From: Alphaproteobacteria bacterium
GTDB lineage: Bacteria; Pseudomonadota; Alphaproteobacteria; Acetobacterales; Acetobacteraceae
NCBI GenBank assembly: GCA_017307285.1
Contig: JAFKFI010000065.1
Coordinates: 1 to 64,000, forward strand
Reading direction: 5' to 3'
DNA: 64,000 bases
This document shows positions 1 to 64,000 of the stretch, in pieces. The translations under genes were made by a program, and so were the position numbers. How positions within the stretch are numbered: the stretch's first letter is position 1; each line of letters starts with the position of its first letter. The notes under the pieces were generated by a model that worked only from the letters and a program-made list of their open reading frames with translations, had not been told where the DNA came from and did no database searches.

Positions 1-110
1 CTGGCTTCCTCGCCGGCACGCTGCCCGCGCCACGACGGCGCCCGGCCGCTAGCCCGACATCCGGGCGCCCGCACCGGGAGCGTCGGCCGCCGGCGATCCC
101 GCCGGGTCCG

Positions 111-545
111 GTGCTCATCGAGTATGGCATGCGGGCCTACGATCTGGAGTTGGGCCGGCTGCTCGACGATCCCGAGATGCGGGCCTTCCTCGCCGCCGTG
201 CCGCAGGCCGGGCGGCTGCTGCGGCCCTTGTGGCGCAGGCTCACCACCGAACCGCTGCCGGAAATCCTCCGCCTGCCGCCGCGGCCGCGCCGGCCGAGGA
301 CCAGGCCGACGGCGGCGAGCGGTCCGCCGGGGCTGCGCCGGGTGCGCTTGTCCGACGGGACCATGAGCTGGGAGCCGATCCCGTGCCGTCCCTTCCTCAC
401 GGCTGCGCCGCCGCGACACGTCCGCGCCCGCGCGGTCGAGCTCCCGGAACCGGCACCTGCGCCGCCGGGCGACACAGCCAAACCGCCCGAGCCGGCCCGA
501 CCACCGCGCGACTATCTCTGGATCGGCCGATTGTTCATGCGATAG
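111..545 (+). CDS. Small Pro/Arg-rich hypothetical protein
   Basis: I do not recognise a named family. The 144-residue product has a compact N-terminal part (a Leu-rich acidic stretch around residues 8-45, LELGRLLDDPEMRAF) followed by a long low-complexity Pro/Arg/Ala tail, and it ends in an aromatic/hydrophobic patch (DYLWIGRLFMR). Codon use matches neighbouring genes, with GC-rich third positions. The start is uncertain: GTG at 111 is the longest in-window choice, an ATG at 129 (MRAYDLEL) is as plausible, and the frame stays open to the left window edge, so the true start could lie outside. It is convergent with livF across about 70 nt. A DNA- or membrane-associated role could be guessed from the basic tail, but nothing in the sequence proves it. 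Confidence 0.5.
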   Translation: MLIEYGMRAYDLELGRLLDDPEMRAFLAAVPQAGRLLRPLWRRLTTEPLPEILRLPPRPRRPRTRPTAASGPPGLRRVRLSDGTMSWEPIPCRPFLTAAPPRHVRARAVELPEPAPAPPGDTAKPPEPARPPRDYLWIGRLFMR

Positions 546-615
546 CGCTCAGGGCGCGGCTACCTTGGCGCGTCCTTAATGTTACGTATTTGTAACTACA
601 GGCATCGAAGGCGCG

Positions 616-1347
616 CTACAGCCCGAGATAGAACTGGCGGATCAGCTCGTTGTTGTTCAGCTCGTCCGCCGAGCGGCCCTCGAACTCGATCTTGCCGTGG
701 ACGATCACGTAGCCGCGGTCGGCGATGCGGATGGCCTGGGTGAAATTCTGCTCGGCCATCAGCACGGTGAGCGAGAACCCGTCCTTCAGCTCCTTGATCT
801 TGTCGATCGTGCGCCGCACCAGCAATGGCGCAAGGCCCACCGAGGGCTCGTCGATCAGCAGGATGCGCGGTGCCGTCATCAGCGCGCGGGCGAGCGCCAG
901 CATCTGCTGCTCGCCGCCGCTCATGCTGCCGGCGAGTTGGCGGCGGCGCTCCTTGAGACGCGGGAAGGTCTCGAAGCAGAACTCCATGTTGCGCTCGATC
1001 GAGGCGCGCGCGGCGCGGCGGAAGGCGCCGAGCAACAGGTTCTCCGTCACGGACAGCTTGGGGAACAGCCGGCGGCCCTCGGGGACGAAGGCGATTCCGA
1101 GCTCGACGATCTCCTCCGTCGCGCGCCCGACCAGCTCGTGCCGCGCGCCGTCGATCTCGGCGACGATGCTGCCGCCGCTCGGGCGCACGATGCCCATGAC
1201 GCATTTCATCAAGGTGCTCTTGCCGTTGCCGTTGGTGCCGAGCAGCGCCACCGTCTCGCCCGAGCCGACCGACAGCGACACCTCGTGCAGCACGCGCACC
1301 GCGCCGTAGCCGGCGTTCATTGCTTCGATGCGGAGGCTATTCGCCAA
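616..1347 (-). CDS. livF: Branched-chain amino-acid-type ABC transporter ATP-binding protein LivF
   Basis: Cytoplasmic ATPase of a Liv/HAAT-type importer. It pairs with LivG on the LivH/LivM permeases and drives uptake of branched-chain amino acids or related acids or amides. Walker A is GTNGNGKST (residues 37-45), the signature is MSGGEQQMLALARAL, and Walker B is ILLIDEPSVGL, typical of LivF. The longest frame begins at 1386, but a TTG at 1347 (MANSLRIEAMNAGYG) overlaps the livG stop and restores the usual LivF N-terminus, so I chose it. Last gene of the livH-livM-livG-livF run. The substrate is not fixed by the sequence; the neighbouring acyl-CoA ligase suggests a carboxylic acid. Confidence 0.9.
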   Translation of the reverse strand: MANSLRIEAMNAGYGAVRVLHEVSLSVGSGETVALLGTNGNGKSTLMKCVMGIVRPSGGSIVAEIDGARHELVGRATEEIVELGIAFVPEGRRLFPKLSVTENLLLGAFRRAARASIERNMEFCFETFPRLKERRRQLAGSMSGGEQQMLALARALMTAPRILLIDEPSVGLAPLLVRRTIDKIKELKDGFSLTVLMAEQNFTQAIRIADRGYVIVHGKIEFEGRSADELNNNELIRQFYLGL

Positions 1348-2074
1348 GATAGGCGCGCTCCACCTCGGGGTTGCGCACCACCTCATCCGGCCGCCCGTCG
1401 GCGATCTTGCGACCGGCGACCAGCACGACGAGGCGCTGCGAGAAATGCATCACCGCGCGCATGATGTGCTCGATGAGGATGACGGTCATGCCCTGCTCGT
1501 TGAGCCGCATCAGCAGGGCAAGGATCTCGTCGACCTCGCCGTGCGAGAGCCCGGCCATCGGCTCGTCGGCGATCAACAGGCGCGGCTGTGTGGCCATCGC
1601 CCGCGCCAGTTCGAGCTTCCGCATCTCTATTTGCGTGAGGTCGCGCGGCAGCCGGTCCGCTTTCGCCTCCAGCCCGACCGTGCGTAGCACCTCGCGGCAT
1701 TGCTCGGGGATGGAGCGCGGATCGGCGGCGAGCAGGCCCTTGCGCGCGTTGACGGTGTATTCGATCGGGATGCGTAGATTGTCGGCGACCGTGAGGCTGG
1801 CGAAGGGGCGCGGCAGCTGGAAGCTGCGCGCCAGCCCCAATCGCGTGCGCTGATGCGCGGATAGTCCTTGCAGCGTCCGGCCGTCGAAACGGATGGTGCC
1901 CTGCTCGTTACGCAACGTGCCGCCGACGCAGTTGACCAGCGTGCTCTTGCCGGAGCCGTTGGGGCCGATCAGCCCCAACCGCTCGCCCGCCGGCACGTCG
2001 ATTGCGATGCCGTCGAGTGCGACGAAGCCGCCGAACCGCTTGCCCACGCCGGCGATCTCCAGAAGCGCGCTCAC
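1337..2074 (-). CDS. livG: Branched-chain amino-acid-type ABC transporter ATP-binding protein LivG
   Basis: Second ATPase of the Liv-type importer. Walker A is GPNGSGKST (residues 37-45). The signature region is LTQIEMRKLELARAM, where the LSGGQ-type motif is replaced as is common in LivG proteins. Walker B is LLIADEPMAGL, followed by an H-loop in ILIEHIMRAVM. The 245-residue length is normal. ATG at 2074 overlaps the livM stop by four bases and the gene overlaps livF by 11 nt, so the ATPases are translationally coupled to the permease. No substrate-binding protein (LivK) is encoded in the window. Confidence 0.92.
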   Translation of the reverse strand: MSALLEIAGVGKRFGGFVALDGIAIDVPAGERLGLIGPNGSGKSTLVNCVGGTLRNEQGTIRFDGRTLQGLSAHQRTRLGLARSFQLPRPFASLTVADNLRIPIEYTVNARKGLLAADPRSIPEQCREVLRTVGLEAKADRLPRDLTQIEMRKLELARAMATQPRLLIADEPMAGLSHGEVDEILALLMRLNEQGMTVILIEHIMRAVMHFSQRLVVLVAGRKIADGRPDEVVRNPEVERAYLGE

Positions 2075-3015
2075 GGCCGCGCCCGCCGGCGCGCGCGCAC
2101 CAGCCCGATGATGCCGTTCGGTGCCAGGATGACGAACAGCACCAGCAGGACCCCGACGAGCAGCAGGTTGAGGGCGGAGGAGATCGTCACGGTTGCAACC
2201 TGCTGCAGCGTGCCCAGCAGCACCGCGCCGATCACCGGGCCGAGCCAGCTCGCGGTGCCGCCGATCAGCGGCATGGCGATGCTGTTCACCGCGTAGGTCA
2301 GGCTGAACGCCGAGGCGGGATCGAGATAGGTCACGTAATAGGGAAACGGCGCGCCCGCCATGCCCATGAAGGCGCCCGACAACGCGGTTGCCAGCAGCTT
2401 GAGCCGCAGGGTCGGTACGCCCGATGCCTCGGCGGCTTGCTCATCGTCGCGTATCGCCGCGAAGCCGTAGCCGAGGCGGGAGCGTTCGATGATCCGCGCG
2501 ACCAGCAGCACCACCACGCAGAGCGCCAGCATCATCAGGAACAGGTATTCGATGTAGCTGCCGCCGAGGATGGGAGCGGCGCGCGGACGCACGACGTAGG
2601 CGCCGCGCGAGCCGCCGACGAACTCCCAGTTCGTGATGATGGTCTGCACCACCACCGCGAGCGCCAATGTCGCGATGGAGAAGAACACGCCGCGCAATCG
2701 TAGGGTCAGGTATCCCGTGCCGAGACCGATCAGGCCGGAGACGGCGCCGCCGATCAGCATGAGCACTGGGATCGGCAACGGCACCAGCTTGTGCAGCGCC
2801 ACCGAGCTATAGGCGCCGAGCGCGAAGAACGCCGCCGTGCCGAAATTCACGTAACCGGTGTAGCCGCCGAGGATGTTCCACGCGGTGCCCAGCACGATGT
2901 ATTGCAGCACGACATAGCCGGCGAAGTAGACGTAGGGGTTGCCGACCGCGTGCGCCGCGCCGAACACGCAGGCGGCGGCGATCACCAGCAGCACGAAGAA
3001 CAGCGCGTTGCGCAA
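2071..3015 (-). CDS. livM: Branched-chain amino-acid-type ABC transporter permease LivM
   Basis: Inner-membrane permease of the Liv-type importer, 314 residues with about eight or nine hydrophobic spans. It carries the LivM hallmark GYTGYVNFGTAAFFALGAY near residues 50-70 and an EAA-like loop around AAIRDDEQAAEASGV, which contacts the ATPases. The C-terminus is the basic RARRRARP tail often seen in this family. It lies four bases downstream of livH and overlaps livG by four. It is expected to form the transmembrane pore with LivH. Confidence 0.9.
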   Translation of the reverse strand: MRNALFFVLLVIAAACVFGAAHAVGNPYVYFAGYVVLQYIVLGTAWNILGGYTGYVNFGTAAFFALGAYSSVALHKLVPLPIPVLMLIGGAVSGLIGLGTGYLTLRLRGVFFSIATLALAVVVQTIITNWEFVGGSRGAYVVRPRAAPILGGSYIEYLFLMMLALCVVVLLVARIIERSRLGYGFAAIRDDEQAAEASGVPTLRLKLLATALSGAFMGMAGAPFPYYVTYLDPASAFSLTYAVNSIAMPLIGGTASWLGPVIGAVLLGTLQQVATVTISSALNLLLVGVLLVLFVILAPNGIIGLVRARRRARP

Positions 3016-3019
3016 CGGC

Positions 3020-3889
3020 CTACCGCCCGAACAGACCGGCGGGCCGCACCGCCAGGGTCAGCAGCAGGAAGCCGAAGGCAACGGCCGGCGACCAGGAGGG
3101 GCCGTAGAAGGTGGAAGTCAGGCTCTCGACGATGCCGAGCGTGACCGCCGCAACCAAGGTGCCGGGAAAGCTCCCCATGCCGCCGAGCACGCAGATCGCG
3201 AACACGCGGCCGATATAGTCGCGGCTGATCGAAGGCTCGACCGGCTGGATCACGATAAGGATGGCGCCCGCGACCGAGCACGTCGCGATGGAAAGACCAA
3301 AAGCGATCCGCTTGATGCGGCGCGGGTCGGCCGCCATCAGCCGGAGTGCCAACTGGTCCTGCGCCACCGCCAGGATGGCGCGGCCGATGAAGCTGCGCGA
3401 CAGGAACAGTTGCAACAAACCCATCATCGCCAGCGAGACGGCGCACGGCACCAGCAGCCTGAGCGGAAGGTCGAGCGCGCCGAGATGGAGGCTCGGGCCG
3501 ATATAGGGGGCCGAGACCAGCCGATAGTCGACGCCGAACACGAGGACGAGCGCGACCTCGGTGATGAACAGCAGGCCGAAGAAGAACGCGAGCCCCTGCA
3601 ACGATTGGTCGCCGCGCCGCTCGAACGCGACGTCGTAGACCCAGTAGATGCCCACACCCAGCAGATAGAAGGCGGGAATCGCGATCACGCTGGCAAGGAT
3701 CGGATCGATGCCGAGCTGTGCGCTGGCGATGTAGGCGACGTAGGAGCCGAGGACGATGAAGGCGGGATGCGCGATGTTGACGATATCGAGCATCCCGAAG
3801 GAGATCGACACCCCGACCGTCACCGCCGCATAGAAGCCGCCGAGCAGCAGGCCGGAGACGATGGCATTGCCGAAGAGGGAAAGGTCCAT
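3020..3889 (-). CDS. livH: Branched-chain amino-acid-type ABC transporter permease LivH
   Basis: Inner-membrane permease, 289 residues. The N-terminal segment GLLLGGFYAAVTVGVSISFG and the following MLDIVNIAHPAFIVLGSYVA match the LivH consensus (xNxAHG/P-F-ML-GAY). Seven or eight hydrophobic spans are visible, with the conserved cytoplasmic loop AVAQDQLALRLMAADPRRIK before the last third and FAICVLGGMGSFPGT near the end. First gene of the transporter run. The acyl-CoA ligase lies upstream on the same strand, separated by a GC-rich hairpin repeat, so the two may be transcribed together or insulated by that repeat. Confidence 0.92.
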   Translation of the reverse strand: MDLSLFGNAIVSGLLLGGFYAAVTVGVSISFGMLDIVNIAHPAFIVLGSYVAYIASAQLGIDPILASVIAIPAFYLLGVGIYWVYDVAFERRGDQSLQGLAFFFGLLFITEVALVLVFGVDYRLVSAPYIGPSLHLGALDLPLRLLVPCAVSLAMMGLLQLFLSRSFIGRAILAVAQDQLALRLMAADPRRIKRIAFGLSIATCSVAGAILIVIQPVEPSISRDYIGRVFAICVLGGMGSFPGTLVAAVTLGIVESLTSTFYGPSWSPAVAFGFLLLTLAVRPAGLFGR

Positions 3890-3949
3890 CGTTCAGGCGC
3901 GGCGGCGCGCTGGCGCGTCCTGGCTTGGCATTCGTGCTTCCTCCCTGCC

Positions 3950-4035
3950 GGACCCCTCCCCCAACCCCCTCCCACAAGGGGAGGGGGCTTTTCTTCTCCC
4001 TCTCCCCTTGTGGGAGAGGGCCGGGGTGAGGGGTT
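3950..4035. repeat. GC-rich double-hairpin intergenic repeat (REP-like)
   Basis: Two adjacent C/T-rich to G/A-rich hairpins: CCCCCTCCC (3965-3973) with GGGAGGGGG (3979-3987), and CCCTCTCCC (3998-4006) with GGGAGAGGG (4012-4020, loop CTTGT), followed by a GGGGTGAGGGG tail. This resembles the palindromic CCCTCTCC...GGAGAGGG units scattered through many GC-rich alphaproteobacterial genomes. It sits between the acyl-CoA ligase and livH on the minus strand and could act as a transcription attenuator or mRNA stabiliser. I found no second copy in the window. Confidence 0.7.
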
Positions 4036-4052
4036 ACTTGACGCGACTGTGA

Positions 4053-5582
4053 CTAACCGCGCGCCGCTTGACTAGCCTGCTTGTAGTGCTCCTTGAGTTC
4101 CCGCCGCAGCAGCTTGCCCGCCTCGGTGCGCGGCAGTTTCTCGACGATGTCGATGGCGCGCGGGCATTTCAGCCGACCGAGATGATGGAGACAGAAGGCC
4201 AGCAGCTCCGGTGCCTCCGCCTCGCCGCGCAATTCGACGGCGGCCTGCACCGCCTCGCCGAGATCGGGGTCGGGCACGCCGATCACGGCGGCGTCGGCAA
4301 TGGCCGGATGGCGCAGCAGCACGCTCTCGATCTCGGCCGGGTAGATGTTCACGCCCCCCGACAGGATCAGATCGGTGCGCCGGTCGCTGAGATAGAGAAA
4401 TCCCTCGGCGTCGACATGGCCGAGATCGCCATAGGTCGCCCAGCCGCGCGCGTCGAAGGCAGCTTGGGTCTTCTCCGGCGCGTTGTGATAGGCGAACGGC
4501 GCGGGAAAGCCGGAAAACCAGATGCCGCCGACCTCGCCCGCCGGCAGCTCCCGCCCATCCGGGTCGCAGATGTGAACCTGCGTGCCCGCCGTCGGGCGAC
4601 CGACCGAGCCTTTGTGGGCGAGCCAGTCCGCGCAATCGATGAAGGTCAGCCCGACGCTCTCCGAGCCGCCATAGTATTCGACGATGATCGGCCCCCACCA
4701 CTCGATCATCCGCTCCTTGACATGCACCGGGCAAGGCGCGGCGGCGTGGATGGCGCGCCGGTGCGAGGAAAGGTCGTAGCGTCGGCGCGTGTCATCGGGC
4801 AGTGCCAGCAGGCGGACGAACATCGTCGGCACCCATTGGCTGTGCGTCACCTTGTAGCGCTCGATGGCGGCGAGGGCTTTTTCGGGGTCGAAGCGGCGCA
4901 GCATCACCACGGTCATGCCGCGCCCGAGGGCGCTCATGGAGAAACCGTGCGGCGCGGCGTGATAGAACGGCGCGGGGGAGAGATACGTCCCGCTCTCGTC
5001 GCCGGCCAGCACGAGATCGACGATCTCGCGGCCGGGCGCCGGCTGGCCGCGTTGGCTCGCCGGCTGCAGCGGCCGCATGATCCCTTTGGGAAAACCCGAG
5101 GTCCCGGAGGAATACATGAATTCTCGGCCCACCGGCCGCTCGGGCAGGAGCGCCGGCTGGTATGCGGCGAGCTCGGCCGCTTGGTCGGTGCAGCCGGGTG
5201 CCGATCCATCCACGCAAGCGACGGCGATGCCGGCTCGGAGCGCGTCCGGCATGGTCGCGGCCAGCGCGCGGCTGGCGAGGACCAGCGCCGCGCCGCTGTC
5301 GCGCAGCACGTATTCGAGCTCGTGGGGCTTCAGATGCGTGTTCAGCAGCACGTAATAGACACCCGCCCGCCGCGCCGCCCAGGCGAGCTCCAGCGCCTCG
5401 GGGCGATTTTCCAGCAGCAGCGCGATCCGGTCGTTGGCCTGCAGGCCCCGGCCGATCAGCCATTGCGCGACCCGGTTGGCGCGGGCGTCGAGCTCGGCGA
5501 AGCTCAGCGTCTCCCCGGTATCCGGGAAGACGCAGGCCGCCTTCTCCGGCTGCCGTGCCGCCCAATGCGCAAGCTCGTCCAT
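4053..5582 (-). CDS. AMP-dependent acyl-CoA synthetase/ligase
   Basis: ANL-superfamily ligase that activates a carboxylic acid to its CoA thioester via an acyl-adenylate. Visible motifs: the P-loop-like [11 protein letters not shown], the A5 region [10 protein letters not shown], the [18 protein letters not shown] motif ending in the hinge aspartate, and the C-terminal lysine region [15 protein letters not shown]. The start is ATG at 5582 ([11 protein letters not shown]), preceded by GGGGGGAGCG; the open frame reaches 5642 but without a good start. 509 residues is normal length. It is divergent from the enoyl-CoA hydratase (83 nt apart) and upstream of the liv transporter, which suggests uptake, CoA activation and beta-oxidation-like degradation of one acid. 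The acid itself is unknown. Confidence 0.88.
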
Positions 5583-5665
5583 CGCTCCCCCCGTTATTGG
5601 CGCGGGATAGTACGGTGCTACCCTCGCCCGATCGCAAAGCACGCGCGGCCGAGGAGGACAAGAGG

Positions 5666-6571
5666 ATGACGCAAGAGAACTTCGCCACAGGGCAGGTCCG
5701 CTACGAGACCCCGGCGCCGCATGTCGCGCGCATCGTCATGGCGCGGCCGGAGGCGCACAACGCCCAAGGCCTGCAAATGACCTACGAGCTCAACGCCGCC
5801 TTCGACCGCGCGGCGCAGGACGAGGAAATCAAGGTCATCATCCTGGCGGGCGACGGGCGCAATTTCTCCGCCGGCCACGACCTCTCGGGCGACGGGGGAA
5901 AAACCTGGCGCGATTTTCCGGTGGTCGGCACCTGGACGGATTTCGATGCCAAGGGTGCGGAGGGGCGCTACGGCCGCGAGATGGAGATCTATCTCGAAAT
6001 GTGCGAGCGCTGGCGCAACCTGCCGAAGCCGACCATCGCCGAGGTGCAGGGCAAGTGCATCGCCGGTGGGCTGATGCTCGCCTGGGTGTGCGACCTCATC
6101 ATGGCGAGCGAGGACGCCACGTTCAAAGACCCGGTGATCGATTTCGGGATGCCCGGCGTGGAATTCTTCATGCACCCGTGGGAGCTCGGCATCCGCAAAG
6201 GTAAGGAATTCCTGTTCACCGCCGACGAGCTCACCGCCGCCGAGGCGCGCGCGTGCGGCATGGTGAACCACGTGGTGCCGCGCGACCGGCTCTCGGCCGA
6301 GACACTGGCGCTCGCCGAGAAGATCGCCAAGAAGCCGCTGTTCGCGCTCAAGACCACCAAAGCGGCGGTCAATCACGTGCAGGACGTGCAGGGGCGGCGC
6401 AACGCGCAGATGCACGTGTTCAGCCTGCACCAGATGATGCACACGCATAATCAGCTGGTGTGGGGGATGCCGATGGACCCCAACGGCCTGCCAGCCACCG
6501 TGCGCGACAAGGTGATCGCCCGCGCCGCCCGCGCGCGCGAGGCAGAAGCCAAGAAGTCCGCCGCCGAGTGA
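5666..6571 (+). CDS. Enoyl-CoA hydratase/isomerase family protein
   Basis: Crotonase-fold enzyme, 301 residues. The oxyanion-hole elements are visible as FSAGHDLSG (about residues 70-78) and [16 protein letters not shown] (about 129-144), followed by the helix region [16 protein letters not shown]. This variant, with the long insert after [17 protein letters not shown], resembles actinobacterial/alphaproteobacterial enoyl-CoA hydratases of unassigned substrate. The start is ATG 5666 with AGGAGGACAAGAGG upstream. Its stop overlaps the GTG start of the next gene (GTGA), so the two are co-translated. Together with the divergent acyl-CoA ligase it forms the core of a CoA-thioester catabolic module. 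Confidence 0.85.
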
Positions 6572-7416
6572 CACAGGCAGAAAAGGCCGCCCGGCTGCGC
6601 GATCTGCACGCCGCGCCGGGCGCGTTCCTCGCCGGCAATTGCTGGGACGCCGGCACCGCGCGGCTGCTCGCGCATGTCGGCTTCGACGTGGTGGAGACGA
6701 GCAGCGCCGGCGTGATGTTCGCGCGCGGCTGGCCGGACGGCGACGGCCTGGCCTCGCGCGAGCTCATGCTGGACAACGCCCGCGCGGTCGCGGGCGCGGT
6801 CGACGTGCCGGTGATCGCCGATCTCGAAAACGGCTTCGGCCATCGTCCCGAGGACGTCGCCGAGACCATCCGCCTGGCCGCCGAGACCGGCATTGTCGGC
6901 GGCTCGATCGAGGACGCGACCGGCGACCGCTCCGACCCGATCTATCCGTTCGACCACGCCGTCGCCCGCATCCGCGCCGGCGCCGAGGCCGCGCGCGCCC
7001 TGCCCTTCCCATTCGCGCTCACCGCCCGCGCCGACCAGTTCATGCACGGACGTCCGGATTTGACCGAAGTGATCCGCCGCGCCCAGGCGTTCCAGGAGGC
7101 GGGCGCGGACGTGATCCTTGCCCCCGGTCTGGCCGACAAGGAGGAGATCGAAACACTGGCGAGTGCCCTCGACCGGCCGCTCGCCGTCATCATGGGGCTG
7201 TCGAGTTATCGGCCGAGCCTGACCGAATTGGGCTGGATCGGCGTCAAGCGCGTGAGCGTGGGCAGCGCGCTCTCGCGCGTGGCGCTGACCGCGTTCCTCG
7301 CGGCGGCGCGCGAGATGCACGAGCACGGCACATTCGGATTCGCCGCCGACGCGATCCCGTTCGGGGAATTGAACGGGCTGTTTCGGCGGCTGCAACCAAG
7401 CCAGGCCGAGTCGTAA
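6568..7416 (+). CDS. Isocitrate lyase/PEP mutase family protein
   Basis: TIM-barrel protein of the PEP mutase/isocitrate lyase superfamily, 282 residues. The N-terminal NCWDAGTARLLAHVGFDVVETSS resembles the start of 2-methylisocitrate lyase and oxaloacetate-decarboxylase-type members; IADLENGFG supplies the Mg-binding acidic strand and GGSIEDATGD the next one. The superfamily's catalytic-loop KKCGH motif is absent, so it is not a classical isocitrate lyase, and C-C lyase or decarboxylase activity is a guess. Start GTG 6568 overlaps the preceding stop by four bases. The gene is closed by the hairpin at 7421-7440. A second, more distant member of the superfamily lies at 18292. Confidence 0.8.
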   Translation: MTQAEKAARLRDLHAAPGAFLAGNCWDAGTARLLAHVGFDVVETSSAGVMFARGWPDGDGLASRELMLDNARAVAGAVDVPVIADLENGFGHRPEDVAETIRLAAETGIVGGSIEDATGDRSDPIYPFDHAVARIRAGAEAARALPFPFALTARADQFMHGRPDLTEVIRRAQAFQEAGADVILAPGLADKEEIETLASALDRPLAVIMGLSSYRPSLTELGWIGVKRVSVGSALSRVALTAFLAAAREMHEHGTFGFAADAIPFGELNGLFRRLQPSQAES

Positions 7417-7420
7417 GGAA

Positions 7421-7440
7421 GGGCGGCACGAATGCCGCCC
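7421..7440. terminator. Hairpin between convergent genes
   Basis: Perfect 8-bp inverted repeat GGGCGGCA/TGCCGCCC with a four-base loop (CGAA), four nt after the stop of the PEP-mutase-family gene and 13 nt before the end of the convergent RTX gene. There is no strong T-run on either side, so it is either a weak intrinsic terminator or an mRNA 3'-end stabiliser serving both transcripts. Confidence 0.6.
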
Positions 7441-7453
7441 CTCCGCTTGGGCT

Positions 7454-9757
7454 TCAGCTGACCAGGAAGTTGGCAGCGTGCAGCGTCAGGTTTGGCGCGA
7501 GCGTGGCGAATACGGTGGAACCACCCGCGGCATTGCCGTTGCTGTCATAACTCAATGCACCGGTCGACGAGTTGTAGATGATCCGGTCATCGGCGTCGTG
7601 CGCCGCCGGGCCCTGAAAGAACGCGGCAGCGGACAAGACCCCGGTGTTCCCCAGCGCCGAAAAGATCGACTTCGCAAGGCTGATCTTATCGACCGTGGGG
7701 TCGAAATCGGTGATCCGGTCGACATTCCCGGTGGCACTCAGCGCGGTGTTGAACACGAAAGTGTCCGCGCCGCCTCCGCCGGTCAGCGTGTCGTTGCCGC
7801 CAGCACCGTTGATGAAATTCGCCCTGGTGTTGCCGATGATCGCCTGGCTCAGCTCGTTGCCGGTAAGGCGGATCGCCCCGGCAGTGGCCGAGGCGGTCGC
7901 CAGCGTCTCGATCGACTGGCCAGCACCCAGAGTATAGTTGACGCTCGTGAGCACCGTGTCGTTGCCGGCGCCGGCCACTTCCTTGACCACGTCGGCGGTG
8001 TTGTCGACCATGTAGGTGTCGTTGCCGCCCAAGCCGGCGAGGACATCGGCGCCGCCCCTGCCGTCGAGGACATTGTTCCCGCTATTTCCGGTGATGGTGT
8101 CGGCAAGGCTCGACCCGACGACATTCTCGACGTTGCGCAAGGTGTCATTGCCTTGGCCGGTTGCGGTACCCGTGACGAGGTTGACCGTGACCCCCGCCGC
8201 CACGGCATTGAACCTGACCGAATCGACGCCGCCGCCGCCGTCGATGACATTGTTGGCGGCGTTGGTGATGATGATGTCGTTGGCGTCCGATCCCGTGACA
8301 TTCTGGATATTCCGCAAGACGTCCGAGCCCTGGCCGAACGCGGAACCCCTGGAGAGGTCGACGGTGACGGACTGGAACAGATGGTTGAACGCGGCCGTGT
8401 TGACCCCCGCGCCGCCATCGAGCGTGTCGTTGCCGAGGCCGCCGTCGAGCGTGTCGTTGCCGTCGCCGCCGTTCAGCACGTCGTTGCCGCCGAGGCCGAT
8501 CAGCTTGTCGTCGCCCCCGAGGCCATTGATTGTCGAGGCGCTCGGAGTGGCGGTGATGACATCGTTGTTCGCGGTTCCGTTCAGCAACGGGTCACGAGGA
8601 TCGATGATGCGGTAGACCAAATTGTTGAGATTGGTGGCGTCGCCCGTCTCGCTCGCATAGGCCAGCAGCACGCGCCCATCGGCCAAGGTTTTCATGCTCA
8701 TCTGGAACAGGCCCTGATCGCCGGGCTCGGTCAGGTGTACCAGGCTCCCGGTATTGGCGATGATGTTGGTCGATGAGCCGGGGCTTTGCGGCACGATGAC
8801 GAAGTGGCGCAGGAAAATGTCCTCATTCGGCGAACCGTCGGCTTCCGTGCCGGAGGCCGCCGTCCAGGCGACGATGAAGCTATGGTCCTGGAGCGCCACG
8901 ACCTTGGGCAGGAAGCCGCCCACCGCTTCGCCGATGCGGGCGGTTTCCAGCGTGATGCCATTGAACAGGATGTGCTTGATGATGACGCCCCCGGCATCCT
9001 GCCAGACAACGACGAACGTGCCGTCGCCCAAATCCGCGATGTCGGCGAAGTCCGGGGTGCCTGCGACACCGCTCAGGCTGATGGCGTTGCCATTGATGCC
9101 GTTCGGCGTGAGGTCTTGAAAGCGTATGTCGCGATTCCCCGTCGCCGGGTCGAAATGGGTGAAGACGGTGTAGACAAGGTCGGTGCCGGACGAGAGGAGC
9201 TTCGCGTTGATCTGAGAGCCGGTATCGCCCGGATTCCCGAGTTGCTGATCGGTGGGGCTGGGCGTGCCGTCCGGGCCGTACCAGCGGAGGAACGTATGAA
9301 AGACCGTACCCTCCTGCCGCTCGAACGAGACCGCCGTCCCTTGAAAGGTCGATACCGCGTCCACCAATGGTTCACCCGCGCTCGACGCCTTGGGGACGAT
9401 GACGGGGAAGCTGGTGTTGGTGAAATTGGCGTCGACCGTGTGCAGACCGATCTCGGGCGCACCTCCGGCAGGAGTGAATCCGAAATCCGTCATGATGGCG
9501 CCGCTGCGCTCCTGAACGATGAGCGGCGTTGTCGAGGGACCGCCAAAGACGTTGTGATTGAAGGTTGATAGCTGCTGGAGAAAATTGCCGCTCGTGAAAT
9601 TGCCGGTCTCGTTGAGATGACGGGCGACGAGATCGCCCGCGGCGGTCTCCCAGGCGAGCACGAAAGTGTCATCGGCAAGCGCCGTGACCCGCGGGATTTC
9701 CGCCAGCGGGTCGGTCGAGAAGATGACTTCATTTCCAACAACCGGGGTCGCAGGCAT
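7454..9757 (-). CDS. Secreted RTX/hemolysin-type calcium-binding repeat protein
   Basis: 767 residues, no N-terminal signal peptide. Residues 1 to about 390 form a beta-rich region with repeating motifs of the type LADDTFVLAWETAAGD, LGDGTFVVVWQDAGG and LQDHSFIVAWTAASGT, probably a beta-propeller-like sensor or binding domain. Residues about 410-450 hold tandem nonapeptides (GGDDKLIGLGGNDVLNGG and following) that bind calcium, and more appear near 570-590 and 650-665. The last ~100 residues (FVFNTALSATGNVDRITDF, ending TLHAANFLVS) look like the C-terminal secretion module of serralysin-type type I substrates. No protease HExxH motif is seen. The start is ATG 9757 with GGAGGA upstream. No type I secretion genes lie nearby, so export must be encoded elsewhere. 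Confidence 0.85.
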   Translation of the reverse strand: MPATPVVGNEVIFSTDPLAEIPRVTALADDTFVLAWETAAGDLVARHLNETGNFTSGNFLQQLSTFNHNVFGGPSTTPLIVQERSGAIMTDFGFTPAGGAPEIGLHTVDANFTNTSFPVIVPKASSAGEPLVDAVSTFQGTAVSFERQEGTVFHTFLRWYGPDGTPSPTDQQLGNPGDTGSQINAKLLSSGTDLVYTVFTHFDPATGNRDIRFQDLTPNGINGNAISLSGVAGTPDFADIADLGDGTFVVVWQDAGGVIIKHILFNGITLETARIGEAVGGFLPKVVALQDHSFIVAWTAASGTEADGSPNEDIFLRHFVIVPQSPGSSTNIIANTGSLVHLTEPGDQGLFQMSMKTLADGRVLLAYASETGDATNLNNLVYRIIDPRDPLLNGTANNDVITATPSASTINGLGGDDKLIGLGGNDVLNGGDGNDTLDGGLGNDTLDGGAGVNTAAFNHLFQSVTVDLSRGSAFGQGSDVLRNIQNVTGSDANDIIITNAANNVIDGGGGVDSVRFNAVAAGVTVNLVTGTATGQGNDTLRNVENVVGSSLADTITGNSGNNVLDGRGGADVLAGLGGNDTYMVDNTADVVKEVAGAGNDTVLTSVNYTLGAGQSIETLATASATAGAIRLTGNELSQAIIGNTRANFINGAGGNDTLTGGGGADTFVFNTALSATGNVDRITDFDPTVDKISLAKSIFSALGNTGVLSAAAFFQGPAAHDADDRIIYNSSTGALSYDSNGNAAGGSTVFATLAPNLTLHAANFLVS

Positions 9758-10202
9758 AGGGGTATCCTCCAGAATCCGGCACGCCTCAGCGAGACGCGCA
9801 CGTCTGTTGATCCGGCCCTCGGCCGGAAATCATGCTGCTTGTGAGAGGCGGATCGCGCGACTCGTCTCGCCGCACTGGATCTCCACCGATTTCTTCAGAT
9901 CAGGATGCTCGCATTGGCTCCTCCGGGTCGTCCGACCTGGCAATCCGCAGGCGCTTGTATGCGGACGACCCGACGGCCCGGAGTGAAGCAGTTCACACCC
10001 GCACGAAAAATTTCGAGATGTTTTCTAATGAAATACTACGCTGCAACTATTCCCCGTGCGCCGAAACGTGATCGTTGCAGCTCAATGGTCTCGTCGCCGC
10101 GCATCGTTCTTGAGCGGCATCGCGTTCATGTCGCGGCCGCGCGATCGCTGCGTCGCGAGTGCCTCGCGCTGATGACGCACATCGAACGGCGGCGATCACA
10201 CG
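9758..10202. other. 445-nt intergenic region upstream of the RTX gene
   Basis: No gene supported. It holds the 5' region of the RTX gene (ribosome site GGAGGA at about 9766-9771). Around 10005-10050 there is an AT-richer stretch, unusual for this window, that could contain its promoter, but I cannot assign -35/-10 boxes with confidence. Short open frames here lack start signals and known motifs. Confidence 0.5.
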
Positions 10203-10782
10203 CTAGGCCGGCAACTCGTAGCCGATCGCGGCTTCCGCGCGGATCGTGCGCTCGACCGCGGGACGGGCCAGCATCCGATCGTGATGGGCGGACAAATGCG
10301 GGAACGCACCAGGCGCAGGCTTCCGCGCGGCATTGAACCGCCAATAGAGGCGGAACAGATGAATGTCGGCGACGGAATAGCGTCCCACGGCCCACTGCCG
10401 TTCGCCCCAGCTTGCGATCGGCAACGCTCCACACCTCATTCGCGTGCTCGAGCCCGCGCCGCCGCGCCGAATGCAGGGTAGAGGCGGCGAAGGACATCCA
10501 GGACACGACTTGCGCTTCGGCCTCGGCGCTCTCCGACAGCAGGCCGGCCGCCGGGAATTGTCGGGCGAGATAGAACAGGATCGCGGCGACCTCGGTCAGC
10601 GGCCGGCCGTCGATGAGGAGCGTCGGAACCTTGCCTTCGGGATTGAGCGCCAGATAGTCCGGCGTTCGGTTCTCCTGGCGGTGAAAGGAAAGCGGCCGCG
10701 CCTCGAAGGGCGTCCCAACCTCGTGCAGCGCGATGTGCGCCGCCATCGAGCTGGCGCCGGGAGCGAAGTAAAGCGCCAGCAC
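10203..10782 (-). pseudogene. Glutathione S-transferase, frameshifted
   Basis: The N-terminal thioredoxin-like half is intact (MLALYFAPGASSMAAHIAL, NPEGKVPTLLIDG, LTEVAAILFYLA). After VWSVADRKLG the frame is lost. The continuation ERQWAVGRYSVADIHLFRLY and on to AAIGYELPA, with the conserved SVADIHLF N-capping/hydrophobic-staple segment, is read one base away and stops at 10203. Removing one C from the CCCC run at 10405-10408 (GGGG on the coding strand) restores a full-length GST of about 190 residues. Uncorrected, the first frame runs to 10126 with a nonsense tail. It lies eight nt downstream of cysK and probably in its operon. It is either a real inactivation or a sequencing error in a homopolymer. 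Confidence 0.8.
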
Positions 10783-10790
10783 CTTCCTTC

Positions 10791-11792
10791 CTACAATCCC
10801 GCGAACAGCGCGGTCGACAGATACCGCTCAGCGAACGAGGCTGCGATTCCTACGATCAGCTTGCCGGCGTTCTCCGGCTCCTTGCCGAGCTCCAGCATGG
10901 CGTGCAGCACCGCACCTGAGGAGACGCCGATCGGCAGTCCCTCCACCTCGGCGCAGCGCCGGGCGGCGGCCATCGACTGGCGTTCGGTGACGCGCATGAT
11001 GGCGTCGAGATTCTCGAGCTCCAGCACCTTCGGGCGGAAACCGGCGCCGATGCCCTGGATGGCGTGCGGGCCGGGCTCGTCGCCGGACAGTACGGCACTC
11101 TCGGCCGGCTCGATCCCGATCACCCGCAACTCGGGACGGCGGGGCTTTAGCGCGCGGGCGATGCCGGTGGCCGTGCCGCCAGTGCCGATGCCGGCGACGA
11201 CGATGTCGACACGGCCCTCGGTGTCGATCCAGATCTCCTCCGCCGTGGTCGCGGCATGGACGTCGGGGTTGGCCGGGTTGTCGAACTGCCGCGCCATCCA
11301 GGCACCCGGGGTGCGCTCGACGATCGCCTCCGCCCGGGCGATCGCCCCCGCCATGCCCTGGCGGGACGGCGTCTGCTCGACCGTCGCCCCCATCAGCCGC
11401 AGCATCTTGCGTCGCTCGATCGAGGCGCCGTCCGGCATCACCACGACAAGGTTGTAGCCCTTCGCTGCCGCGACGAAGGCAAGTGCGATGCCGGTGTTGC
11501 CGGAGGTCGGCTCCACCAGGGTCGTCACCCCCGGCTTGATCTCCCCGGCCCGCTCTGCGGCCTCGACCATCGCGAGGCCGATGCGGTCCTTCACCGAGCC
11601 GAGCGGATTGAAGAACTCCAGCTTCATGGCCAGGTCGGCGGGCAGGCCCTCGGCCGCGATCAGCCGAGGCAGCCGGACCAGCGGCGTGGCCCCGATCGTC
11701 TCGAGAATGCTGCCGAACACCCGCCCCCGGGCGGGCACGGCGTTGGGGGAGGGTTCGGTGGGGCGGCGGCGCGGGCCGGTGCTGGCGCTCAT
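10791..11792 (-). CDS. cysK: Cysteine synthase (O-acetylserine sulfhydrylase)
   Basis: PLP-dependent enzyme that makes L-cysteine from O-acetylserine and sulfide. The PLP lysine lies in NPLGSVKDRIG, the substrate loop is PTSGNTGIALAF, the phosphate-binding loop is GIGTGGTATGIA, and the C-terminal PIGVSSGAVLHA is present. 333 residues includes a ~25-residue Pro/Arg-rich N-terminal extension (MSASTGPRRRPTEPSPNAVP) before the usual start at SILETIGATPLVRL. It is 24 nt downstream of the TauE/SafE exporter, with the GST pseudogene 8 nt after it. The nearby Rrf2 regulator and peroxiredoxin suggest a sulfur/oxidative-stress regulon. Confidence 0.9.
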   Translation of the reverse strand: MSASTGPRRRPTEPSPNAVPARGRVFGSILETIGATPLVRLPRLIAAEGLPADLAMKLEFFNPLGSVKDRIGLAMVEAAERAGEIKPGVTTLVEPTSGNTGIALAFVAAAKGYNLVVVMPDGASIERRKMLRLMGATVEQTPSRQGMAGAIARAEAIVERTPGAWMARQFDNPANPDVHAATTAEEIWIDTEGRVDIVVAGIGTGGTATGIARALKPRRPELRVIGIEPAESAVLSGDEPGPHAIQGIGAGFRPKVLELENLDAIMRVTERQSMAAARRCAEVEGLPIGVSSGAVLHAMLELGKEPENAGKLIVGIAASFAERYLSTALFAGL

Positions 11793-11816
11793 GCGCTGTT
11801 TATCTCTCCGGTTCGG

Positions 11817-12605
11817 TCAGAACACCAGCTTGGCGCCGACCAGCGCCAGCACCGTCGCGAGGACGCCGCGCAGCACGACGTCGGGCAGCCGGGCCGACAG
11901 GTAGCTGCCGAGCACGATGCCGGGCAGCGAGCCGACGAGCAGCGATACCAGCATCGAACCATTCACCGAACCCAGCATGAAGTGCCCAAGTCCGGCCACC
12001 AGGGTCAGCGGCACGGCGTGAGCGATGTCGGAGCCGACGATGGTGGGAATCGGCAGGCGTGGGTAGAGCAAGATCAGCGCGGTGACGCCGAGCGCACCCG
12101 CGCCGATCGAGGTGATCGACACCAGCGCGCCCAGCACGGCTCCGGTGAGGATCGTGAGGATCGCGGTCTTGCGCTCGCTTAACCCAGCCAGATGCGCCCC
12201 AGCATAGGCCGTCAGCCGCCGCCGCAATATCAGGGCGACCGAGGTGAGGATCAACGCGCAGCCGAGGATCGTCGAGATCAAGCTCGCGGAACTCTTGCCG
12301 ATCAGGTCGAAGCGCGTGATCAGATAGAGCGTGATCACCGTTGCCGGGACGCTACCCAGCGCCAACCGGCCCGTCACCCGCCAGTCGACAGTCTTGTTCA
12401 TCCCGTGAACGAGCGTGCCTGCCGATTTCGTGACCGAGGCGAACAGTAGGTCGGTTCCTACCGCCGTGACCGGATGCACACCGAACAGCAGCACCAGCAG
12501 CGGCGTCATCAGCGAGCCGCCGCCGACCCCAGTCTGCCCCACCAGGACGCCGACGACGAAACCCGACAACGAATACAGCGGGTTGATATGCGGGATCACG
12601 CTCAT
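11817..12605 (-). CDS. TauE/SafE-family sulfite/sulfonate exporter-like permease
   Basis: 262-residue inner-membrane protein with about eight hydrophobic spans. The family signature GQTGVGGGSLMTPLLVLLFG lies near the N-terminus, repeated in weaker form as ALVSITSIGAGALGVTAL in the second half, as expected for the duplicated TSUP fold. The C-terminus ends LALVGAKLVF. TSUP proteins move sulfite, sulfoacetate or related sulfur anions. Directly upstream of cysK in the same direction, it may balance sulfite during cysteine synthesis. Direction of transport is inference. Confidence 0.85.
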   Translation of the reverse strand: MSVIPHINPLYSLSGFVVGVLVGQTGVGGGSLMTPLLVLLFGVHPVTAVGTDLLFASVTKSAGTLVHGMNKTVDWRVTGRLALGSVPATVITLYLITRFDLIGKSSASLISTILGCALILTSVALILRRRLTAYAGAHLAGLSERKTAILTILTGAVLGALVSITSIGAGALGVTALILLYPRLPIPTIVGSDIAHAVPLTLVAGLGHFMLGSVNGSMLVSLLVGSLPGIVLGSYLSARLPDVVLRGVLATVLALVGAKLVF

Positions 12606-12741
12606 CGCGCCAGCACGCCGCCACGTCCGATGGTTGCGTCTTCCACGATCGGCCTCCGGTCCGCCTCCCCAGCCCTTATCATGCGCAGCTTCCGGTGGAA
12701 TGGGTGAGTCCGATCCGGGCTCGCCGGCGCAATCAAAGCAA

Positions 12742-12770
12742 GGGCGCCGCTCCGACCAGGAGCAGCGCCC
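12742..12770 (-). terminator. Probable intrinsic terminator after the peroxiredoxin gene
   Basis: Inverted repeat GGGCGCCGCTCC/GGAGCAGCGCCC (one mismatch) 28 nt past the peroxiredoxin stop. On the minus strand it is followed by the T-richer TTGCTTTGATTG. It separates the Rrf2/peroxiredoxin unit from the exporter/cysK unit, which therefore probably has its own promoter in 12606-12741. Confidence 0.65.
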
Positions 12771-12797
12771 CTCGACTCGATCATCGGCCGGATCGGA

Positions 12798-13448
12798 TCA
12801 GGTCTTCTCGTGCGCCAGCTTCGGCTGGTCGACCACCCGCAGATACGGCCGCAGCGTCTTCCAGCCCTGCGGGAAGCTCTGCTTGGCGGCCTCGTCCGAC
12901 ACGCTCGGCGAGATGATCACCGGTTGGCCGTTGGTCCAGTTGACCGGGGTGGCGACCTTGTGGGCGTCGGTCAGCTGCAAGCTGTCGATCACCCGCACGA
13001 TCTCGTCGAAGTTGCGCCCGGTGCTGGGAGGATAGGTGAGGATGAGCCGCACCTTCTTCGTCGGGTCGATGATGAACACGCTACGCACCGTGATGGTGGG
13101 GTCCGCCTCGGGATGCACCATGCCGTAGAGGTCGGACACCTTCCGGTCCGGGTCCGCTAGCACCGGGAAGTTCAGCGCTTGGCCCTGGGTTTCTTCGATG
13201 TCCTTCTCCCAGCCCTTGTGGCTGGCGGCCGGATCGACCGACAGGCCGATGGCCTTGACGTTGCGCTTGTCCCATTCCGGCTTCAGCCGAGCGACTTCCG
13301 CGAGCTCGGTGGTGCAGACCGGGGTGTAATCCTTCGGATGGCTGAACAGGACCCCCCAGGAATTGCCCAGCCACTCGTGGAACCGGATCGGCCCGGCCGT
13401 ACTGTCCTGCTCGAAGTCCGGGGCGATCTGCCCAAGCTGGATCGACAT
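12798..13448 (-). CDS. 1-Cys peroxiredoxin (Prx6 type)
   Basis: 216-residue AhpC/TSA-fold peroxidase that reduces hydroperoxides. The peroxidatic motif is HPKDYTPVCTTELAEVARL, with the catalytic Cys about residue 45 and Thr three residues before it. The conserved Arg lies in TVRSVFIIDPTKKVRLILTYP. The sequence has no second (resolving) cysteine, and the long C-terminal extension (GWKTLRPYLRVVDQP) is the Prx6 arm. The start is ATG 13448 with GGAGG upstream. The Rrf2 gene lies 45 nt upstream on the same strand and may regulate it. The electron donor is not obvious; the GST next door would have been a candidate had it been intact. Confidence 0.92.
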   Translation of the reverse strand: MSIQLGQIAPDFEQDSTAGPIRFHEWLGNSWGVLFSHPKDYTPVCTTELAEVARLKPEWDKRNVKAIGLSVDPAASHKGWEKDIEETQGQALNFPVLADPDRKVSDLYGMVHPEADPTITVRSVFIIDPTKKVRLILTYPPSTGRNFDEIVRVIDSLQLTDAHKVATPVNWTNGQPVIISPSVSDEAAKQSFPQGWKTLRPYLRVVDQPKLAHEKT

Positions 13449-13493
13449 CGCGTGCCTCCTGCGTTGACCTGGCGCGGATATGAGGTCGCGACG

Positions 13494-13946
13494 TCAGATC
13501 GCAAAGGTGATGGGCTCGGCCGCCGGGCGACGCAATCCCGCGGCAGCGGCACGGCGCAGCAGGTCGTCGAGCGACAGTTCCTGCAGCCTGGTGCGGAGGC
13601 CGTTGTCGAGGTCGGCCCATAGCGGGTCCACCACGGCGGATTGCAGCTTGCCGCCGGGCCCGTGCGCCGGCTGCTCGTCGTCCTCGGTCAGGCTGACCGC
13701 GACGATCTCGGCCAGGCGGATGTCGCGTTGCGGCCGGCCCAGCCGGTAGCCGCCGCGCGGCCCGCGCACACTGTCGAGCAGCCCTGCGCGCGAGAGGGAC
13801 TGCAGCAGCGGCTCCATGCCGCGCCGGGCAAGTCCCAGCCGCTCGGCGATGTCGGCGGCGCTCACCGTGCCGGAGCGCCCGGCGTGAAATGCGATATCCA
13901 GCATAATGGACACGGCGGTCATCGCACGGTCCCGTCGGACGATCAT
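13494..13946 (-). CDS. Rrf2-family transcriptional regulator lacking Fe-S cysteines
   Basis: 150-residue winged-helix protein. The Rrf2 pattern is clear: AMTAVSIMLDIAFHAG at the N-terminus, the recognition helix around SAADIAERLGLARRGMEPLL, and the wing LLDSVRGPRGGYRLGRP. IscR, NsrR and RsrR bind Fe-S clusters with three C-terminal cysteines; none is present here, so cluster sensing is ruled out. Cysteine-free Rrf2 proteins such as CymR act through partner proteins, and CymR itself pairs with CysK. The location beside cysK, TauE and a peroxiredoxin fits a sulfur-metabolism regulator, as inference. It is divergent from the glycosyltransferase at 14051. Confidence 0.85.
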   Translation of the reverse strand: MIVRRDRAMTAVSIMLDIAFHAGRSGTVSAADIAERLGLARRGMEPLLQSLSRAGLLDSVRGPRGGYRLGRPQRDIRLAEIVAVSLTEDDEQPAHGPGGKLQSAVVDPLWADLDNGLRTRLQELSLDDLLRRAAAAGLRRPAAEPITFAI

Positions 13947-14050
13947 CCCCTTGCTCCAAAGCGCGTGCTATCGGGCTCCGACGAACTTGGCCTCAACCGG
14001 CCGCCTACTTCAAGCGGGTTTCACGTGCGCGAAATGATTGATTCCTCTCC

Positions 14051-15229
14051 ATGTCCGCCGCCGAGCTGACCCTTCTGCTCGGTGCCGACAGCCTGCTCGG
14101 CCGCCGCTCGGGCGTCGGCCGCATGACCTGGCAAATCGCCCAGCACGCGCGCGAACACCCGGAAATCGGCACCCTGCGGCTGCTGGCCGGGCCGAGCATT
14201 CTGCCGCCGGACTGGCTCGACGGGCTGGAGCAGGACGGCGAGGCGCCGACCTCGGCGAAGAGCGGCGTGCGGGATCGGGTCGGTCGGGTTCCGGGCGCGG
14301 CGACATTGCGTTCCGCTTGGCTGCGGCGGCGGCTGAACCGAGCCGCGCGGGGCTTGCCGGAGCCGGTCGTCTACCATGAGCCCAACCTCATCGCCCGCCC
14401 GTTCGACGGGGCCACCGTGCTGACAATCAACGATCTCTCCTGGCGCGTCGACCGAGGTTTCCATCCCGACCGGCGCGCCGCCTGGATCGAGCGCCGCCTC
14501 CCCGGCAGCATCGCGCAAGCGACCCGCTTCGTCGCGATCTCGGCCTTCACCGCCGGCGAGATGACGCGCGAGCTCGGCATCCCGCGTGACCGCATCGACG
14601 TGGTGCCGCTCGCCCCCTCGGCCCTGTTCCGCCCGCTCCCGCAAGCCGAGGCGGAGGCGACGCTGCACTCGCACCGTCTCCGCGCCGGCGGCTTCGTGCT
14701 CTCCGTCTCCACTTTGGAGCCGCGCAAGAACTTCGACCGCCTGCTCACCGCCCACGCGCTACTGCCGGACGCCCTGCGCGAGCGGCACCCGCTGGCAATC
14801 GCCGGCGGCGCCGGATGGGGCAGCGCACTCGAGGGGGAACAGGCGGAACGCGCGCTGCGGGCAGGGCATCTGCGGTTGCTCGGGCATGTCGTGGACGAGG
14901 AACTGGTCGCGCTCTACTCCCAATGCTCCGCCTTCGCCTTCCCGAGCCTGTACGAAGGGTTCGGGCTGCCGGTGATCGAGGCGATGGCGTGCGGCGCGCC
15001 AGTGGTCGCCGCCGCCACCACGGCGACCGGCGAGACCGCGGGCGATGCGGCGCTGCTGGTCGATCCGCTCGATGAACACTCGATCGCAGACGCGCTGCGG
15101 ACCCTGCTCGAAGATCCTTCGAGCGCCGCCCCCCTGCGGCGCCTGGGACTGGCGCGGGCCGCGACGTTCACCTGGGAGGGCGCGATCACGCGCCTGATCG
15201 CCAGCTGGCGCCGGGCGCTGGCAGCCTGA
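14051..15229 (+). CDS. GT4-type glycosyltransferase
   Basis: 392-residue GT-B-fold transferase. N-terminal Rossmann domain with RSGVGRMTWQIAQHAR; the C-terminal nucleotide-sugar domain carries SVSTLEPRKNFDRLLTAHALL, LLGHVVDEELVALYSQCSAFAFPSL and the EX7E motif EGFGLPVIEAMACGAPVVAA. This is the architecture of mannosyl- or rhamnosyltransferases of cell-surface glycan synthesis. The donor cannot be told from sequence. It ends in TGATCA, which also holds the stop of the convergent double-GT2 gene, so the two genes abut with no spacer. Confidence 0.88.
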   Translation: MSAAELTLLLGADSLLGRRSGVGRMTWQIAQHAREHPEIGTLRLLAGPSILPPDWLDGLEQDGEAPTSAKSGVRDRVGRVPGAATLRSAWLRRRLNRAARGLPEPVVYHEPNLIARPFDGATVLTINDLSWRVDRGFHPDRRAAWIERRLPGSIAQATRFVAISAFTAGEMTRELGIPRDRIDVVPLAPSALFRPLPQAEAEATLHSHRLRAGGFVLSVSTLEPRKNFDRLLTAHALLPDALRERHPLAIAGGAGWGSALEGEQAERALRAGHLRLLGHVVDEELVALYSQCSAFAFPSLYEGFGLPVIEAMACGAPVVAAATTATGETAGDAALLVDPLDEHSIADALRTLLEDPSSAAPLRRLGLARAATFTWEGAITRLIASWRRALAA

Positions 15230-18097
15230 TCAGGCCGCCAGCGCCGCCTCGATGCCGGCGACGTGCCCCTCGTCGGCCGGCGGGTCAACCAGGTCGAGCC
15301 CCAGCGAGGCCGCGATTGTCTCCGGCGCAGAGCCGAGGACGCCGGCATCGGCGGCGGGTTCCAGCCATTCGGCTTCGCGTGCGGCCCCCTCCGAACCGTG
15401 TAGCACCGCCTCGACGCTGCGCCAGATACTGCGCTCGCGCCACTCGGGGGCGCCCCTTCCGTTCCATGCGCTCTGGTAGATCAACCGTGCCCGGCTCTCC
15501 AGGCGAAGCGTGGGGATCAGCGCCTCAGCCGCGATGGGGTCGGTCAGGATGGCAGCATCGAGCTCGGATTTGTGCTTCGCGAGCCATGCGCGGACCCCGG
15601 CGGCGCCGGCGGATAAGACCTCGACGCCAAGTTGCTCGAGCGCCGCGCGATCAATCACCTCGTCCAGGGAGGCGAATTTCACCATCAGGCCGCCCGCGAG
15701 GAGCAGCCGCAGCAAATCGGCCGGAGCGGCGCGCTCCGAAAGCACCAGCACCATGCGGCGATTGCGTCCCCGCTCGCAGGCGCGTGTCACGTGGACATCC
15801 GGCGGATAGTGCTCGGTCGCCAGCTGATCCGACCATTTCGCCCGCAGCTTCGGCTGATTGACTTCGTTAAACCGCCTGATCCCCTGCGTCAGATCCGTTC
15901 CGTTCGTCACTCCCTCGAAATGCACGACGCGGGACCGCGGCTGGTAGAGCACCTTGAATCCCGCTTGGCGGATGCGAAAGCCGAGATCTGAATCCTCACA
16001 ATAGGCGGGCGCGAACCTCTCATCGAAGCCGCCGAGCCGAGCGAACAGCGCACTCCGGACCAGCAAGGCGGCGCCCGAGGCGTAGTCCACCTCACGGACA
16101 TAATTGTACGCTGGCTGCTCGGGGTCGTCGCCGCGGCCGTAGGTCAAGCCGGTCGCGTTGTCCCACACGATAGCGCCGGCTTCCTGCAGGCGGCCGTCCG
16201 GGAACAGCAGCTTGCACCCCACTGCCCCCGCATCGGCGCGCGCGCGCATGAGCCCGACCATCGGATCGAGCCAGCCCGGCAGCACTTGGGTATCGTTGTT
16301 GAGGAAAAACACGAACTCGCCGCGCGCCAGCCGCGCCGCCGCGTTGCAGCTCCGGAGGAAACCGAGATTCGCCTGGTTGACGACGAGCCGAATGCCACTC
16401 ACCCGCGACAGCCGCTCAGTCTCCGGGTCGGGTGAGGCGTCATCGACGACGATCACCTCGATCGGCGCTTCCGGCAGGTTTCGCGCCATCGACGCAAGGC
16501 AGCGCAACGTGTAGCCGACCTGGCCGAAGGCCGGAACGATCACCGAGACGACGATCCCGGCGCGCTGTTCGGGAAAAACGATTTCCTCCGGTTCGACGGT
16601 CTCGATGAGCGTCAGTGCCGCGCACGGCGGAGCCGCCGCTTCGGGTGCCAGGGGTTTCGGAACGCCGGGCTTCGGTTCGCTTTCCCCGAACACGCTGGTC
16701 CCGACAGGACCCATCATGGCCACGCTCGGCGGCGGCAGCTGCGCCAGCCTCGGCTCCAGCGCTGACACCGGCGCGACTAGCTGCCGCCGAAGCCCTCGTC
16801 TGACCTGTCCGGCGAGACACAGCGCAACACGGGCCAACCGGACCAGTCTCGGATAACGGGACCCCAGCGCCCGGAGCGGGGCGGTGAGCCGCCAGAGCGT
16901 GCTCGCGCGCAGCACGGCCAGTTCGGCTCGGGTGCGTTCCAGCTGCTCCGCCGCCACGGCCCGCTCACCCTCCCGCTGGCGTTCCCACTCGCGGTGTTCC
17001 GTCTCCCGCCGTTCGGCCCATTGGCGCGCCGCCGCTTCGCGCTGCTCCTCCCACTGCCGGCCGGACGCTTCCCGCTCGGCCTCGGCACGGGCGAGCGCAC
17101 TCCGCAGGGCCTCGATCGTCCGGTGCAGCCTGGCGACCTCTTCCTCCGCGGCCCCCTCCGGCCGCAAAACCGCGCTTTCCAGGAAGCGGGCGCGATGGAG
17201 CCGCCGCGGCGGAGCAAGCCGTCCGGTGTAGCTCGCCTCCAGCCGGCGGCGGATGCGCGGGAACAGCAAGTCGCCGCCCGGCCCCGCCGTCTCCTCCCAG
17301 ACCTTGACCCGATCGACCATGTCGTAGACCGCCCGCAGGAGCCCGACGGCCGCCGGGTAGTCGTCCCCGCCCTCGCCGCGCGTGCGGGTCGTCCAGAAAT
17401 CGATCCGCTGGTGCGCGTATGCCGCCAAATCCCGCTCGTCCTCGGACGGACGGGCGCGATCAGGCCGCGACGTATAGCGGTTGGTCTTGGCCACCCACTC
17501 GGCCGCGTCGTTATACGAGAGGTGATGGATGCAGACGCCGCGCTCCGCCGGAGCCTCGAAGGACCGCTCGCTATGGCGGACGATACCGGCGTGCACGGTA
17601 GGGATGAAGGAGACGCAGCCTCGACGGAACAGCCGCGGGTGGGTTTCCGGCCAGTAATAGGCCCGCTCGTCATGCCGCCCCAGGATGTAATGGCGCAGCG
17701 GGAGAAAATAGATGTCCGCGCGCGGCGCCCGCAGCTCGGCGTCGATAAACTCAATCGCCTCGAGGCTGAGACATTCATCATCGTCCAGGCACAGCACCCA
17801 AGGATGCGAGCACTGGGACAGGGCGAACTCGCGGGTCTCCTCGACTGTCGGAGACCAGGGAACCGAGATGACCCGATCGGCGAGGCCCGCCGCCACCGCC
17901 GCGCTGTCGTCGGTCGAGGATTTATCGACGACGATGACCTCGTCCGCGAAGCCCAGGGCCATAAGGCAGGTGCGCAACGTCGGCGCGCGGTTATAGGAGA
18001 CGACGAACACGCTGAGCTTCTGCCGGGGCGCGAGCTCCGATGGCGCCGGGCATTCCGCCGAATTCTCCGAAGACGGAGTACGCGCCTCGACCAACAT
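15230..18097 (-). CDS. Large protein with two GT2 glycosyltransferase domains and a coiled coil
   Basis: 955 residues. Domain 1 (about 28-260) is a GT2 fold: KLSVFVVSYNRAPTL, EVIVVDKSSTDDS, LCLDDDECLS, resembling WaaE/KdtX-type core transferases. Residues about 310-395 are a charged Glu/Arg-rich coiled coil (LHRTIEALRSALARAEAERE onward). Domain 2 (about 510-760) is a second GT2: VSVIVPAFGQVGYTLRCLAS, EVIVVDDASPDPET, FVFFLNNDTQVLPGW, and the acceptor-site CEDSDLGFRIRQAGFKV, typical of rhamnan/O-antigen transferases. The last ~190 residues are an extra domain I do not recognise. No membrane spans are seen. The two active sites may add two sugars in sequence, with the coiled coil acting as spacer or oligomeriser. 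The start is ATG 18097 with GAGGG upstream. Confidence 0.85.
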   Translation of the reverse strand: MLVEARTPSSENSAECPAPSELAPRQKLSVFVVSYNRAPTLRTCLMALGFADEVIVVDKSSTDDSAAVAAGLADRVISVPWSPTVEETREFALSQCSHPWVLCLDDDECLSLEAIEFIDAELRAPRADIYFLPLRHYILGRHDERAYYWPETHPRLFRRGCVSFIPTVHAGIVRHSERSFEAPAERGVCIHHLSYNDAAEWVAKTNRYTSRPDRARPSEDERDLAAYAHQRIDFWTTRTRGEGGDDYPAAVGLLRAVYDMVDRVKVWEETAGPGGDLLFPRIRRRLEASYTGRLAPPRRLHRARFLESAVLRPEGAAEEEVARLHRTIEALRSALARAEAEREASGRQWEEQREAAARQWAERRETEHREWERQREGERAVAAEQLERTRAELAVLRASTLWRLTAPLRALGSRYPRLVRLARVALCLAGQVRRGLRRQLVAPVSALEPRLAQLPPPSVAMMGPVGTSVFGESEPKPGVPKPLAPEAAAPPCAALTLIETVEPEEIVFPEQRAGIVVSVIVPAFGQVGYTLRCLASMARNLPEAPIEVIVVDDASPDPETERLSRVSGIRLVVNQANLGFLRSCNAAARLARGEFVFFLNNDTQVLPGWLDPMVGLMRARADAGAVGCKLLFPDGRLQEAGAIVWDNATGLTYGRGDDPEQPAYNYVREVDYASGAALLVRSALFARLGGFDERFAPAYCEDSDLGFRIRQAGFKVLYQPRSRVVHFEGVTNGTDLTQGIRRFNEVNQPKLRAKWSDQLATEHYPPDVHVTRACERGRNRRMVLVLSERAAPADLLRLLLAGGLMVKFASLDEVIDRAALEQLGVEVLSAGAAGVRAWLAKHKSELDAAILTDPIAAEALIPTLRLESRARLIYQSAWNGRGAPEWRERSIWRSVEAVLHGSEGAAREAEWLEPAADAGVLGSAPETIAASLGLDLVDPPADEGHVAGIEAALAA

Positions 18098-18291
18098 CGT
18101 CTACCCTCGTTCTCAGCTTGCGATGGCGGCTTCGCTGCGGCATTCATCCTAAGGTTGAGTGCGGCCGTACTTCAATCCAAAGTTGCGAATCGGGTCGGAT
18201 TTTTCACATTTTCTGGCAGACTGCCCGAACCTCCGCGAATTGACACGACCGGCGCCGGGCTCCCACTCTCCCTGGCCACGGGAGGGACGGC

Positions 18292-19179
18292 ATGACAGGG
18301 CAAACCGGTGCGCTGCGGGCGTTGCTCGCATCCAGGACATTTCTGCACATGCCCTCGGTCTACGATCCGATCGGCGCGCGCCTGGTGCAACAGACCGGCT
18401 TCGAGGCGGCCTATGTCGGCGGCTATGTCAGCGGCGGCTCAAGTGCCATCAGCGAGCCGCTGCTGACCATGACCGAGCAGGTGGCGATCGCCGCCAACGT
18501 GGCCTCCAGCGTGACCATCCCGGTGATCGCCGACGCGGGAGCCGGCTTCGGCGAGCCGCTGCACACCATGCGGACGGTGCGCGAGTTCGCCCGCGCCGGG
18601 ATCGCCGGCATCCACATCGAGGACCAGCTGTTCCCGAAGCGCGCTCATTATCACAAATACCAGGTGCACGCGGTCCCCACCGAGGAGTTCGTCGCCAAGA
18701 TCCGCTACGCCTGCCGCGAGCGCGACCGCGTCGACCGCGACTTCCTCATCATCGCCCGCACCGACACCTGCCGCGAACTCGGCCTCGACGAAGCCGCCGA
18801 CCGGATCAACCGTGCCGCCGACGCTGGCGCGGAAATGGGATTGCTGTTCCCGCGCAGCCCCGCCGAGGCCGAGCAGGCGCCGCGCGCGTGCCGCGTGCCG
18901 CTGGTCTACGTGATGAGCCGCGGCAACCGCGACGGCCGCCCCATCTTCACCCGCCAGGAACTGGAGCAGATGGGCTACGCCGCCTGCATCGACGCCCAGG
19001 TGGTGCTCGGCGCGGCGTTCATCGCCATGCAGCGGACATTGCGCGAGCTACGCGACACCGGCGCGGTCGCCAGCATCACCGGGGAAGAATTCGTCCGCGC
19101 GCGGCAAGCCATCGAGGACATCATCGGGCTCGACGAGCACTACGCCATCGAGGAGGAGACGGTCGAGCATCGGCCGTGA
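18292..19179 (+). CDS. Isocitrate lyase/PEP mutase family protein (carboxyvinyl-phosphonate/oxaloacetate-type)
   Basis: 295-residue TIM barrel. FLHMPSVYDPIGARLVQQTG and GGYVSGGSSAISEPLLT match the substrate-binding N-terminus of the superfamily; VIADAGAGFGEPLHTMRTV carries the metal-binding aspartate, and GIHIEDQLFPKRAHYH the IEDQ motif with the family KR-H pattern in place of KKCGH; FLIIARTDT follows. Loss of the catalytic cysteine argues against isocitrate lyase and for a hydrolase/decarboxylase/mutase-type member. Its stop overlaps the GTG of DUF4387 (GTGA). With DUF4387 and AtuA it forms a three-gene coupled operon likely to act on a branched or hydroxylated carboxylate. Confidence 0.82.
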   Translation: MTGQTGALRALLASRTFLHMPSVYDPIGARLVQQTGFEAAYVGGYVSGGSSAISEPLLTMTEQVAIAANVASSVTIPVIADAGAGFGEPLHTMRTVREFARAGIAGIHIEDQLFPKRAHYHKYQVHAVPTEEFVAKIRYACRERDRVDRDFLIIARTDTCRELGLDEAADRINRAADAGAEMGLLFPRSPAEAEQAPRACRVPLVYVMSRGNRDGRPIFTRQELEQMGYAACIDAQVVLGAAFIAMQRTLRELRDTGAVASITGEEFVRARQAIEDIIGLDEHYAIEEETVEHRP

Positions 19180-19487
19180 TCGACATGCGCCTGCAAGACA
19201 TCGCCCAGGTCATCCGCAGCAAGAACGCCGGCCCGCGCAAGCTGACGCTCGACGTGATGTTCGCCGATGACGCCGACTATCGCCGCGTCGCCAGCTCCGG
19301 CGCGCTCAACGCCAGCCGCATCGCCACGTTGTACGGCCTGGAGGCGCAGGATGTGGCGGTGATCGAGTATCCGCTCGGCCGCGCCATCAAGATCACCATG
19401 CCGCGCCGCCTGACCTCGGGCGATCCGGGCGACCGCGACGTATATGGCGCGCAGCAGCACACCCCCCTGTTGGGGATCGAGCTGTGA
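19176..19487 (+). CDS. DUF4387 family protein
   Basis: 103 residues from the GTG at 19176, which overlaps the preceding stop; the longer open frame upstream is the shadow of the previous gene. The pattern LQDIAQVIRSKNAGPRKLTLD, then MFADDADYRRVASSG and AVIEYPLGRAIKITMPRRL, is typical of DUF4387, a small domain that is found next to, or fused to, AtuA (DUF1446) proteins. It probably works as a subunit of the AtuA protein encoded next, with which it overlaps by four bases. The biochemical function is unknown. Confidence 0.85.
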   Translation: MIDMRLQDIAQVIRSKNAGPRKLTLDVMFADDADYRRVASSGALNASRIATLYGLEAQDVAVIEYPLGRAIKITMPRRLTSGDPGDRDVYGAQQHTPLLGIEL

Positions 19488-20884
19488 GCGCCGTCGCCCG
19501 CGTTCGCGCCCAATTCGAGGGCGCCGGCCGGCGGCGGAGCATCCGCCTGCTCGGAGCCTCGGGCCAGCTTGGCTACGGCATTCCCACGCCCGCCTTCGAG
19601 GCCGGGCTAGCGCGCGAGCCGGACCTGATCGGCTGCGACATGGGCTCGACCGATATCGGCCCGAGCTATCTCGGGCGCGGCGAGATGGCGACCGCGCCGG
19701 ACGCGACACGGCGCGATCTGCGGAAGGTGCTGCTCGGGGCGCGGCGGAAAAACATTCCGCTGGTCATCGGCTCGGCTGGATCAGCCGGCGCCGCCCCGCA
19801 TCTTGACGCAACGCTCGCCATCGTGCGCGAGATCGCGCGCGCCGAGGGGCTGCATTTCCGCTTGGGCGTGCTGCGCGCCGATATCCCGAAGCCGGTGCTG
19901 CACGCGGCCTTGCGCGCGGGCGAGGTGCGCTCGTTCGACGCGTCCCCGCCGCTGACGGAGGAGGACATCGACGCGGCGAGCAACATCGTCGCGCAGATGG
20001 GCACCAGCGCGATGCAACGGGCACTCGCCGCCGACGTGGACGTGGTGATCGCCGGCCGCGCCTGCGACACGGCGATTTTTGCCTCGCTGCCTGGGATGAT
20101 CGGCTTCCCGATGGGCCTGGCCGTGCACATGGCGAAGATCATCGAGTGCGCCTCGCTGTGCTGCGTGCCAGGCGGGCGAGATTCGATCCTCGCGACACTG
20201 GACGAGGACGGCTTCGAGCTCGAAAGCATGGCGCCGCAGCGCCGCGCGACACCGGTTTCGGTCGCCGCGCACAGCCTCTACGAGCAGGGCGACCCGTACA
20301 CCGTATCCGAACCCGAGGGTCGGCTCGACCTGCGTGAGGCACGATACGAGGCGATCGACGACCGCCGCACCCGCGTCACCGGCGCGCGCTGGCAGGAAGC
20401 CAGCGAGAATTGGGTGAAGCTGGAGGGCGCGCGGCTGGTGGGCGAACGCGCGGTGCTGCTGGCCGGGGCGGCCGACCCACGCTTCATCGCCCGCGCCGAG
20501 ACCATCCTCGCCGAGGTCGCCGAGGTGGTGCGGGAGCTGGTGTGCGAGAACACGCCGCAGGATTACTCGCTGTTCTGGCGCGTCTACGGTGCGAACGGCG
20601 TGCGCGCGTCGGTGCCTCCGGGCGAAGCGCCGCCGAACGAGGTTTTTATCCTCGGCGAGTGCATCGCGCCGACCCGCGCCCGCGCCGCCGAGGTGGTACG
20701 CACGATGAAGCAGTACCTGCTGCATCACGGCTATCCCGGCCGGCAATCGACGGCCGGCAATCTCGCCTTTCCGTTCACGCCACCCGAGGTGTCAATCGGC
20801 CCGGCGTATCGCTTCAACATCTACCACCTGATGCGCGCGCACGATCTCGATGCGCTGTTCCCGCTCGAAGTGGAGATGCTGTGA
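19484..20884 (+). CDS. AtuA family protein (DUF1446, acyclic terpene utilization type)
   Basis: 466 residues. N-terminal motifs IRLLGASGQLGYG, GCDMGSTDIGPSYLG and VIGSAGSAGAAPHLD are the DUF1446 nucleotide/phosphate-binding-like glycines; DVVIAGRACDTAIFASLPGM and CVPGGRDSILATL follow. AtuA is encoded in acyclic terpene (citronellol/geraniol) degradation clusters of Pseudomonas, but its reaction is not settled. Here there are no other atu genes (no geranyl-CoA carboxylase), only DUF4387 and a PEP-mutase-family protein, so a terpene role should not be assumed. The start is GTG 19484, four-base overlap with DUF4387. Convergent with the HxlR regulator, 9 nt away. Confidence 0.85.
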   Translation: MSAVARVRAQFEGAGRRRSIRLLGASGQLGYGIPTPAFEAGLAREPDLIGCDMGSTDIGPSYLGRGEMATAPDATRRDLRKVLLGARRKNIPLVIGSAGSAGAAPHLDATLAIVREIARAEGLHFRLGVLRADIPKPVLHAALRAGEVRSFDASPPLTEEDIDAASNIVAQMGTSAMQRALAADVDVVIAGRACDTAIFASLPGMIGFPMGLAVHMAKIIECASLCCVPGGRDSILATLDEDGFELESMAPQRRATPVSVAAHSLYEQGDPYTVSEPEGRLDLREARYEAIDDRRTRVTGARWQEASENWVKLEGARLVGERAVLLAGAADPRFIARAETILAEVAEVVRELVCENTPQDYSLFWRVYGANGVRASVPPGEAPPNEVFILGECIAPTRARAAEVVRTMKQYLLHHGYPGRQSTAGNLAFPFTPPEVSIGPAYRFNIYHLMRAHDLDALFPLEVEML

Positions 20885-20893
20885 TCCTCGGGG

Positions 20894-21601
20894 CTAGGCC
20901 GCGAAGGCGTATTGGAACGTTTTGACGCATCGGGTGGGCCGTAGGTCGAGCATCCGCGCGAAGACCGCGCGGGCCGGCGCGGCGCCTTCAAAGCGGACGG
21001 CACCGGACGCCGTCGCTTCGGTGAGACCCAGCCCGCCCATCCAAAGCTTCGCCAGCGCGTCGATCGCGGCATTCACCACCAGATCGACGTCGAAGCCCGG
21101 ATTGTCGAGGCAGTGCTCCAGTTCGCCACGGTCCCAAACCAGCCACCAGGTCGTCAGGCTGCGCTTGCTTGGCGGCAGATTGCGGAACTCGAAGCGGATG
21201 ATGAAACGTCGGTCCGGCAAGGCCGAGCGGTCGCCGTGCCGACGCATCGCCCAGAACATCTGCGCCGGGTCGCAATCCTCCGGTCCGATGCGCCCCTGCG
21301 CGTAACGGACACCCCAGTCGCCCAACGCCTCCAGCACCGGCTGCACCGCCGCGCCGGACTCGGTGAGCTTGTACTCGTGGCCGCGCCCCTTTTGCTTCTC
21401 CGTCGCGACGATCAGCCCGGCATCTCCAAGCTCCTTGAGCCGTTGCGCGAGCAAGGCCCGGGACATCAGCGGCACGCCCCGTTGCACGTCGGAGAACCGG
21501 CGGCTGCCCGCGAGCAGCTCACGGAGCACGAGCGGCGTCCATCGGGTACCGATTACGTCCAGCGCCTTGGCCACCGGGCAGAACTGTCCATAGGTCTCCA
21601 T
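20894..21601 (-). CDS. HxlR-family transcriptional regulator with C-terminal SCP2-like domain
   Basis: 235 residues. Residues 1-100 are the HxlR winged helix: QFCPVAKALDVIGTRWTPLV, LLAGSRRFSDVQRGVPLMSR, LLAQRLKELGDAGLIV and GHEYKLTESGAAVQPVL. The Cys at residue 8 is the position used for redox sensing in some HxlR proteins. Residues about 130-230 (RFIIRFEFRNLPPSKRSLTTWW) look like the sterol-carrier-like ligand domain found in actinobacterial/alphaproteobacterial HxlR members, so a small lipid or aromatic ligand is possible. It is divergent from an acyl-CoA dehydrogenase; two palindromes in the shared promoter are likely operators. Confidence 0.85.
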   Translation of the reverse strand: METYGQFCPVAKALDVIGTRWTPLVLRELLAGSRRFSDVQRGVPLMSRALLAQRLKELGDAGLIVATEKQKGRGHEYKLTESGAAVQPVLEALGDWGVRYAQGRIGPEDCDPAQMFWAMRRHGDRSALPDRRFIIRFEFRNLPPSKRSLTTWWLVWDRGELEHCLDNPGFDVDLVVNAAIDALAKLWMGGLGLTEATASGAVRFEGAAPARAVFARMLDLRPTRCVKTFQYAFAA

Positions 21602-21661
21602 CTCTCCCTCCGCCTGCCATCGAGGCCCGCCGCCACGATAGCTCCGTCGCGGCGGGCGGAT

Positions 21662-21684
21662 ACAAGTTCATATTCCGAACTTGT
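21662..21684. promoter_or_regulatory. Perfect palindrome, likely HxlR operator
   Basis: ACAAGTTC (21662-21669), 7-nt spacer ATATTCC, GAACTTGT (21677-21684): arms match perfectly. It lies in the 166-nt divergent space between the HxlR gene and the acyl-CoA dehydrogenase, about 60 nt and 84 nt from the two starts. A dimeric winged-helix regulator binding here would control both directions. Seen: the symmetry and location. Inferred: the identity of the binder. Confidence 0.65.
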
Positions 21685-21698
21685 GACGGCACCGTCAC
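21683..21698. promoter_or_regulatory. Second perfect palindrome abutting the first
   Basis: GTGACGG-CA-CCGTCAC, a 16-bp inverted repeat sharing two bases with the end of the preceding palindrome. Two adjoining operators of different sequence suggest either two regulators or a cooperative site. Too GC-balanced and short to be a good terminator, and no gene ends here. Confidence 0.55.
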
Positions 21699-21767
21699 CT
21701 TGCCACCGTGCCGCCGCCGCGAACCGGCAACAACGCCGGCGGCAGCCCACTCAAAAGGAGTGCAATC

Positions 21768-22937
21768 ATGCAGACGCACGAGCACGTCCTATCGGATGAA
21801 ACGTTGAGCCGCTTCGCCGGGCGTTGCAACGGCTACGATCGGGACAATCGGTTCTTCGACGAGGATTTCGCGGATCTCCGGGCCGCGGGCTATCTCGCCC
21901 TCACCGTGCCCGAGGCGTTTGGCGGGAGAGGTCTCGACCTTGCCCAACTCTGCCGAGAACAACGCCGCCTTGCCTATTACGCGCCTGCCACCGCGCTCGG
22001 GACACACATGCATCTCTTTTGGCTCGGTGTGGCAGCGGATCTCTGGCGCCGAGGCGACAAGTCGCTGGAATGGATGCTGCGCGAGGCCGCCGCCGGCGAG
22101 GTGTTCGCGTCAGGACACGCCGAGCGCGGCAATGATCTTCCCGTTCTGCTGTCGACCAGCAAGGCCGATCGGGTATCTGGCGGCTTCAGGTTCTCGGGTC
22201 ACAAGATGTTCGGCAGTCTTGCGCCCGTGTGGACCCGCTATGGGATACACGCCCTGTGGGCCGATGCCGAGGGCGGGCCAAAGATCGTCCACGGATTCCT
22301 GCCGCGCGATGCCGAAGGTTATCGGATCGTGGAGACGTGGGACACATTGGGAATGCGCGCAACGCGCAGCGACGACGTGCGGCTTGAGGGCGCATTCATC
22401 CCCGACAAGTACATCGCGCGAATTGTCCCGGCGGGCGCCGTGGACGACTTCCTGCTCGCAATGTACGCCTGGGGGGACATCGGATGGGCGAATATCTACT
22501 GCGGGATGGCCAAGCGCGCGATCGATCTGGCCGTCAGTGGCGCGCGGAGCAAGACGTCGCTCGCTGTGAGCCGGTCGATGGCGTACCATCCCGAAATCCA
22601 GCACGCCGTGGCGCAAATGGCGCTGACCTACGACCCAATCATTCCGCATCTTGAGCAGGTCGCGAAGGACTGGTCGGCAGGCGTCGATCACGGCGCGGCG
22701 TGGCCCGCGAGGATCGTCTCGGCGAAGCATCACGCAGTCGAAGCCTGCTGGCGCATCGCCGATCTCGCGATGGAAGTTTCCGGCGGGGCGGGCATGTTCA
22801 GGAACAACGAGCTGGAAAGGCTGTTCCGCGATGCACGATGCGGACGCTTCCACCCGGCCAACGCCGCGCTGGTGCATGAGATCGTCGGCAAGACGACACT
22901 GGGCGTCGGCCTCGACGAGCAGCCGCGCTGGGGGTAG
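21768..22937 (+). CDS. Acyl-CoA dehydrogenase family protein
   Basis: 389-residue flavoprotein. The N-terminal helical domain ends ALTVPEAFGGRGLDLAQLCR; the middle beta domain has FASGHAERGNDLPVLLSTSKADRV and KMFGSLAPVWTRYGIHAL; the C-terminal part has KHHAVEACWRIADLAMEVSGGAGMF and ends DARCGRFHPANAALVHE. The catalytic Glu of canonical dehydrogenases is not obvious, and the family resembles DszC/group D-type acyl-CoA dehydrogenase-like flavoproteins, so a monooxygenase role cannot be excluded. The start is ATG 21768 with AAAAGGAG upstream. It is divergent from, and probably controlled by, the HxlR regulator. The serine hydrolase starts 65 nt after its end. Confidence 0.82.
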   Translation: MQTHEHVLSDETLSRFAGRCNGYDRDNRFFDEDFADLRAAGYLALTVPEAFGGRGLDLAQLCREQRRLAYYAPATALGTHMHLFWLGVAADLWRRGDKSLEWMLREAAAGEVFASGHAERGNDLPVLLSTSKADRVSGGFRFSGHKMFGSLAPVWTRYGIHALWADAEGGPKIVHGFLPRDAEGYRIVETWDTLGMRATRSDDVRLEGAFIPDKYIARIVPAGAVDDFLLAMYAWGDIGWANIYCGMAKRAIDLAVSGARSKTSLAVSRSMAYHPEIQHAVAQMALTYDPIIPHLEQVAKDWSAGVDHGAAWPARIVSAKHHAVEACWRIADLAMEVSGGAGMFRNNELERLFRDARCGRFHPANAALVHEIVGKTTLGVGLDEQPRWG

Positions 22938-23002
22938 TCGCGGCACTCCACCCGGCGGCGGACCTGATGCTAGGATCGCCGCAGAAGCGGGGAGCAGCAA
23001 CC

Positions 23003-24172
23003 ATGATCCAGTCCAGCGGCATCGACGCCGTATTGCGAGCAGCGACCGAGGCCGGCCGTATCCCCGGCGTCGTGGCGGTTGCAGCCAACGAAAGCGGCGT
23101 CCTCTACGAGGGCGCGTTCGGCAAGCGGATGCAGGGCGGCGCGCAGCCGATGACCCTGGATACGGTGTTTTCGATCGCATCGATGACCAAGGCGATCACC
23201 GGCGCGGCCGCGATGCAGCTTGTCGAACAAGGCAAGCTCACGCTCGACGAACCGCTCGGCCGTTTCGCGCGCCAGCTTGCCGAGCCGCAGGTACTGGAAG
23301 GATTCGACGCCTCCGGCGCCCCTCGCCTGCGCCCCGCGCGCGGCCCGATCACCTTGCGCCAGCTGATGACCCACACGGCCGGCTTCTCATACGACGTGTG
23401 GAACGCCGACCTGCACCGCTATGCCGAGGTGACGGGCAAGCCGGGAGCGCGGACCGGTCTACTCGCCGGGTTGGACGCGCCGCTGGCGTTCGATCCCGGC
23501 GAACGCTGGGAATACGGCATCAACATCGACTGGATCGGCCGCGTGGTCGAAGCGATCAGCGGCGAGAACCTCGAAGCGTACTTCCGCGCGCATCTCTTTG
23601 ATCTGCTCGGAATGCGCGACACTGGCTTCGTGCCGACTGACGCGCAGGCGGCACGCGGCGCGGGAATGCACGTGCGCGATCCCGACGGCTCGCTCACGGC
23701 GATGCCGTATCAGAAACCGAGCTTCCCTGAATTCTACCCCGGCGGCGGCGGATTGTTCTCGACCGGACACGACTATCTGCGCTTCCTACGCGCGCTGCTG
23801 AACGGCGGCAGCCTCGACGGCACGCGCGTGCTCAAGCCGGAGACGGTCGCGCTGATGGGCCAGAACCACATGGGCGCGCTTAACGTGCTGCCGATGCGCA
23901 CCGCCGAGCCCGCGGCATCGAACGACGTCGAACTGTTCCCCGGCATGGCGAAGAAATGGGGTCTGAGCTTCCTCATCAACACCAAGGACGCGCCCACCGG
24001 GCGCAGCGCCGGCAGCTTGTGCTGGGCGGGTTTGCGCAACACCTATTACTGGCTGGACCCCAAGAAGCAGGTTGCCGGCGTGCTGCTGACCCAGATCCTG
24101 CCGTTCGGCGATCCCGCGGTACTCGGCCTGTTGGACGCTTTCGAGGGTGAGGTCTACAAGGCGCTCGCTTGA
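23003..24172 (+). CDS. Serine hydrolase (class C beta-lactamase/EstB-like esterase)
   Basis: 389 residues. The catalytic SxxK tetrad is in VFSIASMTKAITGAA (Ser-Met-Thr-Lys) and the second Tyr/Ser-x-Asn element is in RWEYGINIDWIG. The C-terminal region PTGRSAGSLCWAGLRNTYYW occupies the place of the KTG motif as in EstB-type esterases. No signal peptide is visible, so it is cytoplasmic and an esterase or amidase rather than a secreted penicillin-binding protein. The start is ATG 23003; the frame is open further upstream but with no ribosome site. It ends 17 nt before the sulfhydrylase fusion and may be co-transcribed with it. Confidence 0.85.
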   Translation: MIQSSGIDAVLRAATEAGRIPGVVAVAANESGVLYEGAFGKRMQGGAQPMTLDTVFSIASMTKAITGAAAMQLVEQGKLTLDEPLGRFARQLAEPQVLEGFDASGAPRLRPARGPITLRQLMTHTAGFSYDVWNADLHRYAEVTGKPGARTGLLAGLDAPLAFDPGERWEYGINIDWIGRVVEAISGENLEAYFRAHLFDLLGMRDTGFVPTDAQAARGAGMHVRDPDGSLTAMPYQKPSFPEFYPGGGGLFSTGHDYLRFLRALLNGGSLDGTRVLKPETVALMGQNHMGALNVLPMRTAEPAASNDVELFPGMAKKWGLSFLINTKDAPTGRSAGSLCWAGLRNTYYWLDPKKQVAGVLLTQILPFGDPAVLGLLDAFEGEVYKALA

Positions 24173-24189
24173 GCAAGGAGCGTCGATAC

Positions 24190-26001
24190 ATGGCCCCGTT
24201 GGACGCGATCCCCTACGCCGACGCCAAGCTGCGCCGGATTCTGTCCTCCGTTCGCACCATCGCGCTGGTCGGCGCGTCGTCGAACTGGAATCGCCCCAGC
24301 TACTTCGTGATGAAGTACCTGCAGAACAAGGGCTATCGCGTCATCCCGGTGAATCCTGGTCTCGCCGGCCAGGAACTGCTTGGCGAACGCGCCTACGCCT
24401 CGCTGCGCGACATTCCCGAACCGGTCGACATGGTCGACGTGTTCCGTGCCTCCGACCAGGCAGGCCCGATTGTCGACGATGCCATCGCGATCGGCGCCAA
24501 GGTGGTGTGGATGCAGCTCGGCGTGCGCAATGATGAGGCGGGCGCGCGCGCCGAGGCGGCGGGGCTCGAAGTGGTGATGAACCGCTGCCCGAAGATCGAG
24601 TTCGGCCGTCTCGGGGGCGAGTTGTCGTGGAGCGGCGTCAATTCCAGCATCATCCGCAATCGAGCCGCCGCGCCGCCGACCGCGCAGCGCGCACGCCCCG
24701 TAGAGTTGCCGCCGGACAATCTCTCCTACGGCTTCGAGACGCGCGCGGTCCATGCCGGGGCAGCGCCGGACCCAACCACCGGCGCGCGCAACACGCCGAT
24801 CTATCAGACGACGGCCTTCGTGTTCGACGACGTGGACCATGCCGCGTCGCTCTTCAACCTGCACAATTTCGGCTACATCTACGGCCGTCTCACCAATCCA
24901 ACGGTGTCGGTGCTGGAGGAGCGCATCGCCAGCCTCGAGAACGGACGCGCCGCCCTCGCCGCCGCATCGGGACATGCCGCGCAGTTCCTCATCTTCGCGA
25001 CCCTGCTTGAACCGGGCGACGAGTTTCTGGCGTCGCGCAACCTGTACGGCGGATCGCTCACGCAGTTCGGGCTGTCATTCAAGAAGCTGGGCTGGACCTG
25101 CCATTTCGTCGACCCGCACGACCCCGAGAATTTCCGCCGCGCGCTCACCTCGCGGTGCAAGGCGATCTTCGTCGAGAGCCTGGCCAATCCGGGCGGCGTC
25201 GTCGTGGACCTCGAGGCAATCGCCCGCGTGGCGCACGCTGCGGGCGTGCCGCTGATCGTCGACAACACATTGGCGACGCCATATCTTTGCCGTCCGATCG
25301 ACTGGGGCGCCGATCTCGTCTGCCACTCGACGACGAAATTCCTCGACGGGCACGGCAACTCGCTGGGCGGCGTGATCGTCGAGTCGGGCAAATTCGACTG
25401 GTCGGCTGACGGCAAATTCCCCTCGCTCAGCGAGCCGGAGCCCGCCTATCACGGGCTCAAGTTCCACGAGAATTTCGGCGACTTCGCCTTCACCATGAAG
25501 GCCCGCGCCGTCGCCTTGCGCGATTTCGGCCCAACGATGGCGCCGATGAACGCCTTCCTCACGCTCACCGGCACCGAGACCTTGCCCGTTCGCATGGACC
25601 GGCACGTCGCGAATGCACAGAAGGTCGCGGAATTCCTGGCCTCGCACGAGCGGGTCGGCTGGGTGTCCTATGCCGGGCTGCCGGAGAACCAGTACCACGA
25701 GTTGGCGCAAAAGTACCTGCCGCGCGGCGCGGGTGCCGTGTTCACCTTCGGCGTGAAGGGCGGCTACGAGGCGGGCATCAGGATGGTGGAGAACGTCCGG
25801 CTGTTCTCGCATCTCGCCAATATCGGCGACACGCGCAGCCTCATCCTCCATCCCGCCTCCACCACGCACCGCCAGCTCACCGACGAGCAGCGCAAGGCGG
25901 CGGGGGCCGGACCTGACGTGATCCGCCTCTCGATCGGGCTCGAAAGCGCTGACGACATCATCCGCGATCTCGATCAGGCGCTTGCTGCCTCACGCGGCTG
26001 A
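24190..26001 (+). CDS. CoA-binding domain fused to O-acetylhomoserine sulfhydrylase-type PLP enzyme
   Basis: 603 residues from ATG 24190 (AAGGAG nine bases upstream); an upstream TTG is less likely. Residues about 1-140 are a CoA-binding Rossmann domain of the YccU type: TIALVGASSNWNRPSYFVMK, GYRVIPVNPGLAGQEL, VDMVDVFRASDQAGPIVDDA, MQLGVRNDEAGA. After a ~30-residue linker, residues about 170-603 are a Cys/Met-metabolism PLP domain: FETRAVHAGAAPDPTTGARN, FGYIYGRLTNPTVSVLEERI, and the PLP lysine K383 in CHSTTKFLDGHG; LHPASTTHRQLTDEQ near the end is typical of O-acetylhomoserine aminocarboxypropyltransferase (homocysteine from O-acetylhomoserine and sulfide). The two parts are often separate neighbouring genes; here they are one chain. 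Its 3' end overlaps the convergent gene by 44 nt. Confidence 0.88.
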   Translation: MAPLDAIPYADAKLRRILSSVRTIALVGASSNWNRPSYFVMKYLQNKGYRVIPVNPGLAGQELLGERAYASLRDIPEPVDMVDVFRASDQAGPIVDDAIAIGAKVVWMQLGVRNDEAGARAEAAGLEVVMNRCPKIEFGRLGGELSWSGVNSSIIRNRAAAPPTAQRARPVELPPDNLSYGFETRAVHAGAAPDPTTGARNTPIYQTTAFVFDDVDHAASLFNLHNFGYIYGRLTNPTVSVLEERIASLENGRAALAAASGHAAQFLIFATLLEPGDEFLASRNLYGGSLTQFGLSFKKLGWTCHFVDPHDPENFRRALTSRCKAIFVESLANPGGVVVDLEAIARVAHAAGVPLIVDNTLATPYLCRPIDWGADLVCHSTTKFLDGHGNSLGGVIVESGKFDWSADGKFPSLSEPEPAYHGLKFHENFGDFAFTMKARAVALRDFGPTMAPMNAFLTLTGTETLPVRMDRHVANAQKVAEFLASHERVGWVSYAGLPENQYHELAQKYLPRGAGAVFTFGVKGGYEAGIRMVENVRLFSHLANIGDTRSLILHPASTTHRQLTDEQRKAAGAGPDVIRLSIGLESADDIIRDLDQALAASRG

Positions 26002-27526
26002 GCAACGCCTCGGCGAGCAAAGGCAGATCGTCGGCCCAGTATTCCGGAGGGCGTGGCCGTCGCGCGCCAAACGCGGCGAGAGGGCGGCAGGATAGCAGCT
26101 CCAGGAAGTCGCACGGCGGAAGCACGCTCCTGCCGCCGCCGGCGCCCAGCAAGGCGCCGGCAAGCGGACCCACTCCGCGGAGCTCGGTGAGATCGGTGCC
26201 GCGCAGCAAGTGAAAGAACCCGTTGCGCAATAGGTTGACGGCTCGATGGTCGGATACCGAGGATTGTGGTTCCGCTGCCAGCAACGATCGCTGCACGCGG
26301 GCGTCGGGCCACCCCGTCGCCGCCTCGCGGGCCGCATGCATCATGTCGTCGCGCGACCCGCCGCCGACTCCAGCCGCGATCGCGGCGGCCAGCGGCGCGC
26401 AGGCTAACGCGGAGGTCACATCCGGATTGGCCCGGCGCGCCTCGGCGACCGCCAGCGCGGCCGCCTCGTCCGGCCCCGTCCCTATCGCCAGCGGCGCGCA
26501 CCAGAGCACCGGCTCAACATCGACAAAGCCCCCTTCCCCGCCACCGATCAGCCGCCGCGCAAGCCTCACCGCCAGCTCCATTCCGGGGCCCGGTTGACCG
26601 GGGAGGCCGTCGGACCCTGGCCCTTCCCCGATCGCAAGCCCCGCAAGGCAGCCGATTGCGCGATCAAGTCCGCACTCCGATCGGGGCGGTGTCAGCGTGA
26701 CGCGCTCGACCAGCGGCGTCTCCGGATGCTCGCCGAGCGACCAGTCGCGGTCCATCAGCTCGCGTACCGCCGATGCGGCGCCGGCGAAACACTTATCCAT
26801 CCCGCCGGTACCATCGGGTCCGTACACGGGCGGATTTCCCACGCCGTCGACCAGGATACAGCCCGCGCCGCGCAGCAGCGCGTGCCCAGCCGCGTAATCG
26901 TAGGCGGACAACCGGGACTGACGCGAGGCGGTGGCCACGGCATCGCCCGCGGCGACGCGCGCCAGCCGATAGGCGATGCTATTACTGGAGACGAACCGAG
27001 CCGGCGCCACACGCCGCATATTGGTCGCGGGTCGTGCGTACGAGCGAAAAGCCAACAGCACGATCTCGTCGCGCGTGAGGCCACGCCAGGCGAGGTCCGG
27101 GCGGATCGCCACGCCGTTGCGGACCAGATGATCCATGCCCTCGGCCCAGCCGATCAGGTCGGAGCCTCGATCGGGGCTAAGTGGTGCGTACACCACGCCG
27201 AGCACCGGAACGCCGTCGCGCAGCAGCGCGACCGCCACGGAGGAACCACGTGCGCCCCGCAGGAACTCCGAGGTGCCGTCATGCGGATCGACCAGCCAGC
27301 ACCAGGTCGGATCGCCGCACAACACGGGCGGCGTCTCCTCGCCGACGAACGGCACGGGCAGCACGTCCCGCAGCGCCTCGCAGAGGAAAATCTCGATCTC
27401 GGTATCGACCGGCGCTTTGTGCCCCGAGCCGCGCGGCCCGTCGGGGCGCAGGAACTCGGCCCGGACCATGTCGCCCGCGTGCAAGACGGGCAGGATGATA
27501 CGGTCGAGGATCGACGGCAGATCCAT
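25958..27526 (-). CDS. Inositol-monophosphatase-like domain fused to degenerate ADP-ribosylglycohydrolase domain
   Basis: 522 residues. Residues about 1-240 match the IMPase superfamily: metal-ligand region VGEETPPV (E63/E64), WLVDPHDGTSEFLRG (D80, D83) and SAYDYAAGHALLRGAGC near residue 205. From about residue 283 an ADP-ribosylglycohydrolase-like fold starts (LDRAIGCLAGLAIGEGPG), but key metal residues differ: the usual GDALG aspartate is Glu, the TDDT-M motif is replaced by QPGPGMEL, and the C-terminal GGDTDT region reads RGTDLTELRG. The phosphatase half looks active towards a sugar phosphate or nucleotide; the glycohydrolase half looks inactive or repurposed for binding. Divergent and unrelated genes flank it. 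Confidence 0.75.
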   Translation of the reverse strand: MDLPSILDRIILPVLHAGDMVRAEFLRPDGPRGSGHKAPVDTEIEIFLCEALRDVLPVPFVGEETPPVLCGDPTWCWLVDPHDGTSEFLRGARGSSVAVALLRDGVPVLGVVYAPLSPDRGSDLIGWAEGMDHLVRNGVAIRPDLAWRGLTRDEIVLLAFRSYARPATNMRRVAPARFVSSNSIAYRLARVAAGDAVATASRQSRLSAYDYAAGHALLRGAGCILVDGVGNPPVYGPDGTGGMDKCFAGAASAVRELMDRDWSLGEHPETPLVERVTLTPPRSECGLDRAIGCLAGLAIGEGPGSDGLPGQPGPGMELAVRLARRLIGGGEGGFVDVEPVLWCAPLAIGTGPDEAAALAVAEARRANPDVTSALACAPLAAAIAAGVGGGSRDDMMHAAREAATGWPDARVQRSLLAAEPQSSVSDHRAVNLLRNGFFHLLRGTDLTELRGVGPLAGALLGAGGGRSVLPPCDFLELLSCRPLAAFGARRPRPPEYWADDLPLLAEALLSRVRQQAPDRDRG

Positions 27527-27568
27527 CCGAGTGTCCGCTATCCGCCCCTAACGGCAGTCGCTCGTCGG

Positions 27569-28384
27569 TCAGCTCTTGCCAGCGTAGCTCTTGGCCATGC
27601 CCTCCGCCGGTTCCGCCTGCGGACCGTACGGCATGATCGGGTAGCGCAGCCCGGCCTTCGACAAGCCCTGCAGGCCCTGCACCGCGCGCGCGAGATCGGC
27701 CGGCGTGCAGGCCATCAGCATCTCGTCGTCGGCGACGCCGCCATAGCGCCGCTCGGCAAAGCAGGGGATCGACAGGCTGACCTCGCGGGTCTTCAGCGCA
27801 TGGCCCCAGCTATCGGCGCAGGCGCTCTCGCCGGTGATGCTGAAATCGTATCGCTTGTAGTTCTTCCATTGCAGCCCGTTGATGAACAGGATCATCTGCG
27901 CTGGGTTGCCATAGAACAGGCAGATGTCCGGCGGATCGAGCCGCGCGCCGCGCAACGGCGAGATGGCGAGCCCGTTGTAGCGGCCCGCCGGCACGCGCGG
28001 CATTCCCGCCTGATGCGCCGCCGACGCCTCGCGGTTCTCGAACCACACGCCTTCCATCTTGCGCCCCGAGAGATACAGCTCGCTCGGCTGGCTGAGGCCG
28101 ATCACGCCGCTGCAGTTGGAGAACTCGGGCACATTCTCGGTGGTAATGCCTAGGGTGAACCCGGCCATGCGCGATTGCGTGACCAGCTGGCAGGTCGAGA
28201 AGGTCTTGCCCTTCGGCGGCCGGCGCAGGCCCGGTACCGCCTCCATCTCCTCGCGGCTCTCGAACAGCTTCATTCCGATCGGCAAGGTGCGCAGGCGGAG
28301 CAGCTGATCGAGCTGCGCCGCGAGCTCCGCGATCGTCTTGGCGTCGGGCTGGCTGGCCTTGGTGTCGGTCAATGCATCGGGCAT
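27569..28384 (-). CDS. DUF169 family protein
   Basis: 271 residues of the uncharacterised DUF169 family. Typical parts: LPIGMKLFESREEM, FSTCQLVTQSRMAG, PEFSNCSGVIGL, PPDICLFYGNPAQMILFING and FSITGESACADSWGHALKTRE, with conserved cysteines that could bind metal or a cofactor. No membrane span or signal peptide. It lies 10 nt downstream of the MaoC-type gene on the same strand, hence likely one transcript, and divergent from the CoA-transferase genes. Function not known. Confidence 0.82.
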   Translation of the reverse strand: MPDALTDTKASQPDAKTIAELAAQLDQLLRLRTLPIGMKLFESREEMEAVPGLRRPPKGKTFSTCQLVTQSRMAGFTLGITTENVPEFSNCSGVIGLSQPSELYLSGRKMEGVWFENREASAAHQAGMPRVPAGRYNGLAISPLRGARLDPPDICLFYGNPAQMILFINGLQWKNYKRYDFSITGESACADSWGHALKTREVSLSIPCFAERRYGGVADDEMLMACTPADLARAVQGLQGLSKAGLRYPIMPYGPQAEPAEGMAKSYAGKS

Positions 28385-28394
28385 GGCGAATTCC

Positions 28395-28844
28395 TCAATC
28401 GTAAGCGAGGGAGATTGTCTCGGCGACCAGCGCAGGTCGGGATTGGCCTTCGATCTCGACCGTGCTGTCGAAGATGAGCCGCTGGCCGCCCTCGATCGGC
28501 TCGACCGCCTTCAGCTTCTGGTTCAGCCGCACCCGCGAGCCGACCTGCACCGGGTTGGTGAAGCGCACCCGGTTGGAGCCGTAATTGATGCCGCGCGAGG
28601 ATTTGCGGATACGGAAGGTCGAGAGCCGGGGCAACAGCGACAGCGTAAGAAAGCCGTGCGCGATTGTCTTGCCGCCAGGCATCTCCTTCTTTGCGCGTTC
28701 GACATCGACATGGATCCATTGGTGATCGCCGGTCGCATCGGCGAACAGGTCGATCATTGCCTGGTCGATCAGGACCCATTCGCTGGTCCCGATGTCCTTT
28801 CCGATATGCGCCGCCATGTCGGCCGGCTTCTCGACTTCCAGCAC
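28395..28844 (-). CDS. MaoC-family (R)-specific enoyl-CoA hydratase/dehydratase
   Basis: 149-residue single hot-dog-fold protein. The hydratase-2 motif is visible as FADATGDHQWIHVDVERAK (catalytic Asp and His) followed by GKTIAHGFLTLSLLPRL. The closest general type is the NodN-like MaoC dehydratase. It probably hydrates a short- or medium-chain 2-enoyl-CoA. It is followed by DUF169 and divergent (129 nt) from the CoA-transferase pair, so the region looks like a small CoA-thioester module. Confidence 0.88.
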   Translation of the reverse strand: MLEVEKPADMAAHIGKDIGTSEWVLIDQAMIDLFADATGDHQWIHVDVERAKKEMPGGKTIAHGFLTLSLLPRLSTFRIRKSSRGINYGSNRVRFTNPVQVGSRVRLNQKLKAVEPIEGGQRLIFDSTVEIEGQSRPALVAETISLAYD

Positions 28845-28973
28845 CTTACGTCCTCCAGCGCGTTGCCCCGCGGATTATGGACCAGATCGGCGCCGGGGAC
28901 ACAATCGGTCCCACCGCTTGACACCCCGGACGCCCGCCCGTGCAATGCCGTCGCGCAGCCAGGCGGGGGGACG

Positions 28974-29702
28974 ATGGCGCTGAAGAACAAGGTTCATCCA
29001 GGTTTCCTGGAGGCGATCCGCGACATCCCGGATGGGGCGACCATCGGTTTCGGCGGCTTCGCACTCCCTGGCCTGCCCGGCAACCTGATCCTGGCATTGG
29101 CCGAACAAGGGGCGAAGGACCTGACCCTGGTGGCCAATACCACCGGCGGGACGCGCAACGACCCCGGCATCGGGATGCTGGTGGCGCGCGGGCAGGTGCG
29201 CAAGGCGATCTGCGCCTTCACCGCCGCCACGCGCGCCTCGCAGAAGCTGCCTTTCACCGAATTCTACGAAGCGGGCAAAGTCGAAGCCGAGCTGGTCCCG
29301 CAAGGCACGCTGGCTGAGCGGATGCGCGCCGCCGGTGCCGGGATACCGGCCTTCTACACGCCGACCGCCGTGGGCACCGAGTTGGCCGAGGGGCGCGAGA
29401 CGCGGATATTCGGCGGGCGGGAATATCTGCTCGAGGAGGCTTTGCCGCTCGACTACGCCTTCGTGCGGGCCTGGCGGGCCGACACGTTCGGCAATCTGCA
29501 GTACCGGCGTTCGCAGCGGAATTTCAATCCGGTGCTGGCGATGGCCGCTCGGATCACCGTCGCCGAGGTCGAGGAGGAGATTCTGCCGCTGGGCGCGATC
29601 GACCCCGATCAAGTCCACACCGCCGGCGTGTTCGTCGGCCGCGTGGTGCGCATTCCGCCCGCGCCTGACGGATGGTGGCCGCAGCAGCCTGGGAGTCATT
29701 GA
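28974..29702 (+). CDS. 3-oxoacid CoA-transferase family subunit A
   Basis: 242 residues from ATG 28974 (GGCGGGGGG upstream); the open frame to the left is a shadow. The alpha-subunit glycine-rich motif is DGATIGFGGFALPGLPGNLI; later AGIPAFYTPTAVGTELAEG and YAFVRAWRADTFGNLQYR are typical of the ScoA/PcaI/AtoD group. It pairs with the B subunit that starts one base after its stop. It transfers CoA between succinyl-CoA (or acetyl-CoA) and a 3-oxoacid; the acceptor is unknown. Confidence 0.9.
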   Translation: MALKNKVHPGFLEAIRDIPDGATIGFGGFALPGLPGNLILALAEQGAKDLTLVANTTGGTRNDPGIGMLVARGQVRKAICAFTAATRASQKLPFTEFYEAGKVEAELVPQGTLAERMRAAGAGIPAFYTPTAVGTELAEGRETRIFGGREYLLEEALPLDYAFVRAWRADTFGNLQYRRSQRNFNPVLAMAARITVAEVEEEILPLGAIDPDQVHTAGVFVGRVVRIPPAPDGWWPQQPGSH

Positions 29703-29703
29703 G

Positions 29704-30369
29704 ATGAGCGACAGCATCGGACTGACCCGCCAGCAAATGGCCGACCGCATCGCACATCTTTTCGAGGATGGCTGGATCGTCAATCTCGGCGTCGGGATGC
29801 CGACGCTGTGCTCGAACACGGATATTGGCGAGACCGATATCATCTATCATTCCGAGAATGGCGTGATCGGCTACGGTCCGATCGCGCCCGCCGGCGGAGA
29901 GGACCTGCACCTGGTCAATGCCGGCGGCCAATACGTCACGCTGCGGCCGGGTGCCGCGGTGGTGCACCACGCCGACAGCTTCGCGATGATCCGCGCCGGC
30001 CGCATCGACGTGACGGTGCTCGGCGCCTACGAGGTCGCGTGCAACGGCGACTTCGCCAACTGGAAGGTGGCCGGCGCCAAGGGCGGCGGCATCGGCGGCG
30101 CGATGGACCTGGCGGTAGGCGCCAAGAACGTGTTTCTCATCCTGGAGCACACCACGCGTAACGGCGCCCCCCGTCTGGTGCGCGAATGCGCGATTCCGGC
30201 AACGGCGCGCGGCGTGGTGAAGAAGGTGATGACCAATTACGGCCTCTTCGAGCCGGTCGGGACGGCGTTCCGGCTGCTGGAAATCGCGCCGGGGATCGAA
30301 GTCGAGCAGGTGCGCGCCAGGACTGGGGCGGAACTCGTCGTTGCCGATGATCTTCGCCAGGTGGGATAG
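29704..30369 (+). CDS. 3-oxoacid CoA-transferase family subunit B
   Basis: 221 residues. IVNLGVGMPTLCSNTD and the SENG motif in IIYHSENGVIGYGP (the Glu forms the covalent CoA intermediate) identify the beta subunit; IDVTVLGAYEVACNGDFANW and GAMDLAVGAKNVFLILEH follow. The start is ATG 29704, directly after subunit A. The complete A/B pair should be active. Its 3' end faces the SDR gene one base away, so no terminator separates them. Confidence 0.9.
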   Translation: MSDSIGLTRQQMADRIAHLFEDGWIVNLGVGMPTLCSNTDIGETDIIYHSENGVIGYGPIAPAGGEDLHLVNAGGQYVTLRPGAAVVHHADSFAMIRAGRIDVTVLGAYEVACNGDFANWKVAGAKGGGIGGAMDLAVGAKNVFLILEHTTRNGAPRLVRECAIPATARGVVKKVMTNYGLFEPVGTAFRLLEIAPGIEVEQVRARTGAELVVADDLRQVG

Positions 30370-30370
30370 A

Positions 30371-31147
30371 TCAGCCGGCCGTCCACCCTCCATCGACCAC
30401 CAGCGCCGCCCCGGTCATCAGCGCCGAGGCGTCGCTGGCGAGGAACAGGATGGCCCCCATCAGATCCTCCACCTGCCCGACGCGCCCGAGCTTGATCTTC
30501 GACAGCACGTAGCTCTGGAACTCGGGATTAGCGAGGAAGGTGCGGGCGAGCGGCGTCTCGATGAAGGTAGGGCCCAGCGTGTTCACCCGGATGCCGTGCG
30601 GCCCGAGTTCCATCGCCATCGCCTTCGTCATGCCCTCCAACGCCCATTTCGATGCGCAATACACCGTACGCAGCGGCCCGCCGACATGGCCCATCTGCGA
30701 CGAGACGTTGATCAGCGAGCCCGCCTTGCCGGCCGCGACCAGCTTTCGCGCCACCGCCTGCGCCACGAAGAACGCCGCGCGCACGTTGAGTTCCATGATC
30801 GCGTCGTAGTCCTCGACCTGTACGTCGAGCACATGCGCCGGACGATTGGTGCCGGCATTGTTCACCAGCACGTCGAACGGCGCCGCCGCCTGGATCGCGT
30901 GCGTGACCGCGTCGACATCCGTCACGTCGAGCAGCAAGGTCTCCGCCGCCCCGCCCTCCTCACGGATCGCCTCGGCCGCCGCGCCGATCTCGCCGATCGT
31001 GCGCGCCGCCAAGGTGACATGCGCGCCCGCCTCGGCCAGCGCAGCAGCGGCGGCAAGACCGATGCCACGCCCAGCCCCCGTCACCAATGCGCGCTTGCCA
31101 TCGAGGCAAAACGAGGGCGTGCGCGGCAATTTGCGATCTGGGCTCAT
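30371..31147 (-). CDS. SDR-family NAD(P)-dependent oxidoreductase
   Basis: 258-residue classical short-chain dehydrogenase. Cofactor motif [19 protein letters not shown] in [13 protein letters not shown], catalytic Ser in LINVSSQMG, YxxxK in [11 protein letters not shown], and C-terminal [10 protein letters not shown]. The motif [11 protein letters not shown], with Arg after the second strand, hints at NADP. The start is ATG 31147, overlapping the hisD-type stop by four bases, so the two dehydrogenases are co-translated. The substrate is likely a secondary alcohol or polyol derivative that is also handled by the HisD-like enzyme. Confidence 0.88.
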
Positions 31148-32451
31148 TCGGCCGCCGTCGCGTACGGGATGTTGCGCCCGCCGTAGCGACGCACACGTAG
31201 ATTGGCTTGCTCCGCGTGAGCGACGAAGCCCTCCAACATGCAGAGCCGCGAGCAATATTCCCCGACCATCGCGGAGGCTTCGTCGGTGAGCACGCGCTGA
31301 TACGTCACGGTCTTGAGAAATTTGCCTACCCAGAGCCCGCCAGTGTAGCGGGCCGCCCTCTTGGTCGGCAGCGTATGATTGGTGCCGATCACCTTGTCGC
31401 CATATGCGACGTTGGTCCGCGGCCCGAGGAACAGCGCGCCGTAGTTGCGCATATTGGCGAGGAAATACTCGGGATCGCGCGTCATTACCTGCACGTGCTC
31501 GGAGGCAATGCGGTCCGCCTCGCGCACCATCTCCGCGTCATCCTCACAGACGATCACCTCGCCGCAATCCTCCCACGCACGACGCGCGATCGGCGCGGTC
31601 GGCAGGATAGCGAGCAGCCGCTCCACCTCGGCGATCGTCGCGCGTGCCAAGGATTCCGACGTGGTAAGCAGCACCGCCGGCGAGGTCGGGCCGTGCTCGG
31701 CCTGGCCGAGCAGGTCCGTCGCGCACATCTCGGCGTCTACCGTGTCGTCGGCGATCACCAGTGTTTCGGTGGGTCCGGCGAACAGGTCGATGCCGACCCG
31801 CCCGAAGAGCTGCCGCTTGGCCTCCGCGACATAGGCGTTGCCTGGCCCGACGAGCATGTCGACCTTGGCGATCGTCTCGGTGCCGAGCGCCATCGCGCCC
31901 ACCGCCTGCACGCCGCCGAGGCAATAAATCACGTCGGCCCCTGCGAGATGCTGCGCCGCCACGATGGCGGCCGCAGGCTTACCCTGGTAGGGCGGCGCGC
32001 AGGTCACGATCGACCCGACGCCGGCGACCTTCGCGGTGACGACTGACATATGCGCCGACGCAACCATCGGGTATTTCCCGCCCGGCACGTAGGAGCCGAT
32101 CGAACCCACCGGGATGTTCTTGTGCCCGAGCACGACCCCCGGCAGCGTCTCGATCTCGACATCCCGCAGCGCCGCCCGCTGCGCCTCGGCAAAACGGCGC
32201 ACCTGGGCTTGCGCGAAGCGGATGTCGTCAAGCTCCCGCCGGGTGAGCGCGGCAAGGCAATCGCGGATTTCGGCGTCAGTCAGCCGGTAATCGCGCCGGT
32301 TCCAGCCATCGAACTTCACCGAGAGCTCGCGCACCGCCGCATCGCCGCGTTCGGCGATATCGGCGAGAATGCCCTCGACCGTGGCGCGCACCCGCGCATC
32401 GTCCTCGACAATCGCGGCCGCGTCGCGGCCCCGTTTGAGATAGCGTGCCAT
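31144..32451 (-). CDS. Histidinol dehydrogenase-family protein (probably catabolic paralogue)
   Basis: 435 residues from ATG 32451 (GGAGGG upstream). The HisD fold is clear: [57 protein letters not shown], the zinc ligands in [12 protein letters not shown], the catalytic region ASEHVQVMT, and the distal His in [13 protein letters not shown]. No other his genes lie nearby. Coupling to an SDR resembles catabolic HisD relatives, such as sulfopropanediol dehydrogenase HpsN, that oxidise a primary alcohol to an acid. The sulfonate steps are absent here, so the substrate is open. Confidence 0.85.
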
Positions 32452-32523
32452 TGTCGTCCCTCCGAAGCCCAGCACGCCGTTTGTCGCCCATTCCGGCGGA
32501 AAGGAACAGGGCAGGCCTGACGT

Positions 32524-33612
32524 TCAGGCCACCGCCACGGCCCGACGCTCAGCCCGCTCCAGCACCAGGCGTTCGAGATCTCGCGCCCGGTGCGCGGCGG
32601 TGTGCTCGGCCAGCACGCGTTTTCGTCCGGCAAGGCCGATCGCCTTCCGCCGCTGCTCGGGCAGTGCCAGCGCGCTGAGGACCTGCTCGGGCGTGTGCGC
32701 GATGACGATTTCGCGGCTCAGCCGGAACAGTGTGTCCAGGCCGTCCCACGGATCGGAGATGATCGGCACCCCACAGGACGCCGCCTCGAACAGCCGCACG
32801 CTCGGACTATGGCCGGCGGCCACCATATCCGCGCGCGTCACGTTCAAGGTCCAGCCAAGGCTCGAATAGAAGGTTGCGTGTTCCGCCGGAGGCAGGTGCT
32901 CCATGCGCTCGACGTTCTCCGGCCACTGGATATCGGCGGGATAGAGCGGCCCGGCGACCACGAAGCGGCGACGCGGCGCGCGGCGTGCCGGTTCCAGCAG
33001 CAGCCGATCGAGTACCGGTTGGCGATCGGGGCTATAGGTGCCGAGATAACCCAAATCCCAGCGCCGGGCCGCTTCGACAGCCGTGTACAGCCGGGGATCG
33101 ACCGAGCAATACAGCGCATGCGCGCTGCGAGCGCCGAACTGGCGTTCCAGCCGACGCAAGGTCGGGCCGCCGGTGAAAGACAAGTACAGATCGAAGCCTG
33201 GAATGGCAGCGGGCGCGAGATATTCGTGATCGCCCGCCACCAGTTTCGCCAAGGTAACGGGCGTGTCGATGTCGTAGAATGCCACCACCCCGCCGGCACG
33301 TTGTTGCACGAGCTCCGCGACGGCGACGCCCTCCGGGACATAGGAGCCGACCACCACCGCATCGGCGGTCGCGATCGCCTCGCGCCAGCGATCCAACTCC
33401 GCCACCTCGCGATAGAACGCCAATTCGCAGAAATCAGGCCGCGCCATATCGCGATGTTCGGCGTACCAGGGCTGCTCGCGTTCGAGGAACAGAATGTCGT
33501 GGCCCCGGCTAGCGAGCGCGTGGAGCAGCGCGCGATAGGTCGTCGCGTGACCGTTGCCCCAGGACGAGCTGAGGCTCAGGCCGAGAAAGACGAAGCGCAG
33601 CCTCTGCCTCAT
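32524..33612 (-). CDS. CgeB-like glycosyltransferase (third of three)
   Basis: 362 residues, GT-B-like. N-terminal LSLSSSWGNGHATTYRALLH and GHDILFLEREQPWY share the pattern of the other two CgeB-like proteins here. C-terminal half: WDLGYLGTYSPDRQPVLDRL, NVTRADMVAAGHSPSVRLFE, CGVPIISDPWDGLDTLF, the CgeB/Glyco_trans_1_2 sugar-nucleotide region. Last gene of the seven-gene glycan operon; its ATG overlaps the previous stop (ATGA). It probably adds one sugar to a surface or protein-linked glycan. Confidence 0.82.
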   Translation of the reverse strand: MRQRLRFVFLGLSLSSSWGNGHATTYRALLHALASRGHDILFLEREQPWYAEHRDMARPDFCELAFYREVAELDRWREAIATADAVVVGSYVPEGVAVAELVQQRAGGVVAFYDIDTPVTLAKLVAGDHEYLAPAAIPGFDLYLSFTGGPTLRRLERQFGARSAHALYCSVDPRLYTAVEAARRWDLGYLGTYSPDRQPVLDRLLLEPARRAPRRRFVVAGPLYPADIQWPENVERMEHLPPAEHATFYSSLGWTLNVTRADMVAAGHSPSVRLFEAASCGVPIISDPWDGLDTLFRLSREIVIAHTPEQVLSALALPEQRRKAIGLAGRKRVLAEHTAAHRARDLERLVLERAERRAVAVA

Positions 33613-34703
33613 GCCGCAACCGCCCCGCGCTTTTGCGCCAGCGCATCCGTCAGCAGTCGATGCACGGTCTCGGCACGTTGCGCGTAGGTGTGATCCGCCA
33701 ACACGCGTCGCATGGCGCGCGTACCGATCCGCCGCGCGCGCTCAGACGTAAGAGTGTCGAGATGGGCGGCGACATCGGCACCATCGCGCGCCACCAGGAT
33801 TTCCTCTTCGGGCCGCAGGAACAGCTCGATCCCCTCCCATGCGTCGGTGATGAGGCAGGCCCCCACGCCGGCGGCCTCGAACACGCGCGTCGCCGGCGAA
33901 AACCCGACCTCCGCCATGCTGTCGCGCGCCACGTTGAGCACCGCAAGCGCCGAGGAGTTGAAACTATTGTGCGCAGCGGTCGGCACGTGGCCGATCGCAC
34001 GGACATTTCCCGGCATCGCCTTGTCGCCCCAGCCGGCCCCGCCGAGCAAGAAGCGGCGGTCGGGGAGTGCGACGGCGGGATCGAGAAAGAATGCATCGAT
34101 CCGCGCCTCGCGGTCCGGCAGCCGATTGGCAAGCAGGGACAGGTCGGCAGCGAACGCAGGCTCGGGACGCGCCGGATGATGCGTCTCCGGATCAAGCGCG
34201 TTGTAGATCGGCACGCAGGTCCGCGCGCCGAAGCCGCGATAGGCAGCGACCACGGGTGGCCCGCCGCCATAGGTCAGCACCATGTCGAGCGAGCGCAGCG
34301 CCTCGTGCAGAGGATGCGTGGGATCGGCGCGCAGCGCGGCGAGCGTCGCCGGTGCATCCACATCCCAGAACACGCGTAGCGCGCCGGGCGCGGCCGCTGC
34401 GATGGTGCCCGCCAGCAGTTCGTCATCAAACACGCCGACACCACTTGCCTTCACCACCACGTCGGCCCACGCGGCCTCTGCCATCACGCGCCGCAGCGCG
34501 TCTTCGGTCGCCTCGTAGACGATGACACGTGCCCAATCGGGCGGCTCGATGTCGCGATGCTGCTGCCGCTCGAAGGCGTCGGGTTCATAAAAAGTGATAC
34601 GATGACCGAGCCGCGCCAGCGCGCCGAGCAGGCCGCGATAATAGGTCGCGGCACCGTTCCAATACGACGACAGCAGGCTCGAACCGTAGAATGCAATGTT
34701 CAT
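33609..34703 (-). CDS. CgeB-like glycosyltransferase (second of three)
   Basis: 364 residues from ATG 34703; the frame is open further upstream, but the ATGA overlap with the previous stop fixes the start. N-terminal YGSSLLSSYWNGAATYYRGL and GHRITFYEPDAFERQQHRDI, then DVVVKASGVGVFDDELL, and C-terminal LNVARDSMAEVGFSPATRVF followed by ITDAWEGIELFLRPEEEILV. It keeps the same two-domain layout as its neighbours but is only moderately similar to them, so the three are old duplicates with probably different sugars. Confidence 0.82.
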   Translation of the reverse strand: MNIAFYGSSLLSSYWNGAATYYRGLLGALARLGHRITFYEPDAFERQQHRDIEPPDWARVIVYEATEDALRRVMAEAAWADVVVKASGVGVFDDELLAGTIAAAAPGALRVFWDVDAPATLAALRADPTHPLHEALRSLDMVLTYGGGPPVVAAYRGFGARTCVPIYNALDPETHHPARPEPAFAADLSLLANRLPDREARIDAFFLDPAVALPDRRFLLGGAGWGDKAMPGNVRAIGHVPTAAHNSFNSSALAVLNVARDSMAEVGFSPATRVFEAAGVGACLITDAWEGIELFLRPEEEILVARDGADVAAHLDTLTSERARRIGTRAMRRVLADHTYAQRAETVHRLLTDALAQKRGAVAA

Positions 34704-35803
34704 CAGGCGGCCACCGGTTCGCGGAGCTGTGCGACGATGCGCAGGAGCTCGCTCACACGATGCGCGCAGGTGTGCCGCGATCGAATGGTCTCCAGCCCGC
34801 TCGCGGCGAGCGAGGCACGCAAGCCGGGGTCGTGGGTCAGCGCCCGCAAATGGTGGTGCATGGTGTCGCCATCCTTCGCCACGAGATAGTCCTGGCCAGG
34901 CCGGAACAATTCCTCGGAATCCTGCCACGGCGCCGAGAGCAACGGGATGCCGCAGGCGAGCGCCTCAAAGACGCGAATCGTCGGGATGCCCGGCAACGCA
35001 TTGGCATAGTAGCGGCGCGGCACGTGCACGGTCGCCATATGACGCGCGAACACTTCCGGGGCCCGCGCGTTGGGCAGCCAACCATGATAACGCGCGCTGA
35101 ATCGCACCAGAGAGGCCAGCGCGTCCTCGGGGTAGCGCACGCCGTGGACATCGAGCAGCAAGCCGGCCCGTGCGACCGGTTCCAGGAGGAATTCGCGCAG
35201 CTCTCTGGTCCGCTCCCCGTCTCCCCAGTTGCCGATCCATACCGCGCCGGCACGCACACCCTCGTTTGCCGGCGGCCGAAACAGCCTCGTGTCCGCCGCC
35301 TCGTGCCAGACGAACGCGCGCGCTCCCCATCCGCGCTTGCGATACACCTCCGCGAGCGACGCGCCGAAGGCGAGAACACCGTCGAAACCCGTCAGATCGA
35401 GTGCATCGAGTGCCGCCGGATCGCTGACGCCGCGATGGTGGGTGTCGTGAAACAGCAGCGTGAAGCGGGCGCCGCGCTTGCGCTGCCGGCCGAGAGCCGC
35501 GACCAGCGAAGGATCGGTCCACTCATGCGCGATAACCAGATCGGCCCCGTGCGTCGCTTCCGTCAGATCGAATTCGGGCCCGTACGGCGTCGAGCGCAGC
35601 TCGGGAAAGTCTCGCGCGAACCGCTCGAACGGCGCGGCCCCGTGGTCCGCCAGCAGGTTCACGCGGCTCCAACCGTCGACCGGCTCGAACACGCGCACCT
35701 CATGGGTGCGCGCCAATAACTCACGCGTGATCCCGCGCAGGAAATGTGCATTTCCGTGGTTCCAGCAGGACACCAGCGAGTGGGCGAAGACGACGATTCG
35801 CAT
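34703..35803 (-). CDS. CgeB-like glycosyltransferase (first of three)
   Basis: 366 residues. N-terminal FAHSLVSCWNHGNAHFLRGI and THEVRVFEPVDGWSRVN; middle FTLLFHDTHHRGVSDP; C-terminal GAVWIGNWGDGERTREL, YYANALPGIPTIRVFEALA and PLLSAPWQDSEELFRPGQD, the CgeB-type donor domain. The start is ATG 35803, overlapping the preceding GT4 stop (TAATG). Follows the GT4 gene and precedes the second CgeB-like gene. Donor and acceptor unknown. Confidence 0.82.
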   Translation of the reverse strand: MRIVVFAHSLVSCWNHGNAHFLRGITRELLARTHEVRVFEPVDGWSRVNLLADHGAAPFERFARDFPELRSTPYGPEFDLTEATHGADLVIAHEWTDPSLVAALGRQRKRGARFTLLFHDTHHRGVSDPAALDALDLTGFDGVLAFGASLAEVYRKRGWGARAFVWHEAADTRLFRPPANEGVRAGAVWIGNWGDGERTRELREFLLEPVARAGLLLDVHGVRYPEDALASLVRFSARYHGWLPNARAPEVFARHMATVHVPRRYYANALPGIPTIRVFEALACGIPLLSAPWQDSEELFRPGQDYLVAKDGDTMHHHLRALTHDPGLRASLAASGLETIRSRHTCAHRVSELLRIVAQLREPVAA

Positions 35804-36906
35804 TACGCCACCGACGCAACTGGGTTGCGTGGCAGCACAGCGCGATAAACCGCCTCGGTTCCCTCGACCATTGCCTCCACGGTGTAGCTCCGCGCGCGTT
35901 CGCGCGCGAGCGCACCATGTCGCGCGGCGATTTCCGGATCATCGATCAATCGCCCCAGGCTGCGCAGCCATTCGTCCTCCGAGCGCGGCGTGACGAACAG
36001 CGCCGGGCCGTCCCACAACTCGCGGAAGGTCGGAATGTCCGACAGCACCAACGACATGCCGGACTGCGCGGCCTCAAGCACGCCGAGGCCGAACGGCTCG
36101 TAGAGCGCGGGTGCGGCGAATATCGTCATTTCAGCGTAGCGTGCCTGCAATGTCGCCTCATCGAGTTCGTCAAGCCAATGCAGGTTCTGGAACGAAACCG
36201 CAGCGCCATTCGGCCCCTTCATCGGTCCGGCCGCGTAGATGGGCGCGTGAAGGCGGTTCGCCACCCTGTCGAGGGTCACGACATTCTTTCCGTCGTCCCA
36301 CAACCGCCCAACCGTCAGAACCGCGAGTTGCCGCGTCGCGCGCGTCTCGGGTGGCGCGCGGCGACCGTTATGAATAACCGTGATCACAATATCGTCGCCG
36401 TATGTTGCGCGGAGCAGGTCAGCGAATGCGTAGCTCGGTGCGATCACCGCCTCCGACGCCCGCAAACCACGCGCGGTCGCGGCCACGCGCCAGGCGAAAT
36501 CGTCCGGCAGATCGGTGCCGCGCACCGCGCGCCACCACGTGCCGAGACAGGAATGCGCGACCGACACCACCGGCACCGGCCAGCGCGTCAGTCCCGCGAA
36601 AGCCGGGGCGTGAAGCTGCACCAGCTCTGCCCCGATGCACGACGCGAGGCCGGAAAGTTCGCTAGAGGCTCGTGCAAGTGCCTGTTCATTGTCAGCCGTC
36701 CAGTCGAGCGGAAGGCCGGTCTCGATCAGCCGCACGATGTCACACGCCTCGGCGCGCTGTGCGTCGGTCGGCGGCGGACCCAGCACCGCCAATACCGTCT
36801 CGGTGCCGTGCGCCACCAACCCGCCCGCCAACTCCAGCGCGTATCGCCATACTCCGCCTACCGCGTCGGCGGTAAGCATCACGCGGCGCGGGCTCACGGC
36901 AGGCAT
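35803..36906 (-). CDS. GT4-type glycosyltransferase of the glycan operon
   Basis: 367 residues, GT-B fold. N-terminal MLTADAVGGVWRYALELAGG is the acceptor-side Rossmann start; C-terminal LAVLTVGRLWDDGKNVVTLD, LDEATLQARYAEMTIFAAP and the EX7E motif EPFGLGVLEAAQSGMSLVLS form the donor site. It overlaps the radical SAM gene by 13 nt and is coupled to the first CgeB-like gene. It probably starts or extends the glycan whose sugars are prepared by the two epimerases. Confidence 0.87.
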   Translation of the reverse strand: MPAVSPRRVMLTADAVGGVWRYALELAGGLVAHGTETVLAVLGPPPTDAQRAEACDIVRLIETGLPLDWTADNEQALARASSELSGLASCIGAELVQLHAPAFAGLTRWPVPVVSVAHSCLGTWWRAVRGTDLPDDFAWRVAATARGLRASEAVIAPSYAFADLLRATYGDDIVITVIHNGRRAPPETRATRQLAVLTVGRLWDDGKNVVTLDRVANRLHAPIYAAGPMKGPNGAAVSFQNLHWLDELDEATLQARYAEMTIFAAPALYEPFGLGVLEAAQSGMSLVLSDIPTFRELWDGPALFVTPRSEDEWLRSLGRLIDDPEIAARHGALARERARSYTVEAMVEGTEAVYRAVLPRNPVASVA

Positions 36907-38183
36907 TCGGCCTCCAGTTCTTGCAGGGCGAGCGGCGTTTCGTCCTGGATGTCGCTGAAACGATCGAACTGCGCGAGATAGTGCCGGTGCGCGCGCTCCC
37001 AGGCGAGATCATCGGGGGCGCCCCAAAGGCGTCGGTAGTCCGGCGCGCTGGGATACGGGAATAGCGGCACGGGATCGTTGGCCCATACGCCGTGGCGCGA
37101 CAGCCGCTCGCGCCACGGCTGCACCAGCGCGGGATCGTCGCCGGCCGTGGACAACAGATTTGCCTGAACGAACGCAACATTCCGACGCGCTAGGATGAGC
37201 AGCTCGGCGAGCTCATTGGTGGTCTTCCGACATTTCTTATCGAGGGCGGCGCGGCCGTCCTCTGTGAGGCTTTCGACCCCGGCCTCGATCGACACGCAGC
37301 CGGCACGCCCGAGCAGCGCGATCAGCTCCGGCGTCCACAAGTCGATCCGCGTCTGCACGCCGAATTGCAGCCCGAGCGGTACCAGTGCTTCCAACAGTGC
37401 GCGGTGCGGAAGAAATATCTCGTCGATGAAATAGAGATAGGTCACGCCCTGCGCACGCAGGGATTCGATTTCTTCTATCAACGGCGCCAAATCGCGTCTG
37501 CGATAGCGGTCGCGATAGTCGATCTTGGCACAGAAGGAGCACGAGTACGGACAGCCGCGCGAGGCCTCGACCTCGGCACCCGGCGTATCCGGCGTCGTGT
37601 CGAAGCGGTGGTGGTGGTGGCGATGCCGACGGACCCATTCGCTCGGCCAGTGCAGTGCCGGGACGTCGGTAAAGCGCGTCGCCTGCGGCGGACCATTGAC
37701 CCGAACCTCTCCGCAGCGCAACACCGCGGTCCCCGGAACCGCTTCGGGCGGTGCGCCGGAGGCAAGTGCCGCAATTACCTGCTCCGATTCGCCGCGCACC
37801 GCGATGTCCGCGCCAAGCTTGCGCAGCGTGGCGCCTGGTGTCGCCGAGCCGTGCGGACCGATGGCGACCGTGGTGCCGCCTCGTCCATCGAGTGCCACGA
37901 GCAGCGCGCGCGGCACCCGCAGCTCGGGCGGCGCGCAACGCCAGAACAGATAGCTCGGCGCGGTCGGGATCACCGTCATGTTGGGCTGGAATGCCGCCAC
38001 CTCTGTCGCGAGCTCGGCCATATCCTGCCGGAACAGATGAGCGTCGAGCATCAGCACATCGTGGCCATCGCGCTCCAGCAAGGCCCGCGCGTAACCGAGT
38101 TCCAGCGGTAGGTGCGGCTCGCGGCAGCCGAAGTAGATGCTGCGCTCGAAGCTCCAGGGCGGGTTGACGAGGGCTACCCTCAT
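36894..38183 (-). CDS. B12-binding-domain radical SAM protein of a glycan operon
   Basis: 429 residues from ATG 38183 (four-base overlap with the epimerase stop). Residues about 1-130 form a cobalamin-binding-like Rossmann domain (MRVALVNPPWSFERS, GYARALLERDGHDVLMLDAH, TVAIGPHGSATPGATL) without the strict DxHxxG motif. The radical SAM core follows: ASRGCPYSCSFCAKIDYRDR has CxxxCxxC for the 4Fe-4S cluster, then YFIDEIFLPHRALLEALV, RIDLWTPELIALLGRAG and IEAGVESLTEDGRAAL. It resembles the TIGR04295 group, which I recall as linked to oligosaccharide operons. It would methylate or otherwise modify a sugar; which one is unknown. Confidence 0.85.
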   Translation of the reverse strand: MRVALVNPPWSFERSIYFGCREPHLPLELGYARALLERDGHDVLMLDAHLFRQDMAELATEVAAFQPNMTVIPTAPSYLFWRCAPPELRVPRALLVALDGRGGTTVAIGPHGSATPGATLRKLGADIAVRGESEQVIAALASGAPPEAVPGTAVLRCGEVRVNGPPQATRFTDVPALHWPSEWVRRHRHHHHRFDTTPDTPGAEVEASRGCPYSCSFCAKIDYRDRYRRRDLAPLIEEIESLRAQGVTYLYFIDEIFLPHRALLEALVPLGLQFGVQTRIDLWTPELIALLGRAGCVSIEAGVESLTEDGRAALDKKCRKTTNELAELLILARRNVAFVQANLLSTAGDDPALVQPWRERLSRHGVWANDPVPLFPYPSAPDYRRLWGAPDDLAWERAHRHYLAQFDRFSDIQDETPLALQELEAECLP

Positions 38184-39235
38184 TGCGCCGCCTCGACCCG
38201 CGGCAGTGCGCCGCGCTCGCGGCCAAAGCAATCGGCCAGCAGCGACAGCCCGCGGCGCCAATCGCGCGCCGGCCGCAGTCCGAGCGCGGCGCGTGCACGT
38301 CGCGTGTCGGCGACGAAATAGCGCTGGTCTCCCGGCCGCCAATCCTCGAACCGCAGCACGGCGGGACGGCCGAGCAGTTCCTCTATCCGCGCGATCACCT
38401 GCCGCAAGCTTACTGCGTTTGCCGGGCCGCCACCGAGATTGAAGGCCTGGCCACGCACGTCGCCGATGCGCTGCCACGTCGCGATGTAGGCGTCGACCGC
38501 GTCGTCAACCCAGAGGATGTCCCGCACCTGCCGTCCGTCGCCGTAAATGGTAATCGGCTCATCACGCAGCATCCGCAGCAGGAAATGCGCGACCCAGCCT
38601 TGGTCTTCGGTACCGCGCTGGCGCCGGCCGTAGATGCAGCTCATGCGCAACACCGCCGTCGGAATGCCGAAGCTCCGGCCGTAGTCGATCACGTATTGAT
38701 CCGCGGCACCCTTCGAGCAGCCGTACGGCGTATGGAAACTCAGCCGGCAATCCTCGCTAATGCCATGCGCGCGCAAGCCGGCATCGCGCGGCTGATAGGT
38801 CTCGCCGGCACGAACCAGCGCGATGTTGTCGAGATCGCCGTAGACCTTGTTGGTGCTGGCAAAGATCATCGGCGGAGGACCGGCGCGGCGACGCAGCGCC
38901 TCTAGCAGGTTCATCGTCCCGAGCAGATTGATCTCGAAATCCTCGCGCGGCGCATTCATGCTGGTCGTGACGGCCACCTGGGCGGCCATATGGAACACCA
39001 CGCGGGCACGCGCGGCGGCGCCGCTGACTGCCGCCGGGTCGCGCATGTCGCCGAGTAGCGGCGTGATCCGGCGCGGATGCTGGCGTTGCAGCCACGCCAG
39101 GTTCTCCTCGACCCCGGGACGCACGAGCGAATCGAATATCAGAATGTCGTGCCCGGCGCTCGCCAACCGGTCGGCGAGATTGCTGCCGATGAACCCGGCG
39201 CCGCCGGTGATCAGCACCTGGTCGCCGGCGCTCAT
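38180..39235 (-). CDS. NAD-dependent sugar-nucleotide epimerase (CDP-tyvelose/paratose 2-epimerase-like)
   Basis: 351-residue extended SDR. Cofactor motif LITGGAGFIGSNLADRLA, catalytic IFASTNKVYGDL (the STNKVYG form is characteristic of CDP-paratose 2-epimerase RfbE) and YGCSKGAADQYV for the YxxxK pair; YGRRQRGTEDQGWVAHFLL and DILWVDDAVDAY follow. It makes a sugar nucleotide for the transferases downstream. No other paratose/tyvelose genes (rfbF/G/S) are in the window, so the exact substrate is not proven. It is coupled at both ends by ATGA overlaps. Confidence 0.85.
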   Translation of the reverse strand: MSAGDQVLITGGAGFIGSNLADRLASAGHDILIFDSLVRPGVEENLAWLQRQHPRRITPLLGDMRDPAAVSGAAARARVVFHMAAQVAVTTSMNAPREDFEINLLGTMNLLEALRRRAGPPPMIFASTNKVYGDLDNIALVRAGETYQPRDAGLRAHGISEDCRLSFHTPYGCSKGAADQYVIDYGRSFGIPTAVLRMSCIYGRRQRGTEDQGWVAHFLLRMLRDEPITIYGDGRQVRDILWVDDAVDAYIATWQRIGDVRGQAFNLGGGPANAVSLRQVIARIEELLGRPAVLRFEDWRPGDQRYFVADTRRARAALGLRPARDWRRGLSLLADCFGRERGALPRVEAAQ

Positions 39236-40344
39236 GTCACGAGCCCCCGCTCGACGAGCTCACGTCGTGCCTCCGCGACCCGGTCGACCGCACGCTGCTG
39301 ACGCACCCAGTCGGATAGTTCCTCGAGGCTGTCATCGAAGCAGCGACGCGGCTCGTAGCCGAGTGCCGCGCGCGCCGCGGCGATATCGGCGAAGCAGTGG
39401 CGAATGTCGCCGACCCGCGCTTGCCCGGTGATCTCCGGCATGAGGTGCGGCTTGCGCATGGCAGCGGCAACCGCCTCGCCCACCTCGCTGATGCTCACGT
39501 GATGCCCGCTGCCGATATTAAGCACACGGCCGGCCGCTTCTCGACGCTCGAGCGCTAGCAGGAAGGCGCGCGTGACGTCCTCGACATGCACGAAGTCGCG
39601 GCGCTGCTCGCCGTCCTCGAAGACCAGCGGACGTTCGCCATTCAGCAGGCGCGACGCGAAGATCGCGAGTACGCCGGTGTAGGGATTGGACAATGCCTGG
39701 CCAGGCCCATAGACGTTGAACAGCCGAAGCGCGACTCCCTCCATCCCGTAAGCCGGCGCAACGGTCAGCGTCAGCCGCTCCTGCACGTATTTCGTGATTG
39801 CATAGACCGATGCGAGCTCGGGCCGCTTCCATTCCGGGGTGGCCACGGGCGTGAGCCGCCCGCCATCAGGCCCGGCCGGGTCCCAGCCAGTCCGCGCGCG
39901 GCGCTGTGCGGGGCGCACGGCGTCCTCGATCAGCGCGCCCTTGGCGTCGCGATAGAGACCCTCGCCATAGATGCTCATGGACGACGCGACCACGACGCGC
40001 TCAACCGGGTTCCCGATCAGCGCCTGGAACAGCACCGCCGAGCCGTGATCGTTCACCGACACGTAGCGATCGATCGCGTACATGCTCTGCCCGACGCCGA
40101 CTTCGGCCGCGAGATGGACCACCTTGTCGACGCTGCGTACCGCCCGTGCCATCAGGGATGCATCACGCACGTCACCGTGAATGAAGTCGACCTCGTCGAG
40201 GATGGGGTCGGGCGGGCTGCCATGATGCACCTGGTCGATCAGGCTATCGACGACCCGTACGGCGTCGCCGCGCTCGAGCAGCGCGCGCACGACATGCCGA
40301 CCAATAAAACCCGCCCCTCCGGTCACAAGGACTAATCCGGCCAT
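39232..40344 (-). CDS. NAD-dependent epimerase/dehydratase (dTDP-rhamnose 4-epimerase-like)
   Basis: 370-residue extended SDR. LVTGGAGFIGRHVVRALLER binds NAD; VVHLAAEVGVGQSMYAIDRY, VVVASSMSIYGEG (Ser) and VYAITKYVQERL (YxxxK) form the active site; LRLFNVYGPGQALSNPYTG and RRDFVHVEDVTRAFL follow. The SMSIYGEG/ITKYVQE combination matches dTDP-L-rhamnose 4-epimerase/GDP-6-deoxy-talose-type enzymes. First gene of the seven-gene glycan operon; the promoter should lie in the 212-nt divergent space before the hydrolase at 40557. Confidence 0.85.
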   Translation of the reverse strand: MAGLVLVTGGAGFIGRHVVRALLERGDAVRVVDSLIDQVHHGSPPDPILDEVDFIHGDVRDASLMARAVRSVDKVVHLAAEVGVGQSMYAIDRYVSVNDHGSAVLFQALIGNPVERVVVASSMSIYGEGLYRDAKGALIEDAVRPAQRRARTGWDPAGPDGGRLTPVATPEWKRPELASVYAITKYVQERLTLTVAPAYGMEGVALRLFNVYGPGQALSNPYTGVLAIFASRLLNGERPLVFEDGEQRRDFVHVEDVTRAFLLALERREAAGRVLNIGSGHHVSISEVGEAVAAAMRKPHLMPEITGQARVGDIRHCFADIAAARAALGYEPRRCFDDSLEELSDWVRQQRAVDRVAEARRELVERGLVT

Positions 40345-40556
40345 TCGGCTGGTTCAACTCCGCGCTAGGGTTCTATCCGCCCGCGAGCGGCGCGCCGCGG
40401 GCGTGGTCCGGGCCCCGACCGGCCTGGCTTGGCATGGCCGTGTTCCGGGCAAGCGTCGCAGAAACGCGAGGTAGGAACATAGGTTTCGCCCTCTGGTGCG
40501 GGTTGGTGCTGATGGAGCACAATCGTTGCTCGGGTACAGCAAGTATGGGCGGACGA

Positions 40557-41456
40557 ATGACGCACGCGGCGGAGCGGCTTCTGACCCGGACGGACACCCT
40601 GGCGATCGCCTACGAGCAGAGCGGCCCGGCGGATGGCCAACCGGTGATCCTGCTGCATGGCTTCCCGGACGACCCACGGACCTGGGACGGCGTGGCCCCC
40701 GCCCTGGCTGCCACCGGCTTTCGCGTGCTGGTCCCCTGGCTGCGCGGGTACGGCGAGACCCGCTTTCTCGACCCGGCTACGCCGCGCTCCGGACAGCAGG
40801 CAGCCCTCGGGGCGGATCTCCTAGCGTTCATGGACGCGCTCGGGATCGCCCGCGCGCTGCTCGCCGGCTACGACTGGGGCGGCCGTGCCGCGTGTATCGT
40901 CGCCGCCCTTTGGCCAGAGCGGGTGAGCGGTTTGCTGTCGATCAACGGCTACAATATCCAAGACATCGCCGCCTCGGGCCGGCCGGCCGCGCCGGAGCAA
41001 GAGCATCGGCACTGGTATCAATGGTATTTTCACACGGAACGAGGCCGCGCCGGGCTGGCGCAGGACCGGCGCGCGCTATGTCGGTTGCTATGGCGGCTCT
41101 GGTCGCCCAACCTGGACGTGCCCGACGCCGAGTTCGAGCGCACGGCCGCGAGCTTCAACAACCCCGATTTCGTCGATGTGGTGATCCAGTCCTATCGCCA
41201 CCGTCACCTCGCGGCCCCAGGCGACCCGGCGCTGGAGCCGATCGAGCAGCGGCTGGCGACCCGTCCGCCAATCACCGCGCCGGCGATCATCCTGCACGGC
41301 GCCTGCGACGGAGTGGACCCTCCGGCCAATAGCGAGGGCCATGTAAGTCGCTTCCCCCAACTGCGCCGGCGCGAAGTCGTCCCAGTGGCCGGCCACTTCC
41401 TGCCCAGGGAGGCACCCGAGCCAGTGGTCAGTGCGCTGCGCGAATTGGCTCGATAG
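40557..41456 (+). CDS. Alpha/beta hydrolase, epoxide-hydrolase-like
   Basis: 299 residues. Oxyanion-hole HGFPDDPRTWDG at residues 34-45, nucleophile Asp106 in LLAGYDWGGRAA (DWGG rather than a serine elbow), and the general-base His near the end in VPVAGHFLPREAPEP, so epoxide hydrolase or dehalogenase chemistry is expected rather than esterase. The cap domain is between about 135 and 215. The start is ATG 40557; the frame is open to 40434 but without a ribosome site, and ATG 40545 is an alternative. Stands alone between the glycan operon and the HU-like gene. Confidence 0.85.
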   Translation: MTHAAERLLTRTDTLAIAYEQSGPADGQPVILLHGFPDDPRTWDGVAPALAATGFRVLVPWLRGYGETRFLDPATPRSGQQAALGADLLAFMDALGIARALLAGYDWGGRAACIVAALWPERVSGLLSINGYNIQDIAASGRPAAPEQEHRHWYQWYFHTERGRAGLAQDRRALCRLLWRLWSPNLDVPDAEFERTAASFNNPDFVDVVIQSYRHRHLAAPGDPALEPIEQRLATRPPITAPAIILHGACDGVDPPANSEGHVSRFPQLRRREVVPVAGHFLPREAPEPVVSALRELAR

Positions 41457-41572
41457 CCACGAATTGATCGATTGACGCGAGCAACGCATCGAATCTCTTG
41501 TTCGGCGGCGGGAAGCGTGATTCTGTAGACGGAAGGGGCCATAGCCCCGATTCGAATAGCGAGGCGACGATC

Positions 41573-41968
41573 ATGGCGAAGAAACCCGCGCCGGCGAAGA
41601 AGACGGCGGCGGCCTCCAAGAAGGCTGCCCCGAAGGCGTCGGCCGCAAAGTCAACCGCTTCGGCCCGAGGCGCAAAGGCAGCCGCCGCTCCTGCGACCGT
41701 AACGCTGAAGCACCTGGCCGCACAACTTGCCGAGGACCACGAGATGGCCAAACGGCAAACCGACGCGGTGCTGTCGGACCTCGTGGGATTGGTTGTCGGA
41801 CACCTGAAGAACGGCGACCGCATCCGCATTGGCGGCCTCGGCATCCTCCAGGTCCGTGAGCGGGCTGCCCGCATGGGGCGCAATCCCGCGACTGGCGAGG
41901 CCATCAAGATCAAGGCGAGCAAGAAGATCGCGTTTCGGGCCGCGAAGGAGCTCAAGGAAGCGATCTGA
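41573..41968 (+). CDS. HU-like nucleoid protein with Lys/Ala-rich N-terminal tail
   Basis: 131 residues. Residues 1-40 are a histone-H1-like tail of repeated Lys/Ala (MAKKPAPAKKTAAASKKAAP and on). Residues about 42-131 are an HU/IHF fold: LAAQLAEDHEMAKRQTDAVL, VGHLKNGDRIRIGGLGILQV, and the DNA-binding arm ERAARMGRNPATGEAIKIKA followed by KIAFRAAKELKEAI. The tail would bind DNA non-specifically and may be modified on lysines. The start is ATG 41573 with GAGG upstream; the longer frame has no ribosome site. Terminator-like hairpin 31 nt downstream. Probably constitutive, nucleoid-associated. Confidence 0.9.
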   Translation: MAKKPAPAKKTAAASKKAAPKASAAKSTASARGAKAAAAPATVTLKHLAAQLAEDHEMAKRQTDAVLSDLVGLVVGHLKNGDRIRIGGLGILQVRERAARMGRNPATGEAIKIKASKKIAFRAAKELKEAI

Positions 41969-41998
41969 CCCGAGCCGGGTTGTCGCGCCGGACTGTGT

Positions 41999-42022
41999 GG
42001 CCGGACCTCGGCGGGTCCGGCC
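41999..42022 (+). terminator. Intrinsic terminator after the HU-like gene
   Basis: Perfect 9-bp stem GGCCGGACC/GGTCCGGCC with loop TCGGCG, followed by GATTTGCG. It sits between the HU-like gene and the FMN reductase, which therefore should have separate transcripts. The T-run is weak. Confidence 0.7.
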
Positions 42023-42083
42023 GATTTGCGTTCTGCGCCCCGTACTGTATCCCGTCTGCGAAGCATCGGTTGGGAGCGCCAGC

Positions 42084-42647
42084 ATGAGCGGTCAGTCCGA
42101 CGTCAAGGTCCTGGGCATTTCAGGGAGTTTGCGAAAGGGCTCGTATAACACCGCGACCCTCCGCGCCGCCGGGGAACTCGCGCCCTCCGGCGTGACATTG
42201 GAGACCTTTGATATCGCGCCTATACCGCTTTACAATGAAGACGTGCGGGCGCAGGGCTTTCCGTCGCCAGTCGAGGACTTCCGCGCACGGATAAAGGCCG
42301 CCGACGCTATCCTGATCGTCACGCCAGAATACAACTACTCGATCCCCGGCGTGCTGAAGAATGCCATCGATTGGGCGTCGCGTCCGCCGGAGCAGCCATT
42401 CGACGGCAAGCCGATTGCCCTGATGGGCGCCAGTATCGGGGCGCTCGGCACCGCCCGGGCGCAGTACCACCTGCGGCAATCCTTCGTGTTCATGAATGGC
42501 TTGGTGCTAAACCGGCCCGAGGTGATGATCAGCGCTGCCGGCACGCGCTTCGACTCGCAAGGCAAGCTGACCGACGAGAAGAGCCGAGAGCTGATCACGG
42601 CGCTGCTGACCGGCTTGCGGGACTGGACACTCCGGCTCCGGCGCTAG
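42084..42647 (+). CDS. NADPH-dependent FMN reductase (chromate/quinone reductase-like)
   Basis: 187-residue flavodoxin-like fold. FMN phosphate loop GISGSLRKGSYNTATLRA, the second FMN contact VTPEYNYSIPGVLKNAIDW, and GASIGALGTARAQYHLRQ; these match the ChrR/YieF/azoreductase-type NAD(P)H:quinone reductases. It probably protects against quinones and oxidants in the cytoplasm. The start is ATG 42084. The upstream hairpin at 41999-42022 separates it from the HU-like gene. Confidence 0.9.
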   Translation: MSGQSDVKVLGISGSLRKGSYNTATLRAAGELAPSGVTLETFDIAPIPLYNEDVRAQGFPSPVEDFRARIKAADAILIVTPEYNYSIPGVLKNAIDWASRPPEQPFDGKPIALMGASIGALGTARAQYHLRQSFVFMNGLVLNRPEVMISAAGTRFDSQGKLTDEKSRELITALLTGLRDWTLRLRR

Positions 42648-42724
42648 CCTGGCGGCAGACAACGGACTGAACTCCGCCCACCGCGAGGGGTGCCGGGCGG
42701 ATGTCAGCCGCGACCCACCGAGGC

Positions 42725-43051
42725 TCAGCGCCCGTAATAAACCGGGGGCGGGTAATAGGCCGGGGGCGGCGCGTAGTAGACGGGCGGAGGAGCATAGTAA
42801 ACCGGCGGCGGAGCGTAATACACCGGGGGCGGCGCGATCGCACCGGCCACTACGGCGCCGACCCCGAGTCCAAGCAAGGCACCCGCGATCGCCGGCCCTG
42901 GGCCGTAATGCGGCCGGTAGCCCCAGCCGCCGCGATGCCAGCCGCCATGCCAACCGCCGCGACCGTGCCAGTCGGCATGAGCGGCCATCGGCATTGCCAG
43001 CAATCCCGCGGCGATCGGCGCCGCCAGCAGCAGACGTGCTCTCGAAGTCAT
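42725..43051 (-). CDS. Small exported protein with PPPVYYA tandem repeats
   Basis: About 108 residues. The N-terminal signal peptide runs through LLLAAPIAAGLLAMPMAAHA. Then comes a His/Gly/Trp-rich stretch (WHGRGGWHGGWHRGGWGYRP), a Gly/Ala hydrophobic helix (IAGALLGLGVGAVVAGAI) and four to five units of PPPVYYA at the C-terminus. The His-rich part could bind metal; the helix could be a glycine-zipper membrane anchor. Start ATG 43051 (GGAGG upstream) is preferred over the TTG at 43066. Similar small proteins are common in alphaproteobacterial envelopes; function unknown. Confidence 0.75.
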   Translation of the reverse strand: MTSRARLLLAAPIAAGLLAMPMAAHADWHGRGGWHGGWHRGGWGYRPHYGPGPAIAGALLGLGVGAVVAGAIAPPPVYYAPPPVYYAPPPVYYAPPPAYYPPPVYYGR

Positions 43052-43148
43052 GAGAAACCTCCGCAATCACGGGAGAAGGGCCCTGGATGGGCTCCTGTCC
43101 TTGAGGAAAATGGCGCTCGGATGTGTCCGCTTTAAGGCGGCGGGGTGA

Positions 43149-43397
43149 TCATCGCGGGGCGGTTGGCGATGGCTCGGCCCGAGGGGTGGTGCGAGGCGTC
43201 AATAGCTCGATGGCCGCTCGCGGAAGTGGATCTAGGCCGGCGCCCCCCTCGGCGAAATGCGCCAACATGGCCGAGCGCATCCGCGGGTCCCAATACTGCC
43301 GGATATGCTTGGCGATCAGTTCCGGCGCCTGCTCGCCGCGATGGGCGAAGAACAGGCCGATCTGGTTGGCCATCGTGACAAGCCTGTCAGCCGACAT
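43149..43397 (-). CDS. fdsD: NAD-dependent formate dehydrogenase delta subunit
   Basis: 82 residues; the pattern LVTMANQIGLFFAHRG, then HIRQYWDPRMRSAMLAHFAE, is typical of FdsD, a small subunit/assembly factor encoded at the end of fds operons. The proline-rich C-terminus after residue 65 is poorly conserved. ATG 43397 lies inside the 3' end of fdhD (11-nt overlap), so it is the last gene of the five-gene operon. Confidence 0.88.
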   Translation of the reverse strand: MSADRLVTMANQIGLFFAHRGEQAPELIAKHIRQYWDPRMRSAMLAHFAEGGAGLDPLPRAAIELLTPRTTPRAEPSPTAPR

Positions 43398-44214
43398 GCA
43401 CCGGCGCCTCCAACACGATCCGATCGGGATGGGTGAACACCTCGAACCCGTCGCCGCGCGCGATCCCGATCAAGGTGATCCCTACCTCGGTTGCGACCCG
43501 CAGCGCGAGCGCGGTCGGCGCCGAGACCGCCATGATGATGGGCGAGCCGATCATCGCGGTCTTCTGCACCATCTCGACCGACACCCGGCTGGTCAGCACG
43601 ACAACGCCGTGCGAGGCGTCAATGCCTCGCCGCGCCAGCGCACCCGCGAGCTTGTCGAGCGCGTTGTGCCTCCCGACATCCTCGCGCACCAGTACGATAC
43701 CGTCAGGTTCCGTCCAGAACCCCGCCGCATGGACCGCGTGCGTCGCTGCGTTGAGCGACTGCCATTCCGAGAGTGCGGCCGGCGCCACCGCCAGCGCATC
43801 AGCCGGGACGCGCAATGCCCCGCGCACGGCAGGCGGTGACCGGGCCGCTTCCGCCAGGCTCTCCATCCCGCAGAGCCCGCAACCGGTGGCGCCCGTCAGG
43901 AATCGCCGCCGGTGCAGCAGCGCGTCCATGCGCCCGCCGGCGACCGACATGCGGAGTTCGATCCCCTGCTCGGCCTCGACGATCTCCAGCTCCTCGATCT
44001 CCGACGGGGCGGCGATGATCCGCTCGGCGAGGCTGAAGCCGACCCCGAAATCCTCGAGATCAACGGGGGTCGCCATCATCACGGCATGGGTCATGCGGCC
44101 ATAGGTGAGCGCGATCGCTGTCTCCTCGGGGATATCGCGGCTGCCGCGCGCCGCGCCGCTCGCCCGCCATGACGTCACGGGAACCGAGAGGTGGGCGGGC
44201 GGCGTGCCGCTCAT
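43387..44214 (-). CDS. fdhD: Formate dehydrogenase accessory sulfurtransferase FdhD
   Basis: 275 residues from ATG 44214, which overlaps the fdsA stop by four bases. FdhD passes sulfur from IscS to the molybdenum cofactor of formate dehydrogenase. The catalytic cysteine motif CGLCG is in TGATGCGLCGMESLAEAA. C-terminal LVREDVGRHNALDKLAGAL and MIGSPIIMAVSAPTALAL are standard. Needed for FdsA activity, which fits its place in the operon. Confidence 0.93.
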   Translation of the reverse strand: MSGTPPAHLSVPVTSWRASGAARGSRDIPEETAIALTYGRMTHAVMMATPVDLEDFGVGFSLAERIIAAPSEIEELEIVEAEQGIELRMSVAGGRMDALLHRRRFLTGATGCGLCGMESLAEAARSPPAVRGALRVPADALAVAPAALSEWQSLNAATHAVHAAGFWTEPDGIVLVREDVGRHNALDKLAGALARRGIDASHGVVVLTSRVSVEMVQKTAMIGSPIIMAVSAPTALALRVATEVGITLIGIARGDGFEVFTHPDRIVLEAPVHVG

Positions 44215-47045
44215 TCCGCCGCGAGGATGCGCCGGCTCGTCTCGGAGTGTGCGCGGTAGCTCTCCTGCCACTCCGTCGGGCCGTTGGCGCGCGACACCTG
44301 CACAGCCGTAACCTTGTATTCCGGGCAGTTGGTCGCCCAGTCCGAGTAGTCGGTCGTCACCACGTTGGCCTGCGTCGTCGGGTGATGGAAGGTGGTGTAG
44401 ACCACGCCGGGCGCGACGCGCTCCGTCACCTGCGCGCGCAGGCTGGTCGCGCCCGCGCGGCTTTCCAGGCGAACCCAGTCGCCGTCGCGGATTCCGCGCT
44501 GCTCGGCATCGTGCGGATGCACCTCGAGCCGGTCCTCCCCATGCCAGACCGTGTTATCCGTGCGCCGCGTCTGCGCGCCGACATTGTACTGCGTCAGGAT
44601 GCGCCCGGTGGTAAGCAGTAGCGGGAAGCGCGGCCCCGTACGCTCGTCGGTGGGGAAGAACTCCGTCACAACGAAATTGCCCTTCCCGCGTACGAAATGG
44701 TCCTGGTGCATCACCGGCGTTCCGGTCGGCGCTGCGTCGTTACATGGCCACTGGATGGAGCCTAGCTCGTCGAGCTTGGCAAACGATACGCCGGCGAAGG
44801 TCGGCGTGGTGCGGGCGATCTCGTCCATGATCTCGGAGGGATGCGAATAGTGCCAGTCGCAGCCGAGCGCGTGGGCGATGGCGAGCGTGATCTCCCAATC
44901 CGCCATCCCTCCCTTCGGCCGTACCGCGCGACGCACCATGCCGATCCGGCGCTCGGCGTTGATGAAGGTGCCGTCCTTCTCGAGGAAGGTGGAACCGGGC
45001 AGGAACACGTGCGCGTAGTTCGCCGTCTCGTTGAGGAACAGATCCTGCACCACGACCAGCTCCATCGCCGACAATCCGGCGATGATGTGGCGCGTATCGG
45101 GATCGGACTGCGCGATGTCCTCGCCCTGGATGTAGAGGCCCTTGAACGAGCCATCAATCGCCGCGTCGAGCATATTCGGGATGCGTAGGCCTGGCTCGGG
45201 GTCGAGCGACAGCCCCCACTCCCGCTCGAAGATGCCGCGCACTTCGGGATTGGCGACGTGGCGATAGCCTGAGAACTCGTGCGGGAAGGAGCCCATATCG
45301 CAGGAGCCCTGCACGTTATTCTGCCCGCGCATCGGGTTCACGCCGACACCTGGCCGGCCGATATTGCCGGTCGCCATCGCGAGATTTGCGATGGCGATGA
45401 CGGCGGTGGTGCCCTGCGTGTGCTCGGTAACGCCGAGCCCGTAATAGATCGCGCCGTTACCGCCGGTCGCGTAGAGCCGCGCGGCACCACGAATCAGTTC
45501 AGCCGGCACGCCGGTTAGCGGGGCGACGGCTTCCGGCGAATTGCGGGGCTCGGCGACGAATGCGGCCCAGTCGGCGAACGCCTCCCCGTCACAGCGCTCA
45601 CGGACGAAGGGCTCGTCCACCAGACCCTCGGTAACGATGACATGGGCCAGCGCGTTGAGCATCGCGACATTGGTGCCAGGCCGCAGTGCGAGATGGAATG
45701 CCGCCTCGACATGCGGCATCCGCACAAGGTCGATCCGCCGCGGGTCGATTACGATGAGCTTGGCGCCAGCGCGCAGCCGCCGCTTGAGCTGCGAGGCGAA
45801 TACGGGATGCGCGTCAGTCGGGTTGGCGCCCATGACAACGACAACGTCGGCGTGCTCGACGCTATCGAAGTTCTGCGTGCCCGCCGAGGTGCCGAAGGTG
45901 GTGCTGAGGCCGTAGCCGGTCGGCGAGTGGCAGACGCGCGCGCAGGTGTCGATGTTGTTGTTGCCGAAGCCGGCGCGCACCAGCTTCTGCATGAGGAACG
46001 TTTCCTCGTTGGTGCAGCGCGAGGAGGTGATGCCGCCGATCGCGCCGACGCCATACTCGCGCTGGATGCGGCGGAAGCCGTCGGCCACGCGGCCGATCGC
46101 CTCTTCCCATGTCGTCTCGCGCCACGGATCGGTGATTCGTTCGCGCACCATCGGCTTGAGGATGCGGTCGCGATGCGTGGTGTAGCCCCAGGCAAAGCGG
46201 CCCTTGACGCAGGAATGCCCGTGATTGGCGCCGCCGTCCTTGTAGGGGACCATGCGGATGACTTCCTCGCCGCGCATCTCCGCCTTGAAGCTGCAGCCCA
46301 CGCCGCAATAGGCGCAGGTGGTGATGATCGAATGCTCCGGCTGCCCGACCTCGATCACCGATTTCTCGATCAGGGTCGCGGTCGGGCAAGCCTGCACGCA
46401 GGCACCGCAGGAGACGCATTCGGACTGCAGGAAGCTCTCGCCCATGCTGGGCGACACAACAGAATCGAAGCCGCGCCCCTCGATGGTCAGAGCGAAGGTG
46501 CCCTGCACCTCCTCGCAGGCGCGCACGCAACGCGAGCAGACGATGCACTTGGCGGGGTCGAAGGCGAAATACGGGTTGCTTTCGTCCTTCGCGGTGTCGA
46601 AATGGTTCGCGCCCTCCATGCCGTAGCGCACCTCGCGCAGGCCGACCGCGCCCGCCATGTCCTGCAGTTCGCAATCGCCGTTCGCAGCGCAGGTGAGGCA
46701 GTCGAGCGGATGGTCGGAGATGTAGAGCTCCATGACACCGCGCCGCAGCCGCGCAAGCCGATCATTCTGCGTCGTTACGACCATGCCCTCGACAACTGGC
46801 GTGGTGCAGGAAGCCGGCGTGCCGGCGCGACCCTCGATTTCCACAAGGCACAGTCGGCAAGAGCCGAACGCATCCAGCGAGTCGGTCGCGCAGAGCTTAG
46901 GCACCTGGATGCCGGCAAGCGAGGCGGCGCGCATCACCGAGGTGCCTTCCGGCACGCTCACCGCAAAGCCGTCGACTGTCACACTGACCATCCGATCGGA
47001 GCGGGCGGCCGGCGTGCCGTGATCGGGTTCCTTCAGCATAAGCAT
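44211..47045 (-). CDS. fdsA: NAD-dependent formate dehydrogenase alpha (Mo) subunit
   Basis: 944 residues from ATG 47045 (AGGAGG upstream). Oxidises formate to CO2 at a bis-MGD molybdenum centre. Cluster ligands: 2Fe-2S Cys52/63/66/80; His112-Cys116-Cys119-Cys125; two ferredoxin-type 4Fe-4S sets Cys167/170/173/177 and Cys210/213/216/220; and Cys244/247/251/279 next to the Mo domain. The Mo ligand is Cys372 in DTCARVCHSPTGYG, so this enzyme is the cysteine, not the selenocysteine, form. Soluble complex with FdsB and FdsG, electrons going to NAD+. Operon order fdsG-fdsB-fdsA-fdhD-fdsD. Confidence 0.95.
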   Translation of the reverse strand: MLMLKEPDHGTPAARSDRMVSVTVDGFAVSVPEGTSVMRAASLAGIQVPKLCATDSLDAFGSCRLCLVEIEGRAGTPASCTTPVVEGMVVTTQNDRLARLRRGVMELYISDHPLDCLTCAANGDCELQDMAGAVGLREVRYGMEGANHFDTAKDESNPYFAFDPAKCIVCSRCVRACEEVQGTFALTIEGRGFDSVVSPSMGESFLQSECVSCGACVQACPTATLIEKSVIEVGQPEHSIITTCAYCGVGCSFKAEMRGEEVIRMVPYKDGGANHGHSCVKGRFAWGYTTHRDRILKPMVRERITDPWRETTWEEAIGRVADGFRRIQREYGVGAIGGITSSRCTNEETFLMQKLVRAGFGNNNIDTCARVCHSPTGYGLSTTFGTSAGTQNFDSVEHADVVVVMGANPTDAHPVFASQLKRRLRAGAKLIVIDPRRIDLVRMPHVEAAFHLALRPGTNVAMLNALAHVIVTEGLVDEPFVRERCDGEAFADWAAFVAEPRNSPEAVAPLTGVPAELIRGAARLYATGGNGAIYYGLGVTEHTQGTTAVIAIANLAMATGNIGRPGVGVNPMRGQNNVQGSCDMGSFPHEFSGYRHVANPEVRGIFEREWGLSLDPEPGLRIPNMLDAAIDGSFKGLYIQGEDIAQSDPDTRHIIAGLSAMELVVVQDLFLNETANYAHVFLPGSTFLEKDGTFINAERRIGMVRRAVRPKGGMADWEITLAIAHALGCDWHYSHPSEIMDEIARTTPTFAGVSFAKLDELGSIQWPCNDAAPTGTPVMHQDHFVRGKGNFVVTEFFPTDERTGPRFPLLLTTGRILTQYNVGAQTRRTDNTVWHGEDRLEVHPHDAEQRGIRDGDWVRLESRAGATSLRAQVTERVAPGVVYTTFHHPTTQANVVTTDYSDWATNCPEYKVTAVQVSRANGPTEWQESYRAHSETSRRILAAE

Positions 47046-47055
47046 CGCAGCCTCC

Positions 47056-48606
47056 TCACGCCGCGACGCGGCGTGCAGTGGAAAAGTCCTCGGGGAAATG
47101 CGTGAGCGCACTCATCACCGGCAGTGGCGTGAGGCCGCCGAGCGCGCAGAGCGAGCCGAGACGCATCGTGTCGCACAGGTCGCGCAGCAGCACGAGATTC
47201 TCGCTCGTGCGCTCGCCGGCCACGATGCGGTCGATCACCTCCATGCCGCGCACCGAGCCGATGCGGCAGGGCGTACATTTTCCGCAGGACTCGAAGGCGC
47301 AGAACTCCATCGCGAAGCGCGCCTGCTTCGCCATGTCCACGGTGTCGTCGAACACCACCAACCCCCCGTGGCCGAGCAGGCCGTCGCGTGCCGCGAGGGC
47401 TTCATAGTCGAACGGCGTGTCGAACAAGGAGGGCGGGAAATACGCCCCGAGCGGGCCGCCCGCTTGCACCGCGCGCACCGGCCGGCCGCTCGCCGTGCCG
47501 CCGCCGATGTCGTAGACGAGTTCTCCAAGCGTCATGCCGAACCCCGCCTCGAACAATCCCGCGTGGCGGATGTTGCCGGCGAGTTGAATCGGCATCGTGC
47601 CGCGCGAGCGCCCCATGCCGATCGCCGCGTAGGCCTCCGCGCCGTCGGCCAGGATCGTCGGCACCGCCGCGAACGAGAGAAGATTGTTCATCACGGTCGG
47701 CTTGCCGAACAAGCCGCGATGAGCGGGCAGCGGCGGGCGAGCGCGCACCATGCCGCGCTTGCCCTCCAGGCTGTCCAGCAGCGCGGTCTCCTCGCCGCAC
47801 ACATACGAGCCGGCGCCGCCCCGCACGCTCATGTCGAAGCTGAACGCCGAACCCTGGATGTGGGCACCGAGCAGCCCCGCCGCCCGTGCCGTGTTGATCG
47901 CGGCGTTCATCGTCTCGATCGCGTGCGGGTATTCGGAGCGGATGTAGACGAAGCCCTCGCTGGCGCCCGTCGCTAGTGCGGCGATGGTCATGCCCTCGAT
48001 CAGCAGGAAAGGGTCGCCCTCCATGATCATGCGGTCGGCGAAGGTGCCGGAATCGCCCTCGTCGGCGTTGCACACGATGTATTTCGGGGTGCCCTCGGCG
48101 CGCAGCACGGTCTGCCACTTGATCCCCGTCGGGAACCCGGCCCCGCCGCGCCCGCGCAAGCCAGAGCGGCTCACCTCATCCACGATTGCCACCGGGCCGA
48201 GCGACAGGGCGCGCTCCAGCCCGCGATAGCCGCCATGCGCGCGGTATTCGGCGAGCGAGCGCGGATCGATGATGCCGCAGCGGGCGAAGGTGAGACGGGT
48301 CTGCCGCGCCAGGAAGGGCAACGCCTCGGGCCGGCCAAGCCGCAGCGGATGCGCGCCGCCCGCCAACAAACCCGCGTCGAGCAGCCCTGGCACGTCCGCA
48401 GCCGCCACCGGGCCGTAGGCAACGCGACCCCCTGGCGCTTCAACCTCGACCATCGGCTCGAGCCAGTAGAGCCCGCGCGAGCCGGTCCGCACGATCTCGG
48501 CTTCCTGGCCGCGCTCGCGCAAGCCCGCGGCAAGCGCGCCGGCGACATCTTCGGCACCGACGGCGAGCGCCCCGGCATCGCGCGGCACGAACAGCCGGGT
48601 GGTCAT
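47056..48606 (-). CDS. fdsB: NAD-dependent formate dehydrogenase beta (NADH/FMN) subunit
   Basis: 516 residues from ATG 48606, four-base overlap with fdsG. N-terminal thioredoxin-like part, then the NuoF-like module: NADH-binding RGRGGAGFPTGIKW (about 151-164), FMN-binding CNADEGDSGTFADRMIMEGD (about 179-198), and the 4Fe-4S cysteines 441/444/447/487 in ESCGKCTPCRIGSVRG and LCALGG. It takes electrons from FdsA/FdsG to NAD+. Ten bases separate it from fdsA. Confidence 0.94.
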   Translation of the reverse strand: MTTRLFVPRDAGALAVGAEDVAGALAAGLRERGQEAEIVRTGSRGLYWLEPMVEVEAPGGRVAYGPVAAADVPGLLDAGLLAGGAHPLRLGRPEALPFLARQTRLTFARCGIIDPRSLAEYRAHGGYRGLERALSLGPVAIVDEVSRSGLRGRGGAGFPTGIKWQTVLRAEGTPKYIVCNADEGDSGTFADRMIMEGDPFLLIEGMTIAALATGASEGFVYIRSEYPHAIETMNAAINTARAAGLLGAHIQGSAFSFDMSVRGGAGSYVCGEETALLDSLEGKRGMVRARPPLPAHRGLFGKPTVMNNLLSFAAVPTILADGAEAYAAIGMGRSRGTMPIQLAGNIRHAGLFEAGFGMTLGELVYDIGGGTASGRPVRAVQAGGPLGAYFPPSLFDTPFDYEALAARDGLLGHGGLVVFDDTVDMAKQARFAMEFCAFESCGKCTPCRIGSVRGMEVIDRIVAGERTSENLVLLRDLCDTMRLGSLCALGGLTPLPVMSALTHFPEDFSTARRVAA

Positions 48607-49121
48607 GCGAGCCCGTCCAGCAGCGCGTCGATGCGCTCGGGGGTGAGTCGGGCCACCGGTTCCCCGTCCAGCAGCGCCGATGGGGCACAGGCGCAGAGGC
48701 CCAGGCAAAAAACCGGCTCCACGGTCAGCCCGCCGCCAGGCGTCGTGCCGCCCCACTCCACCCCGACTCTGCCAAGTGTGTGCTGTGCCAGCGCGTCGGC
48801 ACCCATCGACTGGCAGGCCTCAGCCCGGCAGAGCTTCAGCACATGCCGCCCAGCGGGCTCGGTGCGTAGATCATGGTAGAAGGTGAGAACGCCGTGGACC
48901 TCCGCGCGGGTGAGGTTCAGCGCTTCGGCCACCGCGAGGACCGCTTCGGGTGGGATGAAGCCGAACTCGGCTTGCAGTGCTTGGAGCGCGGGCAAAGCGC
49001 CGCCCTTGGGCGCGCGGTGCGCCGCGATGATTTCGCCGGCCCTCTCCTCCCGCCAAGTTGACGTAACCGATATCTCCCACTCAGCTTTGCCTAAAATGCG
49101 GCCGGATTGACGCGCGCTCAA
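48603..49121 (-). CDS. fdsG: NAD-dependent formate dehydrogenase gamma (NuoE-like) subunit
   Basis: 172 residues. NuoE-type 2Fe-2S protein: LQALQAEFGFIPPEAVLAVA, VHGVLTFYHDLRTEP, cysteines in LKLCRAEACQSMGAD and VFCLGLCACAPSALLDG. First gene of the fds operon. The only in-frame start upstream of the domain is a TTG at 49121 with no good ribosome site, so the start is uncertain. Only 42 nt lie between that TTG and the divergent LLM gene, which leaves little room for the operon promoter; it may overlap the LLM coding region. Confidence 0.88.
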   Translation of the reverse strand: MSARQSGRILGKAEWEISVTSTWREERAGEIIAAHRAPKGGALPALQALQAEFGFIPPEAVLAVAEALNLTRAEVHGVLTFYHDLRTEPAGRHVLKLCRAEACQSMGADALAQHTLGRVGVEWGGTTPGGGLTVEPVFCLGLCACAPSALLDGEPVARLTPERIDALLDGLA

Positions 49122-49163
49122 GGGGGCGCGCTAGCATGGCCGCGAGAATGCCGGGAGGCCCCG

Positions 49164-50123
49164 ATGCAATTTGGCTTCAACCTGCCGATCAGCGGCCCAA
49201 TGTCGGCCCCCGAGGTCATGGCTCGGCTCGCCACCGAGGCCGAGGCGCTGGGCTATGACTATCTCACGTTGACCGACCATCTGATCCTGCCCGACGCCAA
49301 CGCCCCCGGCTATCCATATTCCGAGAGCGGCGAGTTCTACGGCTCCGGGCCGACCAACCGGCACGAACTGCTCGCCGCGACCGCCTGGGTCGCCGCCAAG
49401 ACCAGCCGCATTCGTCTTGTCACGGCTGTGCTGGTGGTGCCACATCGCCCGGCGGTGCTCGCGGCGAAGACACTTGCCTCGATCGACGTGCTCTCGGGCG
49501 GCCGGCTGGTGGTCGGAATCGGCGCTGGCTGGCTGAAGGCCGAGTTCGACGCCGCCGTCACCACGCCCTTCGCCGAGCGCGGCGCCGTCACCGACGAATA
49601 CCTCGACGCCTTCCGCGCCCTCTGGACCGAGTCCTCGCCGCGTTTCGAGGGCAAGTATGTCCACGTCGCGGGCGGCTTGGTGTTCGAGCCGAAGCCGGTG
49701 CAGAAGCCACACCCACCCATCTGGGTGGGCGGTGAGAGCGGCCCCTCGATGCGGCGCGCGGCGCGGGTCGGCGACGCCTGGTATCCGATCGGCAGCAACA
49801 ACAGCCATTTGCTCGACACCCTGCCCCGCCTCCAGGCTGGCATTGTCCGCATGCGCAAGCTGACCGAGGCGGCGGGACGCGACCCGGCGCGGATGCAGGT
49901 GGTCTACCGCGTCAAGCGTTATGGCTCGGTGGTGCCTGCCAAGGCGTCGGACGGCGAGCGTCGGCTGTTTTCGGGCACAGATGCGGACGTCCTTGCCGAT
50001 CTCAGGAACCTGCGGGAAATTGGCGTGACCGGGCTCGACTTCGATTTCGAGTGGACCGGCGGCGCGGACGCCGCACTCGCCGAAATGCGGCGGTTCCGGG
50101 AGGCGGTGCTGGCCCGGGTTTGA
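49164..50123 (+). CDS. LLM-class flavin-dependent oxidoreductase
   Basis: 319-residue luciferase-like TIM barrel, F420- or FMN-dependent. N-terminal FGFNLPISGPMSAPEVM and GYDYLTLTDHLILPDAN; SGGRLVVGIGAGWLKAEFDA is the phosphate-binding loop; PPIWVGGESGPSMRRAARVG is conserved in the TIGR03619-type subgroup. Most relatives are of unknown substrate. The start is ATG 49164 (GGAGG upstream). Divergent from fdsG and convergent with the sulfurtransferase. Confidence 0.85.
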   Translation: MQFGFNLPISGPMSAPEVMARLATEAEALGYDYLTLTDHLILPDANAPGYPYSESGEFYGSGPTNRHELLAATAWVAAKTSRIRLVTAVLVVPHRPAVLAAKTLASIDVLSGGRLVVGIGAGWLKAEFDAAVTTPFAERGAVTDEYLDAFRALWTESSPRFEGKYVHVAGGLVFEPKPVQKPHPPIWVGGESGPSMRRAARVGDAWYPIGSNNSHLLDTLPRLQAGIVRMRKLTEAAGRDPARMQVVYRVKRYGSVVPAKASDGERRLFSGTDADVLADLRNLREIGVTGLDFDFEWTGGADAALAEMRRFREAVLARV

Positions 50124-50140
50124 CCTCCTCCCCGAGCCCC

Positions 50141-51019
50141 TCAGCCGGTTTCCATTGGCAGGTTCGGGTCCTTCGCCCATTCGGAGAGCGAGGCGTCGTA
50201 AAGCTTCACGTCATTGTGTCCCAGCATGGTGAGCACGAGGGCGTCGGCGCTCGCCGCGATGCCCCCACCGCAATATGTGATGACCTGCTTGTCCATCGCG
50301 CCGATCGCCTCAAAGCGGCGGCGCAGTTCGGCGGGCGGCAGGAAGGCGTTGCTCTCGGGATCGAGCAGATGCGCGGCCGGGAGGTTGACACTGCCGGCGA
50401 TGTGGCCGAGTCGGCCATAGGCATTGCCGCCAGTGCCGGCGTGCTGCTGCGCTTGAAGCGCGTTGATCGTGCACATCGCGCCGTTGCCGATGGCGGCCAG
50501 CACCTCCGCCTTGCCGACCATTAGCGGGCGGACCTCGCGCACGCTGAACGTGGCCGGCTGGCGCGGCTTGCCAGGGCCGGTCTCGACGGGGCGGCCCTCC
50601 TTGCTCCATTTCTGGAATCCGCCGTCTAGCACGGCGGCGTTGTCGAAGCCGAACACGCGGAGCAGCCACCACCCGCGCGTCGCCCACCACACGTTGGCAG
50701 TGCTGTAGAGCACGACGCGGCTGTCATTGCCGACGCCGAACCGCCCCATTGCGGCGGCGAACTGCTCGACGCTCGGCTGCATGAAGCGGAGCTTCTGTGC
50801 GTTGTCCGAAAGGTCAGCCTGCAGGTCGATGAACTGCGCGCCGGGAATGTGGCCGCGCTCGAAATCCTCGCGGCCCGATTTCACCGTGTAGGTGATCTTG
50901 GGATCGGGGATCAGGTGCGTGGTGCAGTCGAACACGCGCAGGTTGGCGTCGGAGAGATGCTCCTGCAGCCACGCCGTGTCGACGAGGTGCTGCGGGTGGC
51001 TGAATGTGTCGGCGGCCAT
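50141..51019 (-). CDS. sseA: 3-mercaptopyruvate/thiosulfate sulfurtransferase
   Basis: 292 residues, two rhodanese domains. The first, catalytically inactive, contains YTVKSGREDFERGHIPGAQF and VVLYSTANVWWATRGWWLLR. The second has the active loop YCGGGIAASADALVL: a six-residue CGGGIA loop, nearer to mercaptopyruvate sulfurtransferase than to the CRxGxR of thiosulfate rhodanese. Moves sulfane sulfur to thiols or cyanide. The start is ATG 51019 with GGAGG upstream. Adjacent genes show no clear link. Confidence 0.88.
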   Translation of the reverse strand: MAADTFSHPQHLVDTAWLQEHLSDANLRVFDCTTHLIPDPKITYTVKSGREDFERGHIPGAQFIDLQADLSDNAQKLRFMQPSVEQFAAAMGRFGVGNDSRVVLYSTANVWWATRGWWLLRVFGFDNAAVLDGGFQKWSKEGRPVETGPGKPRQPATFSVREVRPLMVGKAEVLAAIGNGAMCTINALQAQQHAGTGGNAYGRLGHIAGSVNLPAAHLLDPESNAFLPPAELRRRFEAIGAMDKQVITYCGGGIAASADALVLTMLGHNDVKLYDASLSEWAKDPNLPMETG

Positions 51020-51077
51020 GCTGGTCCTCCCTGGCTGGGAGCCATACTGCGCGATCGCGCCCCGGACGGCGAGTGGC

Positions 51078-51602
51078 TCAGCGTATCAGCAGCACCTTGG
51101 GCGCCGCTTCGACGTTGAGCGCAGCGCAGATGACGACAGCCGTCCACAGCGCGAGCGACACCGCTCCCGCGACGCGGGCGCTCGTCGGCAGCACCCCTTC
51201 AACGGCGAGGGCGCGCAGATAGCTGGTCCGGTGGAACTGCAAGGCATTGCCCAGCCCGAGCGCGATCAGGATCAGCTTCGGCACGAAATAGGCGTGGCTG
51301 CCGACCTGGACTGGATTGTAGAGGAATAGCCCCACCCCGCTGACCACTGCCACGGCGAAGGTCGCATAGAGCCAGGGCAGCGTATGCTCGGCGAATTCCC
51401 GGAGCGGCACGGTCCCTCGCCAGCCGATCAGGCGCAAGTCAAGCAGCCCGATCCCGCCGAAGAACGCCGCCATCGACAGGATGTGCAAGATCCGCACGAG
51501 ATGGTGGTACGGCTGCATGGCGAAGTGCAGCGGCCGGTAGTCCAGCGCGATGAGCCAGTCGAACGGTATCCGAAGGAAGGCAAGCGAGTGCGGGTCCGGC
51601 AT
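51078..51602 (-). CDS. Four-span membrane protein of unknown function
   Basis: 174 residues with about four hydrophobic spans (LVRILHILSMAAFFGGIGLL, LPWLYATFAVAVVSGVGLFL, FVPKLILIALGLGNALQF, GAVSLALWTAVVICAAL). Histidines at span ends (HHLVRILHI) could bind haem b as in DUF2214/DUF6644-type proteins, but this is only a resemblance. It ends near the sulfurtransferase and lies 9 nt from the PAP2 gene on the same strand; these two may be co-transcribed. Confidence 0.75.
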   Translation of the reverse strand: MPDPHSLAFLRIPFDWLIALDYRPLHFAMQPYHHLVRILHILSMAAFFGGIGLLDLRLIGWRGTVPLREFAEHTLPWLYATFAVAVVSGVGLFLYNPVQVGSHAYFVPKLILIALGLGNALQFHRTSYLRALAVEGVLPTSARVAGAVSLALWTAVVICAALNVEAAPKVLLIR

Positions 51603-51611
51603 GGCCCCTTG

Positions 51612-52211
51612 TTATTGCGAACCGCTCGCAGCATCAAGCGCCGCCGCCGCGCATGCCGAAAAGGGCCAGGTGTCGAGCAGATGCGCGAGCCGACCGATGG
51701 TCGGTTCGGCGTGCAGATGGACGCCGTGCAGCAGTACGACGAGCAGCAGCGGCACCGCGATCAGCGGAGCATGGCGCATCCCTGGCGGCTTCGGACCGGC
51801 CAGAATGGCCACGGTTGCGGCGCCGGCGCAGCCGACAAGGCCGCCGACGAAGGCCTCCGATGGCGTGTGGGCCTCCAGAGTGACACGCGAGACCGCGACC
51901 AGCAGGGCGACGCCGATGGACAGCAGGATCGTCATCGCCGGCCGCAGGCCGAACAAGGCGGCGAGCCCGCCATAAATGACGGCAGCTGCCGCCACGTGAC
52001 CGCTCGGAGTACGGATATCGAACTCCGGCACCGCCGGGCCGCATACCGTGAACAGCATCTTGAGCCCCAGCATCACCGCGAGCGTTCCGCATACCGCGAC
52101 GGTCCACGCCATCGCGCCGCGCAGCCACCCAAGCAGGACAAGCACGATGGCGACGCCGGCCGCCACGGGCAGCAGCACGGCCTGATCGGCGAAGTCGGTG
52201 AGGAATGTCAT
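51612..52211 (-). CDS. PAP2-family membrane phosphatase
   Basis: About 199 residues from ATG 52211; ATG 52250 is an alternative. Five to six spans. PAP2 motifs 2 and 3 are visible as TPSGHVAAAAVIYGG and VSRVTLEAHTPSEAFVGGLV, with the catalytic His in each; motif 1 (KxxxxxxRP) is weak, near LGLKMLFTVCGP. It likely dephosphorylates a lipid phosphate such as undecaprenyl pyrophosphate or phosphatidate on the periplasmic side. Divergent from the lipoprotein gene. Confidence 0.78.
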   Translation of the reverse strand: MTFLTDFADQAVLLPVAAGVAIVLVLLGWLRGAMAWTVAVCGTLAVMLGLKMLFTVCGPAVPEFDIRTPSGHVAAAAVIYGGLAALFGLRPAMTILLSIGVALLVAVSRVTLEAHTPSEAFVGGLVGCAGAATVAILAGPKPPGMRHAPLIAVPLLLVVLLHGVHLHAEPTIGRLAHLLDTWPFSACAAAALDAASGSQ

Positions 52212-52313
52212 GGGCCGCTTCAAGCAGGAATGGAGCGGCCAGAAAAGCATGTTCTGGTTGCCGGAACCTTAGCTTTACGATTTGATCGCGCCGCATCCGC
52301 CGGAGACATTCTC

Positions 52314-52718
52314 GTGCCGAAGACGCCGCTTGCCGTCCTACTCGCTCTCGCGCTCCCGTTGGGCCTCGCCGGCTGCAACGACGCGTTGCTGAATTTCGCC
52401 AACGGCCGAGCCCCCGAACTGCCGACGCCAGAGTCCGACAAGGTCGACGGCAACTACAAGGGTGCCGCCAGTCTGGTCGCGGCGCAGTCTCCCGCCTGCC
52501 CCGGAAACAGCTTCGGCAAGATCGAGATCGGCGATCGGACGCTGTATTTCGCCTATCTGCCGAACACCATGTTCATCGCCCCGATCCAGCCGGACGGCAG
52601 CGTTTATGCGGTGAGCGGGCCCGCGGTGCTGGACGGCCGGCTCGCCAACGGACGTCTCGCCTTCACCGTCCGCACGCCGGTCTGCGAATCCCACTACAAT
52701 ATGCGCTACGTGCTGTAG
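52314..52718 (+). CDS. Small lipoprotein of unknown function
   Basis: 134 residues from GTG 52314 (GGAG about ten bases upstream). The signal peptide LAVLLALALPLGLAGC has a clear lipobox (LAGC), so it is lipid-anchored after cleavage. The mature part is short and contains DKVDGNYKGAASLV, ACPGNSFGKIEIGDRTLYFA, and TVRTPVCESHYNMRYVL. Two cysteines may form a disulfide. Similar small outer-membrane lipoproteins are frequent in this group; I do not recognise the family. Confidence 0.75.
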   Translation: MPKTPLAVLLALALPLGLAGCNDALLNFANGRAPELPTPESDKVDGNYKGAASLVAAQSPACPGNSFGKIEIGDRTLYFAYLPNTMFIAPIQPDGSVYAVSGPAVLDGRLANGRLAFTVRTPVCESHYNMRYVL

Positions 52719-52730
52719 CCGACCCGCGGC

Positions 52731-53441
52731 TCAGTCCGGAAAGCCGGCAAGCGCGCGGACCTCGGTGGGACTGCGCCCTTGGTGGCGCAGATCGCGCAGG
52801 GTCGCCGCGCGGTCCCGTTTGGCGAGCCGCCGTCCGGTGGGATCCGTGAGCAGGGCATGATGAGCGTAGGTAGGCGCGGGCCAGCCCATTAGCGTCTGGA
52901 TTAGCCGATGCAAGTCGGTGGCCGGCTTGAGGTCGATGCCTCGCGTCACCAGCGTCACCCCTTGCAGCGCGTCGTCGTGCGTGACGCACAGGTGATAGCT
53001 CGCCGGCGCGTCCTTGCGGGCGAGCACGGCATCGCCGAAGCGCTCCGGCCGGCAGCGGACGCGGCCCTCACCCAATTCCTTGAAGTCGAGCGACGTCGAG
53101 ACTGACGCTAGCGCGCGTGCCATGTCGAGGCGCAGCGCGTGCGGCTCGCCACTCGCGATCCTCGCCATGCGTTGTTCGGTCGACAGTGCGCGGCACAGGC
53201 CGGGATAGAGCGGGCTGCCGTCAGGCGCGTGCGGCGCGGTCGCGGCCTGCTCGATCTCACGCTGGATATCGGCGCGCGTGCAGAAGCAAGGGTACAGCAG
53301 ACCCCTCGCCTCCAGCCGGTCGAGGGCCGCACGATATTCGGGGAGGTGTCGGGATTGCACACGGACCGGGCCGTCCCAGTTGAGGCCGAGCCAGGCAAGA
53401 TCCTCCTCGATCGCCTCGGCAAATTCAGGGCGGCAGCGGCC
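52731..53441 (-). pseudogene. gluQ: Glutamyl-Q tRNA(Asp) synthetase, 5'-truncated
   Basis: GluQRS attaches Glu to queuosine in tRNA(Asp). The visible frame starts inside the catalytic domain at RCRPEFAEAIEEDLAWLGLN (53438 downwards) and continues through LYPCFCTRADIQREI (zinc-site cysteines), VVTRGIDLKPATDLHRLIQ-type region and the KMSKS-equivalent GRRLAKRDRAATLRDL to the end. The first ~45 codons, which should hold the HIGH motif (FAPSPTGxLHLGH), are absent; the frame upstream of 53441 shows no homology and the next gene starts at 53507. Translation could begin at GTG 53360, but the product would lack the ATP site. Likely a deletion pseudogene. Confidence 0.8.
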
Positions 53442-53506
53442 GCGTGACGATAGACATGGCAGCGTAGTGCAGACTACTCCGGTCGCATCGCACTAGGGGA
53501 GAGGTC

Positions 53507-54160
53507 ATGACCGAACTCAACGGGCCGCGCTGGGGGCCGAAGTCCGGCGGGGCTGCGAAGCAACTCGTGGTGCTGTGCCACGGCCTTGGCGCGGACGGGT
53601 TCGACCTCATCGACCTCGCCCCCGGCTGGGGTGCCGCTCTGGCCGATGCCGCCTTCGCCGCGCCGAACGCGCCATATCCGTGCGACATGGGGCCGATGGG
53701 GCGGCAATGGTTCAGCGTGGCGGACCGCTCCCCGGCCCGGATGGTGCAGGGCGTGCGCGGCGCGGCACAGGCGCTCGATGGCTTTCTCGACGCTGAACTG
53801 GCACGGCTGGCACTGCCGCCGGACGCTTATGCCCTGATGGGGTTCAGCCAGGGCGCTATGACGGTGCTGTTCGCCGGCCTGCGCCGGGCAGTGGCGCCGC
53901 GCGCGATCTTAGCCTTCTCGGGCGGGCTGATCGCACCTGAGAGTCTCGCCGCCCAAATCCGCAATCACGCGCCGGTGCTGCTGGTGCACGGCGAGGATGA
54001 CGACGTGGTACCGATCGCCCGCTCCCACGAGGCCGAGCGGGTGTTACGAGCGGCCGGTGTGCCGGTCGAGACGCTGTGGTGTCCCGGCCTGCCGCACGGC
54101 ATTGATGCAGCGGGCATCTCACTCGGCGCGCTGGCACTGCAACGGGCCTTCGCCACATGA
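53507..54160 (+). CDS. Phospholipase/carboxylesterase family alpha/beta hydrolase
   Basis: 217 residues. Serine elbow GFSQG in YALMGFSQGAMTVLF, oxyanion region LVVLCHGLGADGFDLID, catalytic Asp in VHGEDDDVVPIARSH, catalytic His in CPGLPHGIDAAGIS. This is the small acyl-protein thioesterase/esterase group (YpfH-like). Cytoplasmic. Lies 66 nt beyond the remaining end of the gluQ pseudogene, on the other strand, at what may be a rearrangement junction. Confidence 0.9.
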   Translation: MTELNGPRWGPKSGGAAKQLVVLCHGLGADGFDLIDLAPGWGAALADAAFAAPNAPYPCDMGPMGRQWFSVADRSPARMVQGVRGAAQALDGFLDAELARLALPPDAYALMGFSQGAMTVLFAGLRRAVAPRAILAFSGGLIAPESLAAQIRNHAPVLLVHGEDDDVVPIARSHEAERVLRAAGVPVETLWCPGLPHGIDAAGISLGALALQRAFAT

Positions 54161-54316
54161 CTGCGAAGTGAAATCCCGCCTCATGAGCGGCCGCCCGGCT
54201 TGCGGCACGCAATCCGGTCTGCGATAAACGGGGAGGTTCTCGGCGGCGCACAACATATGGTGGCTCGCTCGTGATCTGAGCCCCGTCCATGCGCTCCGCA
54301 CGGAAAGGAGCGGCGT

Positions 54317-54877
54317 TTGCCCGACGGCGGCCAACTGTTCCCCGCGCTGGTTCTGAACGCGGACTTCCGCCCGCTCTCCTATTTCCCGCTGTCCCTATGG
54401 TCCTGGCAGGACGCGGTGAAGGCCGTGTTTCTCGACCGGGTATCCGTGCTGAGCGAGTATGAGACCGAGGTGCGCTCGCCCAGCCTCACCATGCGGCTGC
54501 CCAGCGTGATCGCGCTGAAAGACTACATCCCCTCGGCGCGCCGCCCTGCCTTCACGCGGTTCAACGTGTTTCTGCGCGACGGCTTCGTCTGCCAGTACTG
54601 CAGTGGCCGCCACACGGCGCAGGACCTGACGTTCGACCACGTGATCCCCCGCTGTCGGGGTGGACGGACGACCTGGGAGAACGTCGTCACCGCGTGCGGT
54701 GACTGCAATCTGCGGAAGGGCTCCCGCCTGCCACGCGAGTGCCACATGTTCCCACGGATGAGCCCGCGCCAGCCGACCACCTGGGAACTACAGGACCAGG
54801 GCCGCGGCTTTCCCCCCAACTTCCTGCATGAGAGTTGGCGCGATTTCCTGTACTGGGACACCGAGCTGGAAAGCTAG
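54317..54877 (+). CDS. HNH endonuclease family protein
   Basis: 186 residues from TTG 54317 with GGAAAGGAG seven bases upstream. N-terminal ALVLNADFRPLSYFPLSLWS is shared by a widespread housekeeping HNH family. Zinc and active-site motifs: VCQYCSGRHTAQDLTFDHVI, PRCRGGRTTWENVVTACGDC, NLRKG: two CxxC-type pairs and the DH of the ββα-metal fold. Not next to an intron, phage or toxin gene, so it is probably a chromosomal DNA-metabolism protein rather than a homing enzyme. Confidence 0.88.
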   Translation: MPDGGQLFPALVLNADFRPLSYFPLSLWSWQDAVKAVFLDRVSVLSEYETEVRSPSLTMRLPSVIALKDYIPSARRPAFTRFNVFLRDGFVCQYCSGRHTAQDLTFDHVIPRCRGGRTTWENVVTACGDCNLRKGSRLPRECHMFPRMSPRQPTTWELQDQGRGFPPNFLHESWRDFLYWDTELES

Positions 54878-55059
54878 CGCCAAGCCGAGCGGGCACGCCA
54901 CATTGAACCAAGGATGGTCTGGTTCGCGCTCACGCACTGGAAGACTTGGTCGGACCGCTCCGATCTCGCTGGCGAACCAGGCGTCCGCTCGGAACGGTCG
55001 CGCCGAGTACGTTGGGTGATCGGCTCGGCAACCCGGCCCGTCGCATGGGAGGATATCAG

Positions 55060-56220
55060 ATGAACAAGGCTCTTGCAGCATCCGCGGTCGACTACGGACC
55101 GGAGGAAGCGGCGATGCAGGCTTATCTGCGGGATGGCGAGCGGCGCGCCTTCGAGCTTGGCAACCGCGGCGCCATCCGGTTTACAGCGGAAGGCAAGGTG
55201 CATCCGGAGATCCTCGAGGCGTACTGGCGCTGCGGATTCTACGTGTTCGAGGGCGTCCTCCGAGCCGAGGAGCTCGCCGAGATCGAGACGGATCTGTTCG
55301 ACATCCTGGATCGCTTGCCGACCGAGCGTGGTTCGCCGATAGACGCAAAGGGCCGCCCCGCGCTCGGGGCCGATTGCACTGCCCCAACATTGTTCTGGTC
55401 GAAGCCGCTCGGAGATCCGTTTGGCGGCACGAGCCTTGCGAATGGCCGACATCCGTTAAAGATGTTCGAACCGGAGGCGGCGGCCGACGCACCCAAGGAG
55501 GTCGTCTATTTGATCCTCGGATCGCTACAATTCTCCGAGGCGGCTCTGCGTCTCTACGGCCACCCGCAACTGCTCGCCGTGGCCGCAGCGGTCAACGGCG
55601 ACGACTTCGTGCCGTTCACCGACGCGTTCTTCATCAAGGAGCCGGGTCGTGGCGCATCGGTTGCCTGGCACCAAGACGGAGTGACCCATTGGGACAATCC
55701 CGATTGGGACCAGGGCTCGCATGGATTTAATTTCATGGCGCAACTTTACGGCTGCACGGCCGCCAACGGAGTCTGGGTAGTCCCAGGTTCGCACAAGACT
55801 GGCAAGGCCGACATCAAGGCCCTGGCGGCGGCGGCCGGAACGGAGCGGCTCCCAAACGCAGTGCCGATCATCTGCAAGCCAGGCGATGTGGCGATCACGA
55901 ACCGCCAGGCGGTGCATGGCTCCTTCGCCAACACGAGCCCGGATTGGCGGGTGACCGTTAATTTCGGCTTCCATCGTCGTAAGTCGGTGATGGGAGTTCG
56001 GGGCGGCGGCCTCCACAGCGCGCCGGCGGTGTACGATGCACAGCGCATCCATGAACGGGCCCGGGTGATCGGATACGCCATCGACGCGCGGCAGCACCGG
56101 TTTGCCGACGAAGCCCCGTTCGTCTATCTCCCTCACGCCCTCGCCGGCGAAACCTATAGGTGGGACGCCGAGGCCAAGGCGAGCATCAAGGATTACAACC
56201 TGCTCGACCTCAGCATTTGA
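55060..56220 (+). CDS. Phytanoyl-CoA dioxygenase (PhyH)-family protein
   Basis: 386 residues from ATG 55060 (GGGAGG upstream). Fe(II)/2-oxoglutarate-dependent oxygenase: the metal HxD is in SVAWHQDGVTHWDN and the distal His in TNRQAVHGSFANTSPDWRVT, whose following Arg would hold 2-oxoglutarate. N-terminal VHPEILEAYWRCGFYVFEGV is the usual PhyH start. Substrate unknown. Stands alone: 183 nt after the HNH gene and followed by a 748-nt gap. Confidence 0.85.
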   Translation: MNKALAASAVDYGPEEAAMQAYLRDGERRAFELGNRGAIRFTAEGKVHPEILEAYWRCGFYVFEGVLRAEELAEIETDLFDILDRLPTERGSPIDAKGRPALGADCTAPTLFWSKPLGDPFGGTSLANGRHPLKMFEPEAAADAPKEVVYLILGSLQFSEAALRLYGHPQLLAVAAAVNGDDFVPFTDAFFIKEPGRGASVAWHQDGVTHWDNPDWDQGSHGFNFMAQLYGCTAANGVWVVPGSHKTGKADIKALAAAAGTERLPNAVPIICKPGDVAITNRQAVHGSFANTSPDWRVTVNFGFHRRKSVMGVRGGGLHSAPAVYDAQRIHERARVIGYAIDARQHRFADEAPFVYLPHALAGETYRWDAEAKASIKDYNLLDLSI

Positions 56221-56968
56221 GCGGCGGTCCCGAGGTGCTCAAGACCCATGATCGCTGGCATGGCCACCGCCTTGGACGGACTACCTTGTCGAAAGCTGGG
56301 TTGTCACGTTCGGGCGAAAGGGGCTTGACCATAATTCTGCAATTTGGAAGGTAGTTGGGCTGGCCTACGACCGGCACTAAGAAGAGGCGGTGCAGGACTG
56401 TCCCGCACCGCCCCAAGTCCGGTTCGGATCGCGAAGGTTGTGGGGGCACTCCCCCGACCGACGCTGTCTCTTGAGAACCCAACGATCTACCAGCGTCAAG
56501 CTGTGCCGCAGCAAAAATCTGAAGACCTGATATCCTGGCATCGGAGGTCACGTGCCCACGCCGAAAGGAAACTGTGGGTGCAGTATGGTGCCAGCCTAGG
56601 TACCGTCGATGAGCTGGGTCTGCCCGATCCGCGGAGCTTTTCTGTCCTTTTCCGTTGCCGTCGGACGGAAGTGGTATCGACGGAAACCTTGCTCGGCTGG
56701 AGCGCACGGGCACCAGACCCGAGGGCGACTTGTTCGTAAGGGAACCGTCCGCCAGGACCAAGGCACAGATTTCCTGCCCGACATAGCCGAGTTGGACATC
56801 CGCCAAGCGGGCCCACGGGCAGTATGCGGGCGCGGATCGAAAAGTTCGGCGACCCGCCGAGCGAAGGACGGCCGGAGTACCACGGCTTGTGCGATTGTTG
56901 GCTTAGAGGATACTGCGCCCGGCCAGGGCTTGCCGTGTTCGCCGGCACCGAACGGCGGGGGAGGTAGC
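56221..56968. other. 748-nt gene-free region before the UGSC operon
   Basis: No supported gene: the open frames on both strands lack codon bias, start signals and known motifs. By eye it is less GC-rich than flanking coding DNA. It contains a strong hairpin at 56386-56412. The last ~100 nt should hold the promoter of the ABC-transporter/UGSC operon, but I cannot name its boxes. It may be the remains of a decayed gene or an insertion. Confidence 0.5.
56386..56412. terminator. Strong hairpin, possible terminator
   Basis: GGCGGTGC pairs with GCACCGCC, and inside it GGAC with GTCC, giving a nearly continuous stem. It lies 165 nt after the PhyH stop. No T-run follows, so it could equally be a structured regulatory RNA element. 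Confidence 0.5.
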
Positions 56969-57946
56969 ATGATGATCGCGCGCCGTGCCTTGCTCGCCGC
57001 CGCATTGGGCGCCGTCGCGACACCGCTGCACGCCGCCACGTTGCCAGCCATACGAGTTGGGCTGCTGCGGTTCGGCACGGTGTCGTGGGAGATCGAGGTC
57101 ATCCGACGGCACGGGTTCGATGCGGCGGCTGTCGCGATCGAGCCGGTGCAGTTCGCCACCTCTCAAGCCACTCAGACGGCGCTGCAAGCCGGCCGGGTCG
57201 ACATGGTGGTGCTGGACTGGCTGTGGGTATCACGCCAGCGCAGCGAGGGCGCCGACTGGACTTTCGTCCCGTTCTCCACTGCCACCGGCGGACTTGTCGC
57301 CCCGGCGGGATCGCCGGTTCGCGAATTGCCCGATCTGAAGGGCCGCCGGCTCGGCGTCGCGGGCAGTCCGCTCGACAAGAGCTGGCTGATCCTGCGGGCC
57401 TACGCCAAGGAGCGCTTCGGCTTCGATCCCGACCGGGCGACCGAGCGAAGCTTCGGCGCGCCCTCGCTGCTGCTGGAGGAGGCGAAGCTCGGGCGGCTCG
57501 ACGCGATGCTCAATTTCTGGCCCTTCGCGGCAAAGGCGGAGGCGATCGGCATGCGGACGGTCCTGCCGGTCGAGGACGCCGTGCGCGGCCTCGGCATCGA
57601 CGCCAAGGTGCCGTTCATCGGCTACGTGTTCTCGCAAGGTTGGGCCGAGCGCAACCCGGCCGCACTGGCCGGCTTTCTCGCAGCCGCGGGCAAGGCGCGC
57701 GATGTGCTGGCCACCTCGGATGCCGAGTGGGAAACGCTAATGCCGCTCACCGGTGCCGCCAATCAGGCCGAGCTCGAGCACCTGCGTGCCCATTACCGCC
57801 GTGGAATTCCGAGGGCCTGGGGACCGGCGGAGCAGCGAGCCGCCGCACGGCTCTACGGAATTCTGGCGAAGATCGGCGGGCCGACACTGGTCGGCTCCGC
57901 GAACGCCATCGCACCGGGGACATTTTGGCCGGCAGCCTCACTCTGA
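56969..57946 (+). CDS. ABC transporter substrate-binding protein (SsuA/NMT1-like)
   Basis: 325 residues. Signal peptide ARRALLAAALGAVATPLHA. The mature part starts IRVGLLRFGTVSWEIEVIRR and contains TALQAGRVDMVVLDWLWVS, LKGRRLGVAGSPLDKSWLIL, and PFIGYVFSQGWAERNPAALA, the pattern of nitrate/sulfonate/taurine-type binding proteins. First gene of a seven-gene run ending in the two paralogues; ATG 56969 or 56972 with GGGGAGG upstream. It should bind the compound that the UGSC system handles. The family takes up sulfonates, thiamine precursors and other small organics, so the substrate is open. Confidence 0.85.
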   Translation: MMIARRALLAAALGAVATPLHAATLPAIRVGLLRFGTVSWEIEVIRRHGFDAAAVAIEPVQFATSQATQTALQAGRVDMVVLDWLWVSRQRSEGADWTFVPFSTATGGLVAPAGSPVRELPDLKGRRLGVAGSPLDKSWLILRAYAKERFGFDPDRATERSFGAPSLLLEEAKLGRLDAMLNFWPFAAKAEAIGMRTVLPVEDAVRGLGIDAKVPFIGYVFSQGWAERNPAALAGFLAAAGKARDVLATSDAEWETLMPLTGAANQAELEHLRAHYRRGIPRAWGPAEQRAAARLYGILAKIGGPTLVGSANAIAPGTFWPAASL

Positions 57947-58722
57947 GCGGGTTCGCGCGTGACCGACGGGCGCGATCCCGTACCTGGACGGCGCCAGGCC
58001 GGCTGCTCTCCTTGCTCGGCTTCTTCGTCCTATGGGAAGCGGTGGCGCGGCTGGTGGGTAATCCCCTGCTGCCACCGGCGAGCAACGTGCTCGTGGCGAT
58101 CGCGCGCGAGACCGCCTCGGGGGCGCTGCCGGAAAATCTTGCCATCACGATGGCCCGCGTCGTCCTCGCCTTCGTCACCTCGATGGTGCTCGGCACGGCA
58201 CTCGGTCTCGCGATGGGGGTCTGGCGCCGGGTCGATGTCGCGCTGGATAGCTGGCTGACGGTACTGCTGAACCTGCCCGCACTCGTCGTGATCGTGCTCA
58301 TGTATGTCTGGTTTGGCATGAACGAGGTAGCGGCGATCGCCGCCGTCGCGCTGAACAAGCTGCCGAGTACCGCGGTGACGGTGCGGGAGGGCGCCCGGGC
58401 GCTCGACCGCGATCTACTGGAAATGGCGCATAGCTTCGGGATGCGGCGCTGGCCGATCATCCGGCACGTCGTACTGCCGCAGATCTATCCCTATCTGTTC
58501 GCCGCTGCGCGCTCGGGCCTCGCCATCATCTGGAAGATCGTGCTGGTCGTGGAACTGCTCGGGCGCAGCAACGGCGTCGGATTCCAGATCCAGGTGTATT
58601 TCCAGTTATTCGACGTCACCGGGATTCTTGCCTACACGCTATCCTTCATCTTGGTCGTGCAGCTGATCGAATGGGCCCTGCTGCAGCCGCTCGAGCGACG
58701 CGCATCGCGGTGGCGGCGATGA
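57925..58722 (+). CDS. ABC transporter permease (SsuC-like)
   Basis: About 265 residues, six spans (LLSLLGFFVLWEAVARLVG, VVLAFVTSMVLGTALGLAMG, LTVLLNLPALVVIVLMYVWF and others). EAA loop: LLEMAHSFGMRRWPIIRHVV followed by LPQIYPYLFAA. The start is uncertain: TTG 57925, inside the 3' end of the binding-protein gene, is the best supported; CTG 57943 is possible. Overlaps the ATPase gene by four bases. NitT/TauT-type importer. Confidence 0.85.
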   Translation: MAGSLTLSGFARDRRARSRTWTAPGRLLSLLGFFVLWEAVARLVGNPLLPPASNVLVAIARETASGALPENLAITMARVVLAFVTSMVLGTALGLAMGVWRRVDVALDSWLTVLLNLPALVVIVLMYVWFGMNEVAAIAAVALNKLPSTAVTVREGARALDRDLLEMAHSFGMRRWPIIRHVVLPQIYPYLFAAARSGLAIIWKIVLVVELLGRSNGVGFQIQVYFQLFDVTGILAYTLSFILVVQLIEWALLQPLERRASRWRR

Positions 58723-59429
58723 GCTTGCGGGTCCGCATCCGGGACAAGTCGTTCGACGACAGGCCGGTGCTGAAAGGCCTCGAGTTCGACCTCGGCGAGC
58801 GCGAGATCGTCGCCTTGGTCGGCCCCTCGGGCTGTGGCAAGACCACGCTCCTCAAGATCATCGGCGGCCTGGACCTCGACTATGACGGGACGATCGCCTG
58901 GACCGACGCCGGGTCGCCGAGGATCGGCACGATCTTTCAGGAACCCCGGCTGCTGCCCTGGCGGACCGTGCGGCAGAATCTCATCCTCGTCCTGCCGCCG
59001 TACGCTCATCCCGCCGCGGACGAATTGCTCCGACATCTCGGGCTCTGGCCGTTCCGCGACCATTTTCCGCCGACGCTGTCGCTCGGCATGGCGCGGCGCG
59101 TCGCGATCGCGCGGGCCTTCGCCATCGCGCCGGAACTGGTGCTGCTTGACGAGCCGTTCGTCTCGCTCGACCCCGAGATGGCGCAGCGCAGCCGAGACGT
59201 GCTGCTCGAGGCGTGGCGCCAGCGCGCCACCTCGGTGCTGCTCGTGACGCATGATCCGGTGGGAGCGGCGGCACTCGCCGACCGAATTCTTGTCATGTCG
59301 CCACGCCCGGCCCGAATCGTCACGCAAATCGAGGTGCCGGCGGCCCAGCGCCGCAGCGACCACCCCACAGCACTGCAAGTCGCCGCCCAGTTGGAGGTCG
59401 TGGTCGGGCAGTATCTCGCGCGGACATGA
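58719..59429 (+). CDS. ABC transporter ATP-binding protein (SsuB/TauB-like)
   Basis: 236 residues. Walker A GPSGCGKTT (35-43), Q-loop Gln74 in FQEPRLLPW, signature LSLGMARRVAIARA (about 120-133, the second Gly-Gln replaced by Gly-Met), Walker B LVLLDEP (140-146), H-loop His178 in LLVTHDP. FQEPRLLPWRTV is the SsuB/TauB hallmark. The start is ATG 58719 overlapping the permease stop. Followed 66 nt later by the flavoprotein gene. Confidence 0.9.
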   Translation: MSLRVRIRDKSFDDRPVLKGLEFDLGEREIVALVGPSGCGKTTLLKIIGGLDLDYDGTIAWTDAGSPRIGTIFQEPRLLPWRTVRQNLILVLPPYAHPAADELLRHLGLWPFRDHFPPTLSLGMARRVAIARAFAIAPELVLLDEPFVSLDPEMAQRSRDVLLEAWRQRATSVLLVTHDPVGAAALADRILVMSPRPARIVTQIEVPAAQRRSDHPTALQVAAQLEVVVGQYLART

Positions 59430-59495
59430 CCGTGCCGCTGCCGCGTTGCCGGGCCGTTTGCCCCGGCCCATACTTGCCAGCCTAGGAGGATCTGC

Positions 59496-60431
59496 ATGCC
59501 GGAATGCTGGGATGTCGTGGTGATCGGCGCGGGACCGGCGGGGCTCACGGCGGCGCAGGTCGCCGGCGCGTCGGGGCTAAGCTGCCTCTGCATCGACCGC
59601 CTCGGTCCGGGGGGCGAACTCATCAATCTCGGGCTCCTGCACGACTGCCCCGATCTTCCGCCCGATACCACCGGCGCCGATCTGGTGACGCGCCTGATGG
59701 ATGCTGCAACCGCCGCCGGGGTCGAGCTGGCGTTCGGCGAGGTTCGGGAACTCCAGCGAGGTGAACCCCGGCGGATCGTCACCGACGACGAGACTTACCA
59801 GGCGCGGACGGTAATCGTCGCGACGGGTCTGACCCCAGGAAGGCTCGGTGTTCCGGAGGAGGAGCGGTTCGACGGGGTTGGTCTGTCCCATTGCGCGAGT
59901 TGCGACGGGCCGCTGTACAAAGGCGAGAATGTCGTGGTCGCCGGCGCGGGCGAGTGGGCCGCTCAAGAAGCGCTCGATCTGGCGGCTCTGGCCGGGCATG
60001 TCACGCTGATCTGCCCTGAGCACGAAGCGGCACGACTCTCGAGCGGGCGCGGCAGGCAGCTTGCCGGTTTGACGAATGTGACCGTGATCCCCGGCCGCAT
60101 CGCCTCCCTGGAAGGCGCGGAGGGGCTGGAGGCGGTCGTCATCGAACGTGCTGCGATCCAGGAGCGACACCCGACGCGCGCCGTGTTCGTGCAATCCAAC
60201 CGGCGCGCGGCGCTGGACTTCACCCGTGGTCTGCTGGCCGTGGAAGCGGACGGCCGCGCGTGCGTCGATGGCGACTTGTGTACGAGTGACGAGCAGGCAT
60301 ACGCTGCAGGTGATGTCCGTGCCGGAGCACCAGAGCGGATCGCCTCGGCGATCGCCGATGGAAGACGCGCGGGGTTGGCGGTGGCGCGGCTCCTACGGGG
60401 ACGGGACGGCGAACAGCAGGGAGGGCGCTGA
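59496..60431 (+). CDS. Thioredoxin-reductase-like FAD/NAD(P)H oxidoreductase
   Basis: 311 residues. FAD motif GAGPAG (11-16), second FAD-binding ATG in VIVATGLTPGRLGVP, NAD(P)H site VVVAGAGEWAAQEA (about 147-160), redox-active Cys133-Ala-Ser-Cys136 in LSHCASCDGPLYKG, and C-terminal YAAGDVRAGAPERIASA that binds FAD. All catalytic parts of TrxB are present, but the NADPH-side residues differ (GAGEWA for GGGxSA), and it sits in an operon with no thioredoxin. The next gene, three bases on, is the UGSC selenoprotein, so I infer it is that protein's reductase or supplies electrons to the pathway. Confidence 0.87.
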   Translation: MPECWDVVVIGAGPAGLTAAQVAGASGLSCLCIDRLGPGGELINLGLLHDCPDLPPDTTGADLVTRLMDAATAAGVELAFGEVRELQRGEPRRIVTDDETYQARTVIVATGLTPGRLGVPEEERFDGVGLSHCASCDGPLYKGENVVVAGAGEWAAQEALDLAALAGHVTLICPEHEAARLSSGRGRQLAGLTNVTVIPGRIASLEGAEGLEAVVIERAAIQERHPTRAVFVQSNRRAALDFTRGLLAVEADGRACVDGDLCTSDEQAYAAGDVRAGAPERIASAIADGRRAGLAVARLLRGRDGEQQGGR

Positions 60432-60434
60432 CTG

Positions 60435-60956
60435 ATGCGCATCGTCAATCCGAGCTTCGGCGTAGCCCCGGCGGGTGCCGAGCAGACCATCATCGGCAAG
60501 GTGAACTGGAACGAGGATCCGATCGTCCTGTTCGCAAACAACAAGCCGAACGCGCGGGAATTGTTGGAAGGCGTGCGCGCCAAGCTGGGCGCGATGCGGC
60601 GCATCGACAACGTCGACTACATCCACAAGAACAGCGCAAGCCAGCCGGCGCCGGGTGCGATGATCGAGGCGGTGGCGCAGAAATATCGCGCGGCCTTGCT
60701 GGCACTCGGCGACTGAGGCTCCTGCTCGTCGTGGAGTTTCCACGACAGTGTCGAATTGAGGAAGCGCGGCGTCGCCAGCCTGGTGATCGCCACTGAGACG
60801 TTTCGCCCGCTCGTGCTGGCGCAGGCCAAGGCGCGCAACGTCGAGCCCCACCTGATCGTCGTCAAGCATCCGGTCGGCGGGCTCAATGCAGCCGAACTTG
60901 CCGAGCGGATCGACGCGGCCTTCGCCGGGCTCGTGAAGGAAATGCAGGCCGAATGA
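60435..60956 (+). CDS. UGSC-family selenoprotein with in-frame TGA read as selenocysteine
   Basis: 173 residues if TGA 60714-60716 (codon 94) is read as selenocysteine. The first half starts MRIVNPSFGVAPAGAEQ and contains PIVLFANNKPNARELLEGV; then LLALGD-U-GSCSSWSFHDSV, and the second half goes on in the same frame: ELRKRGVASLVIATETFRPL, EPHLIVVKHPVGGLNAAEL. U94-G-S-C97 matches the motif that names the UGSC family, in which members carry Sec or Cys at this place. Without readthrough the protein would end one residue before the motif. A SECIS-like hairpin begins 11 nt after TGA, and the true stop overlaps the next ATG (ATGA). The start is ATG 60435 with GGGAGGG upstream. Probably a redox enzyme; the reaction is unknown. 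selA, selB, selC and selD are not in the window. Confidence 0.9.
60714..60746 (+). promoter_or_regulatory. Bacterial SECIS element (UGA plus hairpin)
   Basis: UGA at 60714-60716, an 11-nt spacer (60717-60727), then GTCGTGGA (60728-60735) pairing perfectly with TCCACGAC (60739-60746) around a GTT loop; with the last pair open the loop is AGTTT. Stem length, distance from UGA and a G in the first loop positions agree with bacterial SECIS consensus, as in E. coli fdhF, where SelB binds the apical loop. The element lies within codons 94-104, as bacterial SECIS elements do. Confidence 0.85.
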
Positions 60957-61996
60957 CGGATCAATCCGAGGCCGAGGTCATCGAAATCAGCGAACTCGGC
61001 CCAGAAGACTGGACGGAATACGCCATCGAGCAAGGTTGGAGCGACGGGTTCCCGCTCGTCGCTCCAACCGAAGCCGCGGTCGAGAGGTTCGTGTCGGTGT
61101 GTCGTGGCGACAACGAGCCCTTCCCACCCATCTCGCCGCGCCAGGTCGTCCCGACCTTGCACAGTCTCGCCGCCAATGCCGTCATGGCGGGGTGCCGGCC
61201 GGAGTATTTTCCGGTGTTACTGGCGGCGCTGCGCGGCGTGCTGACGCCTGACTACAATCTGCACGGCACGCTCGCGACAACGCATCCTTGCGCGCCGATG
61301 ATACTGGTGAACGGACCGCTTCGCGACCGGCTCGGCATCAATTACGGGGGCAATTGCTTCGGTCAGGGATGGCGGGCGAACGCAACCATCGGCCGCGCGC
61401 TCGGACTGATCCTGCTGAATGTCGGCGGCGCCAAGCCCGGCGTCATGGACCGCTCCACCCAAGGATCGCCGGCGAAATTCGCCTTCTGCTTCGGCGAGAA
61501 CGAAGAGGCCAGCCCGTGGCCGCCCTATCACGTCCGCCGTGGCTTCGATACAGCGGATAGTGTCGTCACGGTGATGTCGGGCGAAGGGCCACATAACATC
61601 AACGACCACGCAAGCACGACGGGCGAGGGCCTGCTCACTACGATGGCCGCGTCGATCGCGCAACCCGGCGCTAACACCATCTATGGCAAGGGTCCTCATG
61701 TCGTGGCGATCGGGCCGGAGCACGCCGCGACCCTGCATCGTGACGGCTGGACCATCCCGGCGCTGCAGCAGGCGCTGTTCGAGCGCGCCCGGGTCCGCGT
61801 GTCGGACGTCTCGCCGGAGAACCAGGTGCAATACGAGGAATCCGGCCATCACCCAGTCGATGGCCGCTACCCCGTCTCGCCCACGCCGGAGGACATCCAC
61901 ATCCTTGTCGCCGGCGGCCCGGGCAAGCACTCCGCGTGGATTCCGTCCTTCGGCGGCACGGCGGTCTGCTCGGTGCGCGTCAGACTGCCGGATTGA
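60953..61996 (+). CDS. Uncharacterised UGSC-linked protein, paralogue A
   Basis: 347 residues; ATG 60953 overlaps the UGSC stop. No family recognised by me. It begins with an acidic stretch, then GWSDGFPLVAPTEAAVERFV, and three cysteines shared with the next gene: Cys81 in VMAGCRPEYFP, Cys135 in GGNCFGQGWRANATIGRA, Cys179 in KFAFCFGENEEAS. The latter two flank NVGGAKPGVMDRSTQGSP. No signal peptide or membrane span. The two paralogues align over almost their full length and could form a heterodimer that acts with the selenoprotein on the imported compound. Cysteines may bind a metal or form adducts. Confidence 0.8.
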   Translation: MTDQSEAEVIEISELGPEDWTEYAIEQGWSDGFPLVAPTEAAVERFVSVCRGDNEPFPPISPRQVVPTLHSLAANAVMAGCRPEYFPVLLAALRGVLTPDYNLHGTLATTHPCAPMILVNGPLRDRLGINYGGNCFGQGWRANATIGRALGLILLNVGGAKPGVMDRSTQGSPAKFAFCFGENEEASPWPPYHVRRGFDTADSVVTVMSGEGPHNINDHASTTGEGLLTTMAASIAQPGANTIYGKGPHVVAIGPEHAATLHRDGWTIPALQQALFERARVRVSDVSPENQVQYEESGHHPVDGRYPVSPTPEDIHILVAGGPGKHSAWIPSFGGTAVCSVRVRLPD

Positions 61997-62003
61997 ACCC
62001 TCG

Positions 62004-62984
62004 ATGATCGACTCGGCCGAGACGCCACTTTTCGCCGAGACGACGCCCTGGGAGGACGCACAGACGCAGCTGGAGGCGCTCGGCCTGGGCGATGGACTAC
62101 CGCTTGTCCCGCCCACCGCCCGCCGCATGGATCGGATGCTGGCCGGGGTGGTCGACCCCGAACGCTCGTACGGCCCGGTGCCGCCGCTGTTCGGCGACCT
62201 GACCGCCGCCGCCATTGCCTATCAGTGCGTCCTCGCCGGCTGCGTGCCCGCCGAGCTTCGCGTCGTGCTGACGGCAGTCGCCGCGTGCCTGGAGCCGCAA
62301 TTCAACCTGCTCGGCATCCAGACCACGACGGGCACGCCGACAGTTGCAGCGATCGTGCATGGGCCGATCGTCCGCTCGCTCGGCATGAACGCTGAGGGCA
62401 ACTGTCTCGGGCCAGGAAACCGGGCGAATGCCTGCATCGGCCGGGCGGTGCAGCTGGCGCTGACCAATATCGGCGGCGCTCGGCCGGGCATTGGCGACAT
62501 GGCGACGATGGGCCAGCCGGGGAAATACACGTTCTGCTTCGCCGAGGCTGGGAATGCGAGCCTGCCTTCCCTGCCCGCTCGTCGTGGCTTATCCGGCGAT
62601 CATGGCGCCGTCACGGTGCTTGGCGTCTCGGGCACTATGGAGGTGCTTCCTCTTTCCGAAGATGCAACGCCGCAAGGGGTGCTTGGTCCCTTGGCCGCCG
62701 CCATCCGGGGCGCGCAAATAGCCAGCAACGCCGGCCGCGCTCGCCCAGCCAGCGAGCAATTTCTCCTGCTGCCACCAGAGATCTTCGATCGTTTCGCCAA
62801 GGCGGGCTGGACCCTAGCCGACATCCAGGCCGGGATGGTGCGCGCGCTATCCGAGGTCGAGGTCGAATGTTCCGCCGAGGACGTTTGCCCCGTCCTGACC
62901 GGAGGTGCCGGGATCAAGATGACCTATCTCCCCCTCTGGTCGGGTGGCACCCGGTCCGTTACCGCCGAGTTGCTACAGCCCTGA
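62004..62984 (+). CDS. Uncharacterised UGSC-linked protein, paralogue B
   Basis: 326 residues from ATG 62004, seven bases after paralogue A. Aligns with A almost without gaps in the N-terminal half: GLGDGLPLVPPTARRMDRML, Cys80 in VLAGCVPAELR, Cys134 in EGNCLGPGNRANACIGRA, TNIGGARPGIGDMATMGQP, Cys178 in KYTFCFAEAGNAS. It adds further cysteines (Cys75, Cys95, Cys143 and two near CSAEDVCPVL). Last gene of the operon, ending 32 nt before the convergent outer-membrane gene. Function unknown; a subunit partner of A is the simplest reading. Confidence 0.8.
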   Translation: MIDSAETPLFAETTPWEDAQTQLEALGLGDGLPLVPPTARRMDRMLAGVVDPERSYGPVPPLFGDLTAAAIAYQCVLAGCVPAELRVVLTAVAACLEPQFNLLGIQTTTGTPTVAAIVHGPIVRSLGMNAEGNCLGPGNRANACIGRAVQLALTNIGGARPGIGDMATMGQPGKYTFCFAEAGNASLPSLPARRGLSGDHGAVTVLGVSGTMEVLPLSEDATPQGVLGPLAAAIRGAQIASNAGRARPASEQFLLLPPEIFDRFAKAGWTLADIQAGMVRALSEVEVECSAEDVCPVLTGGAGIKMTYLPLWSGGTRSVTAELLQP

Positions 62985-63016
62985 AAGCGTCGACTGAGCC
63001 GGCCGGAGCCGGCGCG

Positions 63017-64000
63017 CTAAAGCGCGAGCCGGATGGCAAGCAGCGCGACGTTGCGGCTGGCGCTTCCCGAGAAGTGTCCCAAGGTCGTCGCCCCCACCGC
63101 GATCGTCCCGCTGATGCCGGTCTGGTTGCGGTATGAGTAATCGAGGCTGAGCTGCACGTTCCTGTTCAGCAACCATTTGACGCGGGCGCCGGCGATGAAA
63201 TCGGTCTGCGTGCCGCCGCCGTTGAGGTATTCGGCGGCCTCGAAGCCGACGCGACCCTGCAGCAACACGTTGCGAAGGTATTCGTGATCCACGATCAACG
63301 CAGCTCGCGTGTAGGTGTATGCGCCGGTGCCGGACGAGGCGGGGTCCTCGATGGTTCGCGAGAGCACGCCCGTCACGCTGGTCAGACCCGTGGGGGTCCA
63401 GATCACGCTGCCCTCCGCGATCGGCGCGGTATGGGTCGGAGTCTGCGGCGCGTCGAAGATGCGGGTCTCGACACCGAGCAGCAGTCGGTATCGCCATACC
63501 CCGTTCGCCTGGTAGTCGATGCCGCCAAATGCCAGGAAGCTCTTCGAACTGTTGGTCGGCCGACGCGGGGGTTCCTCCGTAAACTGGGAATCGATTCCCT
63601 TGACTACGAAGATGAGGCTGCGTTGATCGCTCAACATATAGTTCGTCTGGAGGCCGCCAGTCAGGACCACCCGGTTCTGGCTGCTCTGGGTCTGCTTGAG
63701 GACCTGGCCGAGGACCGTCCTCGTCGAGTCACCGAACTGATAACGCTGAACATCGAATGTCGGCGTGAACAAGAATCGGCCCTGCTCGAAGGTGTATTTG
63801 GCACGCAGATCATCGACCGAGTACGGGATCGGTATGGTCGAGGGTGCCGACCCGACTTGCGTCGGGTCCTCGTGCAGCGATAGATGCGAGTAGCCGACGG
63901 TGAGATCGTGGCGGCCGATCGTGTAGCCGCCGCCGATTGTGGCGGTCCAATCCGTGTAGTTTTGGGCTGGAGTATCGAAGTACCGCCGGTCGTCCAGCGT
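63017..64000 (-). CDS. Outer-membrane beta-barrel protein, partial at window edge
   Basis: The 3' 328 codons of a gene whose start lies beyond the right edge; the frame is open from 64000 to the TAG at 63017. Alternating polar/aromatic strands fit a porin-like barrel: YTDWTATIGGGYTIGRHDLT, DDLRAKYTFEQGRFLFTP, VWRYRLLLGVETRIFDAP, NVLLQGRVGFEAAEYLNGGG, QLSLDYSYRNQTGIS, and a C-terminal strand SRNVALLAIRLAL. It looks like the putative beta-barrel porin 2 (BBP2-like) family, found near capsule or exopolysaccharide genes. A shorter start at 63772 (TTG) is not credible because the homologous barrel continues upstream. Confidence 0.8.
   Translation of the reverse strand, partial: TLDDRRYFDTPAQNYTDWTATIGGGYTIGRHDLTVGYSHLSLHEDPTQVGSAPSTIPIPYSVDDLRAKYTFEQGRFLFTPTFDVQRYQFGDSTRTVLGQVLKQTQSSQNRVVLTGGLQTNYMLSDQRSLIFVVKGIDSQFTEEPPRRPTNSSKSFLAFGGIDYQANGVWRYRLLLGVETRIFDAPQTPTHTAPIAEGSVIWTPTGLTSVTGVLSRTIEDPASSGTGAYTYTRAALIVDHEYLRNVLLQGRVGFEAAEYLNGGGTQTDFIAGARVKWLLNRNVQLSLDYSYRNQTGISGTIAVGATTLGHFSGSASRNVALLAIRLAL

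Follow-up and report, generated by a model that had tools for sequence, protein, structure and literature searches.

We describe a selenoprotein gene of the UGSC family and the system of genes around it, found in a stretch of bacterial DNA of 64,000 nt, the whole of which we refer to as "the window". The reading that best explains the data, to which we assign a probability of about 0.55, is that the selenocysteine (Sec)-containing UGSC protein and a partner protein encoded beside it form a two-part enzyme, for which we propose a reductive cleavage similar to that of GrdB, the selenoprotein of glycine reductase. UGSC is a known selenoprotein family. What is new is the pairing with the partner, the predicted Rossmann-like fold, and an alignment with the Sec site of GrdB-type proteins. 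Neither the pairing, nor the runs of UGSC genes with Sec-machinery genes, nor the link to GrdB is reported in the open main texts searched (i.e., subscription papers and supplements aside); since the family itself is known, the novelty lies in the system around the gene.

UGSC proteins are among the most common selenoproteins of aquatic metagenomes, to judge from the parts of the surveys consulted. The family accounted for 255 sequences in the 2008 selenoproteome of the GOS data (PMC2398784) and for 8.2% of selenoprotein genes in another survey (PMC9402790), and the UGSC selenoproteins of Geodermatophilaceae have been associated with a tRNA-Sec whose anticodon is CUA (PMC5330540). A 2026 paper places UGSC in a list of selenoproteins with functions "largely uncharacterized" (PMC13188914), and the accessible literature on the family gives it no function, in agreement with an earlier note on this DNA, which had called the function unknown. 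The pairing, the frequent fusion of the two genes, a thioredoxin-reductase-like neighbor and a remote GrdB-type site together turn UGSC from an unknown into an enzyme that can be tested.

An in-frame UGA very probably read as selenocysteine

The following features of the window are discussed below.

56969–57946, + strand: NMT1/SsuA-like ABC substrate-binding protein (profile matches; start and signal peptide assigned by eye)
57925–58722, + strand: ABC permease, SsuC/TauC-like (profile matches; start uncertain)
58671–59429, + strand: ABC ATPase, TauB/SsuB-like (profile matches)
59496–60431, + strand: thioredoxin-reductase-like flavoprotein with a CASC motif (profile matches), ending 3 bases before the UGSC start
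60435–60956, + strand: UGSC selenoprotein gene, 173 aa, with Sec as residue 94 (profile matches, AF2 model)
60714–60716, + strand: in-frame UGA as Sec, the U of U-G-S-C (TGA in 19 close relatives; TGC/TGT in 21 Cys homologues)
60728–60746, + strand: SECIS-like hairpin with an 8-bp stem and a GUU loop at 60736–60738 (RNA fold; loop GU across Sec genes)
60953–61996, + strand: partner A, of an unnamed family (WSDGLP..VMAGC..RANATIGRA; pairing across loci; no NCBIfam or Pfam match)
62004–62984, + strand: partner B, homologous to partner A at 31% identity (no match in NCBIfam or Pfam)

Inside the UGSC frame there is just one TGA, which encodes the U of a U/C-G-S-C motif if read as Sec; the terminal TGA of the frame (60954–60956) overlaps the start codon of the downstream gene in an ATGA configuration. 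The frame is thus open past the internal TGA as far as the next start, as the earlier note had described. Under the standard code, the locus falls apart into a 93-aa ORF (60435–60716) and a 66-aa remnant started by TTG (60756–60956), the split that the note had expected of a gene caller. Its further remark that both halves look like one protein also holds: the joined product matches the Pfam UGSC family (PF24696) with 112.5 bits, against a cut-off of 25, across residues 18–170, and the remnant 3′ of the TGA alone matches NCBIfam NF041046 with 31.3 bits. The window protein shares with the UGSC family (PF24696, NF041046; PMC2398784) its profile, the U-G-S-C motif, the in-frame UGA, and a hairpin after the UGA. 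It differs in belonging to a subgroup with the motif U-G-S-C-S-S-W-S-F-H-D, and scores 108.9 bits with NF041046, under the equivalog cut-off of 125. A second UGSC gene in the same genome, on contig 93, also has one TGA and exceeds that cut-off, with 139.9 bits.

The TGA is conserved in relatives. A search of 200 genomes of the same family found UGSC in 39, with 53 matches, 50 of which were analyzed (a partial match in G050 and two below the cut-off, in G106 and on contig C70 of G033, were left out). Nine same-family orthologues (L079–L082, L084, L085, L087–L089) have TGA at the U codon and an open frame beyond it, and the six that were aligned are 69–77% identical to the window protein; L079 and L080 are not independent, because their protein sequences are the same. 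Ten loci found by way of the partner gene (L097–L100, L102–L106, L108) likewise keep the TGA and the open frame. The frame ends at the motif UGA in none of these 19 close relatives, the second TGA of L098 being its terminal stop. A sequencing error is very unlikely, given that other genomes, as well as the second UGSC copy of the same genome, also carry the TGA.

Bacterial SECIS elements are hairpins located 3′ of the UGA, with G or GU in the loop. The window gene has such a hairpin: its stem begins 11 bases after the UGA, and the GU of its apical loop lies within the eighth codon counted from the TGA. We compared 128 non-duplicate UGSC genes, of which 107 have TGA and 21 have TGC or TGT (three of 131 had been removed as duplicates), leaving aside L092, whose motif is USTC, and matches below 60 bits in L162. 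In the 107 Sec genes, the eighth codon is AGT (88), TGT (15) or GTG (4), such that the loop GU is in the same place in 103 and one base earlier in four. In the 21 Cys genes, it is TGC (16), TCG (3), AGC (1) or ACG (1), and the loop GU occurs in none. For comparison, AGT makes up 9 of 104 serine codons in seven neighboring frames of the window. The stem positions pair in 795 of 856 cells across the Sec genes (92.9%, in counts that ignore kinship); pairing drops to 15.5–48.1% when the 3′ arm is slid by 1–3 bases, and 1,000 shuffles gave at most 741 paired cells. One stem pair (positions 21/27) is G-C in 77 Sec genes and C-G in 30. Cys genes still reach 66.7% pairing in these cells. The protein sequence thus imposes some of the stem, and the loop codon is the cleaner signal. 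The motif itself has variants among the 107 Sec genes, with UGGC in seven and UGAC in five.

The source genome (5.68 Mb in 182 contigs, 98% complete) encodes a full set of Sec machinery. It contains selA (537.7 bits), two selB genes (402.2 bits on contig C162 and 323.7 bits in all on contig C43), a tRNA-Sec with anticodon UCA adjoining the C43 selB, and selD within a 717-aa frame. Among genomes with UGSC, SelB is found in 20 of 20 with a Sec form and one of four with only Cys forms (24 of the 39 UGSC genomes). Of 398 genomes sampled from the phylum, five have UGSC and 52 have SelB (at E 1e-60); SelB accompanies UGSC in three of three genomes with the Sec form and zero of two with the Cys form. 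One of the latter two, G739, which has no SelB match, carries a Cys-type UGSC gene (L233) whose TGA lies outside the motif and of which a second part is in a different frame; this gene looks frameshifted or decayed.

Some relatives have the machinery next to UGSC. In three loci of one genus (L085, L088, L089), selA, selB, tRNA-Sec, the thioredoxin-reductase-like gene, UGSC and the partner are consecutive on one strand. L084 has the same order from selB onward, with selD further on, and in L163 (Minwuiaceae) selA, selB, tRNA-Sec, partner, UGSC and selD share one strand, with other frames interspersed. In these runs, selA was assigned by profile in L088 and L163 (and also in L086), and in L085 and L089 through clustering with them.

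The two SelBs of the source genome (C162, L003/L095; C43, L004/L093) are only about 34% identical. In a tree of 25 of the 26 SelB loci (L218 being absent), drawn without support values, the C162 protein groups with SelBs that adjoin UGSC in relatives, and the C43 protein groups with another type. Two SelBs are likewise present in G021, G077, G143 and G166. The two kinds are possibly tuned to different SECIS elements. No Sec-type formate dehydrogenase was found beside the C43 selB in one 8.4-kb stretch. The window has a formate-dehydrogenase-like gene (44211–47111, − strand) with Cys at what seems by eye to be the usual Sec site, although the genome can make Sec.

Together, the machinery, the relatives, the hairpin and the loop codon strongly support the earlier note's identification of a UGSC-family selenoprotein. 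The three refuting conditions it had named came out in its favor: all four of selA, selB, selC and selD are present, the 19 close relatives examined run through the UGA, and the recurrence of the TGA in other genomes and in the second copy speaks against a sequencing error. The partner, the thioredoxin-reductase-like neighbor, the machinery gene runs of relatives and the link to GrdB go beyond that note. It is almost certain that the UGA at 60714 is read as Sec. A genuine stop at the TGA, or a pseudogene, is barely credible. Such a reading could appeal to the window hairpin taken alone, which folds only modestly better than shuffled sequences (12 of 200 were as good), and to the Rfam scan of the window, which gave no match at gathering score. 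However, it leaves the open frame of 19 close relatives, the loop-codon rule in 107 Sec genes and the complete machinery without explanation.

A partner family and its gene context

The gene that overlaps the end of UGSC encodes a member of a family of ~340-aa proteins, which we refer to as the "partner". Searches of Pfam and the PDB with 20 partner homologues returned chance-level matches only, and the best PDB sequence matches of the UGSC profile (E 0.43) and the partner profile (E 0.089) were also taken as chance. Since the partner has no sequence likeness to anything in these searches, kinship with the pyruvoyl-containing partner in glycine reductase is unsupported.

The association of the two genes is seen from both sides. 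A six-frame profile search showed a partner adjacent or fused to UGSC, on the same strand, in 49 of 50 UGSC loci; the single locus without one, L091, is cut by a contig end. Conversely, an alignment of partner proteins, searched against 84,980 genomes, found at least 582 stretches encoding the family, and the best 80 loci were analyzed. UGSC genes are present in 74 of these 80, a figure that may overstate the link for distant members because the loci are the best-scoring ones and the query was built from UGSC-adjacent partners. Within the 80 loci, 79 of the 82 UGSC matches of at least 60 bits lie no more than 400 bases from a same-strand partner. Four of the six loci without UGSC (L101, L109, L113, L143) are cut by the locus end where the gene could lie; L164 and L166 have both flanks and no UGSC gene. 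The pair occurs in genomes titled as Alpha-, Beta-, Gamma- or Deltaproteobacteria, Chloroflexi, Rokubacteria or Actinomycetospora, and haloarchaea have it with Cys forms of UGSC (L141, L149).

UGSC and the partner are often a single protein. We count 22 secure same-frame fusions in 18 of the best 80 partner loci; 24 stretches had been listed, and L120 and L149 were removed because they are Cys forms in which the single TGA may be the stop codon of UGSC. Fusions can lie side by side, with three in one 13-kb stretch (L170) and two each in L150 and L175. One fusion of UGSC with a domain named "Unknown_1" has been reported (PMC2398784); this domain may correspond to the partner. The model of a natural fusion (L112, 532 aa) has a pLDDT of 93.2 and a pTM of 0.92, so that a fixed packing of the two parts is predicted. 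The window UGSC product is very probably the small catalytic subunit in a two-part enzyme, with the partner (copies A and B) as the second part, and the two proteins would form a complex in the cell.

The CxxC of the thioredoxin-reductase-like protein is conserved throughout its cluster (21 of 21 members). In the 13 loci of the type found on contig 93 (L066–L078, three of them Cys-type), every partner has an N-terminal domain with a CxxC motif. Pfam scans of nine of these 13 domains gave sub-threshold matches to TraF or Thioredoxin_2 in seven and none in two, and for one domain the 14 sequences matched in the PDB were all thioredoxins, at weak E-values of 0.05–0.48; the domain may thus be thioredoxin-like. 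Together with the CxxC of the reductase-like protein and the UxxC site of UGSC, it suggests a reductive cycle fed by thioredoxin or thioredoxin reductase. The second UGSC gene of the source genome is in such a locus (L067, 6489–8520, contig C93), where the partner's N-terminal domain has the motif CPTC; downstream are a lipocalin-like ORF and an ORF for a branched-chain-type substrate-binding protein, both identified by eye.

Uptake genes near UGSC vary by lineage. They are SsuABC-like in the window, and in L100 the neighbors are a branched-chain-type permease, an ABC ATPase, an amidohydrolase and an amidase. In raw counts, a cluster represented by TctC is found in 32 of 130 loci and a family III CoA-transferase cluster in 21 of 130.

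Predicted fold and probable remote kinship with GrdB

The AF2 model of the window UGSC protein (with Cys in place of Sec, from 79 homologues) has a pLDDT of 92.8. Strands and helices alternate in it, five of each, and residue 94 is located between a strand (residues 86–92) and a helix (residues 95–110), an arrangement we read as a predicted Rossmann-like fold with Sec between strand and helix. The 50 listed of 1,767 PDB matches of the model are mostly alpha/beta proteins (NagZ, YsxC, flavodoxin-like, TIR, lumazine synthase), with a query TM of at most 0.53 and no entry named thioredoxin among these 50. By contrast, a thioredoxin-like fold was suggested for UGSC in PMC2398784; given the Rossmann-like model, we reject a thioredoxin fold. 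Foldseek matches of the L112 fusion (50 listed of 1,710; best E 7.3e-4) were assigned to the UGSC part because the top entries repeat NagZ or are small alpha/beta proteins, and nothing among the 50 could be assigned to the partner.

GrdB is found mainly in anaerobes. We searched 289 genomes from the class using the GrdB profile (GRDB, PF07355), and 30 had proteins matching its C-terminal part only. From these, 17 of 30 loci were readable and formed our GrdB-like set, 13 being left out for reasons of strand or motif. The GrdB-like loci (L177–L204) have the motif [U/C]-P-x-C, with TGA in 15 of 17 and Cys in two, and their products are apparently a separate, selenocysteine-using group.

The UGSC profile aligns with that of the 17 GrdB-like proteins with a score of 39.8 (E 1.8e-5, probability 78), placing Sec over Sec. 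Masking the four UxxC columns of both profiles leaves the register unchanged (score 37.4, probability 69), and the controls are lower, with 60 column permutations scoring at most 20.7 and a reversed profile 15.5. Against one GrdB proper (the C-terminal 265 residues of L237, one of five near full-length GrdB loci), the UGSC profile scores 31.0 (probability 38), again with Sec over Sec, and permutations score at most 19.8. The GrdB-like profile matches the same GrdB with a probability of 98.9; the comparison of UGSC with the partner profile gave 0.1.

These alignments are good evidence for a remote relationship in which UGSC and GrdB would share a Sec domain rather than membership of the glycine reductase family. 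At E 1, none of 24 UGSC proteins matched PF07355, and no match to it was found in the source genome. UGSC resembles the GrdB/PrdB-type Sec subunits of glycine and proline reductase (PF07355) in its U-x-x-C motif as well as in the Sec-over-Sec alignment; unlike GrdB, it has no counterpart of the GrdB N-terminal part, and its partner matches no Pfam family. On the model and alignments combined, it is likely that the Sec of UGSC sits between strand and helix in a Rossmann-like domain remotely related to the Sec domain of GrdB.

A possible reaction and its alternatives

No known substrate or activity of any UGSC protein was found, and this, like the variation of the uptake genes by lineage, counts against the reading that follows. 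The importers and enzymes beside UGSC, and the three pairs in L170, lead us to infer substrate-specific enzymes acting on imported small compounds; the UGSC system would then be a thioredoxin-linked reductase or lyase for such a compound. By analogy with glycine reductase protein B, it may cleave carbon-heteroatom (C-X) bonds. Reductive C-X cleavage is our first guess because GrdB, which binds glycine, releases ammonia (PMC13188914), and because GrdB-like proteins have been proposed to act on fluoroacetate, a small acid with a C-F bond (PMC10838667). The fluoroacetate operon of Cloacibacillus described in the latter paper offers a proposed precedent in its GrdB-like proteins and small-acid C-F bond. 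It differs in belonging to a rumen anaerobe and in encoding components of the GrdB complex, a radical SAM oxidoreductase and an antiporter (PMC10838667).

In the cycle we propose, the ABC importer would take up a small organic compound, which the partner would help to bind. The selenolate of Sec would attack the compound and reductively cleave a carbon-heteroatom bond, in the manner of GrdB. Sec would then leave as a selenenyl sulfide with Cys97, and the thioredoxin-reductase-like flavoprotein would re-reduce this bond, either directly or through thioredoxin. We put this cycle as a whole, with its chemistry, electron path and substrate, at somewhat short of an even chance. Broader still, and more tentative, is the view that UGSC and its partner are a new, widespread class of two-subunit, Sec-dependent enzymes for reductive C-X cleavage, a counterpart of GrdB in organisms other than amino-acid fermenters, with haloarchaeal Cys versions, several paralogues per genome, importers and thioredoxin reductases alongside, and a SelB of their own in some lineages.

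Some of the same evidence could fit a general role in redox chemistry or detoxification, in which the UxxC site reduces a peroxide, a disulfide or an oxidized small molecule by way of thioredoxin reductase, with no C-X cleavage. The UxxC motif, the reductase-like neighbor and the CxxC domain fused to the partner all suit such a role, and most selenoprotein families of PMC2398784 are stated there to be homologues of thiol oxidoreductases or to have a thioredoxin-like fold. However, the UGSC model is Rossmann-like, and a large, near-universal partner, with three pairs in 13 kb of L170, looks substrate-specific rather than housekeeping; we consider the general redox role unlikely. The importer raises a different idea, that of a selenocysteine-assisted system for organometal or metal binding similar to Sao (NCBIfam SaoA and SaoP; clostridial, according to the title of the reference), which likewise combines a Sec protein with a nitrate/sulphonate-type ABC transporter. 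SaoP is indeed the top-scoring NCBIfam family for the window permease, and SaoA the fourth for the ATPase. Both are nevertheless far under their cut-offs (98.8 of 295 bits and 122.2 of 360 bits, respectively), the permease scores 98.0 with SsuC and the ATPase 135.3 with TauB, and neither a Sao lyase nor any other Sao family is among the listed matches of the nine window frames scanned. We reject membership of the Sao system on these cut-offs, and a Sao-like function has little probability.

That relatives have UGSC in runs together with selA, selB, tRNA-Sec and selD could instead mean that it is an accessory of selenium metabolism, delivering selenium or repairing the Sec machinery. Against this, the window copy sits with an ABC importer, and Cys forms are present where no SelB match was found (three of four genomes, and two of two in the phylum sample) as well as in haloarchaea, so the function of UGSC does not need Sec; we give the accessory role very little weight. 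GrdB-like reductive cleavage by Sec-UGSC and its partner remains our preferred reading. Around Cys-type UGSC genes, other enzymes are found. Arginase-family genes are nearby in eight Cys loci (L043–L046, L049–L051, L055), as well as in one Sec locus (L059), ornithine-decarboxylase-like genes in eight, and saccharopine-dehydrogenase-like genes in six, perhaps indicating a polyamine context.
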